From Saprospiraceae bacterium (GTDB lineage: Bacteria; Bacteroidota; Bacteroidia; Chitinophagales; Saprospiraceae), in assembly GCA_020848995.1 (NCBI GenBank), contig JADLHA010000027.1, positions 1 to 48,182 of the forward strand: a DNA stretch of 48,182 nt. The letters are read 5' to 3'. The translations under genes and the position numbers were made by a program. Below, piece by piece: positions 1-48,182 of the stretch. Numbering within the stretch: position 1 is the first letter of the stretch; the number at the start of each line of letters is the position of its first letter. The notes under the pieces are model-generated. The model was not told the origin of the DNA. It made no database searches and saw nothing but the letters and a program-made list of their open reading frames with translations.

Positions 1-984
1 GCGGACTTCCGTTCCCAGGTCCTTGCAAACCGGATGCCGAACAAAAGGCCCCCACCTGCCGGAAAACGACTTGATGAACACCCTTTCCCCTGCAAGATAT
101 GGCAGAGCAATGACGAATCGCTGTGCCCGCAACGCAATCTCCAGCTTTCCCCGTTTCAATAAAATAGGTATGTCAGCAGCCCCTTGCGTGTCCGTGTGGG
201 GCAGTACTGAATGCTCTTCTTTCTGAGAAGATATGCCGGATAGTACACCTGGAGTCTGGACACCGACGGTGGTTCCGGTAAAGAGATTGATATTTGTGGG
301 CCTCACTGCGGCAAAAGAGGGGGCCAGCTTTTCCAGTGTGGATTCTGGGTTGTGGCCTAAGCCAGGGGCGCTCCGAAGCGCAGGAACAACTTCCGCATCC
401 GGAGCATGCCCGCACCTCAACGCAGCACTCCAGCGGGCACCGGGAGTGGACCGGGCTACAGCCACGAACCCAGGATCATGCCCAAACCAATGCCCCAGCC
501 TCACCTGATTGCGGTGGCTAACGGCATTCACCTGTATTCCAGGTTGGTTCTCCCGGGTTTGCATCGAAAAAACAAATATACTCCATTCCGGAATTCTTCA
601 AAAACATAGGTCTGCTGTTGCCACAATCCGTAAATCAGGTGGTAGTGCTTAGTAGCTCTTGAGTTTGGGGGGCTCGGTGGCTAAAAATGAACGACCATGG
701 GCATGTTTGCAAGAAAGAAGTCCAATAGGATCGCTCTGTTTAGTATTCAGGAAATTGACAAAACGTGGCTAAATACTAAAGTCTTAAAGACCATCTGTAC
801 GGGCACAGATGCTAAAGCCTTCATCCCTTCATGGCAACCGGGTCTGCAGGACACCCGGAAATCCCTCGGTTGGCGGTGTTGGAATGCGCGACGGATGTTT
901 ACCCGGAACGACAAACTCTGCCGCTCTGCTCCCCTCGGCCTGCAATGTTGGCATTCATGCTATCTTGCATTTCAATCAGACAAC
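1..984. other. no supported gene; probable intergenic DNA
   Basis: I see no recognisable protein in any frame. Several open frames overlap one another but have unlike-protein composition (rich in Cys, Trp, Arg, Pro) and no domain motifs. The frame of the oxygenase that follows stays open back to 697, but the extra 96 residues look like translated noncoding DNA. A small hairpin (CATCTGT / ACAGATG) lies near 793-812. TATCTTGC at 961-968, a degenerate match to the Bacteroidota -7 element TAnnTTTG, sits 16 nt before the chosen oxygenase start. Confidence 0.5.
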
Positions 985-1830
985 ATGTCAACGACTACAG
1001 AACGTGTCCTGGACCTGAACATGTGGCATGCCTACTGCCTCGCCCACTCTGAACGGTATAAGGCCAACAAACCCTATCCCCATGCAGTGGTCGATGATTT
1101 CCTAGACCGGGAATCGGCGAGGGTTTGTATGGAGGCATTCCCCAAAGTAGAAGATGCAGGCTGGATACACTACCTGCACCTCAATGAAAAAAAACACGGG
1201 CTCAACAAAATGGACCTCATCCCGGAACCGATCCGGGATGCCATTGCAGTGCTGAATAGCCCACAATTTGTGCAGTCGCTGGGCATACTGACTGGCATCG
1301 ACGGCCTCATCCCCGACCCTTCGCTGGAGGGCGGCGGACTCCACCAAACCCAAACCGGTGGATACCTCAACATCCACGCCGACTTCACCGTACATCCCCA
1401 CCACCGGAACTGGCGCCGCCGCGTGAACGTGCTCGTTTACCTCAACGACCCCTGGGACGAAAGCTATGGCGGACAGCTCGAATTGTGGGAAAGAGACATG
1501 TCGGCCTGCGCCGGCCGAATCAGCCCGGTTTTCAACCGGTGCGTGATTTTCAATACCGACGAGGATTCCTACCATGGCTTGCCCGAACCCCTAAAATGTC
1601 CTGCCGGCATGACCCGGAAATCCATCGCGCTGTACTACTTCACAGAAGAAAGATCCGCACCCCTGAAAAGAGCTACGAATTACCGGGCGCGGCCGGGCGA
1701 CGGCTTTAAATCGGTCTTGATCTGGCTCGAAACCAGTGCCATTGCGCTCTACAACCACATCAAGGGCTGGCTGGGAATCAGCGACGACGCCGTCAGCAGC
1801 TTACTCAATAAAATCTTCAAAAGAAAATAA
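985..1830 (+). CDS. 2-oxoglutarate/Fe(II)-dependent oxygenase (prolyl-4-hydroxylase-like)
   Basis: A soluble 281-aa protein of the 2OG-Fe(II) oxygenase superfamily. Seen: the iron-binding facial triad HxD at His131/Asp133 (in a NIHADF context), the distal His197 (SYHG), and Arg211 in TRKSIALYY, which fits the 2-oxoglutarate carboxylate-binding arginine. Between them is the usual double-stranded beta-helix region with VNVLVYLN and GGQLELW. The substrate cannot be read from sequence; relatives act on proteins, sugars or small molecules. The frame is open upstream to 697, but I start at MSTTTER because the extension is not protein-like and a promoter-like TATCTTGC lies 16 nt upstream. The stop is followed after 3 nt by a GT39 glycosyltransferase, so the two are surely co-transcribed, and a role in envelope glycan or lipid modification is a reasonable inference. 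Confidence 0.85.
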   Translation: MSTTTERVLDLNMWHAYCLAHSERYKANKPYPHAVVDDFLDRESARVCMEAFPKVEDAGWIHYLHLNEKKHGLNKMDLIPEPIRDAIAVLNSPQFVQSLGILTGIDGLIPDPSLEGGGLHQTQTGGYLNIHADFTVHPHHRNWRRRVNVLVYLNDPWDESYGGQLELWERDMSACAGRISPVFNRCVIFNTDEDSYHGLPEPLKCPAGMTRKSIALYYFTEERSAPLKRATNYRARPGDGFKSVLIWLETSAIALYNHIKGWLGISDDAVSSLLNKIFKRK

Positions 1831-1833
1831 TTG

Positions 1834-3492
1834 ATGAAGGGCAACTATACCCCTCTTTTCCTTGCACTGACGGCAGCCACTTTTTTTCTCCCCTTCCTGG
1901 GTGGAGTTCACCTGTTCGACTGGGACGAGATCAATTTTGCCGAAATCAGCCGGGAGATGATGATGACTGGCGAGTACACTCAGGTAACCGTAAATTTCAT
2001 TCCCTTCTGGGAAAAACCACCACTGTTTTTCTGGACGCAGGTATTGTCTATGAAATTGTTTGGAGTTGGGGAATATTCTGCGCGTTTTCCCAACGCCGTA
2101 TGCGGCATGATCACGCTGGTACTCCTGTACGACATCGGGAGAAAAATCCGCAGCCACCGCTTCGGTATCCTTTGGGCCATTTGTTATTTCGGAAGCGTCT
2201 TGCCCTATCTCTATTTTAAGTCGGGCATCATCGATCCGGTGTTCAACCTGTTTGTCTTCCTGGGCCTGTACTTCTTCATCCTCGGCTGCTGGAAACAGGA
2301 TCCCAAAATGGACATTCCGCTAAAGAGATCTCATTGGACTTATTTCCTAATGGCCGGAGTTTTCGTTGGGCTGGGCATGCTGGCCAAGGGTCAGGTGGCG
2401 TATCTCATTCCGGTACTCGTTATCGGGGTGTATTGGTTTTGGGGCCGCTTACGAATGTTTGTTAGCATTCCACAATTCTTCCTGTTTACCCTCGTTGCCA
2501 TACTCATCATGCTGAGCTGGTATGGAGCAGAAACTTTGAAAAACGGTCCCGCGTTTGTAGTGGAGTTTACCAAATACCAGTATTCGCTGTTTTCCGCTCC
2601 CAGTGCCGGCCATTCCGGATTTCCCGGATACCACTTTGTGGTCATTCTGGTTGGTTGCTTTCCGGCTTCTGTGTTTTTTGTGCGCTCCCTGTACCACACC
2701 CCGACGGACGAAAAAGCCCACCAGCTCGACTTTGCACGCTGGATGAGAATTTTGTTCTGGGTGGTCCTCATCTTGTTTACCGTTGTGCGTTCAAAGATCG
2801 TTCACTATTCTTCCCTGTGTTACTTTCCCCTTACCTTCCTGGCTGCATACATCGTAGAGCAGATCCTGCAAGGAAAAATTTCCTTTGGAGGATGGTTGAA
2901 ATGGGGTCTGTGGGGGATTGGCGGCGTTTACATCCTGGCCTGTTTGCTGATACCCTTCGCGGGCATGCACCCCGGGCGGTTGGCTCCTCTGTTCGACGAC
3001 GCTTTTGCCCATGAAAACCTGAAAGCCACGGTGCGGTGGACGGGGTTTGAAGTTTTGCCCGGACTATGGATGCTGGCCGTGATCGCCTTCAGCATCCGCC
3101 AATTCAACCGGCAACAACCGATGTCGGCATTCTACTCCCTGTTTGCAGGCGTGGGGATCTTTGTTTTCGCTGCGCTCATTGCCTACGTCGGCCGGATCGA
3201 GGCCTACAGTCAGCGGGCTGCCATCGAATTTTACGAATCCCTCCAAGATGAAGACTGCTACGTCGATACCTGGGGTTTCAGAAGTTACGCCCAGTATTTC
3301 TATTCGGACAAGCAACCTCCCTCCAATGCGCACCATGCCGACAAAAAGTGGCTGCTCACCGGCGACATCGACAAAACCGCATACATGGTGGTGCGCATTC
3401 CCAAAGACACCGCATTTCAACTGGAATTCCCTCACTTTGCCGAAGTGTACCGGAAAAACGGATTTGTGTTTTACCGGAGACAACCCGGCTGA
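1834..3492 (+). CDS. membrane glycosyltransferase, GT39/ArnT-like (dolichyl/undecaprenyl-P sugar dependent)
   Basis: An integral membrane protein of about 552 aa with some ten hydrophobic segments in the first ~400 residues. Seen: the first periplasmic loop carries DWDE at 29-32 followed by INFAEISREMM and a PPLFFW stretch, the pattern of PMT/ArnT-type GT-C enzymes, where the acidic pair is catalytic. The C-terminal ~130 residues are soluble and end in FAEVYRKNGFVFYRR, as in ArnT homologues. Enzymes of this class move a sugar from a polyprenyl-phosphate donor to lipid A, protein or another glycan on the outer face of the inner membrane. Acceptor and donor are not evident here. It follows the oxygenase after 3 nt. 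ATG at 1834 is preferred to TTG at 1831, which abuts the preceding stop codon. Confidence 0.88.
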   Translation: MKGNYTPLFLALTAATFFLPFLGGVHLFDWDEINFAEISREMMMTGEYTQVTVNFIPFWEKPPLFFWTQVLSMKLFGVGEYSARFPNAVCGMITLVLLYDIGRKIRSHRFGILWAICYFGSVLPYLYFKSGIIDPVFNLFVFLGLYFFILGCWKQDPKMDIPLKRSHWTYFLMAGVFVGLGMLAKGQVAYLIPVLVIGVYWFWGRLRMFVSIPQFFLFTLVAILIMLSWYGAETLKNGPAFVVEFTKYQYSLFSAPSAGHSGFPGYHFVVILVGCFPASVFFVRSLYHTPTDEKAHQLDFARWMRILFWVVLILFTVVRSKIVHYSSLCYFPLTFLAAYIVEQILQGKISFGGWLKWGLWGIGGVYILACLLIPFAGMHPGRLAPLFDDAFAHENLKATVRWTGFEVLPGLWMLAVIAFSIRQFNRQQPMSAFYSLFAGVGIFVFAALIAYVGRIEAYSQRAAIEFYESLQDEDCYVDTWGFRSYAQYFYSDKQPPSNAHHADKKWLLTGDIDKTAYMVVRIPKDTAFQLEFPHFAEVYRKNGFVFYRRQPG

Positions 3493-3597
3493 GGGGATTG
3501 CGCAGTAGGCATTTTTCTGCCCACATCAAACCATCATCGCTTGTTCGCCGTGCAGTGCTTGCAAAACCCATCCGCATAGTGAAGTAACAAGATGTCA

Positions 3598-3632
3598 TAA
3601 AAAATCCCCTCATCCTAGCGGAAAAGGGGATT
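3598..3632 (-). terminator. rho-independent terminator of tRNA-Cys
   Basis: On the minus strand AAATCCCCT and AGGGGATTT pair across a short loop and are followed by a run of six T. It lies about 8 nt beyond the tRNA-Cys 3' end. Confidence 0.75.
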
Positions 3633-3640
3633 TGAGGAAG

Positions 3641-3714
3641 TGGAGGTCGAGAGCGGATTCGAACCGCTGTACAAGGTTTTGCAGACCTCTGCCTAGCCAC
3701 TCGGCCACCCGACC
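3641..3714 (-). tRNA. tRNA-Cys (GCA)
   Basis: The minus strand folds as a complete cloverleaf: acceptor GGTCGGG pairs with CTCGACC, the anticodon loop reads CTGCAAA (anticodon GCA), the T arm contains GGTTCGAATCC, and CCA is encoded at the 3' end (complement at 3641-3643). A terminator follows and a TAAATTTG promoter element lies 12 nt upstream. Confidence 0.95.
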
Positions 3715-3726
3715 CTTCGGGGCTCG

Positions 3727-3734
3727 CAAATTTA
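3727..3734 (-). promoter_or_regulatory. -7 element TAAATTTG of tRNA-Cys
   Basis: Exact match to the Bacteroidota consensus TAnnTTTG on the minus strand, ending 12 nt before the tRNA 5' end. I see no clear -33 TTTG partner. Confidence 0.6.
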
Positions 3735-3772
3735 AAGCTACTTTCCCAATTTGGAAAGCCTTGTCCCGGATT

Positions 3773-4141
3773 TCATCTAACAGACTGAGTGTCTGTATTT
3801 TGATGCTCACTTACCCTTTGATAGGCTGTGGTCATGTGGGGTGAGGTCATCTGCAGCTGGTCGCTGCCTGGCAGCTCCACCCGGTAAAAAAAGGTGGCGT
3901 ACTCAAAATCGAAGCGGATGGAATCACCAGAGATGCTGTAACTGAATGCCTGCCCGTCTTCGATGAAATAGATGCTGTCGCCGGAAAAACGGATCTCTGC
4001 CGCGCCGCCGCCCTTGCTGGTCCAGTAGCCGTCGAGGTTTTCATGAGTCACCGCCAGCTTGGGGACATTGGAGACACGCGGTTGATTCGGCCGGCAGGCG
4101 GCAAACAAAACCATCAAAACAAACAGGGCTTCAATCCTCAT
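3773..4141 (-). CDS. small lipoprotein of unknown function
   Basis: A 122-aa protein whose first 16 residues form a lipoprotein signal peptide with lipobox LFAAC (Cys16), so it should be lipidated and membrane-anchored in the envelope. The mature part has alternating short beta-strand-like segments (LDGYWTSKGGGAAEIRFSGDSIYFIEDG), a layout common in small lipocalin-like or META-like Bacteroidota lipoproteins, but I cannot name a family. A TAATTTTG promoter element lies 16 nt before the ATG, which supports both the gene and its start. It is a single-gene transcript reading toward the tRNA-Cys gene. Confidence 0.75.
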   Translation of the reverse strand: MRIEALFVLMVLFAACRPNQPRVSNVPKLAVTHENLDGYWTSKGGGAAEIRFSGDSIYFIEDGQAFSYSISGDSIRFDFEYATFFYRVELPGSDQLQMTSPHMTTAYQRVSEHQNTDTQSVR

Positions 4142-4157
4142 TGACCGTTCTTTTGCG

Positions 4158-4165
4158 CAAAATTA
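4158..4165 (-). promoter_or_regulatory. -7 element TAATTTTG of the 3773-4141 lipoprotein
   Basis: Exact TAnnTTTG match on the minus strand, 16 nt upstream of the lipoprotein ATG, the same spacing class seen before fabG, the M42 peptidase and odhB. Confidence 0.6.
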
Positions 4166-4387
4166 GTCAAATGCAGTCAACATCCCGGCGGATGGCACTT
4201 TAGCCGGGACCACTTCAAGGCTCCCATTTCAAAGTTGTCCATGCAAGGAGAAGAGCTTTCTCTCAATCCTCGTGACAGTTTCCTCTGCCTCCTCGACCCC
4301 TCACTGTTAAAGGCAACCGGCGCAGAAACGTGAAACATAATTTCCCCGCCTGTGTTTATTTTGCATTTATAAGCGAAATGATTCAAC

Positions 4388-4560
4388 CTAAAGGGCACCT
4401 CGAATCATGCGATTTTGTTGCCAGAATGAAAAGGACTAGCTCTCACCACTTCCTGTCGATTCCAAAATGAATTCAGTGAAAAAGAGGTGGTGCGATGAAG
4501 ACCGCTAGGGAACTCTAACTAACTGACCTGCAAAAAAGTATTGTGAAGTTCACTTCATAA
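4388..4560. repeat. diverged dispersed repeat, copy A (copy B at 37648-37780)
   Basis: The stretch starting CTAAAGGGCAC and continuing through CATTTT/GATTTT..CCAGAATGA to TAACTGAC..ATTGTGA..TTCA can be aligned by eye with 37648-37780 in the same order and orientation. Identity is patchy. The rest of the 4166-4632 gap shows no gene; a short minus-strand frame at 4177-4398 is not protein-like. Confidence 0.45.
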
Positions 4561-4632
4561 AGCGCGCAGGTCAGCGCGGGCAAATTTGGGCATCAGAGGC
4601 TTATTCGAGGTATCCAAAAAGCTCAAACGACC

Positions 4633-5454
4633 ATGGACCAAACTGCCTTTGACTTTAAACGGGATGTCGTCGACCTCAGTTTTGAAAAACCGGTACTCAT
4701 CGACTTTTGGGCGCCCTGGTGCGGTCCGTGCAAGGTGCTCGGTCCCGTGCTCGAAAAACTGGAGCAGGAGGATGCCGGAAAGTGGGCGCTGGTGAAGATC
4801 AATACCGAACAGGAACAGGAAATCGTCGCCTATTTCCGGATCCAAAGCATCCCCCACTGCAAACTGGTGTTCGAAGGAAAGATCGTCGATGAGTTCACGG
4901 GTGCACAGTCCCGAGACAACATCCGCAACTGGTTGGACGACCGGTTCAAACAGTTAAACCTCCCCGAAGCAGTGGAGGCCCAGGTCGACGACTACGATCT
5001 GCTGGTAGAGGACCATCCGTCCTTACCGGATGAACAACTGGTGCAAAAACTCAAATTGTTTTTAAGTGGCAACCCCGGGCACGACAAAGCCCTGCAAACC
5101 CTGGTACAGCACGAAGTTTTCTTTGACCCCGGAAGCGCTCTTCAAAGAATTTCCCAGGACCCCGAAGCGCTCGAAAAATCCGAACTGCAAAAAGACCTGG
5201 AGGCCATCACAGCATGGCACCAGCTCCCGGCCGGCAACGGCCCTGCACACGCTCTCCTGCAAGCTGCCTGGGAGCACATGCTGAATCGCCAGGCGGAACA
5301 GGCGCTGGAACTCATCATCGAAGCCGTGAACCGAGAACCGTCCTTTGCCAGCGAACTCCCGCGCAGGGTGGGCATCGCCCTATTCCACTTCCTCGGCAAC
5401 CAGCATCCGCTCAGCCTGGCTTACCGCAAATTGTTCGACATGGCCATATATTGA
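4633..5454 (+). CDS. thioredoxin-fold co-chaperone, CnoX/YbbN-like
   Basis: A 273-aa cytosolic protein. Residues ~1-110 are a thioredoxin domain with the active site WAPWCGPC (Cys30/Cys33) and the cis-Pro loop IQSIPH. Residues ~120-273 are all-helical and end in the TPR-like QAEQALELIIEAVNREPSFASELPRRVGIALFHFLG, the C-terminal arrangement of CnoX/YbbN. Family members protect unfolded or oxidised proteins and hand them to GroEL or DnaK. The intact CGPC suggests ordinary redox activity, unlike the SxxC of E. coli CnoX. The length matches the family. AnmK follows after ~100 nt in the same direction. No close promoter element is obvious. Confidence 0.88.
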   Translation: MDQTAFDFKRDVVDLSFEKPVLIDFWAPWCGPCKVLGPVLEKLEQEDAGKWALVKINTEQEQEIVAYFRIQSIPHCKLVFEGKIVDEFTGAQSRDNIRNWLDDRFKQLNLPEAVEAQVDDYDLLVEDHPSLPDEQLVQKLKLFLSGNPGHDKALQTLVQHEVFFDPGSALQRISQDPEALEKSELQKDLEAITAWHQLPAGNGPAHALLQAAWEHMLNRQAEQALELIIEAVNREPSFASELPRRVGIALFHFLGNQHPLSLAYRKLFDMAIY

Positions 5455-5553
5455 GAAGGCCCCTCTGCCACAACACCATCAAATGACTGCCTTACCCAAG
5501 GACAATGCCACAATCTGGGAATCCAACAAATGGGAAGCTTTGTGGAACATGCA

Positions 5554-6618
5554 ATGAACGTAGTGGGTGTGATGTCGGGAACTTCGCTCGACGGCCTGGA
5601 CATCGTGCTGGCATCGTTTCGCGGCCTGGATCCCATTGAGTACCGCATCCTGGCAACCCGCCACGTGGCCTACGAAGACTCCTGGAAAAAACGCCTTTCC
5701 GATGCCCTGTTCAGCGATGCAGCTACCCTGGCACGACTCGACGATGAATATGGCGCATGGCTGGGCCACAGAATAGCTGACTTCCTGCGCGATTCAGGAA
5801 CGCAAGCTGACCTGATCGGGTCTCACGGCCACACGGTCTTCCACCGTCCCGCCGAGGGCATTACCCTACAGGTCGGTGCCGGGAAAAGGATCCGGGAGCT
5901 GTCTGACGTTCCGGTTGTTTGCAATTTTCGCCAGCAGGATGTGAAGATGGGAGGGCAGGGCGCTCCCCTGGTGCCCGTCGGCGACGCACTTCTGTTTGGC
6001 GCCTTCGATTGCTGCCTCAACCTTGGCGGGTTTTCCAACGCATCCTGGCAACAAGACGGCCGTCGTCATGCCTGCGACCTCGCTCCCTGCAACATGCTGC
6101 TCAACGCGTTGAGCACCCGCGAAGGGCGGGAATATGACCCGGAGGGCAGCCTGGCGCGCAGCGGAAATGTGCTGGCCGGTCTCCTGAATGTATGGGACGA
6201 CTTAGCTTTCTACCGCCAGAGTCCACCCAAAAGCCTTGGCCGGGAATGGTTCCTTGAACACTTTTCTGCCGAGGTCCGGGATTCGAGCCTCGCCACCCGC
6301 GATCTGCTTCGAACTGCCGTTGAGCACATTGCCCGGCAAATTGACGCATTCCTGAGCAGGGTGTTGCCGGACCAACCTTCTCCCGCCAGAGTCTTGTGTA
6401 CCGGCGGCGGAGCGCACAACCTCTATCTGATGGAGCGCCTGCGCCTCCTCGGACGCGAGCGGCTGGAGTACCTGATCCCCGACCGCGAACTCGTCGACTG
6501 CAAAGAAGCCCTGGTCTTTGCATTGCTGGCCTACCTTCGTTGGCACGGGCGAAACAATATACTCGCTACGGTAACGGGCGCTTCCTCCGACCATTCAAGC
6601 GGAGACGTCTATCGCTGA
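5554..6618 (+). CDS. anmK: anhydro-N-acetylmuramic acid kinase
   Basis: A cytosolic enzyme of 354 aa that opens the 1,6-anhydro ring of anhydro-MurNAc and phosphorylates it to MurNAc-6-P, a step of peptidoglycan recycling. Seen: the N-terminal VGVMSGTSLDGLD phosphate-binding signature, GSHGHTVFHRP, FRQQDVKMGGQGAPLVP, LNLGGFSN, and LCTGGGAHNLYLMERL, all in the order and spacing of AnmK. The length is near the usual ~370. The frame begins at an ATG at 5530, but family proteins start with a few residues before the MSGTS motif, so I choose the ATG at 5554 (MNVVGVMSGTS). MurQ and the permease partner are not in the window. Confidence 0.93.
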   Translation: MNVVGVMSGTSLDGLDIVLASFRGLDPIEYRILATRHVAYEDSWKKRLSDALFSDAATLARLDDEYGAWLGHRIADFLRDSGTQADLIGSHGHTVFHRPAEGITLQVGAGKRIRELSDVPVVCNFRQQDVKMGGQGAPLVPVGDALLFGAFDCCLNLGGFSNASWQQDGRRHACDLAPCNMLLNALSTREGREYDPEGSLARSGNVLAGLLNVWDDLAFYRQSPPKSLGREWFLEHFSAEVRDSSLATRDLLRTAVEHIARQIDAFLSRVLPDQPSPARVLCTGGGAHNLYLMERLRLLGRERLEYLIPDRELVDCKEALVFALLAYLRWHGRNNILATVTGASSDHSSGDVYR

Positions 6619-6645
6619 GCACCCCGGAGCAGGATACTTTTAGGC

Positions 6646-6653
6646 TATCTTTG
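6646..6653 (+). promoter_or_regulatory. -7 element TATCTTTG of fabG
   Basis: Exact TAnnTTTG match ending 17 nt before the fabG ATG, in the short gap after anmK. It implies a very short 5' leader. Confidence 0.6.
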
Positions 6654-6670
6654 CGAAAACACCAGCACTT

Positions 6671-7417
6671 ATGGAAAAACTTCAGGGAAGGGTGGCCATC
6701 GTCACGGGAGGAAGCCGCGGGATCGGGGCTGCCATAGCCGAATGCCTGGCCAGCAACGGGGCCCATGTGGCCCTGACCTACATCAGTTCTCCGGACAAAG
6801 CCGCTGAAGTTGCCGGGCGCTGTTCCAGCCACGGCGTGCAGTGCCGCGCCTATGCTTCCAATGCCGCCGTTCATGCCGAGGCCGAGCAACTCGTCCAACA
6901 GGTCGTTGCCGATTTTGGGGGGCTCGACATCCTGGTCAACAACGCCGGAATTACCAAAGACAACCTCATTCTCCGGATGACCGAAGAACAATGGGACCAG
7001 GTCATCAATACCAACCTCAAGTCCTGTTTCAACCTCACCAAGTTCGCTGCCCGGCACATGATGCGCACGCGCAGCGGCTCAATCATCAACATCTCTTCGG
7101 TCGTCGGCGTTTTTGGCAACGCCGGACAGTCGAATTACTCAGCTTCCAAAGCGGGCATGATCGGTTTTACCAAGAGCATGGCCAAAGAACTGGCCTCGCG
7201 CAACATCCGGTGCAACGCCGTAGCGCCAGGCTTCATCGAAACTGAAATGACCCACGTTCTCGACGAGAAAACCCGGGATGCCTTCCTTCGCGCCATTCCG
7301 CTTGGCCGCCTGGCCCGCCCGTCGGAGGTATCCGAAGCGGTGCTGTTCCTGGCCAGTGATGCCTCGAGCTACATCACCGGGCAGGTGCTCAGCGTATGTG
7401 GTGGATTGAACATCTGA
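6671..7417 (+). CDS. fabG: 3-oxoacyl-[acyl-carrier-protein] reductase
   Basis: A 248-aa short-chain dehydrogenase matching FabG, which uses NADPH to reduce 3-oxoacyl-ACP in fatty acid synthesis. Seen: the Rossmann glycine motif TGGSRGIG at 12-19, NNAGITKDNLILRM at ~90-103, the catalytic set Ser142/143 (NISSVVG), Tyr156 and Lys160 (YSASK), and the C-terminal SSYITGQVLSVCGGLNI. The ITKDNLILRM and GFIETEMT stretches are typical of FabG rather than of generic SDRs. A TATCTTTG promoter sits immediately upstream, and a cluster of palindromes follows the stop. No acyl-carrier gene is adjacent, so the assignment rests on sequence motifs alone. Confidence 0.92.
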   Translation: MEKLQGRVAIVTGGSRGIGAAIAECLASNGAHVALTYISSPDKAAEVAGRCSSHGVQCRAYASNAAVHAEAEQLVQQVVADFGGLDILVNNAGITKDNLILRMTEEQWDQVINTNLKSCFNLTKFAARHMMRTRSGSIINISSVVGVFGNAGQSNYSASKAGMIGFTKSMAKELASRNIRCNAVAPGFIETEMTHVLDEKTRDAFLRAIPLGRLARPSEVSEAVLFLASDASSYITGQVLSVCGGLNI

Positions 7418-7428
7418 ACTACTCAATA

Positions 7429-7485
7429 AACTAACTAACGTTTGTAATTCAAACGAACGTTAGTAATTTAGACTAACGTTAGTAT
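7429..7485. repeat. cluster of AACGTT-centred palindromes downstream of fabG
   Basis: Three arms of the same short element lie within 57 bp: ACTAACGTTTG, CAAACGAACGTTAGT and the perfect 12-bp palindrome ACTAACGTTAGT (7472-7483). Related single copies occur at 8557, 14359, 35430, 41130, 41897 and 47429. Confidence 0.6.
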
Positions 7486-7560
7486 GCATATTGAGGAGAT
7501 TCATGCACATTTTCCATCTGATATCGGAATAAAAGGAGTGACCTCCTGGTCAACCGGGTT

Positions 7561-8542
7561 GTTACTTTCCTTTCCCTCAAAAAAAGTAACCAAAGAAAGC
7601 TCGTCAGTATGCTAGGCGCTCACGCCGATCCAATTCATTGCCTTGGGCTTTCCCTAATGGTAAAAGACAACCCTCTGCTTGGTTTCCGTGCGGCAGCGTG
7701 AACGTGTCCTGCGGCTTGGCGCTTCGCTGAGTATCCCAGCCTCCGGACACTGCGCTTGCATACTGACTGTCCCAATGCAGATTTTCCCTTGGATTCAGCA
7801 TAATGGTCTCAATGGAACTTTGTTTGTGCGCTGTTGGCCTATTTCTTCTGCATTTCTTGATTGCCCCATGCAAATTGGCTTGTTACTTTCTTTTGCCGCA
7901 AAAGAAAGTAACCAAAGAAAGCTCGTCAGTATGCTAGGCGCTCACGCAGATCCCATTCATTGCCTTTGGCTATCCCTGATGGCAATGAGACAACCTGTTG
8001 CTTGGTTTCCGTGCAGCGGCGTGAACGTGTCTTGCGGCTGGGCGCTTCGCTGAGTATCCCAGCCTCCAGACACTGCGCTTGCATACTGACTGTCCCAATG
8101 CAGATTTTCCCTTGGATTCGGCATGTGGGTCTCCATGGAACTTTGTTTGTGCGCTGTTGGAATATTTTTTCTGCATTTCTTGTTTGCCCTATGCAAATTG
8201 GGTTGTTACTTTCTTTTGCCGCAAAAGAAAGTAACCAAAGAAAGCTCGTCAGTATGCTAGGCGCTCACGCCGTTCTCATTCATTGCCTTTGGCTATCTCT
8301 GATGGCAATGAGACAACCTGTTGCTTGGTTTCCGTGCAGCGGCGTGAACGTGTCCTGCGGCTGGGCGCTTCGCTGAGTATCCCAGCCTCCGGACACTGCG
8401 CTTGCATACTGACTGTCCCAATGCAGGAATGTGGAGTTCACTCTTTTCTACTGCTGTGCAGCGTGATGGTGTTCTATTGCAGGGTTTGGGCTGCGGCAAA
8501 TGATAAATAGAGTGACTCTTGTTTGTTTTCTCCCTTGCCGGA
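7561..8542. repeat. three tandem copies of a ~320-bp repeat with a 13-bp-stem hairpin
   Basis: Each unit opens with an inverted repeat whose arms read GTTACTTTCTTTT and AAAAGAAAGTAAC around GCCGC. Copies are at 7561-7590 (degenerate), 7882-7912 and 8205-8235, giving periods of 321 and 323 bp. After it each unit carries CCAAAGAAAGCTCGTCAGTA, CATTCATTGCC, a GCAGCGGCGTGAACGTGTC-like stretch and CACTGCGCTTGCATACTGAC. Units 1 and 2 share a linker (TTTTCCCTTGGATTC.. to CTGTTGG), while unit 3 ends in a different tail that matches the lone copy at 37870-38265. Long open frames run through the units on both strands but are repeat-derived and I do not call them genes. Confidence 0.9.
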
Positions 8543-8556
8543 AATTTGCTGCAAAT

Positions 8557-8576
8557 AAACTAACGTTTGTTAGTTT
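8557..8576 (-). repeat. AACGTT-type palindrome overlapping the flippase stop; possible terminator
   Basis: AAACTAAC and GTTAGTTT pair across a 4-nt loop. The TAG stop of the flippase gene lies inside the stem, and a short T stretch follows on the minus strand. It could end the flippase transcript. Confidence 0.5.
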
Positions 8577-10011
8577 TTCTGTTGCGCCATTCGAGTTGCC
8601 AGAAGAGCAGGGCGTAAACCCCCAAAGCAAGCAGCGAAAGGGCGTATCCGGCAAGCCCGGGAAGCGACAGGGCACGGTACAATGCAGGCAGGGCATTGGC
8701 CGCTAGCACGCTTCCGCCGATCCAGGAAAGCAGGGCCAGGGGACGGTATGGAACCGGGTATCGGCTGCGGCCCTGCACATAGGCCACCCCGCAAACAAAC
8801 GCGTAGGCTGCCAGGTTGGCATAGGCTGCTGAGGCGTTGCCAAATCTTGGAATGAGCACAATGTTCAGCACGACCATCAAAACCATACCCGAAAGACTCA
8901 CGCCCGCCAGCAACCGGTTGTTGTCGGTCAGCTTGTACCAGCTGGAGATCGTTGAAAACAATCCCATAAACAAATTGGCCAGCAGCAGGATCTGCACCAG
9001 AAACAACTCGTCCCGGTAGTGTTTGTCCAGCAGCAGGGCAAACGCCTCAACAAAAAGGGTGGTGCCCAGATAGATGAAAGCGCCGCAGACCGCGAAATAA
9101 TATGCGATGCGGGCGTAACTCTCGCGGGCATCTCCCGCCTTTGCCGAGCGGAAAAAATAGGGTTCGACGGCGTAACCAAATGCTGTTGCAAAGAGGTTCA
9201 TCACGACGGCCAGCCGGACGGCAGCGTTGTAGCTGCTGCTGGTGTCGAGGTTGTCTCGCACATCGCCCGGCAGGAAATATTTGAGGAGGCTTGTCGAGCC
9301 GTACTGCATAAAAACATAAGCCAGGCTGACGACGATGAGCGGCGCAACGTACTGCATCAATTGAGGAGACAGACTCCACTTTGCAGGTTTCAGGGCCGAA
9401 CGAAGTTCGGGGATCAGCAAAACCAGCACAACGGCGCTTGAAACGAGGTTAGCTCCAACCACCAGGGCTAGTTTTTGGGCTGCAGTACCCTGGTGCTGAT
9501 GCAGCAGCAGCAACACGAGCGCCACATTCAGCAGGATCCCGCCCATTTTGATCCATGCATACCGAAGCGGCTTTTTTTCGTAGCGAAGCCGGGCAAAGGG
9601 AAGTGCGCTGGCAACATCGAGCACGGCGATCCAGGCTGCCATTGAAATGACCCCGAGCAATTCCGGGTAGTGTAGCCAACCGCCAATGGTCCTGAGCAGG
9701 AGGTGCACCACCAACAGGAAAATCCCGCAGGCGATCCAAACGAGCTGGCTGGCCAAAGGGTAGATGTTTCCTGCACCGTTCTTCTCCTCTGAAGCATAAC
9801 GGAAATACCCAGTCTCCATCCGTAGCCCCAGCAGGCCCAGGACCAGTGCAATAAGAAAGTACACCTCGCTGTAAATGCTGAAAAAGGCCCGGTCGCCCGC
9901 AAAAACCCGGGTGAGGTAAACCGTCACGAGCAGGAAGTGGATCAAACGCCCAAGAGCGTAGCTCATCCCGTAAACCAGGGTTTCTACGGCCAGACTTCGA
10001 ATGCCGCTCAC
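8560..10011 (-). CDS. polysaccharide/lipid-linked oligosaccharide flippase (MOP superfamily, Wzx-like)
   Basis: A protein of ~483 aa that is hydrophobic almost throughout, with 12-14 predicted membrane segments. The N-terminal RSLAVETLVYGMSYALGRLIHFLLVTVYLTRVF is the standard opening of Bacteroidota polysaccharide-biosynthesis membrane proteins of the MATE/MOP fold. Such proteins flip undecaprenyl-linked glycan units across the inner membrane. The frame opens at ATG 10059, but homologues begin just before RSLA, so I prefer the GTG at 10011 (VSGIRSLAVE). The 10044 ATG is also possible. It is transcribed divergently from the M42 peptidase gene and stands alone, with no glycosyltransferase cluster beside it. 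The stop codon is embedded in a palindromic repeat. Confidence 0.83.
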   Translation of the reverse strand: MSGIRSLAVETLVYGMSYALGRLIHFLLVTVYLTRVFAGDRAFFSIYSEVYFLIALVLGLLGLRMETGYFRYASEEKNGAGNIYPLASQLVWIACGIFLLVVHLLLRTIGGWLHYPELLGVISMAAWIAVLDVASALPFARLRYEKKPLRYAWIKMGGILLNVALVLLLLHQHQGTAAQKLALVVGANLVSSAVVLVLLIPELRSALKPAKWSLSPQLMQYVAPLIVVSLAYVFMQYGSTSLLKYFLPGDVRDNLDTSSSYNAAVRLAVVMNLFATAFGYAVEPYFFRSAKAGDARESYARIAYYFAVCGAFIYLGTTLFVEAFALLLDKHYRDELFLVQILLLANLFMGLFSTISSWYKLTDNNRLLAGVSLSGMVLMVVLNIVLIPRFGNASAAYANLAAYAFVCGVAYVQGRSRYPVPYRPLALLSWIGGSVLAANALPALYRALSLPGLAGYALSLLALGVYALLFWQLEWRNRKTNKR

Positions 10012-10084
10012 GCTGCAAATCTCATTAAAATCAATTACATACATAGTAGCAAAAGCCATATTTAAGCAATTAAACCAGATGCCC

Positions 10085-10092
10085 TATTTTTG
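10085..10092 (+). promoter_or_regulatory. -7 element TATTTTTG of the M42 peptidase
   Basis: Exact TAnnTTTG match, 16 nt before the ATG at 10109. It argues against the upstream ATG at 10001, which lies before this element. Confidence 0.6.
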
Positions 10093-10108
10093 GCCGGTTG
10101 ATCGATCA

Positions 10109-11155
10109 ATGGCAGATTTTAGTTTATTGCAGCGGATATGTGAGACCCCGGGCGCACCCGGGTTTGAACACCCCATCCGCACCCTTCTCGAGGAATGCCT
10201 CACTGGATGTGCCGATTCGATCAGCACCGACGCCATGGGAAACCTCACGGTTTTCCGAAAGGGCCTTTCCTCCAAAAAATTGCTGCTCACGGCGCACATG
10301 GACGAAATCGCCTTTATCGTCCAACACATTGACGACGACGGCTTCGTCCGCTTTTTACCCCTTGGTGGTTTCGATCCAAAAACCCTTACGGCCCAGCGCG
10401 TGGTCATTCACGGCCGGGAAAACGTTTATGGGGTGATGGGCAGCAAGCCCATTCACCTCATGGGTCAGGATGAGCGCAACAAGGCACCAAATGCAAAAGA
10501 CTACTTCATCGATACCGGTATGGCCAAAGGGGAACTCAACGGACGCATCGGCATCGGAGATCCCATCACCCGGGAACGCAGCCTCATTCGCATGGGCCGC
10601 TGCTTCAATTCAAAATCGCTCGACAACCGCGTTTCAGTATACGCACTGGTCGAGTTGTTCCGCCGCCTGGAAGGCAAGACCCCCGCGGTAGACCTCTACG
10701 GCGTGTTTACCGTTCAGGAAGAGCTCGGTCTGCGGGGGGCTCAGGTCGCGGCAACCCGCGTGGCTCCCGACGTTGCCATCAACATCGATACGACCATCGC
10801 CTACGATGTGCCGGGTTCACAAGCTCACGAAGTGGTGACCCGCCTCGGCATGGGGGTTGCCATAAAACTTTTTGACAGCAGCGTCGTGCCCGATGTGCGC
10901 ATGGTGCGATTCCTCAAACAGCTTGCCGAGGGCAACGGCATTCCCTGGCAGGCAGAACTCATGTCCGGCGGGGGTACCGATACCGGAGCCGTCCAACGAG
11001 CGGGTACCGGAACGCTTGCAGGCGCCATTTCCATTCCAACCAGACACCTGCACCAGGTCATCGAGATGGTTCACGAAGACGACGTCGATGCCGCCGTAAC
11101 CCTGCTCGAGTGCGCCGTTCGACAGATTGCAGACCATCCATTCAGCTACGTGTGA
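10109..11155 (+). CDS. M42 family metallo-aminopeptidase
   Basis: A 348-aa cytosolic enzyme of the M42 family (glutamyl aminopeptidase/deblocking aminopeptidase, historically also called endoglucanase M), which trims peptides using two metal ions. Seen: His63-x-Asp65 in TAHMDEIAF, bridging Asp172 in SKSLDNR, the catalytic and metal pair Glu204-Glu205 in VQEELGLRGA, Asp227 in NIDTTIAYDVPG, GGGTDTGAVQ, and metal ligand His313 in IPTRHLHQ. All are present in family order and the length is typical (~350). The start is set by the promoter 16 nt upstream and by the conserved N-terminus (LLQRICETPGAPGFE). The pterin dehydratase gene follows after 25 nt. Confidence 0.93.
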   Translation: MADFSLLQRICETPGAPGFEHPIRTLLEECLTGCADSISTDAMGNLTVFRKGLSSKKLLLTAHMDEIAFIVQHIDDDGFVRFLPLGGFDPKTLTAQRVVIHGRENVYGVMGSKPIHLMGQDERNKAPNAKDYFIDTGMAKGELNGRIGIGDPITRERSLIRMGRCFNSKSLDNRVSVYALVELFRRLEGKTPAVDLYGVFTVQEELGLRGAQVAATRVAPDVAINIDTTIAYDVPGSQAHEVVTRLGMGVAIKLFDSSVVPDVRMVRFLKQLAEGNGIPWQAELMSGGGTDTGAVQRAGTGTLAGAISIPTRHLHQVIEMVHEDDVDAAVTLLECAVRQIADHPFSYV

Positions 11156-11180
11156 GCCATACAAAACCAAGCTAAAGATT

Positions 11181-11429
11181 ATGTGGAAAGAAAGCAACAA
11201 CAAACTGAAGACCACCCTCGAATTCCGGGATTTCGGCGAGGCCTTCGCCTTTATGACAGAAGTGGCCTTCCAGGCAGAAAAAATGAATCACCACCCCGAC
11301 TGGAAAAATTCCTGGAACCGGGTGGAGATCCACCTCACCACCCATGATGCCGGCGACACCGTAACCGAAAAGGACCACCGCCTAGCCGGAGAGATCGACC
11401 GCATTTATAAAAAATACGCCAAGCACTGA
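11181..11429 (+). CDS. 4a-hydroxytetrahydrobiopterin dehydratase (pterin-4a-carbinolamine dehydratase)
   Basis: An 82-aa protein of the PCD/DCoH family, which dehydrates 4a-hydroxytetrahydrobiopterin during aromatic amino acid hydroxylation. Seen: the signature EKMNHHPDW followed by NRVEIHLTTHDAG..TEKD, i.e. the E-x3-HHP-x-W..V-x-L-x-T-H pattern with the active-site His pair and the later His. It is shorter than the usual ~95-100 aa because the first N-terminal strand is trimmed. The frame is open from 11127 inside the previous gene, but the ATG at 11181 gives MWKESNNKLKTTLEF, a normal PCD N-terminus. It is probably co-transcribed with the M42 peptidase, and the aminotransferase follows after 23 nt. 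Confidence 0.88.
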   Translation: MWKESNNKLKTTLEFRDFGEAFAFMTEVAFQAEKMNHHPDWKNSWNRVEIHLTTHDAGDTVTEKDHRLAGEIDRIYKKYAKH

Positions 11430-11452
11430 GCCACCGCGGCTCTCCACCAACG

Positions 11453-12616
11453 ATGCCGCCGGACTTACATAGTAAACTGCCCGACGCAGGGATTTCGATC
11501 TTTGCTCACATGACCGCGCTGGCCAACCGGCACGGCGCCATAAACCTCGCTCAGGGCTTCCCCGACTTTGCACCACCCGAACAGTTGTTCGCCTACCTCG
11601 ACGAGGGCGTCCGCAGCGGGTACAACCAATATGCCGCCATGCCTGGCCTACCGCAATTGCGCACAGCCCTTGCGCGGAGACTCCGAGACCGCTACGATTA
11701 CGAAGCGGACCCGGATTCCACCATCACCGTTACAGCTGGAGCTACCCAGTCCATCTACACGGCCATCAGCGCTTTCGTGCGGCCGGGCGACAAAGTGCTG
11801 ATCTTCGAACCGGCATACGACTCCTACGGACCTGCCGTGCGCATCAACGGGGGACAAGCCCTCTACCTGCGGCTGGAACTTCCGGATTTTTCCATTCCCT
11901 GGGATGCGCTGGAGCAACTGCTCAGCAAAGAAACCGTACGCATGGTGCTGGTCAACAATCCGCACAACCCCGCAGGAAGCATACTGTGTGCCGATGACCT
12001 GCTGCGCATTGGCGAGCTGACACGGCGACACAACAGCCTGTTGCTTTGGGACGAAGTTTATGACCTGCTGGTGTTCGACGGAAAGCGCCACCGCAGCGCC
12101 CTGGAATTTCCCATACTGCGCGATCGGTCGATCGTCGTCTTTTCAATTGGCAAGACCCTCCACAATACCGGATGGAAAATCGGCTACGCCGTCGCCCCGG
12201 AAGCGCTGACGAACGAGCTTCGCAAGGTGCACCAATTCCTGGTCTTTTCGGTGAACACGCCGGCTCAATACGCCGTGGCGCGTTTTCTGGATTCCCATCC
12301 CGGATTTACAGACGAACTGCACCAATTCTACCAGACGCGTCGCGACCTGTTTTGGGACTTGCTGCGGGGGCACCCGGATTTTGAATTCCTTCCCTGCCGG
12401 GGATCCTACTTTGCCCTGGCGCGATTCCGGGCTTCCGCAACGACGGGCGACCTCGCTTATGCGGAACATCTCGTCGCCACTCTGGGCGTGGCGGCCATTC
12501 CCATTTCCGCATTCTACCACGACGCTCACGATCCCGGACTCCTCCGTTTCTGCTTTGCGAAAAAAGAGGAAACCCTGCGCGAGGCCGCCCGGTTGCTTTG
12601 GCTTGGAAAAGCCTAA
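11453..12616 (+). CDS. PLP-dependent aminotransferase, methionine/kynurenine type (YbdL-like)
   Basis: A 387-aa fold-type I aminotransferase. Seen: AINLAQGFPDF at ~29-39, the hallmark of methionine/glutamine-keto transaminases, YNQYAAMPGLPQLR, the substrate-carboxylate region NNPHNPAG at 168-175, DEVYD at 200-204 with the PLP-binding Asp and Tyr, and the Schiff-base Lys234 in SIGKTLHNTGWKIGY. The HNTGWKIGY sequence places it with YbdL/kynurenine aminotransferase-like enzymes rather than AspC. A likely role is converting 4-methylthio-2-oxobutanoate to methionine in methionine salvage, but other amino donors and acceptors are possible. It completes a three-gene run with the M42 peptidase and PCD. 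Confidence 0.9.
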   Translation: MPPDLHSKLPDAGISIFAHMTALANRHGAINLAQGFPDFAPPEQLFAYLDEGVRSGYNQYAAMPGLPQLRTALARRLRDRYDYEADPDSTITVTAGATQSIYTAISAFVRPGDKVLIFEPAYDSYGPAVRINGGQALYLRLELPDFSIPWDALEQLLSKETVRMVLVNNPHNPAGSILCADDLLRIGELTRRHNSLLLWDEVYDLLVFDGKRHRSALEFPILRDRSIVVFSIGKTLHNTGWKIGYAVAPEALTNELRKVHQFLVFSVNTPAQYAVARFLDSHPGFTDELHQFYQTRRDLFWDLLRGHPDFEFLPCRGSYFALARFRASATTGDLAYAEHLVATLGVAAIPISAFYHDAHDPGLLRFCFAKKEETLREAARLLWLGKA

Positions 12617-12741
12617 GTTCCTGCCAACATAACTGCTGAATGATCCACCGCGAGGGCGGCCATGACTTCTTGGAGATCGTGCCCGCCGGGCAGACAGCCG
12701 TATAGTGCAAAGTCCATAACTTCGCGCCATAAGTTAACTGC

Positions 12742-14343
12742 GTGTTTCAAACAGACGTACTCATCATCGGAACGGGCATCGCCGGATTGACCACGGCGAT
12801 ACAACTGGCGCGCAAGCGTCCGGACCTGAAAATCCGTTTGGTGAGCAAGACCGCCAAAGACGAGGGCAACACCCGATATGCGCAGGGCGGCATTGCAGCC
12901 GTATGGGACCGGATCCGCGACGATTTTGAGAAACACGTTCTCGACACCCTGGATGCCGGAGACGGACTTTGCAACGAGGAGGCCGTACGCATCGTAGTAG
13001 AAGAGGGCCCCTCGCGCGTTCAGGAACTGATCGATTGGGGCGCTCGCTTCGACAAAATCGACGCGGCCCATTACGACCTTGCCCGGGAAGGCGGCCATTC
13101 CGAATCGCGCATCCTCCATTTTCAGGACGTGACCGGTGCTGAGATCGAACGCGCGCTGCTCGACAAATGTGCGGAACTCGAAAATGTGGAGATCCTCGAG
13201 CGCCGCTTTGCCATTGACGTCATCACGCAACACCACCTCGGATACAACGTCACCCGCATCATGCCGGACATCGAATGCTATGGGGCATACCTGCTCAACT
13301 TGCAGACCCTGGAAGTGGAGACCCACCTTGCGCGGGCGACCGTGCTGGCCACGGGTGGCACCGGGCAGATCTACCGCACGACGACCAACCCGCTCGTTTC
13401 GACGGGCGACGGCATCGCAATGCTCTACCGAGCGAAAGGTCACGTGGAAAACATGGAGTTCGTCCAATTTCACCCGACGGCCCTGTACCGGCCCGGATCG
13501 GAGAATCCCGCATTTTTGATATCGGAAGCCGTGCGTGGCTTTGGAGCCGTTCTCAAAACCCGCAGCGGAGAGGCCTTTATGCACCGCTACGACCCCAGGG
13601 AATCTCTCGCACCAAGAGACATCGTGGCCAGGGCCATCGACAACGAAATGAAGACCCTGGGTGAGGAATACGTTTGTCTGGATTGCCGCCACCTCGACCG
13701 GGAAAAGTTTCTGGCACATTTTCCGAACATCTATGAAAAATGCATCAGCGTGGGGATAGACCCCCTGGAGCAGATGATCCCCGTCGTTCCGGCCTGCCAC
13801 TACATGTGCGGCGGCATCAAAGTCGACCTGCAGGGACGGAGCAGCATTGCGCGGTTGTATGCCTGTGGGGAAAGCACGTGCACGGGATTGCATGGCGCCA
13901 ACCGACTCGCTTCGAACTCGCTGCTCGAAGCCGCGGTTTTTGGATATCGCATCGCCGCAGATCTCTGCGACCACATCGGGGCCATGCAGTTGCGCATGGA
14001 CATCCCGGAGTGGGACGCTGCTGGGACCGCGCATCCACGCGAAATGGTCCTCATCACGCAGAGCATCAAGGAGCTCAAGGAGATCATGTCGTATTACGTC
14101 GGCATCGTCCGCAGCAACGTGCGTCTCGAACGCGCCCTCAATCGGCTGCACCTGTTGTATGAGGAGACTGAAACCCTCTACCACTCGACGACCCTTTCGG
14201 CTGCCTTGTGTGAACTGCGCAACCTCATTACGATTGGCTACCTGGTAACCCGCTCGGCGGCAATGCGCAGGGAGAGCCGCGGATTGCATTACACAACCGA
14301 CTATCCCGAACAACGGGGCTTCAGCCAGTCGACCCTGCTGTAA
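12742..14343 (+). CDS. nadB: L-aspartate oxidase
   Basis: A 533-aa FAD enzyme that oxidises L-aspartate to iminoaspartate, the first step of de novo NAD synthesis, feeding NadA. Seen: the dinucleotide-binding IIGTGIAG at ~8-15, the flavin-contact ARYAQGGIAAV-type stretch (TRYAQGGIAAVWD), ATGGTGQIYRTTTNP, EFVQFHPTALY, PRDIVARAID, and CHYMCGGIKVDLQGRSSI leading to ACGESTCTGLHGANRLASNSLLEA. These are specific for NadB within the succinate dehydrogenase/fumarate reductase flavoprotein family. The start is GTG at 12742 (VFQTDVLIIG); TAACTTCG at 12717-12724 is a weak promoter candidate 17 nt upstream. nadA and nadC are not in the window. A palindromic repeat lies 16 nt after the stop. Confidence 0.95.
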   Translation: MFQTDVLIIGTGIAGLTTAIQLARKRPDLKIRLVSKTAKDEGNTRYAQGGIAAVWDRIRDDFEKHVLDTLDAGDGLCNEEAVRIVVEEGPSRVQELIDWGARFDKIDAAHYDLAREGGHSESRILHFQDVTGAEIERALLDKCAELENVEILERRFAIDVITQHHLGYNVTRIMPDIECYGAYLLNLQTLEVETHLARATVLATGGTGQIYRTTTNPLVSTGDGIAMLYRAKGHVENMEFVQFHPTALYRPGSENPAFLISEAVRGFGAVLKTRSGEAFMHRYDPRESLAPRDIVARAIDNEMKTLGEEYVCLDCRHLDREKFLAHFPNIYEKCISVGIDPLEQMIPVVPACHYMCGGIKVDLQGRSSIARLYACGESTCTGLHGANRLASNSLLEAAVFGYRIAADLCDHIGAMQLRMDIPEWDAAGTAHPREMVLITQSIKELKEIMSYYVGIVRSNVRLERALNRLHLLYEETETLYHSTTLSAALCELRNLITIGYLVTRSAAMRRESRGLHYTTDYPEQRGFSQSTLL

Positions 14344-14358
14344 TTTCCACTAAAAAAG

Positions 14359-14376
14359 CTAACAAACGTTCGTTAG
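14359..14376. repeat. AACGTT palindrome between nadB and recX
   Basis: CTAACAAACGTTCGTTAG is an imperfect 18-bp palindrome in the convergent gap between nadB and recX. It belongs to the same short family as the copies at 41897 and 47429. Confidence 0.6.
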
Positions 14377-14409
14377 TACGATATCCGGAGTGGTGCCGGG
14401 GGTTACTGA

Positions 14410-14862
14410 TCAGTCTTCGCCCTGCAGCATGCGCAGGGAATCGTAGATGAGCGCGCGTTCGAATCCCCGGGCTTCGAGGTTGCGCACAGCGCGAGCGGAG
14501 TCGCCTGATCGCAGGGCCCTGCTCAGGAGTTGGCGCAGGGTATCGAGGTATTCGTCGTCGTCGATTTCGGCAAGAGCGGTGCGGATGAGGGTTTCCGGTA
14601 CCTGACGGGCTTTCAGGCCACTTGTGATCTTGCGACGTCCCCAGTGGTTGATCCTGAATTTTCCGCGGGCATAAGACTTTGCAAAGCGTTCCTCGCTGAG
14701 GAGGTCTTCGCCGATGAGGATCACCAGAATTTCGCCTGCTGTGTCATCATCAGCTCCAAGGCTGCGGAGTTTGGATTCTGCCTCGCTCTGGCTGCGGTCC
14801 TGGTATCCGCAGTAATGGCGCATTTTTTCGAGCAGGCGCTCCCGGCTGAGGTAGGCGCTCAT
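14410..14862 (-). CDS. recX: RecX-family regulatory protein
   Basis: A 150-aa helical protein matching RecX, which binds RecA filaments and limits their activity. Seen: LLEKMRHYCGYQDRSQSEAESKLRSLG at ~9-35, EDLLSEERFAKSYARGKFRINHWGRRKI at ~52-79 (the most conserved RecX block), and the C-terminal RAVRNLEARGFERALIYDSL. Length and charged helical repeats fit three tandem three-helix modules. Its ATG overlaps the stop of the upstream HAD phosphatase by 4 nt (ATGA), so the two are translationally coupled. recA is not in the window. Confidence 0.9.
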   Translation of the reverse strand: MSAYLSRERLLEKMRHYCGYQDRSQSEAESKLRSLGADDDTAGEILVILIGEDLLSEERFAKSYARGKFRINHWGRRKITSGLKARQVPETLIRTALAEIDDDEYLDTLRQLLSRALRSGDSARAVRNLEARGFERALIYDSLRMLQGED

Positions 14863-15476
14863 GATTCCGATACTAAGTTGAAGATGGAGTCGCCGATCTC
14901 CGAGGCCGGATCATGGCGGTGCACCCTAAAACCCAAGCGTCGTGCAGCTTCGATGTTTTCGCTGCGGTCGTCGACGAAGAGCGATTCCCCCGCCAGGATT
15001 CCGGCATGAGCGAGTACGTAGTGAAAACACTTCGGTTCCGGTTTGCGGTGACCGATCTCGCACGAGTAGAAAACCGCGTCGAAATACCGCTGTTCGAAAT
15101 CCTCTGCCTCGGGCATTCCAGCCAGCTGTCGCCGCAGGGCGCTGAGGTGCGAGCGGTTGATGTTGCTCAGGAGATAGAGGGCATATCGTTTGCGGAGCTG
15201 CCCCAGCATGGCCAGGCGGTGAGAGGGCATGCCGAGGAGCATGGCATTCCAGGCGTGGAGGTAGTAGCTACCATCACGCGGGGTGTGCGATCGGCGCTGC
15301 AGCCTGTTGATGAAAGCCTCTTCCGAACATTCTCCCCGTTCGTAGGGGTGCAGCACCTGTTCTTCGAGGTCCCCGCATTTGAGCGGATCCAGCACCTCGC
15401 GCAGCAGGCCTTCGGTTCTCGCCTCGTCGAGGTCGTAGAGCACGTTGCCAAAGTCGAATAAGATGTTTCGGATCAC
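14859..15476 (-). CDS. HAD-superfamily phosphatase, subfamily IA (YihX-like)
   Basis: A soluble phosphatase of 205 aa. Seen: motif I FDFGNVLYD with nucleophile Asp8, motif II LLSNINRSH, motif III CEIGHRKPEPKCF (Lys) and motif IV FVDDRSENIEAA. The DFGNV version of motif I, lacking the usual second Asp, is that of YihX/alpha-glucose-1-phosphatase-like and related HAD-IA proteins. The substrate is unknown. The frame is open to an ATG at 15548, but the extra 24 residues are not conserved-looking; a CATCTTTG element (15495-15502) lies 18 nt before the GTG at 15476, the spacing found at other genes here, so I start there. It is followed by the overlapping recX. Confidence 0.85.
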   Translation of the reverse strand: MIRNILFDFGNVLYDLDEARTEGLLREVLDPLKCGDLEEQVLHPYERGECSEEAFINRLQRRSHTPRDGSYYLHAWNAMLLGMPSHRLAMLGQLRKRYALYLLSNINRSHLSALRRQLAGMPEAEDFEQRYFDAVFYSCEIGHRKPEPKCFHYVLAHAGILAGESLFVDDRSENIEAARRLGFRVHRHDPASEIGDSIFNLVSES

Positions 15477-15494
15477 AGTGCCGTCTTGCCGGCA

Positions 15495-15502
15495 CAAAGA
15501 TG
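15495..15502 (-). promoter_or_regulatory. probable -7 element CATCTTTG of the HAD-recX operon
   Basis: One mismatch to TAnnTTTG, 18 nt before the GTG start at 15476. It decides the start of the HAD gene. Confidence 0.45.
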
Positions 15503-15555
15503 CACAATCCACCGAAGTGGCCTGCAGTCGCTCTTCGCAACTGTTCAAAATACCC

Positions 15556-15563
15556 TACCTTTG
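15556..15563 (+). promoter_or_regulatory. -7 element TACCTTTG of tRNA-Met
   Basis: Exact TAnnTTTG match 31 nt upstream of the tRNA 5' end. Confidence 0.55.
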
Positions 15564-15594
15564 CGGCGGCGATTCCGCCCCGCATTCCTGCAAT

Positions 15595-15671
15595 GGTCCC
15601 ATAGCTCAGTCGGTTAGAGCGTCTGACTCATAATCAGAGGGTCCCTGGTTCGAGCCCAGGTGGGACCACCA
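15595..15671 (+). tRNA. tRNA-Met (CAT)
   Basis: Complete cloverleaf: acceptor GGTCCCA pairs with TGGGACC, the anticodon loop is CTCATAA (anticodon CAT), the T arm is GGTTCGAGCCC, and CCA is encoded. The regular acceptor pairing argues against initiator tRNA. Elongator Met is most likely, but a lysidine-modified Ile2 tRNA cannot be excluded by eye. The 3' 19 nt are copied twice more in the tandem repeat that follows. Confidence 0.93.
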
Positions 15672-15862
15672 TCCTTTTGAAAAAACTTTGTGGGCGAGAA
15701 GTTTACCCCGCCAACGGCGGGGAGCCCAGGTGGGACCACCATCCTTTAGAAAAAAGTCAGTGGGCGAGAAGTTTATCCCGCCATAGGCGGGAAGCCCAGG
15801 TGGGACCACCATCCATTCGAAAAAAGTCAGTGGGCGAGAAGTTTATCCCGCCATAGGCGGGA
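15653..15862. repeat. three 70-bp tandem units, each starting with the tRNA-Met 3' end
   Basis: AGCCCAGGTGGGACCACCAT starts at 15653 (inside the tRNA gene), 15723 and 15793, an exact 70-bp period. Each unit goes on with TCC-x-TT-GAAAAAA, GTGGGCGAGAAGTTTA and a hairpin CCCGCC-(AAC or ATA)-GGCGGG. The first unit differs slightly from the other two. There is no T-run, so the hairpins are not classical terminators. Confidence 0.92.
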
Positions 15863-16134
15863 GGATTTATCACGCCAACGGCGTGACCAGGTGGTATCGA
15901 TTCCCAAAGTCATCAACATAGGTCCCGCCATAGGTGGGGGGGATGCTAGCTTCTTTGGGATAAAGGCCCTGAATACCCCGGCAGGAGGCTGAATTTCCCC
16001 CTACTTCCTCCAGCAATCCGCTTTTCGGACCTTTGATGATTGCCACCGGGAAGAGTGAACCTCGACCTTCCCTTCGTTGCAACTTTACCCTTCGAAAATA
16101 CAGATCCGTTGGATGCATACCGGTATATTGAGGA
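15863..16134. other. intergenic DNA with further hairpins
   Basis: Just past the tandem array are two related inverted repeats, CACGCC-AAC-GGCGTG (15873-15887) and CCCGCCATAGGTGGG (15923-15937). No gene is supported; minus-strand open frames here lack protein-like composition. Confidence 0.5.
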
Positions 16135-16557
16135 ATGAAAAATAACAGAGGGGCCAACCACTCCTGGCTTTTAATTCCCCTGGCCATATTCTTTATTTCA
16201 TTGGGCTCTTGTGCTTCACCAAAATTACTGAGCTACCAATCGGGCGGCAACGACGTTGCTAAGATCGAATTGGACGTTCGTAAGAACCATAAATTCGTAC
16301 TTCATTTTCAGGATCTCGGTGAGAGGCCTCCAAAAGAATATCGCTTCAAGGGTTCCTGGCAGGACAAAAAAGAGCACCTCTACCTGTCATTCCGACTCGA
16401 CCGCAAAGGATTGCCAGACATCAATGCACTTTTTGATCCGCAATTGACCGAACACCAAACGGTCCGAATCCTCGATCCGCAATCGGTCCAATTCAAAAAA
16501 TCCCTAAAAACCATTTATATTTGGGGAGTTCCCTGTGTAAAAACGGAAAGGAGATAA
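16135..16557 (+). CDS. small lipoprotein of unknown function
   Basis: A 140-aa protein with a clear lipoprotein signal peptide (LLIPLAIFFISLGSC, lipobox LGSC with Cys26), so it should be lipidated in the envelope. The mature part is charged with beta-strand character (FVLHFQDLGERPPKEYRFKGSW..HLYLSFRLDRKG). I do not recognise a family. Its reading frame ends just before the PrsW-like gene (9 nt to the ATG there), so the two are co-transcribed, and the lipoprotein could be a partner or substrate of that protease. That link is inference only. Confidence 0.75.
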   Translation: MKNNRGANHSWLLIPLAIFFISLGSCASPKLLSYQSGGNDVAKIELDVRKNHKFVLHFQDLGERPPKEYRFKGSWQDKKEHLYLSFRLDRKGLPDINALFDPQLTEHQTVRILDPQSVQFKKSLKTIYIWGVPCVKTERR

Positions 16558-16566
16558 TTGCACCTG

Positions 16567-17676
16567 ATGAACGCAGTAAGCTGTCCGCATTGTAAGACCC
16601 CGTTGGAATTTCCCGAATCGGCATCCGGCAATCAGCGGTTTTGTTCGACATGTGGCCAGGCCTTTGTCCTACCCATCATAGACCCGGGTTCCGCAGAAAT
16701 ACCGCCAAACCAGGATCCTTCCATTCAATCGCTCAACGAGTCTTTTCAGCAGTTCATTGAAAAAGGATCCAAACAGGCTCAGACCATATTGAAGGATCTG
16801 AACGACATTCCGCTAAAACAGGAAATCATACCCATCGACCATAGCAACATCCAGTTATTGTTAAAGGATTTTATTTTCTGGGCGGTAAGCCTATTGGGGG
16901 TCATTCCCCTGCTGATCATTACGGTAGAACAGGTGTCTACCCAGCTCACGATGTTTGCGCTCTTCTTTGCCCTGGTATGGGGTGTTATTTTCAAAAAATT
17001 CATCATTTCGGATACCGGAACCCAGCGACTGGCGATAGCAAGCCTGTTCTTTACCGGCATCATGGGGATCTGGTTGTTATTATTTGTCTATCGCTTTCTT
17101 CCGGACTTCTATCTCGGCATGGCCGACAGCGGAAATTTGGTGATCTCGCTTTTTGGATACGTCATCCAGGTTGGCTTATTTGAGGAAGCGGTAAAATCGA
17201 TTCCGGTTTTTTTGGCCATAAAGTGGTTTCAAAAAGACCTGAATCCCCTTTCGCTGATCACGATCGGCGTTTTCAGCGGTCTCGGGTTTGCCGCCTTTGA
17301 AAACCTGCATTACGGCGACCAGGCTGTCGGAAATACTTATGCCAAAACGCTGGACTATGGAACGTCAGGTCTGGTCTCCGGAGTACAAAATGCCATGGTG
17401 CTGGTGCTGCTGCGCTCATTGTCCCTGGTCTTTTGCCATGCCGTCTTTTCGGGGATCGTCGCCTATTTCATCTCCATTGCGCAAATCAGGGGAGAAAAGA
17501 AAGGCGCCCTGATTTTAATCGGATTCGCGACTGCCGCAATCCTGCATGGCGTTTACGATTGGCTCGCCGGGCTGCAACCCACCATTGCCGCACTGCTGGC
17601 CGGCTTTTCGTTTGCGCTCTTCTATGGCTATTTGTTGAAATTGAAAGCAGCGCGGCAGGAGCCTTTCGGTGCCTAA
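16567..17676 (+). CDS. PrsW-family intramembrane metalloprotease with N-terminal zinc ribbon
   Basis: An inner-membrane protein of 369 aa. Residues 6-29 hold two CxxC pairs (CPHC, CSTC), a zinc ribbon. About eight hydrophobic segments follow from residue ~100. Seen PrsW signatures: EEAVK with Glu206-Glu207, the second-motif Glu245 in GFAAFENL, His291 in the CHAVFSG segment and His327 in ILHGVYDW. PrsW of Bacillus cleaves the anti-sigma factor RsiW at site 1; other members are called Abi/CPBP-like. The target here is unknown. ATG at 16567 is chosen over the upstream TTG at 16558. It is operonic with the preceding lipoprotein and is the last gene before the RAYT-bearing region. Confidence 0.87.
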   Translation: MNAVSCPHCKTPLEFPESASGNQRFCSTCGQAFVLPIIDPGSAEIPPNQDPSIQSLNESFQQFIEKGSKQAQTILKDLNDIPLKQEIIPIDHSNIQLLLKDFIFWAVSLLGVIPLLIITVEQVSTQLTMFALFFALVWGVIFKKFIISDTGTQRLAIASLFFTGIMGIWLLLFVYRFLPDFYLGMADSGNLVISLFGYVIQVGLFEEAVKSIPVFLAIKWFQKDLNPLSLITIGVFSGLGFAAFENLHYGDQAVGNTYAKTLDYGTSGLVSGVQNAMVLVLLRSLSLVFCHAVFSGIVAYFISIAQIRGEKKGALILIGFATAAILHGVYDWLAGLQPTIAALLAGFSFALFYGYLLKLKAARQEPFGA

Positions 17677-17759
17677 GCCTAATTTAAGGCTATTCATTCA
17701 TTCTAAAGTTTTCTTCGACATTTGTCTTGGCAACTGGAGTCTTATAAATTACTCTCGCT

Positions 17760-17812
17760 GGCGCAAGTTTGTAACTTGCGCCCTCCGCTGGCGCAAGTTT
17801 GTAACTTGCGCC
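17760..17812. repeat. two tandem REP-like palindromes next to a RAYT gene
   Basis: GGCGCAAGTT and AACTTGCGCC pair across TGT. The 23-nt palindrome occurs at 17760-17782 and 17790-17812 (30-bp period, each preceded by CGCT). A degenerate copy lies on the other side of the transposase at 18505-18520. Confidence 0.85.
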
Positions 17813-17835
17813 CCTTAATATCCTAATTTTCAAGT

Positions 17836-18414
17836 TTAAATATATCCAACCAAACTTGCCGGAATATCTAAAATTTCAACTTCTAATAGCCCTTTCTGCC
17901 CACAATAATTGCTTGCACTACTATATAAATAATGTTCAGCTTCTGAAACAATTCCAGATTTCACCGGATTATTATGTATATAGGCAAGCTTTTGAGCAAT
18001 AACCTTGGGGCTATAAATTTCAATAGGATGATTATCTTGTTGCCAGAACTGATATTCCTTATTATTAGAATTGTTTTGTCCAGCATCAGATAAAATTGCT
18101 AACATCCATTCCTTTCTACTTTCCTGTCGATTGTTTTTAATTGATTCCAGCAATTTCTTGGAAGTAAATTTCTTTAGATCTCTTAAAATTTCAGAATGTT
18201 TACCCTTCTTAATTGTTGAAAAAACAAGATGTACATGATTGGACATCAGGCACCATGCATGAATAATCATTCCTTTGTGATTCTGACAGTACTTTAAACT
18301 ATTTATAAATATTTCTTTGTATTCTTGTCTAGTAAATACGTCAATCCATTTAACCGTTGCAAAGCTCACAAAATATATTCCTTCTGGATCTAAAAATTTG
18401 TATTTGGTACTCAT
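17836..18414 (-). CDS. REP-associated tyrosine transposase (RAYT, IS200-like Y1 family)
   Basis: A 192-aa HUH single-strand transposase. Seen: the HUH pair His60/His62 in AWCLMSNHVHLVF, the N-terminal GIYFVSFATVKWIDVF, and the catalytic-tyrosine helix KLAYIHNNPVKSGIV with Tyr145, which is the standard Bacteroidota RAYT layout. Such enzymes cut and join single-stranded REP palindromes and are usually domesticated single-copy genes rather than active elements. The gene is clearly AT-richer than its left neighbours, and palindromes that fit its expected substrate lie on both sides. It looks intact. Confidence 0.92.
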   Translation of the reverse strand: MSTKYKFLDPEGIYFVSFATVKWIDVFTRQEYKEIFINSLKYCQNHKGMIIHAWCLMSNHVHLVFSTIKKGKHSEILRDLKKFTSKKLLESIKNNRQESRKEWMLAILSDAGQNNSNNKEYQFWQQDNHPIEIYSPKVIAQKLAYIHNNPVKSGIVSEAEHYLYSSASNYCGQKGLLEVEILDIPASLVGYI

Positions 18415-18504
18415 TAGTCAAAGTCATTACTATTTCAAATTCATTACTGATAAGTCGCAGAGAAGGCAAGGGCCAATCTAAGACTAGATGAACCGAACTT
18501 TATA

Positions 18505-18520
18505 CAAGTTACAAACTTAC
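18505..18520. repeat. degenerate REP-like half palindrome upstream of the RAYT gene
   Basis: CAAGTTACAAACTTAC matches the centre of the palindromes at 17760-17812 read in reverse complement. The remainder of the 18415-18715 gap contains no gene that I can support. Confidence 0.5.
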
Positions 18521-18715
18521 GATAACAAGGGATGCATTTTCCAATTATTGGCAAGTATTTTAAGTATCATGTCATATCTAACAATCTGCATCTTGCCGCA
18601 ATCAGATACATCAATCAAGCTAGTTTATCGGCGCCTGCAGGTTGAAAAATCTGCCTGTCGAATCAACCACCCAACTCGGCAGGCAGAAAGCATCAAAGTT
18701 CGAAATAAACACCAT

Positions 18716-19192
18716 CTACGGCAACCCGTTAAAGCCATCTGAAAGCTTCATAACTTGCTCAAAATTGACAGCTTTCGCTCTATTTAGCTTTTCCTTAAAT
18801 CCTTCAAGTACAGCGCTTGAAAGCTCATTCCATTGCCTGTCATCGAGTAAAAACACATCTCCTTTAAAGTGCAAATGCGGAATTCTAAGTCCACCCGGAA
18901 ACGGGCGTGGCCAAAATGGACCCCTTTGAGGCTTTAGAATAGGAGGAATAGGAGCTTTCTGAGCCAGGCTCTCTGCACCAGGCTCATAAGAAGCACCCTC
19001 AAAGGATTCCTCGATCCCACCAGCTACAAAATCGCCCATTACATATTTTCCAGTGTTAAGCGGTTTCAACTTATGGTCTCTAACCATGATTTCGATCAAG
19101 TTCACATTTTTAAGCCAGAAATCCTCAAAAGGACCCCCGTAAACCCATCTCAAGAGACGCCTCGCGTCAAATTCAAATAAATTACTTGCCAT
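18716..19192 (-). CDS. unknown 158-aa protein downstream of a radical SAM maturase; candidate substrate or partner
   Basis: A soluble protein with no signal peptide or membrane segment and no family I recognise. Three parts are visible: an N-terminal helical segment rich in aromatic and basic residues (FDARRLLRWVYGGPFEDFWLKN, quoted in part), a middle segment ~80-108 unusually rich in Pro and aromatic residues (PIPPILKPQRGPFWPRPFPG then GLRIPHLHF) with a Gly-Gly at 100-101, and a C-terminal amphipathic helix (~118-150). It follows the radical SAM/SPASM gene on the same strand, separated by 104 nt that also hold a 23-codon ORF. Proximity suggests it is the modified substrate or a recognition/partner protein, but nothing in the sequence proves this. 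It reads toward the RAYT gene. Confidence 0.72.
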   Translation of the reverse strand: MASNLFEFDARRLLRWVYGGPFEDFWLKNVNLIEIMVRDHKLKPLNTGKYVMGDFVAGGIEESFEGASYEPGAESLAQKAPIPPILKPQRGPFWPRPFPGGLRIPHLHFKGDVFLLDDRQWNELSSAVLEGFKEKLNRAKAVNFEQVMKLSDGFNGLP

Positions 19193-19203
19193 TGTAAAAT
19201 GAT

Positions 19204-19275
19204 TTAATCGTTTGAAAATAATGTTAAAATCTCAACATCAGCTTCCAATTGAGGAGACCCTCTCATTGTGCTCAT
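19204..19275 (-). CDS. 23-aa ORF between the maturase and the 158-aa protein
   Basis: ATG-initiated frame reading MSTMRGSPQLEADVEILTLF then SND and a TAA, 11 nt before the ATG of the 158-aa protein. It is acidic and has no signal peptide. It could be a short RiPP precursor, a coupling ORF or chance; the only support is its tight fit in the operon gap. Confidence 0.25.
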   Translation of the reverse strand: MSTMRGSPQLEADVEILTLFSND

Positions 19276-19296
19276 AACAGGTACCCTATATTCAGA

Positions 19297-20409
19297 TTAT
19301 GTCAGACTCTTATTTAGCATAGCCCCATTTATGTGTTCGTAAAATGTCGGACCCAATTGTCTTTCCAGTTTCTCAAAAACCATGTACGCCGTGTTTATAG
19401 ACGCAATTTCGGAGGCGCACAGAAATGGACCCACCCGGTTATAAGACCCCGATGACATATAGTTTGAACACCCACACCAATTCATGCAATAATCTTTAAT
19501 TCCGCAATGAGTGCATTCAGCATTCATTTCAGCACCCTCGGCCTTGTGGCATAATGAGACCTGCTGAGTAAGTCCATCAAAAACATTCCCGATACAATGA
19601 TCATTTTTGCCGTCCCCTACCAATCTCTCACAAGGGTAAATGTCTCCCTGTGTCGTGAATGCAAATTCGGCTTGCCCCATCCTACACCTATCCAGCTTGC
19701 CATAGCCTTCGCGCAGGATAACAGCGATTTTGCTATCAATTAAACTGATAAAATGAGGCCGCTCCTCCAGGTAATATTTCATATATAAGCTGCCTATCTC
19801 TTCATAGATCTCTGGCAGCATCTTCACGTGTTCCGGCCTCCACTTTGCAGAAAAATCCGGATTCAAATAAATATGTCGTACCCCAATGGAAGCTAAATAC
19901 TCTACCGTTTCCGGCAGCTTATACAAAGTTTCTGGAGTATAAACTGCATTTACCATAATGCGCGAAAGAGCTTGCTTTGCCCTTAAAATATTCATTTCCA
20001 CTACTTCAGAACTTCCCTTTCCAGACAAAGTAAGCCTATACAAATCTTGAACGGGAGGTGGGCCGTCGCAACTTATCCCAAATCCTATGTCATTCTCTTT
20101 AATAAAAGTGGCCATTTCATCCGTAAAGATGGTTCCATTCGAAACGATGGTCATGCTTACCCGATCAGGGCAATACAGGGGATGATCCCTAATGATGCTA
20201 GTAATCGTTCTTATGAGATCGAATCTAAGCAACGGCTCTCCACCGAAAAAGCCAATGTTGATTTCCTCATCGCTCAATAAGGATTTTTTGTAGATAAAGT
20301 CAACAACCTTATGAGCGACCGACAAAGACATCGCTTCAGGCTTCTTATCGATATAACAATAGCTACATCTCAAATTGCACTGCTGCGTAACAAAAATGGT
20401 AAATTTCAT
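19297..20409 (-). CDS. radical SAM/SPASM peptide maturase
   Basis: A 370-aa cytosolic radical SAM enzyme. Seen: the SAM-cluster motif CNLRCSYC (Cys11, Cys15, Cys18), the SAM-contact GFFGGEPLLR at ~53-62, IVSNGT at 88-93, ISCDGPP at 112-118, and a C-terminal SPASM region with Cys at 242, 260, 272, 299, 302, 308, 312, 314 and 331, enough for two auxiliary Fe-S clusters. This is the architecture of sulfatase maturases and RiPP-modifying enzymes (sactipeptide, ranthipeptide, cyclophane, epimerase types). No sulfatase is encoded nearby, so peptide modification is more likely. There is no N-terminal RRE domain and no transporter or peptidase in the locus. A 19-codon ORF overlaps its start by ATGA, and a small HTH gene lies upstream on the same strand. 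Confidence 0.88.
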   Translation of the reverse strand: MKFTIFVTQQCNLRCSYCYIDKKPEAMSLSVAHKVVDFIYKKSLLSDEEINIGFFGGEPLLRFDLIRTITSIIRDHPLYCPDRVSMTIVSNGTIFTDEMATFIKENDIGFGISCDGPPPVQDLYRLTLSGKGSSEVVEMNILRAKQALSRIMVNAVYTPETLYKLPETVEYLASIGVRHIYLNPDFSAKWRPEHVKMLPEIYEEIGSLYMKYYLEERPHFISLIDSKIAVILREGYGKLDRCRMGQAEFAFTTQGDIYPCERLVGDGKNDHCIGNVFDGLTQQVSLCHKAEGAEMNAECTHCGIKDYCMNWCGCSNYMSSGSYNRVGPFLCASEIASINTAYMVFEKLERQLGPTFYEHINGAMLNKSLT

Positions 20410-20465
20410 AAAACAATTTTTACCTTCTCCTGCGATTCACTTAATACTGAATTCAGGAAACTCAT
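20406..20465 (-). CDS. 19-aa ORF overlapping the maturase start
   Basis: Reads MSFLNSVLSESQEKVKIVL and stops in an ATGA overlap with the maturase start codon. GGAGAAGG inside it would serve as the maturase ribosome-binding site. It is either a coupling leader or chance. Confidence 0.25.
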   Translation of the reverse strand: MSFLNSVLSESQEKVKIVL

Positions 20466-20581
20466 ACAAACAGACCAACCCCAAATTTAAATCAATGATT
20501 ATCGTCCTAATGGTTCAATTTGTCCCAATTCGTTTCATTGGGTCTCGATGTGTCCCATTAGCCTCAACCAGGGATTGGGGA

Positions 20582-20779
20582 TTAATTAATTCCTTCTCCC
20601 TTCTTTGCTTGCGCATCCATTCCCCGCAACACCTTGCGCAGATTTTCAGCTTCAGTCGGGGAGAGTAGGCGTCGCTCTATGTGTAACCCCAGACTTTTTA
20701 CGAGACGATAAAAAGTCGATTTTGATATTCCAAATTCCTGGAAGATCTGTTTCTTGCATAAAAATTTGTCATCCGGCAT
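20582..20779 (-). CDS. small helix-turn-helix protein
   Basis: A 65-aa basic protein. Residues ~8-35 (KKQIFQEFGISKSTFYRLVK, continuing SLGL) form a typical helix-turn-helix whose recognition helix is SKSTFYRLVKSL, followed by a short helical tail. This looks like a small transcription factor or excisionase-type DNA-binding protein. It precedes the radical SAM gene on the same strand by ~170 nt, a gap that holds a small hairpin (CCCAAT 20524-20529 with ATTGGG 20537-20542). It may regulate the locus, or it may belong to a mobile-element relic. Confidence 0.65.
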   Translation of the reverse strand: MPDDKFLCKKQIFQEFGISKSTFYRLVKSLGLHIERRLLSPTEAENLRKVLRGMDAQAKKGEGIN

Positions 20780-21231
20780 GATCTATATATTTTATAAAAC
20801 ATTATCGCAACTGTTCACTAAAACCAAACCATCTCAATATCACTCTAGACACTGAATGTCTTATTGTTACCTCTTCTCACCCTGTGATTCGCGTTTTGTC
20901 CCGTGGCCGATCATTTTGACCCTCACTCTTCAACTCACTGTAGCTAAATTTCCGGTAAACCGCCATCAAATGCACCAAATTAAATATTCTCATACTTCCA
21001 AATCTGTTTTTGAAAAGACGTTAAAGTTGTAAGATTAAAAATGGAATTCCACATTAGCCTTACAAGTTTTGATTATATTGTTGAATATGATAAAGAAGTC
21101 GATCACGGTTGATTGGTAATTTAATGATAGGATGGTATTCGCATATCGCAATTATTTACTTCCATCGTCAAGATAAAATCCATGCAAATTCATTTTATCC
21201 CCTTTTGTATTTAATACCTTTACTTGAAAGA
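20780..21231. other. AT-rich intergenic stretch, nothing identified
   Basis: No protein-like frame, RNA or clear repeat. It separates the HTH/radical SAM locus from the 3' end of the large secreted protein gene and presumably holds the HTH promoter, which I cannot place. Confidence 0.5.
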
Positions 21232-24200
21232 TTACAATCCCACCAATAGGGATAATTTCGAAACAAATTGACATTGCATCTTTTGCAGTAATTGTGGGTT
21301 GTCCAAATTACTATTGAGGTCTTTGAAAAATGGGTCAAAAGTTTCATTGGGAAAATACTGCCTGACAATTTCCCGCCAACCATCAAGATTCGCCTTTACG
21401 AAATCTGGATAATCTTTGTTTGTCCGCTTGACTTTTCCGTAGTCCTCAATAAACCGGTCAGAGTTGCTGATGGATTTCTGAACATTTTGTGCGCCCTTAA
21501 AAACCGGACTTCGAAGCATCAGATCCCTTTGCCAGCGAATTGTTTGCAATATGTCTGCTACATCTCCGTTTTGTTTATCCAAATAACTTAAATATGCAAG
21601 AAGCTTGCGGGAAAGATTAGCGTGTGTTATCTGTGTCTTTGACCAATTGCCTCCATTTATGCCCGTAATGAAATCATCAGCAGTTGTGGCAAGTTCAAAC
21701 GGATCCCCCCCTGTACCTCGCAGCCACTCTGTTATCAGTTTTGCAGATGACACACCATTTTTATCCAGAAATACGCGATAATCGGATTCAGAGCGAATGC
21801 TCTGAAGTAGTTCAAGGGCACGGCGGGCTTGTTCACTGGCCTTTTCAAGATTGTATCGTCTGGCAAGCAAGTCAAAGGCAAGCTCATGGTGTTCAAGATT
21901 TTGCCTTGCGAACTCCGTACTGCTCCCGCTTTGAACTCCTATTGTAAATCCGTTCACCGCCAATGTACCAACCATTTCCCTGAATATGACTGTTTGGGGA
22001 GACTTCATTCCTTCATCTGGGCGGCTTAATGATAGTTCCAACCAGCGATTCTCACAGGGCTTCATGCCGATTAAAATAAGGGTATCACCACGCATAATAT
22101 TCTTTCCCTGTCCTTTCCCGGCTCTAACCGACACCTTCGGTTTTAGCACATCCGCGCCCTTTTGAGGACTCACCAAAATCCGTATGTCCCTTGTATAAAA
22201 GGACGGATTGTGTATAATCGCGTAGCTCAAAATCGAAGCAGCCTCACCTCCTGGACCACCATTATATACATGAAGATTTCTCTGAGCCTTGTTATTATCA
22301 GAAATAACCAGCAGGTCAGTTCCATTTGACCATCCAGGGGCTCTTCCTAAAAGAGTTGGGTTCCCACTTGGGTCATCGAGTGTTGCAATTTCCACGGCCA
22401 TGCAAGGATGGTCAGCCGTCACGGCATTGGGGTCGACCAGGTCCCACTGAACTCCACTGGTCATTGTTAATGCAAGGTCAGTTGGACCAAAGTTCAGACT
22501 GCTAAATGATGACACCCCATTGATGAGTTGGAAATTGCTACCCGTGCCGAATTCTGACTTAAGGAAAAGAAGGTTGACGGTCTCTGCCAATCCGGTTGCT
22601 TTGCGGTGTACCCTCGCATACGCATAATTGTGGCCCATGCCGACCGGTTGGGGGTTTTGATTGGCTGGTCGGTCGGCTGAGGTAAAGGTGCCGGCCGTAT
22701 TATTTCTTCGCGTCCACACGTCGCTGTTGAACTGAAACCAGTAATTGATGTCAGAAGGCTCCTCTCCCTGATCGTGGCTGGATGAGCTGTTGGTCCAGTC
22801 ACGAACGTAGAAGTCCTGATCAATGTTCAAGGGGCTTATTCGATAAAAGAAAGGGTCGATGGATACATTGACGTTGGAGGTATTGGTCAAATTTCGCAAT
22901 TGGTTGGTGGCAGTGTTCACATTGCGCTGCCACAATGGCTGCACTGCAGGGAAATTGGCAGGGTTCGGATTGTTGCTCGCAGAAAAAACGCCACAGAAAT
23001 CCTTGCCAGAGGGCATGGCCGTGAGGCAGGCATAATCGCCAAGGTAGGGCAAAAATGTGGAAGCAGGGGTTCCATCAGGAAAGGTGTTCAATGTTGTCGT
23101 CGCTGTGGTAGCAAAGTCGTTGGTGGTGCGCTCGACGATTGTTTGCCAGTTTCCTGAGACCAAGCGCTGATAAGAAAAAGCCAGCTCTCCAAGGCAATTG
23201 ATGGCTAATGCCGGATTAATAGCATTGTCGATCCTTCGAAGATCATTTGCGGACCAATTTACACCGCCATTCGTTGAACTAATGACATGCAGGCTATAAT
23301 TATTTCCGCCTAAAGGGTTGTTATCAGTCCAAACAATATAAACTCTATTGCTATTATTAGGGTCAACTGCAATATTCAATCTTGTTCCTCCACGTTCCTG
23401 GCCAATTATACCAGACGTGGTTGCAAACGTGTATGTCAGTCCAGTACGTGCACGGTTACCGGCGATCAAATCTACAGGATCGTTCAGCGCAGTATAGGGA
23501 TTCGCTCCGAGCCCCCAATTGTCATCCCTGACTATTATTAGGTCCGAAACAATATTCCAAACATTTGCCCCTACCGAGGTAATAGTTGTGGCTCGCTCAT
23601 AAACTCCATAGATTATTCCCCCGGGATGGATAGCTACTCTAATTGGAGGTAAGTCCTGACTTGCTGTGGTCCTATTCTCAATAACAAGATTATTAAATGC
23701 CGGTATGGAAACTTGGCCAGCCATGGTTTGGTCAATCGCCGCGGTTTGCCCTCCCGCAGCTCCAAGGTCGTTGTTACCAACATAAACCCTGTCACTGCCT
23801 AAACCAGCACCTGATTGAACGGTGGCTGCTTGGACATAAGGCTGGTCAGGGCTATTCCGTGTTGACAATTGCTGCATTGCCGTTGCGCCGAGAAAATTAT
23901 TCGTTCTCAATATATCCATTGTTCGACTGGCACCAGCCGCCGTAGGGTGCCTAAGTATGCCAGTGTACAGCCAGTTCGATGTTGTACCAAACCTATTGGT
24001 TATATCACCAGTACCTGTTGTTGCGCTTTGGCTTGGCACAATAGAATTCAGAAGCCACGTTTGCCCACCATTTACTGAAACATAAATTGGGGCATTGGTG
24101 CTACCCACCAAATTTGGCGTAAACGCCGAGCCAACCATCTGATTAGGATTGGCAGGGTTAATGGCTAGGTTGGGTTCACTGTCTTGATTTGTTTCATTGC

Positions 24201-24300
24201 TTTGGGCATTGGGCATCATGTTCACAATGCGCACTTGTTGACTTTGCAACACCACTATGCCAATAAATAATGATAGGATTGTAATTAGGGTCGCTTTCAT
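21232..24300 (-). CDS. large secreted BNR/sialidase-like beta-propeller protein
   Basis: An exported protein of ~1,022 aa. It begins with a signal peptide (MKATLITILSLFIGIVVLQS then Q), giving a start at 24300 rather than the ATG at 24339, which lies before the upstream gene's stop spacing. Residues ~40-500 resemble the BNR/sialidase-type propeller: SEPNLAINPANPNQMVGS, Asp-box-like VSVNGGQTW and SSTNGGVNW, LNIAVDPNNSNRVYIVWTD. The remainder includes a helical C-terminal region (~800-1022). No T9SS sorting domain is seen, so the final location (periplasm or outside) is open. No sialidase catalytic set is evident, so a binding or structural role is as likely as hydrolysis. It follows the lipoprotein gene by 39 nt. 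The gene is AT-richer than the left part of the window. Confidence 0.75.
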   Translation of the reverse strand: MKATLITILSLFIGIVVLQSQQVRIVNMMPNAQSNETNQDSEPNLAINPANPNQMVGSAFTPNLVGSTNAPIYVSVNGGQTWLLNSIVPSQSATTGTGDITNRFGTTSNWLYTGILRHPTAAGASRTMDILRTNNFLGATAMQQLSTRNSPDQPYVQAATVQSGAGLGSDRVYVGNNDLGAAGGQTAAIDQTMAGQVSIPAFNNLVIENRTTASQDLPPIRVAIHPGGIIYGVYERATTITSVGANVWNIVSDLIIVRDDNWGLGANPYTALNDPVDLIAGNRARTGLTYTFATTSGIIGQERGGTRLNIAVDPNNSNRVYIVWTDNNPLGGNNYSLHVISSTNGGVNWSANDLRRIDNAINPALAINCLGELAFSYQRLVSGNWQTIVERTTNDFATTATTTLNTFPDGTPASTFLPYLGDYACLTAMPSGKDFCGVFSASNNPNPANFPAVQPLWQRNVNTATNQLRNLTNTSNVNVSIDPFFYRISPLNIDQDFYVRDWTNSSSSHDQGEEPSDINYWFQFNSDVWTRRNNTAGTFTSADRPANQNPQPVGMGHNYAYARVHRKATGLAETVNLLFLKSEFGTGSNFQLINGVSSFSSLNFGPTDLALTMTSGVQWDLVDPNAVTADHPCMAVEIATLDDPSGNPTLLGRAPGWSNGTDLLVISDNNKAQRNLHVYNGGPGGEAASILSYAIIHNPSFYTRDIRILVSPQKGADVLKPKVSVRAGKGQGKNIMRGDTLILIGMKPCENRWLELSLSRPDEGMKSPQTVIFREMVGTLAVNGFTIGVQSGSSTEFARQNLEHHELAFDLLARRYNLEKASEQARRALELLQSIRSESDYRVFLDKNGVSSAKLITEWLRGTGGDPFELATTADDFITGINGGNWSKTQITHANLSRKLLAYLSYLDKQNGDVADILQTIRWQRDLMLRSPVFKGAQNVQKSISNSDRFIEDYGKVKRTNKDYPDFVKANLDGWREIVRQYFPNETFDPFFKDLNSNLDNPQLLQKMQCQFVSKLSLLVGL

Positions 24301-24339
24301 TTCGAAAAATTTAGATGGTGAATATCCCATGTACTGCAC

Positions 24340-25086
24340 TTATTTCAACAAGGCACGAATTGTCTCCAATTGGTCCATTGGGAAGAAATATGCCTTTTCG
24401 GTCAGTTCGTAGCCTGCTCTATCTGCAGCAGGCTTCCGAAACAGAAAAATGCCCTCCTGACCAACTGATAATTTCGGGGCATCAAACCACATTACATCCC
24501 TGCTGGAGGAAAATCTCACGGGTAGGGTACGTTGGGCAGACTGGCCCTTCACGACAGAGAAAATCTCAATTGTCGCTGTAACCCATAATGGGTCATGTTC
24601 TGAGTTGAATTCCTGCTTACCAGGACCCTTGAGATCCGCTACTTTTCCGGCCACAACAAGCTCCGAAGATCTCAGTCTCTCTCGAATCAAGTCGTTTTGC
24701 CTGGATTTGATCCCATCCTGCACCGCCTTAGAGTTCGTCTCCTGTGCCTCACGACTGAATAATTCAATCACTGCAATGCTTTCACCAAACAACCAGCCAT
24801 TCGTGTAAAAGATTCTTTCTGTTAATGGCTTTAGTTTACGGACATCCTTTACAAGAACGGTTATACGCCTGCCCGTCCAGTCTGTGAATTCAGGAGGAAC
24901 ATCAAGCACTTCACTAACTTCGACCACAATGCAGTTTTCGGTTTCCGATATTTCAGGAATGGTGGCAGCGTTGATTTTTTCAATCATGCCACGAAAGATG
25001 AACTTAGCATCCAGTTCATTTTGCGGTGGCAGCGATGACGCACAGCTAACGTAAATGAATGCTACCAAAATTGCCATTTTATTCAT
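24340..25086 (-). CDS. lipoprotein of unknown function
   Basis: A 248-aa protein with a short N-terminal hydrophobic segment and lipobox VSCAS (Cys15), so probably lipidated. Two internal beta-rich halves look related: FIFRGMIEKINAA..VEVSEVLDVPPEF..RITVLVKDV and ELVVAGKVADLKG..VTATIEIFSVVKGQ..LPVRFSSS. This duplicated module resembles secretion-associated beta-sandwich domains in which a cost or flux phrase (GKV..) is followed by VVKG, but I cannot name it. It is the first gene of a two-gene operon with the large secreted protein, so they may act as a surface pair. Confidence 0.7.
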   Translation of the reverse strand: MNKMAILVAFIYVSCASSLPPQNELDAKFIFRGMIEKINAATIPEISETENCIVVEVSEVLDVPPEFTDWTGRRITVLVKDVRKLKPLTERIFYTNGWLFGESIAVIELFSREAQETNSKAVQDGIKSRQNDLIRERLRSSELVVAGKVADLKGPGKQEFNSEHDPLWVTATIEIFSVVKGQSAQRTLPVRFSSSRDVMWFDAPKLSVGQEGIFLFRKPAADRAGYELTEKAYFFPMDQLETIRALLK

Positions 25087-25923
25087 TGCATTAAATTATA
25101 GGTGTTATGTTCATTCCTTAAAATTGTCATTAAAGTTAGAGTCATCATCAAGAATTTGCTGTCTCAATGGGCGAGCACTATTGCATAAGCATATTCTGCA
25201 ATTCTCTTCGCCAATTCTTGATCCTTTTCGACCCCACGCATTAATAACTGAATCTCTTCTCCTTCCAATACATCCGCGCCAGTGAACCCCAAATCTCACG
25301 GTGAGCGCTCAAAAGAAAATGCTCCAACACGCGCTCGCGAACCACGGATTATCGTCTGACGCAGACAAAATCCTGCCCGGTCCGTACAAATGCGCGGACA
25401 ATCAATAATCCATTCTAAGTCTTAACCCCTAAAAAATAATCACTCGGACTGCCCTTGGGGAAATTCCTTCCCCGCATTTGCCACAAAACTCATCTCCCCT
25501 CCCAGGCCACGGTCACAAACCCATAAACCAGCCCATTGGCAATTGCAGTCAATGGCAATACCTCTCCCGGCGATCCATCTCGCCCAAAAACCTGTACGCC
25601 CAATTAGAAAAGGACGGTTGGCATGTTTAGCAAGTGTATTACAAGATTTTGATTTTTCCAAATTTTTTGAAAACTATTTTTTGCTTTATTGCAAAATTTT
25701 AAGCGTGACAAGCATTTCGTCATCGCGACTTATTTTGAATGCAGGATCACACCGCCCTGTTGATTTATAACTCAACATGACAGGAAGTCTGGTTGCCTCA
25801 TGCACCTATAAATACTTTTGAAGCATGGAAAATTGCGCGCACTCAGCGCGCTCATCAATTGAACTGCCAACAAAAAATGCACCACGCGCTTTTCAAATTC
25901 GGCCAATGCACCCCTTGTTCCGC
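25087..25923. other. long convergent/divergent gap with one direct-repeat block
   Basis: No gene is supported. The stretch holds one copy of the direct repeat described at 25420-25680; the rest (25087-25419, 25681-25923) shows no recognisable coding or RNA feature. Confidence 0.5.
25420..25680. repeat. ~260-bp direct repeat, left copy (right copy 31333-31586)
   Basis: Starts with TCTTAACCCCT, passes through TCTCGCCCAAAAACCTG..ACGCCCAA..GGAAAGGA-like sequence, and ends in a block of 25 nt (25656-25680) identical to 31562-31586. Order, orientation and spacing (236 against 229 bp between the ends) agree; the middle is diverged. Confidence 0.7.
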
Positions 25924-27894
25924 TTATTTCCCCCTTCCCAAATAGAAATACGTTATGGGAATGTCCACCGCGAGGAAAATGCCATGGCGCCAGCCATTTT
26001 TCTCCAGTTCCAACGCCACTCCATCCTTTGTTTCCGTCACCTTGCGAAGCCCCGGACCCAACTGGGCTCCGTATCCGAAAGCAAATGGCCATTTGCCAGG
26101 GGTGTTGTAAACGATGTAAAGCCCCGGCGACAGAATGTTGTTCCAGCTCAGTTCCGGCAAATCTCCTGCGAGCTCGTCATCGAAACGGTAGGCCGTTACG
26201 GCACCGACGTCGATCATGGGAACAAATAATCCGACTCCTCCTCCCTTTCCCAGGCCCAGCGTGCAACTCAAGCCAACCGGTGCCGCCAGTGCACCGACAT
26301 CTTTTGCTTCCATTGCACTCCCAAGGTATTCCCTTCCCAAGGCAATGCCCATATATGCATTCAGCGCCACGGAAAACCGTCCATGGTATTTCTTCGCCTG
26401 GCTGCTTCCCGGAGGAAGGGCAAACCCTTCTACGGCGTGCTCCATTTCTTCGGGCGAATTGGCACCGGCAATCGCCGCCATAAAGTTTGCGTACCGAAGG
26501 ATTTCCGCTATCTTCTCCTGCTCGCCTTCGCTCCCCTTCTTCAAAAGCCCGAGGCAAAAGACCACATTGCCCATGGCGCCTCCAAAGTTACCCTGCCGCA
26601 CGTTAAAATACATGGCGTTGCTTTGCCGCATCAGCAGGATGTAAGCGTTTGGAATAAAGTCCCTCCCCTCCATTCCGAGTAGAGTACGCCCGGTCTGGTT
26701 GATGGACAGCAACAGGTCCGATACAGATTGGGAATAACTGAAAAAATCGTCGGCAAGCGCATTGGCCGTTTTTGCACTGGCATGAAGGGTTCCCTGCAGC
26801 GAATGCATCAGCTCACTCATTGCCTCAATGGTCTTGCGCCAGCTCTCCAATAGCTGCCCGCCGGAATTTGCCTTTTCCATCATCATGCGCATGCTGACTT
26901 GTTTGCCATCCGGCAGTATGAAATCTATCCTCCCGGCTCTTTGCCAAAGCAGGCCAAGGTAGATGCGCAGCAGCTTAGGATCCTGCAACGACTCGCGGAT
27001 TTCGCGACCGGAATGCCATGGCATCCGGGGATCCGATGAAGCCGTATTGCGAAACGACTCGGAAAGCAGGTTGAGCAAACGGAGACCAGCCGCCATGTTG
27101 TAAAGCAATGTGTCGGCAGGACGTGCCGATTGTATGGCAGATCCGGAATGAGACAGATAGGACAACATATCCACCGGAGACGCTCCATTTACCATTTGCT
27201 GGGCTACGTGGAGGAGGTCAATCATCACTTTACCTTCCCCTCGTTCCGAACATCCCGAACACAATGCCTCATTGCCCAGAAATCGCTCTGTGCTTCCTGG
27301 CAGGGCCATCATGTCAGCGACAAAGCCCTCCCGCAAGGTCTGCAGGTAATCGTTGAACTGATACACTTTGGAGTCGATCAGCGACAACTGCTCCCGGGTA
27401 AAAGGACAAAAGTGGCCCAGGTACGGATTGTCCTTCACCTGTGCTTTAAAGTCTTCAAAAAATACCACGGAGAGCTCCTGTTTGGTGCGCTTCACCAAAA
27501 ACCGCGCAAGCCCATCCGCAAAATTGGATACAAAAAATCCACCGGCCGGAACGCTTTGGGCGCTGTAATGCTCCCGCGATTCTTCCAAAAAAGCTTTCAG
27601 GGTCTGGTTAGATAATTTCAGGCTGAAAAAAGGATTGCCCTGAAAGGTCGCCTCTAAGCCGCTTCGCAGAGCAGCGGTATCTTTTGAATCCTTTAAACCC
27701 AAAGGCAGGTACTCTCTCAAAACAGCAGCATGCTCTTCGTCTATTTCGATCCCTCGTTCCAGAAAAAGCTCACCATGGACATCCTTTGCCCTATAATCAA
27801 ATAAGTCACTCAAAACCCGTACGCCGTCCAACATCGGCTGGGCGCTCAGGCTAAGGCAAAGACACAGAAATGAAAGAACAAATGCGCATTTCAT
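25924..27894 (-). CDS. large secreted protein of unknown function, possibly outer-membrane associated
   Basis: A protein of ~656 aa starting with a signal peptide (MKCAFVLSFLCLCLSLSAQP, cleavage after SAQ). The start at 27894 removes seven polar residues (MPKPKSA) that would precede it from 27915. The central part is mainly helical with no motif I know; the last ~170 residues become glycine-rich and strand-like (FSVALNAYMGIALGREYLG, GLGKGGGVGLFVPMIDVGAV, GLYIVYNTPGKWPFAFGYG, IFLAVDIPITYF), as in small outer-membrane beta-barrels. It is the last gene of a five-gene minus-strand operon with a CHAP hydrolase and a zincin, 149 nt after the zincin gene. It could be an export, anchor or target component of that operon. 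Confidence 0.72.
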   Translation of the reverse strand: MKCAFVLSFLCLCLSLSAQPMLDGVRVLSDLFDYRAKDVHGELFLERGIEIDEEHAAVLREYLPLGLKDSKDTAALRSGLEATFQGNPFFSLKLSNQTLKAFLEESREHYSAQSVPAGGFFVSNFADGLARFLVKRTKQELSVVFFEDFKAQVKDNPYLGHFCPFTREQLSLIDSKVYQFNDYLQTLREGFVADMMALPGSTERFLGNEALCSGCSERGEGKVMIDLLHVAQQMVNGASPVDMLSYLSHSGSAIQSARPADTLLYNMAAGLRLLNLLSESFRNTASSDPRMPWHSGREIRESLQDPKLLRIYLGLLWQRAGRIDFILPDGKQVSMRMMMEKANSGGQLLESWRKTIEAMSELMHSLQGTLHASAKTANALADDFFSYSQSVSDLLLSINQTGRTLLGMEGRDFIPNAYILLMRQSNAMYFNVRQGNFGGAMGNVVFCLGLLKKGSEGEQEKIAEILRYANFMAAIAGANSPEEMEHAVEGFALPPGSSQAKKYHGRFSVALNAYMGIALGREYLGSAMEAKDVGALAAPVGLSCTLGLGKGGGVGLFVPMIDVGAVTAYRFDDELAGDLPELSWNNILSPGLYIVYNTPGKWPFAFGYGAQLGPGLRKVTETKDGVALELEKNGWRHGIFLAVDIPITYFYLGRGK

Positions 27895-28043
27895 AGCAGA
27901 CTTGGGCTTAGGCATGAAAGAAACTTCCGGTATAGCTTTTCGAACCGATCATCGATGTGAAGACATTTGCAAGATACACAGCGGCCAAAGCGGAAGGATC
28001 CCTCTTTAGCAACAAATAGCAGTAGAATGCCAACTGCGGGTGC

Positions 28044-28820
28044 TCACGAATTCACCCCTCCGAGTATGTGATAGGGATAAAACGTCACGATCCGTGTTCC
28101 GTTGATCTCCGTCAGATCTCCGCTCCACACTTTCTGGTATAAAGATTTCAAATCCCGACGGTCGGCGGCGGTCATTTTGGACTTATTGCCGTAATTCATG
28201 ATAGAGAAAGGCTTGTGCCTTCCATACTTCACAAAAGGCATGGAACTTTCGTGCAATTCAGCAAAAAAATGCCTCAGTCCAAAGATATGACCCAATTCGT
28301 GTGCCATCGTCTCCACCTGCTCCTGTTCTGATTGCTCGAACAACTTCGGATACAAGGTCAACTGATGCCTGCCGCCATCCGGAAAAAAGGCGCTGGCAAG
28401 CGTACATCCGCGGTAATCGCAGTTGTCCTTTCGGATCACAATTTCAAAATCCCATGCGTCGTCGCGCTCGCTGAATTTTACCGGAGCGCTGTTTCCCCAC
28501 TCCAGGATCCCTTTTCCCAATAGATCCCGGATGGCCTTCATGGCCTCATCGGGATCCATGAAATAATTGTAAAGAGCGGGATGAAACCGCCAACGCAGAT
28601 TGACGTCCTTTTTCCATAGGGGAATAAACCCTTCGGAAGCATCCAGAACGATTTCCGCGATGTTCCGGTTTTTGGGGGTCGCATACCCCCGGGAATCGGA
28701 CTCACATCGCACCGGCTTTTTCCCATATACATGCACTTCTGCATCGGCCGGCGAATAGGGGTTTTTGCTTTTCCGCTCAGAGAAAACACCCGGAGTGCGC
28801 TTTAAACTTTTCTTTTCCAT
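28044..28820 (-). CDS. matrixin-like zinc metalloprotease (metzincin) without visible signal peptide
   Basis: A 258-aa protein with the metzincin signature HELGHIFGLRH at 174-184 (zinc ligands His174, His178, His184; catalytic Glu175) and a Met-turn in SIMNYG (Met208), followed by MTAADRRDLKSLY as in matrixins/M10-type enzymes. Upstream, RWRFHPALYN..W and KFSERDDAWDFEIVIR fit the N-terminal half of the catalytic domain. Most such proteases are secreted, yet the N-terminus (MEKKSLKRTPGVFSERKSKN) is basic and has no hydrophobic segment. It is either cytosolic, exported by a non-Sec route, or released on lysis. It sits third after the CHAP hydrolase and SHOCT protein, 92 nt beyond the latter. 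Confidence 0.83.
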   Translation of the reverse strand: MEKKSLKRTPGVFSERKSKNPYSPADAEVHVYGKKPVRCESDSRGYATPKNRNIAEIVLDASEGFIPLWKKDVNLRWRFHPALYNYFMDPDEAMKAIRDLLGKGILEWGNSAPVKFSERDDAWDFEIVIRKDNCDYRGCTLASAFFPDGGRHQLTLYPKLFEQSEQEQVETMAHELGHIFGLRHFFAELHESSMPFVKYGRHKPFSIMNYGNKSKMTAADRRDLKSLYQKVWSGDLTEINGTRIVTFYPYHILGGVNS

Positions 28821-28912
28821 GGTAAGGTAATTTTATTGAGCCAAAATGATTGGAATCCTCAATCGGTTTACCGGCCTTTGACCGCGTAATCCTCATGCAT
28901 TCCAGGGAACGT

Positions 28913-29806
28913 TCATGAACCGGAGCTTTCAGAATCAGACTTTTTTTGGGCGAGTCTTTCCAGCATGTTCATCCGGGTTTCGATGTCGGATGCTGCAATC
29001 AAATCATCTTTGAGCTTTTTAAATTCGTCTTCGCTGATCACGCCCTTTTTATGCAGGCCATAGAGTTCCTCAATTCTCTCCCATTTGGATTTTTCTGCCT
29101 TTTGTCCAAACAGTGCCCTTGCGGTCTCCTTGAGTCTCTGAAAGAATTCCAGCGAGCCAAATCCGGCCAATATGGCCAATGCAATAAAGGAGACCATCCC
29201 ATTGAACGGCACATGGGTAGCCCGGTACTCCATCGTAACCGACGAGATCATGAAGTTCGCCACAAAATAAATGAACAAGCCGGCGCCGCCTCCCAGAAGG
29301 ATCCGGACGTAGTAGGGGATCTCCAGGTTTCCCGGAAAACTCCTTTGCTCACTTTGAAAATGCATGAAAAATCCCCGGAGGTTGCACAATAAGCCCCCCA
29401 GGGAACCCGCCAGGATCATCAGCAATATGATATCGTAAAAAGTCACACCGGATTTAACTTCCTTTTCGTTATGTTTTCCCTTGGTTTCTTGCTTACCCGC
29501 TTTTGCTGTGTCCTTCTCATTGGGCCGGTTCAACTCAGTTTGCTTCGCACGATCACCCTTAAGGGTGTCAACAAGTCCATTCATTTGAGGTGTATCCACA
29601 CCAACCCGGTTTTGCCCTGGCTTGCCCGGATTTTCGTCTGATGGTTGATTGCTGCTCGCTTCAGAACTGCTGCGGATGTAATCCGCTTGAGTCTTGTGAA
29701 GTTTTTGGGTCAGTCCCCACCCGATCAGCATGGTGAGGGCGAGGTTGGTCCCAATCAAAAATACCAGGCGTTTGCCTTTGAGTTCTGCAGTATCCATTGT
29801 TGTCAT
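28913..29806 (-). CDS. membrane protein with C-terminal SHOCT domain
   Basis: A 297-aa protein. Seen: a transmembrane helix at ~13-32, a ~85-residue polar, Lys/Glu/Asn-rich linker (~38-120), three further membrane segments at ~122-143, ~166-187 and ~204-222, and a C-terminal KWERIEELYGLHKKGVISED then EFKKLKDDLI at ~242-270, the classic short SHOCT motif. SHOCT domains are thought to mediate oligomerisation or membrane-linked contacts; there is no enzymatic motif. Its start lies 1 nt after the stop of the CHAP hydrolase gene, a very tight coupling, so the two probably act together. A holin-like or anchoring role is conceivable but unproven. Met4 is an alternative start. Confidence 0.78.
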   Translation of the reverse strand: MTTMDTAELKGKRLVFLIGTNLALTMLIGWGLTQKLHKTQADYIRSSSEASSNQPSDENPGKPGQNRVGVDTPQMNGLVDTLKGDRAKQTELNRPNEKDTAKAGKQETKGKHNEKEVKSGVTFYDIILLMILAGSLGGLLCNLRGFFMHFQSEQRSFPGNLEIPYYVRILLGGGAGLFIYFVANFMISSVTMEYRATHVPFNGMVSFIALAILAGFGSLEFFQRLKETARALFGQKAEKSKWERIEELYGLHKKGVISEDEFKKLKDDLIAASDIETRMNMLERLAQKKSDSESSGS

Positions 29807-29807
29807 T

Positions 29808-30650
29808 TTAATTGAACTGGTTATTGGTTAATTTTTCCAAAGAAATCAGATCTATAGCGGACTGATGATAATTTCGAATGCGAGCATAGACTCCATTTCC
29901 GTTGCGGGAACCTCCGTGGTTGGTATTTCCTTCAATGGTCCTTATGGTTTGTCCTTCGACCCCGGCAATGATACCGGTATGATTCCAGTCATACCGGCTC
30001 TTGCGCATTAGAAAGACATCGCCCGGATTCGCTAGCGCCGGATCCACCTTCCACTCCTCATTTCGAACAAGTGCCCCCTTTGCCAGGCAAAAATTGCCGA
30101 TGGTGTCACAACTATAGGTGTGCGGCATCCAGTCGCGAAAATCGACGTTCATCTCTGAGGCCGCCTGGTCAATTGCCGATTGAACGAAACCCATGCACCA
30201 CAGCCATATGCTTCCGTCGTTGCCGTCCATAAAACTGCGCACCCATGGACCGCAGTTGGTTTCTCCGCCGACTTCCAGTTCAAAAGGCTTATTTTGTAAA
30301 TGCAGTCGGGCGACGTGGCAAGTTCTCTGGTTCAGGCTGCCTCCCGGGCTCAAACCTGAAAAAGCCCTGCGCAGGGGAGCAGACAGAGCACCGAATGTCT
30401 CGCGGTCCACCACACCGGTGGCAACCAGTCCCGAATTTTTCTGAAACACCTTGACAGCAGCCTCCGTTGCGGGGCCGAAATCGCCGTCCATCTCCACTGC
30501 GAGACCTGTGCCCGGAGAAGCCATTTCGTGAAGATTCAGCCAACTCTGGATCTTGAGAACTTCCCGTATGGTATTGCTTTTGTGCCGGCCCTGCGGGCGC
30601 GTCAGCAACAGCTCCTTTTGGAAATGGGTTTTAATCATACGTTGAGACAA
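29808..30650 (-). CDS. peptidoglycan-binding CHAP-type hydrolase (endolysin-like)
   Basis: A 280-aa protein. Residues ~30-95 are a PG_binding_1 domain (IQSWLNL..DGDFGPATEAAVKVFQKNSGL..GVVDRETFGAL). Residues ~115-262 are a CHAP/NlpC-P60-like amidase domain: NCGPWVRSF, catalytic Cys152 in WLWCMGFVQSA, ANPGDVFLM, His224 in NHTGIIAG and Glu240 in TIEGNTN. The expected role is cutting peptidoglycan stem peptides or the amide bond. No signal peptide is visible (MSQRMIKTHFQKELLLTRPQ), which is the arrangement of phage endolysins and of toxins exported by dedicated machines. It is second in the operon after the small membrane protein and directly coupled to the SHOCT membrane protein. Confidence 0.85.
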   Translation of the reverse strand: MSQRMIKTHFQKELLLTRPQGRHKSNTIREVLKIQSWLNLHEMASPGTGLAVEMDGDFGPATEAAVKVFQKNSGLVATGVVDRETFGALSAPLRRAFSGLSPGGSLNQRTCHVARLHLQNKPFELEVGGETNCGPWVRSFMDGNDGSIWLWCMGFVQSAIDQAASEMNVDFRDWMPHTYSCDTIGNFCLAKGALVRNEEWKVDPALANPGDVFLMRKSRYDWNHTGIIAGVEGQTIRTIEGNTNHGGSRNGNGVYARIRNYHQSAIDLISLEKLTNNQFN

Positions 30651-30735
30651 AGCGAGATTAAAAATCTTTTACCCGCATTATTCAAGCATTGCTTCATGCC
30701 GGTTACACCAGGCTATTTTGAAGGCGGATAATACA

Positions 30736-31128
30736 TTACCTTTCCTCTTCATAATTCTGGCTTCTAACCATGAGGGAAGCTCTACTTTCCTGATCCGTCT
30801 TTTCCCGAAAGATCGCGGGAGTCTGGCCATTGATCTTAACCAGGTCAACCTTTTGCACTTGCACGAGCTTATTGAATTGTGAATCGGTGAACCTGACCAG
30901 AATACTTCCCTCCTCGACCAAAGGCAAAATCTTTTGCAATTGGTCGTCGGCCAACCTTACGGTGACAGACCCATCTTCATTGAAAGGAAATTGAATTCCG
31001 GATGCGTTACCCACAGGATGCTCTGCGATCACATGCTGAATAGAGCTAATGAACAGAGCAATGGAAGCGAGGAGCATTGAAATACCCATAAGGGCTTTAT
31101 ACCCATTCTGCACCAAAAATGTTTTCAT
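30736..31128 (-). CDS. small single-pass membrane protein, first gene of the hydrolase operon
   Basis: A 130-aa protein: short cytosolic tail, one membrane helix at ~13-33 (LMGISMLLASIALFISSIQHV), then a polar domain with two related repeats, GSVTVRLADDQLQKILPLV and GSILVRFTDSQFNKLVQVQ. I start at MKTFLVQNGYK (31128); the frame is open to 31266 but those residues are not protein-like. No family recognised. The gap to the CHAP gene is 85 nt. A tiny transmembrane protein ahead of a signal-less hydrolase invites comparison with holin-endolysin pairs, although a single-pass anchor with an extracytoplasmic domain is the plainer reading. Confidence 0.65.
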   Translation of the reverse strand: MKTFLVQNGYKALMGISMLLASIALFISSIQHVIAEHPVGNASGIQFPFNEDGSVTVRLADDQLQKILPLVEEGSILVRFTDSQFNKLVQVQKVDLVKINGQTPAIFREKTDQESRASLMVRSQNYEEER

Positions 31129-31332
31129 ATCATTGAATTTGAGGTTAAAATTACTGGGTTGAATGAATGCACCTTCTGCGATTTGCAGCCTAAGGGAACC
31201 CAGATGCTCCACGCATCCATCCTTTAAAAGGCTTGTGCAAAAAGGAATGATCCTCTCTAAACACACCCTTCTGTTTTAGAGAATAGATTACCTGGCCGCT
31301 ACCAGGCAGCCAAATTAAAATTCAATCTAACG

Positions 31333-31586
31333 TCTTAACCCCTGAGAAAAGTCAATGAGTCGACGGCACCAGCTATGCGGCCTACCCGTTTGCGAATTGC
31401 ATTCGCCTTCCATCCCAGTCGCACTTAAACACAACCATCGAACACATCACCCTGATCATTACCGCTTATGCTTTACCGCCGGTCTCTCCCAAAAAACCTC
31501 ACACGCCCAAATGGAAAGGACAGGTGGTTTGTCAGGCAAGTTTACAACAGAGCAGGGATAATTCCAAATTTTTTGAAAACTATTTT
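31333..31586. repeat. ~260-bp direct repeat, right copy (left copy 25420-25680)
   Basis: Same order and orientation as the left copy: TCTTAACCCCT at its start, TCTCCCAAAAAACCTCACAC and GGAAAGGACAGGTGG in the middle, and the 25 identical nucleotides at 31562-31586. The remaining gap 31587-31819 shows nothing identifiable. Confidence 0.7.
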
Positions 31587-31819
31587 AGGGTTGAGCTTAA
31601 GAATTCCGGGGTACTAACCACGAAGGAAAGCACCCAGACATTGCATGGTGTGCAAGCCCATCCGCCCGGATCATAGAGACTACCATGGAATTGCGATCGG
31701 TTGCACCCAGACTCCCACCGAAAATTTATAACTGCATCCATCCGCATCACTCACATTCATTAAGTCTTGACCATAACGGAACAAAGAGCACTGCATACAC
31801 CCCAGGTAGAGCCCTCTGA

Positions 31820-32311
31820 CTACTTTCCCGGAGTATTGATGTTAAAATGAGCTTTCACAAAACGTGCCCACCGTGCTCGGTTCTTCCTGAGCACTTCAAA
31901 ATCAGCATCCGCGTTGATGGTTTCGTAGGAAACCCCTCTTTCCACAGCCTTCTCAAGATAGTGAAAAGCATCCTCTTCCTTGCTATGTAGACTATAAATA
32001 CAAGCTAGATTATAAAATGCCCGAATATCGCTGTCAATCAACTCCGTAACCTTTTTATAACTGGAAATAGCCTCTTCAAAGTTGCCCAAAAGATAAAACA
32101 TATTGCCATAATTCAAATGCACATAAGGATTATTTGGGTTTAATTTGCCCGCCTTTATTAATGATAAATTTGCTTCCGTATAATTTTTTCTACTTATGTT
32201 AAAACTGGCTAACTGTATATGAAAATTAATAGAATTAGAATCCAATAAGATTGCCTTTCTGTAGAAATAATCTGCACTATCAATTTCCCCTTTTAAATGG
32301 AAGACAATGAG
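31820..32311 (-). pseudogene. 5'-truncated TPR protein gene
   Basis: The frame encodes TPR units (ADYFYRKAILLDSNSINFHI, NLSLIKAGKLNPNNPYVHLN, AISSYKKVTELIDSDIRAFY, EDAFHYLEKAVERG) and ends with a normal-looking C-terminus. Homology to TPR runs upstream of the only possible start (TTG at 32245) as HLKGEIDSADYFYRKAILL and then hits a TAG at 32312-32314 with no ATG or GTG. The 5' part is therefore missing. The break coincides with the broken sigma gene that reads the other way. The fragment is AT-richer than the genes to its right. A short functional remnant from TTG cannot be excluded. Confidence 0.6.
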
Positions 32312-32414
32312 CTACCAGTCAGAGGGCATGGCCCGCAAAAAGAAGAGCATTTGCCTCAAAGAGCTGACCGCTCTGATTCACCAAAACCCCCACCTCAAAT
32401 CTGCACTGGAATGA
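32271..32414 (+). pseudogene. 3' remnant of an ECF/sigma-70 factor gene
   Basis: The frame reads ..WKTMSYQSEGMARKKKSICL then KELTALIHQNPHLKSALE and stops at TGA 32412-32414. SYQSEGMARKKKSICLKEL fits the end of sigma-70 region 4 (recognition helix and its basic tail) of Bacteroidota ECF factors. A stop at 32268 and the lack of region 2 and most of region 4 show that only ~35 codons remain. The stop overlaps the ATG of the next gene (ATGA), the usual sigma/anti-sigma coupling. The call rests on a short motif. Confidence 0.5.
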
Positions 32415-33121
32415 GCTTTGACCCATACGAGCACGTGGAGGATTACATCAACAACAGCCTTTCCAGCGACGACCGGCAGCGGTTTGAGGCGGCTTTGGAA
32501 AGCGACCCCGGTTTGGAGCTGGCGCTCAAAAATTTCTCCCCGGCAAAAAAATTTGCGGCCTCCCTCATCGAATTGGAGACCCGGCAACAGCTGCGCGCTG
32601 CACGCCCGGGTCCATCGTGGTGGAAATGGCTGGTCGCGGTGGCGGCAATGTTCGTGCTGGCATTGGGGTATTTTGCACTTCGTCCCAGAAAAGCTGCGAC
32701 TCCGGAACAGGTATTTGCTGCGCTTTACATCCCCCCCGCTTCGGTGGCGATGCGCAGCGGCAACGAACCGGCCAATGTGCTTGACTCCGCCATACATCTA
32801 TTCGATGCCGGCCAATACGCCAACAGCGAATTGCTCGTCCGGCGGATCCTGGCTTCCGACCCTTCGGAGGTTCGCGCGTTGCGCTACCTCGGCCACCTCG
32901 CTTTGCAAAAAAAGGATTACACCCTTGCCACCACCGCATTTCAACAGGTATTTGCCCATCACCAGGAACCCCTTGCTTCCGAAGCGAACTACTTGCTTTG
33001 CATGATCGATATCATCCGGGGTGACCGGGAACAGGCACGTGATCGACACCGCTACCTGGTCAACAGCGCGCATCAACCCGGAAAAGACAAAATGGCGCTA
33101 TTGGCGAATTACCTGCGCTGA
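32411..33121 (+). CDS. anti-sigma-like single-pass membrane protein with TPR domain
   Basis: A 236-aa protein: an N-terminal cytosolic segment (YEHVEDYINNSLSSDDRQRFEAAL, quoted in part) of the anti-sigma/zinc-finger-less type, a membrane helix at ~71-90 (WKWLVAVAAMFVLALGYFAL), and a periplasmic TPR region (~120-236, e.g. ALRYLGHLALQKKDYTLATT). In Saprospiria such proteins commonly lie behind an ECF sigma gene and beside TPR/CHAT/caspase genes. Here the sigma gene is reduced to a remnant whose stop overlaps this start. The frame is open to 32297, but the ATG at 32411 gives the conserved N-terminus. If expressed, it has lost its cognate sigma factor from this locus. Confidence 0.72.
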   Translation: MSFDPYEHVEDYINNSLSSDDRQRFEAALESDPGLELALKNFSPAKKFAASLIELETRQQLRAARPGPSWWKWLVAVAAMFVLALGYFALRPRKAATPEQVFAALYIPPASVAMRSGNEPANVLDSAIHLFDAGQYANSELLVRRILASDPSEVRALRYLGHLALQKKDYTLATTAFQQVFAHHQEPLASEANYLLCMIDIIRGDREQARDRHRYLVNSAHQPGKDKMALLANYLR

Positions 33122-33171
33122 TGTGCGCACAAGGTTGTACCCGGTTGCAGCGCTCCCGCGCATGAGACCCT

Positions 33172-33684
33172 TCAGTAAATGCGTTTTAGTTTTCCAAGCG
33201 TTGCAGCCAGTTGGCCGTGCCTGACGGGCGTCAGCCATCCAAATTCCGGCGATTGAATGCCCTCCAGTTCTTCTTCGATGACGATCCCAAATTCCAGTAC
33301 CCTTTTCCTGTTTTTTGTGAACCACACCCGGCTTTCGACAGTGGCCATGTCTCCTCCGGGACCAACAAACACCCATGATTTTTGCATTTCCCGGAGCAGG
33401 TCTTTGTTCTTAGAGGTAAAATATCTGCCCTTTCGCATCGCGGCAGGCAGCATGTTCTTATCCACAGAAGCGATCTTCAAGTGGACTTTCCAATTCCCCT
33501 CTTCAAAATTCAGATTTGCAAGCGGCCGGATGGTATCCAAGTACAACCGCTGATGATCCCCATCGGGGGGGATTCCAGCAAAAGCGGGCATAACGGCATG
33601 AACCGGTGCATGAGCCAAAAAGCAAAACCAAAGGATGAGCGCCAATGGTTTGGAGACTGCAGCTGGGTTTAGGGCTTTCGTCAT
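33172..33684 (-). CDS. secreted protein of unknown function
   Basis: A 170-aa protein with an N-terminal signal peptide (KPLALILWFCFLAHAPVHA, cleavage near residue 30). The mature part is basic and mixed alpha/beta (LNFEEGNWKVHLKIASVDKN, SWVFVGPGGDMATVESRVWF, RVLEFGIVIEEELEG). No family recognised. It is convergent with the anti-sigma-like gene (51 nt between stops) and divergent from the caspase gene, so it is probably transcribed alone. Confidence 0.65.
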   Translation of the reverse strand: MTKALNPAAVSKPLALILWFCFLAHAPVHAVMPAFAGIPPDGDHQRLYLDTIRPLANLNFEEGNWKVHLKIASVDKNMLPAAMRKGRYFTSKNKDLLREMQKSWVFVGPGGDMATVESRVWFTKNRKRVLEFGIVIEEELEGIQSPEFGWLTPVRHGQLAATLGKLKRIY

Positions 33685-34073
33685 GTTACACCTTCGTCGT
33701 TATGGCAGCATTTCACAAGCGCACAGCGCCAGACAATTTCGCCTGACGAAGTTACTGAAAAAAGAAAATCGCCGTTATGACTCATCCCGTTTCAGACTGC
33801 GAGCTCACCCCCTCAAATGGCCTTAGCTTCCTCAGGGATAAATCATCAATTTCCCCCAGATGATCACAAATGGGGGACCATTGCAAGATCCTCTGCGCAC
33901 ACCGGGCCCGGAGCAACGATGCAGAGGGGAACCAAATTGCCGCGTCAGACAGTTGTAAAAGAACATCTCTTTCCCGGCGCCATGGAAAAAAACAGAAATG
34001 GTAGTTAAATTTACATCGCATGCCCGATTAACTATGGGGGCATAGCTGCCAATCACCTTTGATCTGTGATGCT
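33685..34073. other. divergent intergenic region before the caspase gene
   Basis: No gene is supported. CACCTTTG at 34054-34061, one mismatch from TAnnTTTG, lies 12 nt before the caspase-TPR start and is its best promoter candidate. Nothing else is recognisable. Confidence 0.4.
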
Positions 34074-36683
34074 ATGAAGACGGTTCTGTTGTTCATCCTG
34101 TCTTTCGTGGGTTCCCTGCTCTTCGGCCAGGGAAAAGGGGCTCAGCCGCTGGTACACACTCCGCTGGCGGAAGAAGGGAAAAAAATTTATGCGGTAGTCG
34201 TCGGGATTTCCGATTATCAGACGCCTCAAATTCCGGACTTGTTGTACGCCGACCAGGATGCGCTTGCCTTTGTAGATTGGCTTAAAAGTCCGGCAGGCGG
34301 AAAGCTGCATCCTGAAAACATCCTGCTGCTGCTCAATGAGGCTGCTACCGTCTCCCGTGTGAGCGACGCACTTTCACACCTGATCGAGGTATGCAAGGAG
34401 GGAGACCTTGCCATCATTTATTTCTCGGGCCATGGGGACGTCGAATCCCGGTTGAAAGACCAGTGGGGGTTTTTGTTGTGCTACGATTCTCCGGCAAGGA
34501 CCTACATTGCCGGAGCCTGCCCGGTTCATTACATTCAATCGCTCATTTCCACCCTTACCATTGAAAACCAATCCCGCGTATTGTTTATCGCCGATGCCTG
34601 TCATGCTGGAAAACTGGCTGGCAGCAAGATCAACGAAAGCCAGCTTACCAATGCCAATCTTTCTCAGCAGTTCAGCAATGAAATGAAAATACTCTCCTGC
34701 CAGTCGAATGAATTTTCCATCGAGGGCAAACAATGGGGAGGCGGACGTGGCGTATTCTCCTGGTTTTTGATAGAAGGATTGAATGGCATTGCGGATGCCG
34801 ATGAGGATTTGCAAATCAGCCTGATGGAAATCGGAAGATACCTCGAGGAGAACGTTCCGCGCGAGACGTCGCCACACCAGCAAATTCCTGTAATTGTAGG
34901 AGATAAATCGGCCTTTGTTGCATCGGTGGACACGCAGCAAAACAAAAAACCAGACGCGTATGGAGAAGACAACCAATACACACAAACTCTTTCGGCGATC
35001 AACATCCGTGGTCTGGAACGAGGTCTTCTTGAGCCCGATGATTCGCTGATTGCTCAGGCATACAGGCAGTTTCTCGATGCCCTTGAATCCAAACACCTGA
35101 TGTACCCCGAAAAAAACAGCGCCAACGAACTTCTCAATTACCTGATCACCCAACAATCTATTAAACCCCTGCACAACCTGTTGCGCAGAAATCTGGCCAT
35201 AGCCCTCCAGGATGAAGTTCAACAAGCCATCAATGCTTTGCTGGATGACGATCCATTTGAATTCAATGCGTGGACGACCAACTCGGAAAAATACCAGATG
35301 TATCCCGCCTACCTGGGCCTGGCAAGCGAACTCATCGGAAAGAAAAGTATATTTTACCCCATGCTCGAAAGCAAAAGGCTTTTCTTTGAAGCGTATCTGA
35401 TCCTGCAATCTATGGATGTAAGCAAACATGAACGTTCGTTCGTTGATTCCTTACGGGTGGAAGCCTATTTCAGACTGAGAAAATCATTGGCCCTTGAGCC
35501 AAATGCGCCTTATGTTTTCAACAGCCTCGCCAGATCATACTACCTACGCATTCCCTGCATGTCCGATTCTGCAGCATACTTTAACCAGAAAGCCATAGAG
35601 CTGGCTCCCAACTGGTTAACCCCTGTGTTTGAAACTGGATTTGAATACCTGGGTTGCCATAGTGACGCATGTAAAGCCGAGCCTTGGATCCGCAAAGCCT
35701 TTACGGAAAGACCGGATTCCTACCTGGCTCAACTCTACATGTCGTGGTTGCTGCAGTGGAAATCCGAAATACCCCAATCAAAGGCAATTTGCCAAAAACT
35801 GATGGAAACCAGACCGGATTTGTTCAATGCCTACGCTACGTTGGCCATAACATCGGGAAAAATTGAAGGCGATTTCACGGAAGCTTTAAAATATGCCCAA
35901 CGCGCTATCGAGCTGGAACCAGGTGCAGGGTGGCATTACGAAGGTCTTGCAATAGGATACAACGGATTGGGTCAATGGGCAAATACCCTTTCCTTGTTAG
36001 AGGGCATTTTCTCTAAAGCTCAACCCCTATACCAAATGATATTTTCAGCCTATATCATAGAAGCTCTTTGCTTTAGCGGCCAATTGGAAAAAGGTCTCGC
36101 CATGGCTCAGAATATTTTCGATAAAAAGCAGTCCATATACAATTTTTACCAGATACTTTGCAAATTCTGGCAAGGGCGGATCCTGCTCAAAATGAACAGA
36201 GTTGAAGAAGCAAAACAAGTATTTCAGGAAATTTTCGAAATGGATAAAACCAACAACGGCATCTTTATTTCTGCCTGGGCATGGATAGGTCAATGCCATT
36301 CCCTGCAAAGCAATTTTGAAGAAGCGGAGCGGCATTTTCAAAAAGCCATTGATTACCGGTTCTGCGGCGACGGCATGGATACCCCCGGCCCTCGTGAAGA
36401 AGCACATTATCTGTACGGTAAGTTTTTGATGGAGCAGGACAGGATGAAGGAAGCACAATACCATTTCGAAAAAGCAAAAATGGAGCGGCCATTTTCATAC
36501 TGGGGCGATTTTGGATCTGCTTTACTTGCCGGCAAAAAGGGTCTGGAAATTGACTGCCTGAGTTCCCTGGAATCCGCACTCAAAAAGGGATTTCCGTACG
36601 TGGAAGAATACACCAAGTCAGCCCTCCTGAAAAACCTGATCAGAACCCCCGCTTTCAAAAAGATGCTGGCGGCATACAAATGA
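34074..36683 (+). CDS. secreted caspase-like (peptidase C14) protein with C-terminal TPR repeats
   Basis: An 869-aa protein. Residues 1-18 are a signal peptide (KTVLLFILSFVGSLLFGQ). Residues ~36-285 are a caspase/metacaspase p20-like domain with catalytic His120 in YFSGHGD and Cys176 in IADACHAG, plus KIYAVVVGISDYQ at its start. Residues ~440-869 hold many TPR-type helical pairs (EALKYAQRAIELEPGAGWHY, EEAERHFQKAIDYRF). Caspase-TPR proteins act as regulated Lys/Arg-specific proteases with TPR sensing or binding; export of this one to the periplasm is notable. I use ATG 34074 because it gives the signal peptide; ATG 34059 adds MICDA. A copy of the AACGTTCGTT palindrome lies in frame at 35430. 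The stop overlaps a 30-codon signal-peptide ORF (ATGA). Confidence 0.9.
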   Translation: MKTVLLFILSFVGSLLFGQGKGAQPLVHTPLAEEGKKIYAVVVGISDYQTPQIPDLLYADQDALAFVDWLKSPAGGKLHPENILLLLNEAATVSRVSDALSHLIEVCKEGDLAIIYFSGHGDVESRLKDQWGFLLCYDSPARTYIAGACPVHYIQSLISTLTIENQSRVLFIADACHAGKLAGSKINESQLTNANLSQQFSNEMKILSCQSNEFSIEGKQWGGGRGVFSWFLIEGLNGIADADEDLQISLMEIGRYLEENVPRETSPHQQIPVIVGDKSAFVASVDTQQNKKPDAYGEDNQYTQTLSAINIRGLERGLLEPDDSLIAQAYRQFLDALESKHLMYPEKNSANELLNYLITQQSIKPLHNLLRRNLAIALQDEVQQAINALLDDDPFEFNAWTTNSEKYQMYPAYLGLASELIGKKSIFYPMLESKRLFFEAYLILQSMDVSKHERSFVDSLRVEAYFRLRKSLALEPNAPYVFNSLARSYYLRIPCMSDSAAYFNQKAIELAPNWLTPVFETGFEYLGCHSDACKAEPWIRKAFTERPDSYLAQLYMSWLLQWKSEIPQSKAICQKLMETRPDLFNAYATLAITSGKIEGDFTEALKYAQRAIELEPGAGWHYEGLAIGYNGLGQWANTLSLLEGIFSKAQPLYQMIFSAYIIEALCFSGQLEKGLAMAQNIFDKKQSIYNFYQILCKFWQGRILLKMNRVEEAKQVFQEIFEMDKTNNGIFISAWAWIGQCHSLQSNFEEAERHFQKAIDYRFCGDGMDTPGPREEAHYLYGKFLMEQDRMKEAQYHFEKAKMERPFSYWGDFGSALLAGKKGLEIDCLSSLESALKKGFPYVEEYTKSALLKNLIRTPAFKKMLAAYK
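35430..35444. repeat. AACGTTCGTT element inside the caspase-TPR gene
   Basis: GAACGTTCGTTCGTT, a partial copy of the short palindrome, encodes ERSF in the caspase-TPR reading frame. Confidence 0.4.
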
Positions 36684-36772
36684 GAACCATCATTTATGCT
36701 CTTTTCGTTTACCTGGCTTTCAGCAGCAGGCTTCTTGCCGCTGAGGCCCGAGCAAAATTCCCGGTCACATAA
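36680..36772 (+). pseudogene. 30-aa signal-peptide ORF, probable stump of a lost secreted-protein gene
   Basis: Starts in an ATGA overlap with the caspase-TPR stop and reads MRTIIYALFVYLAFSSRLLA then AEARAKFPVT and TAA. This is a good signal peptide with a cleavage site and only a few residues beyond it. The coupled start suggests a true operon partner whose body has been lost or frameshifted; no matching continuation is evident in the ~150 nt downstream. Confidence 0.45.
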
Positions 36773-36890
36773 TGGCATGCACACAAAGTCTTTATATAGT
36801 TCCACCGGTTGATTCCAACACCAAAATTTATTTCTGAATAGCTCCGTCGCGATCCATGGCAGATTTCTGATCGGACCCCTCCACATTCGC

Positions 36891-36898
36891 TACCTTTG
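36891..36898 (+). promoter_or_regulatory. -7 element TACCTTTG of the PAP2 gene
   Basis: Exact TAnnTTTG match. The ATG at 36902 is only 3 nt downstream, so the ATG at 36920 (21 nt) is the likelier start. Confidence 0.55.
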
Positions 36899-36919
36899 TC
36901 GATGGTTTCATTTCCGCAG

Positions 36920-37564
36920 ATGCCCTCCCGCACCCAAGGCTTTCTGGCAGCATACCTCCTGTCGCTGTTCTTGCTGACAGCCGTGTGTTTTATGTTTTCC
37001 AAAGGGGATATCCACCTGACTTCCAATCAATGGATCGGCAATCCTCCGGTCGACGGGTTCTTTAAGATGATCACCCTGACGGGGGATGGAGCGTTTGCTT
37101 TCGCGCTGGTACCCCTACTGGCCGTTTGGCGGCCGCGTTTTGCCATTCTCCTGCTGGCCTCCATCGTTTTGTCCACGCTGCTGCTCTGGCTGTTCAAGTA
37201 TGGCTTTTTCAACTCAAACCTCCGGCCCTGCGCCTGGTTCTCGAAAGAATGCACGGAACTGAAATTGGTTCCCGGTGTGAAGGTCCACTCCCTCAACAGT
37301 TTTCCCTCAGGCCACGCCACCACGGCTTTTGGTTACTGCTCCCTCCTGGCACTGATGTTCACCGGCAACGGGCTCCGCCTGGCCTTGCTATTGTTTGCTT
37401 GGATGGTAGCGTACTCAAGGGTTCACCTCTCTCTGCATTTTTTGGAAGACATCCTCGCAGGCAGTTTCCTGGGCGTCATTTCTACCTGGGTGTGCGTGCG
37501 CTTTTTGAAAATTCCAGATTACCGGTCTCCCTTCAACTTGTTAAAGGACCGGACCGGTCACTAA
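36920..37564 (+). CDS. PAP2-family membrane phosphatase
   Basis: An inner-membrane protein of ~214 aa with about six helices. The three phosphatase motifs are present in order: KYGFFNSNLRP (KX6RP), FPSGHA (PSGH) and SRVHLSLHFLEDILAG (SRX5HX3D). Such enzymes remove phosphate from lipids such as phosphatidic acid, undecaprenyl-PP, lipid A or PGP; the substrate cannot be chosen here. The frame is open from 36896 with earlier start codons, but the TACCTTTG promoter at 36891-36898 favours ATG 36920 (MPSRTQGFLAAY). It stands alone, followed by repeat DNA. Confidence 0.9.
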   Translation: MPSRTQGFLAAYLLSLFLLTAVCFMFSKGDIHLTSNQWIGNPPVDGFFKMITLTGDGAFAFALVPLLAVWRPRFAILLLASIVLSTLLLWLFKYGFFNSNLRPCAWFSKECTELKLVPGVKVHSLNSFPSGHATTAFGYCSLLALMFTGNGLRLALLLFAWMVAYSRVHLSLHFLEDILAGSFLGVISTWVCVRFLKIPDYRSPFNLLKDRTGH

Positions 37565-37647
37565 TGTTTACCTTCCGGAGACACCCTTGACGGGGACGAA
37601 AAGGCAGCAGACTTGGTGGCCAAACGACCAACTCCCTGCAAATAATC

Positions 37648-37780
37648 TAAAGGGCACTTCTAAAAACTCCATTTTGATGTCAGAATGAGTTTAGGGATCA
37701 AGACTATGCTTGGTGAAAGAAGCCATGTGGAACGATAACTGACTGGGCCGCAACTAAGGATTGTGAGGCTAAATTCATCG
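37648..37780. repeat. diverged dispersed repeat, copy B (copy A at 4388-4560)
   Basis: Begins CTAAAGGGCACTTCTAAAAA and continues CCATTTTGATGTCAGAATGA, then TAACTGACTGGGCCGCAACT and ATTGTGAGGC, in the same order as the left copy. The remaining DNA between the PAP2 gene and the DUF456 gene is repeat or featureless. Confidence 0.45.
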
Positions 37781-37869
37781 AGCTTGCGAGCCTTTGCGGG
37801 TAGGCTGGGGCAAGAGGGGGGGTACAAGTGGCCTTAATTCAGTTCGCTATTGCGAGGGGCATTTAGGTT

Positions 37870-38265
37870 TTTACTCTGTTGGGATGTTTCTTCCGCATTT
37901 CTTGTTTACTCTATGTAAACTTGCTTGTTACTTTCTTTTGCCGCAAAAGAAAGTAACCAAAGAAAGTTCGTCAGTATGCTAGGCGCTCACGCCGTTCTCA
38001 TTCATTGCCTTTGGCTATCTCTGATGGCAATGAGACAACCTGTTGCTTGGTTTCCGTGCAGCGGCGTGAACGTGTCCTGCGGCCTGGCGCTTCGCTGAGT
38101 TTCCATGCCTGCGGACACTGCGCTTGCATACTGACTGTCCCAATGCAGGAATGAGGGGTTCACTCTTTTCTACTGCTGTGCAACGCGATGGTGTTCTACG
38201 GCTGGGGTTGGGTACCGCCAGATCAGCAAAAGAATGACTTCTGTTTGTTTTCTCCATTGCCGGGC
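37870..38265. repeat. isolated fourth copy of the 7.5-kb repeat element
   Basis: Contains the 31-nt hairpin (37927-37957, 13-bp stem around GCCGC) and the same sequence order as the unit at ~8145-8542: CAGTATGCTAGGCGCTCACG, CATTCATTGCCTTTGGCTAT, GCAGCGGCGTGAACGTGTCC, TGCGCTTGCATACTGACTGT, and the distinct tail CACTCTTTTCTACTGCTGTG to TGTTTGTTTTCTCC. It has the same orientation and is close to identical over most of its length. A run of ten G follows at 38272-38281. Confidence 0.88.
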
Positions 38266-38290
38266 GCAATAGGGGGGGGGGAGAAGTGCT

Positions 38291-38761
38291 CTAAAGGAAT
38301 ACCGCTACCGAAGCCCAAATCATGGCAAGGCAAAGTGCAACTTTGAGCAGACTTCCGAATAAGAATCCGGCAAAGGATCCCAGGGAGGCGGTGAATGCCC
38401 GGTCAGCCTGCTGACCTGCGAGCAACTCGCCCGCCAGCCCTCCGAGGAAAGCGCCCAGGAGCAAGCCGAAAGGTCCAACCGCCAAACCGGCTAGCATGCC
38501 CACCGCACCCCCCAACATGCCAAACCTGGAACCTCCGAATTTCTTCTGTCCCCAGAGGGGCAAAAAGGTGTCGATCGCGGTGACCACAAGTGTCAGCAGG
38601 GCATAAGTCCACAACTGCCCGGATGTGAACTCTGCGCGGGAGCTCCAGTGGATCAGAAAAATCCCGGCAAGGCTGAGGGGTGGCCCCGGCAAAGGCAAAA
38701 CAGCTCCCGCGAGCCCCAGGAGCAACATCAAAAATCCGAATGCGATCAGGAATATATCCAT
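38291..38761 (-). CDS. DUF456-family membrane protein
   Basis: A 156-aa, very hydrophobic, Gly-rich protein with about four membrane segments. LGLAGAVLPLPGPPLSLAGI near the N-terminus and GMLGGAVGMLAGLAVGPFGL followed by LGAFLGGLAGEL are the DUF456 pattern. Function unknown. The gene lies 68 nt downstream of odhB on the same strand and is probably co-transcribed with it, although no functional link is known. Confidence 0.82.
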   Translation of the reverse strand: MDIFLIAFGFLMLLLGLAGAVLPLPGPPLSLAGIFLIHWSSRAEFTSGQLWTYALLTLVVTAIDTFLPLWGQKKFGGSRFGMLGGAVGMLAGLAVGPFGLLLGAFLGGLAGELLAGQQADRAFTASLGSFAGFLFGSLLKVALCLAMIWASVAVFL

Positions 38762-38829
38762 ACAGTATGGCCAACAACTTCCCGTTTCAAGAAATTCCCC
38801 CGTTGCACTGGGAATCGACCGATGAGGTC

Positions 38830-40023
38830 TTAAAGCCCGATGAACAACTTCACGGGATCTTCCAGCAGTTCTTTGACGCGGACGAGGAAAGTCACGGAAG
38901 ACGAGCCGTCAATGACCCGATGGTCGTAGGACAGGGCGAGGTACATCATCGGACGCAAAACCACCTGTCCGTTGACGCCAACGGGGCGCTCCACGATGGC
39001 GTGCATGCCGAGAATGGCCGACTGGGGCTCGTTGAGGATGGGCGTGCTCATGAGCGAGCCGAAAACACCGCCGTTGGTGATGGTAAAGGTTCCTCCCGTC
39101 ATTTCTTCGAGCGACAAGGTCCCGGAGCGGGCCTTTTCGGCAAGCACCTTGAGTTGCTTCTCGAATTCGTGCAGCGACAGGGATTCGACGTTTCGGATGG
39201 GCGGCACGACCAGTCCGTTGGGTGTCGAAATGGCGATGGAGATGTCTGCAAATTCGTGGTAGATGAGATCCTCTCCGTCGATGTGCGAGTTGACTTGCGG
39301 CATCTCCATGAGGGCATGGCTGCAGGCCTTCGCAAAAACCGACATGAAGCCGATCTTGACGCCATGTCTTTTTTCGTAAGCCTCGTTGTAGGTTTTGCGC
39401 AGGTTGAGTATGTTGGTCATGTCGACCTCGTTAAAAGTCGTGAGCATGGCGGTATGGTTCCTGGCCGAGACCAGCCTTCGGGAAATGGTGCGGCGCATTC
39501 TGCTCATCTTTTCGCGCTGCGTATTCCGGGAAAAGGAAGGCGTTGAAGCAGCAGTAGGGATTGCTAACTCTGGCAAGACTGGTTCCGGAGCAGGAGAAAT
39601 CGGTTTTGAAGTAGCCTGCAGGGCATCGGCCTTGGTAATGCGTCCCTGTTTTCCAGTGCCGGGGACCTCTGTCTCGGAGATCCCCGATTCACGCAGGATC
39701 TTTGAAGCCGCAGGCGAAGCCGGGGGAATCTTCTGCTGCGGTGCTGGGGCCTCTTTTGTAGGTTCATTGCCCTGAGACGAGGCAAAATCCGTGTCGATGC
39801 GCGCGACCAGTCCGCCAATGGGCAGGTCGTCGCCTTCAGCAGCTACGCGACTGATCTTTCCCGCCACCTCGGAAGGAAACTCCAGAGTTGCTTTGTCCGA
39901 ATCAAATTCGCAAATGGGCTGGTCCAGTGCGACCACAGCACCGTCTTCTACCAGCCAGCGGGATAAGGTGACTTCGTTGATGGACTCGCCTATTGGCGGT
40001 ACTTTGAGCTCGTGAATGGCCAT
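38830..40023 (-). CDS. odhB: dihydrolipoamide acyltransferase (E2) of 2-oxoglutarate dehydrogenase type
   Basis: A cytosolic 397-aa E2 enzyme. Residues 1-75 are a lipoyl domain with the lipoylated Lys44 in [10 protein letters not shown]. Residues ~100-135 are the E1/E3-binding domain ([29 protein letters not shown]). The catalytic domain contains [34 protein letters not shown] and the active-site [30 protein letters not shown] at the N-terminus and the single lipoyl domain indicate the succinyltransferase (OdhB/SucB) rather than the pyruvate enzyme. The start at 40023 is fixed by this N-terminus and by a TACCTTTG promoter 18 nt upstream; the frame extends to 40110. The E1 gene (odhA) is not adjacent. 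Confidence 0.92.
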
Positions 40024-40041
40024 GTGGGTGCATTTATACTG

Positions 40042-40069
40042 CAAAGGTATTACAAATCTCGAGGGCAAA
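40042..40069 (-). promoter_or_regulatory. promoter of odhB with -33 TTTG and -7 TACCTTTG
   Basis: On the minus strand TTTG (40066-40069) is followed by 16 nt and TACCTTTG (40042-40049), which ends 18 nt before the ATG. This is the best two-part match in the window. Confidence 0.65.
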
Positions 40070-40199
40070 ATGCAATATTTAATCTTATCTAAATTATTAA
40101 TTAGATACATCTAAATTTATATTCGGGTGGCTTTTTGCTTGAGCGGGTTGGGCTTTTCAATCTTCCCAGAAATGTCCGCTGGGTGAACCCGAGTCGCCG

Positions 40200-40207
40200 T
40201 ATTTTTG
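40200..40207 (+). promoter_or_regulatory. -7 element TATTTTTG of the metal efflux operon
   Basis: Exact TAnnTTTG match, 15 nt before the ATG at 40223, the first gene of the four-gene operon. Confidence 0.55.
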
Positions 40208-40222
40208 TTGATTCGTATCTAC

Positions 40223-40618
40223 ATGCGCAAGTTACTCGCTTATGGCCTGATCGCAAGCCTGGTGTCCGGACTGTTTCCGCAGGGTCACCTTCAATCCCTT
40301 TTCCGGGTCGGCCATTTGTTTGAGCACTTTGTACACCATCGCCAGAGCAATTCCTCCTATGGCTTCTCTGCCTTTCTGAGTGATCACTATACCGCTGATC
40401 ATAAAACAGCGGATGATGGCTGCCACGGCAAGCTCCCGTTCCGGCATCCCGGAAGTGCGCAGCAGCTCATGACGACTGCTCCGGCACTGATGCCGCCACC
40501 CGGAACGCTGTACTTAACACCCTTACCGGAAACTGTCCTGAAGCCAGCGATCATTGGCGAAGCGCATCGATTGCCTTCCGGGCTCAGGGATGAGATCTGG
40601 CAGCCCCCCAGAGCTTAA
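40223..40618 (+). CDS. small secreted His-rich protein leading the RND efflux operon
   Basis: A 131-aa protein with a signal peptide (RKLLAYGLIASLVSGLFPQG). The mature N-terminal part, LFRVGHLFEHFVHHRQSNSS with FSAFLSDHYTADHK and KLPFRH, resembles small Bacteroidota periplasmic proteins with an FEH..H pattern and a closing KLPF, often found upstream of heavy-metal efflux genes; the identification is from memory of the pattern. The histidines could bind metal. ATG 40223 is used because it opens the signal peptide and follows the promoter at the usual distance. The adaptor gene comes 116 nt later. Confidence 0.65.
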   Translation: MRKLLAYGLIASLVSGLFPQGHLQSLFRVGHLFEHFVHHRQSNSSYGFSAFLSDHYTADHKTADDGCHGKLPFRHPGSAQQLMTTAPALMPPPGTLYLTPLPETVLKPAIIGEAHRLPSGLRDEIWQPPRA

Positions 40619-40734
40619 GGCCATTCCCCTCCGCCGGAATGTCTTCCGGCCACTTTCCCTTATTCTTTCATCACAGGGCCCATACGGAATGGTGTGAACG
40701 TGCACCGTGTCGTGCGGGTCGAAAAACGGAAACT

Positions 40735-42255
40735 ATGAATCGTCTGATAAAAATGACGGGGCTTGCGTTCTGCAGCCTCAGCATGGGCTGTGGTTCCGGA
40801 GATCACCACCACGATCACGCGCACGACACGCAAGCTTCTGAGCCCATTCCAGGCATGACCCACCTGGTGCGGTCGGATTCCCTCGAACTCTTCATCGAAT
40901 TCCCCGCACCCGTTGCCGGGACATCCGCCGCCATGGCCGTCCACCTCAGCTGCCTGGGCGATCCGATGCGGCCGCTCACCGATGCAAAGGTGGAGTTGTT
41001 TTATGACTCGCTGTCCGGCGAGCGGGTTACCGCCGTGCCTTCCGGGGTCGGGGGTCTTTACCTCGCCGAATTTCCCTTCCGCAGCCCGGGAGTGACCCGA
41101 CTGTGTGTTGAGGTACATCACCAGTCTATTAACGAACGTTTGTTCGTAGATGACGTCGTGGTATATGTAACAGAAGAGGAAGCCAGAAGCAAAGCCGTCG
41201 CCGCGGAAATAAATGCCAACGCCGTGCGCTATACCAAGGAGCTGGTATGGAAAAGTCCCTTTGCCGTGGACCGTCTTTCGCCCAGGCCCTTTGCCGAAAT
41301 CTTGCAAACCGGTGGCGAACTCACTGAAGCTCCGGGAGAAGAGCGTCTGATAACGGCACAAATTGCAGGAGTGGTTGCCTATGCCGCACCCGGCCTCGTT
41401 CCGGGATTGACCCTGCGCGATGGACAGGCCCTTTTTGAGATCCGGGCTACCGATGTCGAGCGCGGTGAACTCTCTGCTGCCGCTTCACGGGCGGAGGAGG
41501 ACCTCACGGTATCCAAAGCTCAGTACGAGAGGGCGCAAGCGCTTGCTGCCGACCGCATCCTCTCAGAGAAAGAATTGCTTGAAGCACGGCTACGGTATGA
41601 ACAAGCACGCCTGGAGTACGGACAACGCAGTACCGCCCGCACCTTTAGCAGCAACAAAGCCACCGTTCGGGTTCCTGCAGGCGGGCACCTCCTCAGTTTG
41701 CTGGTGCAGGAGGGTGCTTATGTTGCTGCGGGTCAGCCGCTGGCCAGAATCGGTTCCGGTCAGCGCATCGCCCTGCGCGCCGATGTCGCCGCACACCATT
41801 TTGACCGCCTGCCCGGATTCCTTGCGGCAAAATTCCGCCTTCCGGGTTCAGACCAACGCATTTTCACAACCGTGGAGCTCAACGGAAAACGCGAAGCTTA
41901 CGAACGTTCGTTAGATAAAGAATCCTCCATGGTTCCCGTCTATTTCTCCATGGACCGGCCTCAGGGCCTTTTGCCGGGAACCGCCGTGGAGGTCTTTCTG
42001 CTAGGCCCAACCCGTCCGGCCATTGTCCTTCCGCGCATGGCCCTCATCGAAGAACAGGGACACCATTTCGCCTATGTTCAGACCGGGGGAGAGCTTTACG
42101 AGAAACGCGAGGTTTCCTTGGGAGCAACGGACGGAGATCACGTTGAAATTAGCTCTGGCCTGAAGGCAGGCGAATGGGTGGTCACTCGGGGCGCTTACCG
42201 GATCAAACTGGCCTCGGTGAGCGGCGCATTGCCGGAACATGGTCATTCTCATTAA
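40735..42255 (+). CDS. RND efflux periplasmic adaptor (CusB/CzcB-like membrane fusion lipoprotein)
   Basis: A 506-aa lipoprotein: lipobox SMGC (Cys19) followed by a metal-binding-looking HHHDHAHD at 24-31. A family-typical N-terminal beta domain is followed by the split lipoyl/barrel-sandwich domain around a coiled-coil hairpin (RAEEDLTVSKAQYERAQALA..SEKELLEARLRYEQARLEYG) and a C-terminal beta-barrel (GTAVEVFLLG, GEWVVTRGAYRIKLAS). It links the RND pump to the outer-membrane channel and hands over metal ions, probably Cu, Ag, Zn or Co. I start at ATG 40735, which gives the lipobox; the frame is open to 40639. It contains two in-frame copies of the AACGTT palindrome (41130, 41897). The pump gene starts 11 nt after its stop. 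Confidence 0.9.
   Translation: MNRLIKMTGLAFCSLSMGCGSGDHHHDHAHDTQASEPIPGMTHLVRSDSLELFIEFPAPVAGTSAAMAVHLSCLGDPMRPLTDAKVELFYDSLSGERVTAVPSGVGGLYLAEFPFRSPGVTRLCVEVHHQSINERLFVDDVVVYVTEEEARSKAVAAEINANAVRYTKELVWKSPFAVDRLSPRPFAEILQTGGELTEAPGEERLITAQIAGVVAYAAPGLVPGLTLRDGQALFEIRATDVERGELSAAASRAEEDLTVSKAQYERAQALAADRILSEKELLEARLRYEQARLEYGQRSTARTFSSNKATVRVPAGGHLLSLLVQEGAYVAAGQPLARIGSGQRIALRADVAAHHFDRLPGFLAAKFRLPGSDQRIFTTVELNGKREAYERSLDKESSMVPVYFSMDRPQGLLPGTAVEVFLLGPTRPAIVLPRMALIEEQGHHFAYVQTGGELYEKREVSLGATDGDHVEISSGLKAGEWVVTRGAYRIKLASVSGALPEHGHSH
41130..41148. repeat. AACGTT palindrome inside the adaptor gene, copy 1
   Basis: TAACGAACGTTTGTTCGTA, an imperfect palindrome in the coding frame (NERLFV). Confidence 0.5.
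41897..41914. repeat. AACGTT palindrome inside the adaptor gene, copy 2
   Basis: CTTACGAACGTTCGTTAG, identical over 18 nt to the intergenic copy at 47429-47446, here encoding YERSL. Confidence 0.6.
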
Positions 42256-42266
42256 AACGAACAACC

Positions 42267-45200
42267 ATGCTGAATCACATCATTCGCTTTTCGCTAAAAA
42301 ACCGGCTGTTCGTTCTGGTCTGCTCGACCTTGCTCATCGCTTTTGGGATGCAGGTAGCCAGCCAAATGGAAGTCGACGTTCTGCCTGACCTCACCGCGCC
42401 GACCGTGGTAGTACTCACCGAAGCCCACGGCATGGCACCGGAAGAAGTGGAGCGTTTGGTCAGCTTTCCCATCGAAACCGCACTCAACGGGGCCACTGGC
42501 GTGCGTCGCGTGCGATCCAGCTCTTCCATGGGCATCTCCATCGTCTGGGTGGAATTCGACTGGGGAACCGACATCTTCAGGGCCCGGCAGACTGCAGCCG
42601 AGAAACTGTCCGCCCTGGCCCGACTCCTTCCGGAAGATGCCGACCAGCCGGTTCTTGCTCCCCAGTCCAGCATCATGGGTGAAATTATGCTCGTCGGCCT
42701 TACGGCCGATTCCACTTCGCCCATGGACCTGCGGTCCATCGCCGACTGGACGATCAGGCCCAGGCTGCTCGCTGCCGGCGGTGTTGCGCAGGTGGCCGTC
42801 ATGGGTGGAAACATTCGCCAATACCAGGTTCTCGCATCTCCGCTGCTCATGAAGCGCTATGGCGTTTCGTGGGAGGCGATGGAAGCTGCCACGAGGGGAA
42901 TCAACGGGAATGCTGCGGGAGGAATCGTCAATGAGTACGGCAACGAGTACATCGTCCGGGGCATGTCCCGCACCAACGACCTCGAAGAACTGGGTCGCAC
43001 TGCGGTGAGTCCTTCTGATCGCGGTGGCGTAAGGCTGAACGACGTTGCCCGCATTGTCGTGGGCACCGCTCCCAGGATCGGAGATGCTTCCCTCAATGCG
43101 CAACCGTCGGTGATCCTTACCGTCGTCAAGCAACCCTCTACCAACACCCTGGAGCTTACCAAAATCATCGACACGGCGCTTGCGGAGCTGCAAAAAACCC
43201 TACCAGCCGATGTACAGATCCATTCACACATTTTCCGCCAGGCTGATTTCATTGAGGCGAGTATATCGAACATCAAAAAGACCCTTTACGAAGGCTCCTT
43301 GTTTGTGGTGGTGGTGCTGTTTTTGTTTTTGATGAACTGGCGCGCTACGGCGATTTCCCTGCTGGCCATCCCCATTTCGCTCATCGTCGCCATGCTCAGT
43401 CTGAAATGGCTGGGGTACACCATCAACACCATGTCGCTCGGTGGGATGGCCATTGCCATTGGCGCTTTGGTCGACGATGCCATCATCGACGTGGAAAACG
43501 TCTACCGGCGACTCAGACAAAATGCCTTGCTGGCCAAAGACCAGCGCAAAGCTTCCTTGCAGGTAGTTTTTGATGCCACACTCGAAATCCGCCCCGGCAT
43601 TCTGCTTGCCACGGTCATCATCATCGTCGCCTTTCTGCCGTTGTTCTTTCTGTCCGGTATGGAAGGGAGACTGCTGACTCCCTTGGGAATCTCATTCATC
43701 GTTTCGTTGTTCTCCTCGCTAGTTGTCAGCATCACCCTGACCCCGGTTTTGGGAAGTTTTCTGCTTGCGCATCCCGGCATGCTCGAACGGCATCCCTCCG
43801 AAAGCTGGCTGGTCGAACGCCTTCAAACGGCGTATCACGGGATGCTATATCGCGTGATGCTTCACCGCAAAGTAACGCTGGCTGGTTCTGCCCTCATTTT
43901 GTGCGTTGCCCTGGTAGCCCTCATGCGTTTAGGTCGCAGCTTTCTCCCGGAATTCAACGAGGGATCGCTGGTCATTTCTGCGATGACCCTGCCGGGCATT
44001 TCCCTCGACGAAAGCAAGGCGATTGGCAACCAGATCGAGCAAATGCTGCTGGAGGTTCCGGAGATCCGGTCGACGACGAGGCGCACTGGCCGCGCAGAAC
44101 TCGACGAACACGCCCAGGGCTCCAACGGCGCAGAAATCGACGCACCGTTTGTGCTTGATCGACGAAGCCGCTCGGAGTTTTACGCAGACGTCAGGGAGCG
44201 CCTCACGCGCATACCGGGGGTCAACGCCAGCATCGGACAACCGATCGGACACCGGATCGACCACATGCTCTCCGGAACAAAAGCAAACATCGCCATCAAG
44301 ATCTTCGGTCCCGACCTTCCCCGGTTGGCTGTACTGTCCAATGAGATCCGCATTGCCATTGAAGACCTTCCCGGGATCGTCGACCTCAACGTCGAACCCC
44401 AGATTGAAATTCCTCAATTGCAGATACGGCCCCACAGGGATATGCTTGCTCACTACGGGCTGCCCCTAACTTCTTTCAACAAACAGCTAGAACTGGCCTT
44501 TTCCGGAACGGTGGTGTCGGCGGTCTACGAAGGCGACCGCAACCACGACCTGGTGCTCATTTACGACGAAACGGCCCGGGGTTCTGCACAGTACATGCGG
44601 GAAGCGCTCTTTGATGTGTCCGAGAACCGGAAAGTCCCCTTGCAATCGCTGGCAGACGTAGTCAGTGCTTCAGGGCCCAATACCGTTCAGCGGGAGAATG
44701 TCCAGCGCAAGACCGTCGTATCTGCCAATGTGACGGGTCGCGATCAGCGCAGTGCCGTGGAAGACATCCGCCGGCGCATAGCCGAGCGCGTGGTGCTCCC
44801 CGAAAACTACCGCATCGAATACGGTGGCCAGTTCGAAGCGGAAGAAGCCGCATCGCGCACCCTTTTGCTGACCTCCATGCTGGCCCTGCTTGCGATCTTT
44901 CTGCTACTGTACATGGAATTTGGAAATCTCCGCAATGCGGGAATCGTACTGCTAAATCTTCCCCTCGCTCTGATTGGGGGTGTTGCCAGCCTTTGGGTGG
45001 GATCCGAAGGACTTAGCATCCCGGCCATCATCGGTTTCATTACCCTTTTTGGCATAGCCACCCGCAACGGCATCCTGCTCGTTTCGCGCTACGGTGTGCT
45101 GGAGTCCGAGGGACTCGATCCCCTGGAAACGGTCATGAGGGGCTCGGTCGAACGACTGTCGCCCATCCTGATGACGGCGCTGACCGCAGGACTGGCGCTG

Positions 45201-45362
45201 GTTCCACTGGCCTTAGCCGGAGACCTGCCCGGCAACGAAATCCAAAGTCCCATGGCAAGGGTCATCCTCGGAGGTCTGCTTACTTCGACGGCATTGAACT
45301 TGTTTGTCATTCCGCTTGCCTATTCCCTTACCCATCGCAACAAAGCCCATGCAAACTCTTAG
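42267..45362 (+). CDS. RND heavy-metal efflux pump (CusA/CzcA family)
   Basis: A 1,031-aa inner-membrane proton antiporter. Seen: NHIIRFSLKNRLFVLVCSTL at the N-terminus, LPDLTAPTVVVLTEA, the large periplasmic loops, and the TM4 motif GMAIAIGALVDDAIIDVENV with acidic residues for proton relay, typical of heavy-metal efflux (HME-RND) pumps. The second half repeats the first (LLLYMEFGNLRNAGIVLLNL, IGFITLFGIATRNGILLVSR). The frame opens at 42174 inside the adaptor gene; the true start is ATG 42267 (MLNHIIRF). The length is normal. Which metal it carries cannot be told; the His-rich adaptor favours Cu/Ag or Zn/Co over drugs. The channel gene overlaps its end by 14 nt. Confidence 0.93.
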   Translation: MLNHIIRFSLKNRLFVLVCSTLLIAFGMQVASQMEVDVLPDLTAPTVVVLTEAHGMAPEEVERLVSFPIETALNGATGVRRVRSSSSMGISIVWVEFDWGTDIFRARQTAAEKLSALARLLPEDADQPVLAPQSSIMGEIMLVGLTADSTSPMDLRSIADWTIRPRLLAAGGVAQVAVMGGNIRQYQVLASPLLMKRYGVSWEAMEAATRGINGNAAGGIVNEYGNEYIVRGMSRTNDLEELGRTAVSPSDRGGVRLNDVARIVVGTAPRIGDASLNAQPSVILTVVKQPSTNTLELTKIIDTALAELQKTLPADVQIHSHIFRQADFIEASISNIKKTLYEGSLFVVVVLFLFLMNWRATAISLLAIPISLIVAMLSLKWLGYTINTMSLGGMAIAIGALVDDAIIDVENVYRRLRQNALLAKDQRKASLQVVFDATLEIRPGILLATVIIIVAFLPLFFLSGMEGRLLTPLGISFIVSLFSSLVVSITLTPVLGSFLLAHPGMLERHPSESWLVERLQTAYHGMLYRVMLHRKVTLAGSALILCVALVALMRLGRSFLPEFNEGSLVISAMTLPGISLDESKAIGNQIEQMLLEVPEIRSTTRRTGRAELDEHAQGSNGAEIDAPFVLDRRSRSEFYADVRERLTRIPGVNASIGQPIGHRIDHMLSGTKANIAIKIFGPDLPRLAVLSNEIRIAIEDLPGIVDLNVEPQIEIPQLQIRPHRDMLAHYGLPLTSFNKQLELAFSGTVVSAVYEGDRNHDLVLIYDETARGSAQYMREALFDVSENRKVPLQSLADVVSASGPNTVQRENVQRKTVVSANVTGRDQRSAVEDIRRRIAERVVLPENYRIEYGGQFEAEEAASRTLLLTSMLALLAIFLLLYMEFGNLRNAGIVLLNLPLALIGGVASLWVGSEGLSIPAIIGFITLFGIATRNGILLVSRYGVLESEGLDPLETVMRGSVERLSPILMTALTAGLALVPLALAGDLPGNEIQSPMARVILGGLLTSTALNLFVIPLAYSLTHRNKAHANS

Positions 45363-46533
45363 ATATTTACTCACGGCAACTGTACTGGGATGGCTGTCGC
45401 CTTCCTTCACGCAATCGAGTTTTTCGGAATGTCTGGCTGCTGTGGAACGCAACAACCAGAGCCTGCTGGCAGCTCAGAAGTCTGCTGTTGCAACCCGTCT
45501 TGCGGCGAGAACGGGGATCGCTCCCGAGGATCCCGAACTTTTTGTGCAGTACCTGATCGGATCTCCCGCCGATGCCGGAGACCAGCTTGAGCTTTTGGCC
45601 ATTCAGCGCTTCGACCTTCCGATGGTTTACCGCAAAAAACGGCAATTGGCAGAGCTCGGCGGCCTGCTTTCCGAACGCAATGTGGCTATGGAACGCAGGC
45701 AGATCCTCGCAGAAGCGAGCCGGCTGCTATTAAACATGGTACTTCTCAACCGGCAAGCTGAGCTCTTTCGCAGGCAGGAAGCGGTATGGGAAAAATGGGT
45801 GAACCATGAAGAACGCCAGCTTGCACAGGGGGCATCGGGCATACTGGCGCTTCGCAAAGCGCAGATGCAACACCAGGAGGCCCGCCAGCTTTCCTCCAAA
45901 AACGAGCTTGCCCTTCAGGAGTGTATGGTCCAACTAAAGGTCATGAACGGCGGAGTGCCCATGGAGTTCAGAGATACGGTGTATCCCGAATTTCCGGATC
46001 CCGGCTCCCTGCAGACCCTGGAGCAGGCCATTGAAGCGGCCGATCCTGCACTCCTGCACCTCGAAACGCAAAGGCAACTGGCTGACCGACAACTGGATCT
46101 TGTCGGTCTTCAGCAACTTCCGCAACTGGAAGCCGGTTACCGGCACCAGAGTTTGCTCGGCCAGCGATACCACGGTCTTCACGCAGGACTGTCGCTACCC
46201 CTGTGGGAAAATAACGGCAAACGCGCCGCGCGCCGCGCCGAACTTGACGCAGCCGAAGCCCGCCTGGTGGCTCACCGGCAAGAACACCATGCAAGCATTC
46301 AAATGGTGTACGACAGACAAAAACTCTTGGGCGAGCAGCTTAGATCCTTCCGGGAGGCCTTCGACCAGGACGAAATCGAAGCACTGCTTGAAAAAGCATA
46401 CCTGCTCGGGGAGTGGTCGTCGCGCGAATATTTTCAGGAGTTGGGATTCTACCAGGAGCGACGCCACCAACTCCTAAAACTGGAATGGGAATATGTGGTC
46501 GCTCTGGCACAATTGTCGGAATACCGCCTCTAA
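45349..46533 (+). CDS. TolC-family outer-membrane channel of the metal efflux system (CusC/CzcC-like)
   Basis: A 394-aa outer-membrane factor. Signal peptide at 1-22 (TLRYLLTATVLGWLSPSFTQ), then two repeats of long coiled-coil helices (ECLAAVERNNQSLLAAQKS; LADRQLDLVGLQQLPQLEAG) and short strands (LSLPLWENNGKRAARRAELD), the OEP fold. Trimers form the tunnel that completes the tripartite pump. I start at ATG 45349, which yields the signal peptide and overlaps the pump gene by 14 nt. This ends the operon; the RDD gene follows after 119 nt. Confidence 0.9.
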   Translation: MQTLRYLLTATVLGWLSPSFTQSSFSECLAAVERNNQSLLAAQKSAVATRLAARTGIAPEDPELFVQYLIGSPADAGDQLELLAIQRFDLPMVYRKKRQLAELGGLLSERNVAMERRQILAEASRLLLNMVLLNRQAELFRRQEAVWEKWVNHEERQLAQGASGILALRKAQMQHQEARQLSSKNELALQECMVQLKVMNGGVPMEFRDTVYPEFPDPGSLQTLEQAIEAADPALLHLETQRQLADRQLDLVGLQQLPQLEAGYRHQSLLGQRYHGLHAGLSLPLWENNGKRAARRAELDAAEARLVAHRQEHHASIQMVYDRQKLLGEQLRSFREAFDQDEIEALLEKAYLLGEWSSREYFQELGFYQERRHQLLKLEWEYVVALAQLSEYRL

Positions 46534-46652
46534 GAGTCAACGAAAGGAACCTCTTGCAAACCCATGTGAAATGCCATTAAAACTGCGAAATTTGCAACCG
46601 GCGACGCGTTGTCGCTTAACTCCAGTATCCTCATTCCCGAAGTGACTACCGC

Positions 46653-47198
46653 ATGAATCACCTCATTGTCCGCCGTCTGGGCGCCGTTGCGCTCGACACC
46701 ATCCTCATTGGTTGTTATGCAGGCTTGCTGCACCTCACCGCATTTCTGATCCGGCAGCTCAGCGTGGATCCCGCTTCAACAGAATCCACCATTAAAGGCC
46801 AGGTCATGTGGTTTCTTGCCATCACCCTTGTGGTGTTCCTGTATTTCTATTTGACGGAACGCAGCGCCTGGCGTGGCAGTTTTGGCAAGAAGATCTTCAG
46901 CGTGCAGGTGCTGGGGCCTGAGCAACAAACCGCTTCAGTTCAATCCGTACTCTGCCGCAACCTGTTCAAGCTGGTTCCCATCGAGATGGCCCATGTGGGT
47001 ATGCAATGGCGCGAGCACTTCGCAGCGCTGGCTTTGGCTCCCCCCGACTGGGTACAATGGCTGTTCTGGTTACCTGCAGGACTTATGCTGGTTTACCTGG
47101 TCAGCATGCTCGCCACAGCGGGAACGGGAAGTTTGTACGACCGCCTGTGCGGAACCCGGATTTCCCACCGCGCGCCCCAGTGGTTCAGCGCCAATTAG
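46653..47198 (+). CDS. RDD-family membrane protein
   Basis: A 181-aa protein with four likely membrane segments. The RDD pattern is present: VRRLGAVALDTILIG near the N-terminus (Arg and Asp in helix 1), LTERSAWRGSFGKKIFSVQV (the family's GQTLGKKLLGIRV position) and SLYDRLCGTRI near the C-terminus. Most RDD proteins have no known function; some are Na+(Li+)/H+ antiporters. It probably has its own promoter, which I cannot locate. Confidence 0.88.
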   Translation: MNHLIVRRLGAVALDTILIGCYAGLLHLTAFLIRQLSVDPASTESTIKGQVMWFLAITLVVFLYFYLTERSAWRGSFGKKIFSVQVLGPEQQTASVQSVLCRNLFKLVPIEMAHVGMQWREHFAALALAPPDWVQWLFWLPAGLMLVYLVSMLATAGTGSLYDRLCGTRISHRAPQWFSAN

Positions 47199-47682
47199 GT
47201 GGTGCCGACAGCAAGGGCCCGACCTCTCAGGCTCAGGCCTTCAGATTGAACGACTCGTAAGCTTGGGGGTGACCTGCGCGCCGCTTTCCTGCCCTGTTGT
47301 ACGCAGCTATGATCCATTCTAATGCACCTTCTCTTGGCCGTACTCTTTGCTCTTCATCCGTTCTGCGCTGCCCGTGAAACCCGCATCCAGAAGGTCATTT
47401 ACTGATTAACAGGATGAACATACGCAAACTTACGAACGTTCGTTAGGTGCAATCCTGAGGAAGTACAGGGCCAGAAAAAGCATAGGGGACTCACCCCGGC
47501 GCTTCACGCCACTCCTCTCTGTTCCTTTCAAGATCAAAGAGGGGAAGTTCTCGTATTGTTTCGTCTTCCCCCAATACAAAGGACAAATGATTTCAGTTGG
47601 GTATCTTCTTTTTTGCGTCAGCAAAAGAGAGGGTGGCACGTAGTGCCGGGTGAGTCCAAAGGCACAGATGGTCATTTTGTCC
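47199..47682. other. intergenic region with one palindromic repeat
   Basis: Convergent gap between the RDD gene and the T9SS protein. It contains the palindrome at 47429-47446. Around 47606-47630, CTTCTTTTTTGC..GCAAAAGAGAG resembles a degenerate form of the hairpin of the 7.5-kb repeat. The open frame 47430-47675 on the minus strand is not protein-like. Confidence 0.5.
47429..47446. repeat. AACGTT palindrome, intergenic
   Basis: CTTACGAACGTTCGTTAG, identical to the copy inside the adaptor gene at 41897-41914. Confidence 0.6.
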
Positions 47683-48182
47683 TCATATTTTTACAAACTT
47701 GCTGACCCGGGGTCCATATTTAGTATTCACTCTAAGAAAATAAATACCAGGGACTAAATGGGGCACCTCAATTCTTATATCTTTCCTTTCATTAACCGGT
47801 ATTCTCTTTTGAACATTTCCCGAATGATCGTAGATTTCAAAACTGTTCACATATTCTGTTCCCTTCAATTCAACATTCATGATTCCGGAATTCGGATTGG
47901 GGTAGATCACAACTCCATTTATCAGGCCCTCCTCTTCCTGGGTATCCATAACATACGTGCTATCGCATTGATAAAAGGTATGATCTATTGAAAAACAAAC
48001 TCCATAAATCGTGTCAACCCCTCTTCCGGTGATTTCATACTGCAAAGTATAAGGACGCTCACCAACTTCAACTGGTATGTACTTTCCACCCAAATAAACT
48101 GTATATGGACCTTTATAAATGCAGCCATACCTAACCCTTGGAAGAGAGGTCCAACCCCATGGTTCAATAAAATGATACATCC
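47683..48182 (-). CDS. T9SS-exported protein, C-terminal part (type A sorting domain); continues past the window
   Basis: The last ~85 residues form a Por secretion-system C-terminal sorting domain: GVVIYPNPNSGIMNVEL, FEIYDHSGNVQKRI, VPHLVPGIYFLRVN and the final KFVKI, in the standard order. It marks the protein for transport through the outer membrane by the type IX system, with removal of the domain by the sortase PorU and attachment to the surface or release. The preceding ~80 residues show no recognisable domain. The gene runs off the right edge; the ATG at 48178-48180 is unlikely to be the true start. It is the clearest sign that the organism belongs to the Bacteroidota. Confidence 0.88.
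   Translation of the reverse strand, partial: MYHFIEPWGWTSLPRVRYGCIYKGPYTVYLGGKYIPVEVGERPYTLQYEITGRGVDTIYGVCFSIDHTFYQCDSTYVMDTQEEEGLINGVVIYPNPNSGIMNVELKGTEYVNSFEIYDHSGNVQKRIPVNERKDIRIEVPHLVPGIYFLRVNTKYGPRVSKFVKI

Follow-up and report, generated by a model that had tools for sequence, protein, structure and literature searches.

The analysed DNA, hereafter the window, is a stretch of 48,182 nucleotides from a Saprospiraceae bacterium (contig JADLHA010000027.1). Four reading frames of 65, 370, 23 and 158 codons follow each other on its minus strand, at the positions claimed by a preliminary description of the locus. The 65-amino-acid protein (20582..20779), which shows a weak HTH_7 match below the cut-off, lies 5′ of the gene for protein B (19297..20409), a radical SAM/SPASM maturase of 370 amino acids identified from its reading frame and from Pfam and NCBIfam matches. 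A 23-codon frame from the ORF list (19204-19275) is located between B and protein A (18716..19192), a cysteine-free protein of 158 amino acids which is proposed, from its reading frame and its adjacency to B, as the substrate of the enzyme. The genes for A and B are separated by 104 bases. The A-B pair has no name in the curated models searched (NCBIfam release 20 and Pfam) and was not found in the literature searched.

The assignment of B as a SPASM maturase with a full CxxxCxxC motif, already made in the preliminary description, is confirmed by the Pfam Radical_SAM domain PF04055 (49 bits, cut-off 29.5) and by the presence of the SPASM cysteines. The CxxxCxxC motif (C11/C15/C18; residues 11-18, minus strand 20356..20379) is invariant in all 18 aligned B proteins and is expected to bind the Fe4S4 cluster which cleaves SAM. 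The SPASM region (minus strand 19417..19686) is defined by invariant cysteines and NCBIfam SPASM matches: residues 242, 260, 272, 299, 302, 308, 312, 314 and 331 are cysteines in 18/18 aligned proteins. The earlier count of nine cysteines in this region has to be corrected, as B contains ten from residue 242 on, of which nine are invariant. The additional C287 is not invariant, with a cysteine at this column in 7 of the 18 proteins.

At E up to 1, 79 NCBIfam models match B. The best one is PapB (NF047865), with 202.2 bits against a cut-off of 340, followed by a Nif11-peptide maturase (138 bits) and by QhpD (TIGR03906; 133.4 bits, cut-off 453). The sulfatase-maturase model reaches 91 bits against 349, and the models of cyclophane-forming enzymes all remain under their cut-offs (YhhB 76.1/445, GrrM/OscB 61.3/310 and AmcB 59.5/425 bits). 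Among PDB sequences, the best matches of the B profile are the SPASM maturase 5wgg (143 bits) and the anaerobic sulfatase maturases 4k36 and 4k37 (82 and 81 bits), all of them distant. Only 10 residues precede the CxxxCxxC motif and 39 follow the last SPASM cysteine. Since an RRE domain is larger than either of these stretches, B has no room for one at its ends. Furthermore, a PqqD search with E up to 1e-6 gave no match in the five carriers G000, G036, G056, G071 and G098 of a 99-genome sample.

Protein A has no significant relative in NCBIfam (release 20), Pfam, PADLOC or among PDB sequences. Its reading frame behaves as a gene, as homologues are present in other families. Two comparisons between copies from green sulfur bacteria give dN/dS values of 0.04 and 0.18. 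The nearest named relative found for the window is the Saprospiraceae MAG L023 (96% for A, 92% for B); here dN/dS of A is 0.45, a value which derives from only 13 changes and is less telling, and which does not indicate strong constraint. The 20 aligned A proteins comprise 126 to 160 amino acids with the starts chosen, and for these starts none of the 20 contains a cysteine. In eight rows of the alignment (L028, L031-L034, L036, L037 and L040) an inner-codon start was set by likeness; the L028 row begins right behind its methionine, and the longer readings of L028 and L036 carry cysteine upstream of the chosen start.

The homologues share a common layout. A helix around GIPADFW..KE..IG.FI stands at the N-terminus and is followed by a variable middle section; the C-terminal motif reads GG-x3-P-H-x-H-[YF]-[KNR]-G-[DE]-x-[YF]-x-L-x3-Q-W, and the copy of genome G036 diverges from it past H-x-H. 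In the window this motif covers residues 100-121 (GGLRIPHLHFKGDVFLLDDRQW; minus strand 18830..18895). The two glycines, both histidines and the glutamine are invariant in 20/20 proteins, the proline and the tryptophan are each present in 19. H106-x-H108 is the sole i/i+2 pair with both residues invariant in all 20 proteins, and the [YF]-[KNR] following H108 is not kept in G036, which reads H-V-G. Neither a hypervariable core nor a clear leader-core border is visible in the alignment.

AlphaFold2 models of A are modest (mean pLDDT 56.5 and 66.4), with values below 50 for the N-terminus and the middle. Residues 101-150 of the window protein reach means of 65 to 83 per ten-residue block. The model places strands at 106-109 and 112-115 and helices at 118-138 and 144-152, thus a predicted β-hairpin and two helices within residues 104-152 (minus strand 18737..18883), and the model of a green-sulfur copy has the same C-terminal elements. 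In both models the hairpin is formed by H-x-H together with the G-[DE]-x-[YF] behind it, and it leads into the long helix. No solved fold convincingly resembled the predicted model among the structures compared. In hhalign comparisons with 25 PqqD-type sequences, A gave probabilities of 0.1 to 0.2 percent (self-control 100 percent), and no Pfam PqqD match was obtained; at the sequence level A shows no likeness to RRE proteins of the PqqD type. NCBIfam and Pfam also show no likeness of A to sulfatases.

In order to relate the two families, 395 whole genomes of the phylum, a sample taken from a larger set, were searched with a single A sequence and a B profile. The B family is present in 21 genomes with 320-717 bits, some of the genes being cut by contig ends, and the next match has 148 bits, which leaves a clear score gap. 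These 21 genomes are found at E up to 1e-80; at 1e-35 there are 22, the extra one being G015, whose partial match (148 bits, positions 3-264 of 376) was dropped. The weakest matches kept are two contig-cut fragments of 320 and 342 bits and a nearly full-length one of 358 bits. The A search returned 21 genomes at E up to 0.01 and 19 after removal of G066 (E 0.003) and G219 (E 0.002 and 0.008), where the matches cover residues 20-105 only and where no B is found at E up to 1e-35.

All 19 kept A genomes fall within the 21 B genomes, with A adjoining B, so that none of the A matches kept occurs without B. Altogether, A adjoins B in 20 of the 21 B-positive genomes, that of the window included, and also in L023. 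In the remaining genome, G098, the contig begins inside B, so that the gene is truncated at base 1 and the A side is out of view. In G036 a divergent B is accompanied, one base away, by a divergent A which reads AGGIQTPHIH and keeps GG-x3-P-H-x-H. The A profile finds this copy at E 4.8e-4 and, used as query, it finds the A protein of G201 at E 2.8e-4. The co-occurrence which the preliminary description had put forward as a check on the link is therefore observed, and the link between A and B is well supported. Its mention of many Bacteroidota as the range of such a co-occurrence goes too far: in the 395-genome sample the pair is patchy and occurs in four genera of three families. In G225 (L041, around 7000-7400), A is split across two frames beside an intact B, which represents either a decayed gene or a sequence error.

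Most carriers belong to one family (f18). The FMO antenna protein family is matched in 19/19 of its carriers (18 over the cut-off) and in none of 14 control genomes, which identifies f18 as green sulfur bacteria; among the 21 carriers tested, only the genome of the window and G172 show no FMO match. Protein A is present in 18 of 86 f18 genomes, in one of 15 genomes of the family of G172 and in one of 98 of its order. Searches of plasmids, phages and viral contigs gave no match to A. The patchy occurrence of the pair suggests horizontal transfer combined with loss.

The two genes are adjacent in either of two orders, B-A (window, L023, G172 and G036) or A-B (all other loci read). In 11 of 12 other measured loci the gap comprises 1 to 91 bases; in the remaining one, L040, where the start of A is uncertain, the genes overlap. 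The neighbourhoods were compared by clustering non-overlapping ORFs of at least about 80 amino acids from 22 sources (the window and L023-L043, among which L042 and L043 are the dropped G219 matches). B is represented in 20 sources and A in 18, and no further family exceeds four. That A reaches 18 rather than 20 is due to the G221 copy (L039), which was lost to the overlap filter, and to the broken copy of G225. ABC-transporter ATPases occur in four of the 22 sources only, one of them typed with Pfam. The clustering revealed no conserved enzyme partner near the pair, and no peptidase common to the loci was seen either in the clustering or by Pfam on 17 neighbour proteins from 11 loci.

Distances between A proteins correlate with those between B proteins (Mantel test: r 0.91 with 17 pairs, r 0.67 with 11 thinned pairs, 0/9999 permutations in each case); this correlation is inflated by sequence relatedness, as shared ancestry alone adds to r. 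L030 and L035, where B is cut by the contig, L041, where A is broken, and L065 were left out of this test. In both trees the window and L023 group with G172, with support of 95/93 for B and 92/90 for A.

The 65-amino-acid protein of the window, previously described as an HTH protein, is kept in L023 with a dN/dS of 0.09, whereas its HTH_7 match of 18.8 bits stays below the cut-off of 23.8. By BLAST it is present only in the window and L023 among the 22 sources, and it is single-copy in the genome. It may be a local regulator and does not belong to the conserved cassette. The 23-codon frame is also open in the window and in L023 and, like the HTH gene, accompanies the pair in no source apart from these two. 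It could be imagined that this frame encodes the precursor and that A is an accessory protein. We consider this extremely improbable. The frame is situated in DNA which is about 99 to 100 percent identical between the two sources, and this makes its conservation uninformative since the surrounding stretch is about 99% identical throughout. The short gaps and the overlap in the other loci also speak against it. Furthermore, 872 small ORFs located within 2.5 kb of 13 pairs were clustered. No third small-ORF cluster was common to more than three of the 13 loci, and the earlier suggestion of a tiny ORF as substrate is thus not supported.

The best reading of the pair is that of a maturase with its dedicated substrate, which is a known category in the form of an undescribed two-gene cassette. 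Protein A is a small gene adjacent to a modifying enzyme across genomes (20/21), as is characteristic of a RiPP precursor, and we judge it likely that A and B form an enzyme-substrate pair in which A is modified by B. From these observations we infer the substrate role of A and, beyond it, the modification site, the type of bond, the product and its role. Co-occurrence alone does not separate a substrate from a partner protein, and most RiPP precursors are shorter than A and less evenly conserved.

Conservation along much of A would also suit a protein which acts as a partner of B, for example in recognition or as a chaperone with an RRE-like role, the true substrate being encoded elsewhere. 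A precedent is found in the PlpX/PlpY system, where, in the extracts of PMC11002830 used here, an RRE protein works alongside the SPASM enzyme. The comparison of A with the PqqD profile (0.1 to 0.2 percent), the lack of a Pfam PqqD match and the absence of another small ORF widely recurrent near the pair render this explanation rather unlikely. Somewhat more room has to be given to a small enzyme or metal-binding protein into which B installs a modified residue, as with quinohemoprotein amine dehydrogenase or sulfatases, so that the product is a working protein. Given that conservation extends over most of A and that the loci showed no peptidase in common, a modified mini-protein instead of a released peptide is a serious alternative, although we still hold it to be doubtful. 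It gains from the H-x-H and an acidic residue on the predicted hairpin and from QhpD being the third-best model for B (133 bits). The low mean pLDDT, with the N-terminus and the middle below 50, argues against it, as do the lack of a convincing fold relative and of a conserved enzyme partner nearby. This explanation overlaps with the enzyme-substrate reading, because a modified mini-protein would be a substrate of B as well.

Known systems help to delimit the chemistry. Of the NCBIfam models, PapB fits the window enzyme best, matches 18/18 B proteins and also ranks first for the divergent B of G036 (215.3 bits), and both PapB and B are radical SAM/SPASM maturases. This would favour a ranthipeptide-type thioether maturation as in PapA/PapB. 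However, the score of 202 bits is far under the cut-off of 340, and the 20 aligned A proteins (126 to 160 amino acids) have no cysteine, whereas the extracts of PMC9413430 report that PapB links cysteine to aspartate or glutamate. In addition, an RRE is the expected binding partner of the PapB leader (PMC9413430, in part), and B offers no space for such a domain. A maturation of the PapA/PapB type is thus very improbable. Assignment of A to the ranthipeptides or sactipeptides was likewise rejected, since no cysteine donor is present in 20/20 aligned proteins with the chosen starts.

The substrate of QhpD is cross-linked through cysteines, in contrast to A, which has none. The likeness to QhpD lies in its rank among the B models and in its action on a protein; the discovery of PapB itself came via grouping with QhpD, according to part of PMC11002830. 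A further comparison concerns the PlpX spliceotide system, in which a SPASM enzyme acts on a cysteine-free ribosomal precursor; the Nif11-peptide maturase model is second for B. PlpX differs in that it works with the RRE protein PlpY. Spliceases act on Xaa-Tyr-Gly (PMC11002830, in part), and Tyr-Gly is present in only 3 of 19 A proteins, so that a spliceotide assignment of A was rejected. Lastly, triceptides, which contain three-residue cyclophanes, are made by SPASM enzymes without the need for cysteine, and the H-x-H of A fits their i/i+2 spacing. His-Ala-Ala motifs are the substrates of the His-type triceptide enzyme ScaB and likewise of HaaB, as stated in the sections of PMC11002830 consulted. 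The motif of A appears to resemble this type, although the scores of B against the YhhB, GrrM/OscB and AmcB models are low.

Radical SAM enzymes act through a deoxyadenosyl radical. In SPASM enzymes, additional Fe-S centres accompany the radical SAM domain (PMC11002830, in part). In the enzyme-substrate interpretation, B would accordingly be predicted to bind SAM and further Fe-S clusters, to generate the 5′-deoxyadenosyl radical and to abstract a hydrogen atom from A. Because an RRE domain does not fit into B, the enzyme would recognise A by its own conserved ends, with the N-terminal helix and the hairpin-helix part at the C-terminus as the probable contacts. Residues 100-121 are the proposed site of both modification and recognition, and the modified place would most likely be the invariant GG-x4-H-x-H segment on the hairpin. 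A thioether within A is impossible as the protein contains no cysteine, and thioether and tyramine-splicing chemistry are disfavoured.

A C–C or C–N link on a histidine, from i to i+2, may serve as a first guess by comparison with the His-type cyclophanes. Among the known cysteine-free chemistries, a histidine-centred cross-link would best suit the invariant residues. Provided that A is the substrate, we give a histidine site a chance which is distinctly below even and still far from negligible. Alternatively, the nearly invariant Trp121 might be joined to a variable partner, and the conserved histidines, glycines and glutamine could instead serve folding, metal binding or recognition. The product would be a modified small protein kept in the cell, or a peptidase encoded elsewhere would cleave it.

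Orphan SPASM enzymes have repeatedly yielded new radical peptide chemistry, as described in part of PMC11002830. B is of interest in this respect as it comes with a one-to-one partner family which lacks a name in the models searched. A lacks cysteine and B cannot accommodate an RRE; the enzyme should therefore differ from PapB both in the bond it forms and in how it finds its substrate. Natural variants of the pair are available in at least four genera. As a speculative and, taken as a whole, improbable extension, B might convert the H-x-H hairpin of A into a new centre, cross-linked or metal-binding, on a cysteine-free, RRE-free, folded mini-protein scaffold; this would then be an intracellular cofactor or redox protein of green sulfur bacteria, encoded by a two-gene unit moved between lineages of the Bacteroidota.

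Several features were observed around individual loci. Next to the cassette, the minus strand of the window (21232-25086) encodes two adjacent proteins of 1035 and 248 amino acids, for which neither NCBIfam nor Pfam gives a match at E up to 1. On its other side, 301 bases from A, lies the gene for a REP-associated tyrosine transposase (17836-18414, minus strand; NF047646, 100 bits, cut-off 80). Two copies of the palindrome GGCGCAAGTTTGTAACTTGCGCC, the sole exact ones in the genome, are found beside it (17760-17812). The comparison of the window with L023 is mosaic between 18800 and 23000: the sequences agree at 98.5-100% in 18800-19800 and 20800-23000, and at 77-89% in 19800-20800, a part which comprises the HTH gene together with the first half of B. 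In the same comparison dS is 0.05 for A and 0.25 for B. From the sequence pattern, this mosaic looks like an allele exchange by recombination. In G036 (L065:6315-8987), a second radical SAM/SPASM gene precedes the pair and overlaps B by four bases, and this copy may represent a two-enzyme pathway. In G319 (L027:6699-7748), an ORF for an M48 peptidase begins 19 bases past B and could provide a processing peptidase in this genome.
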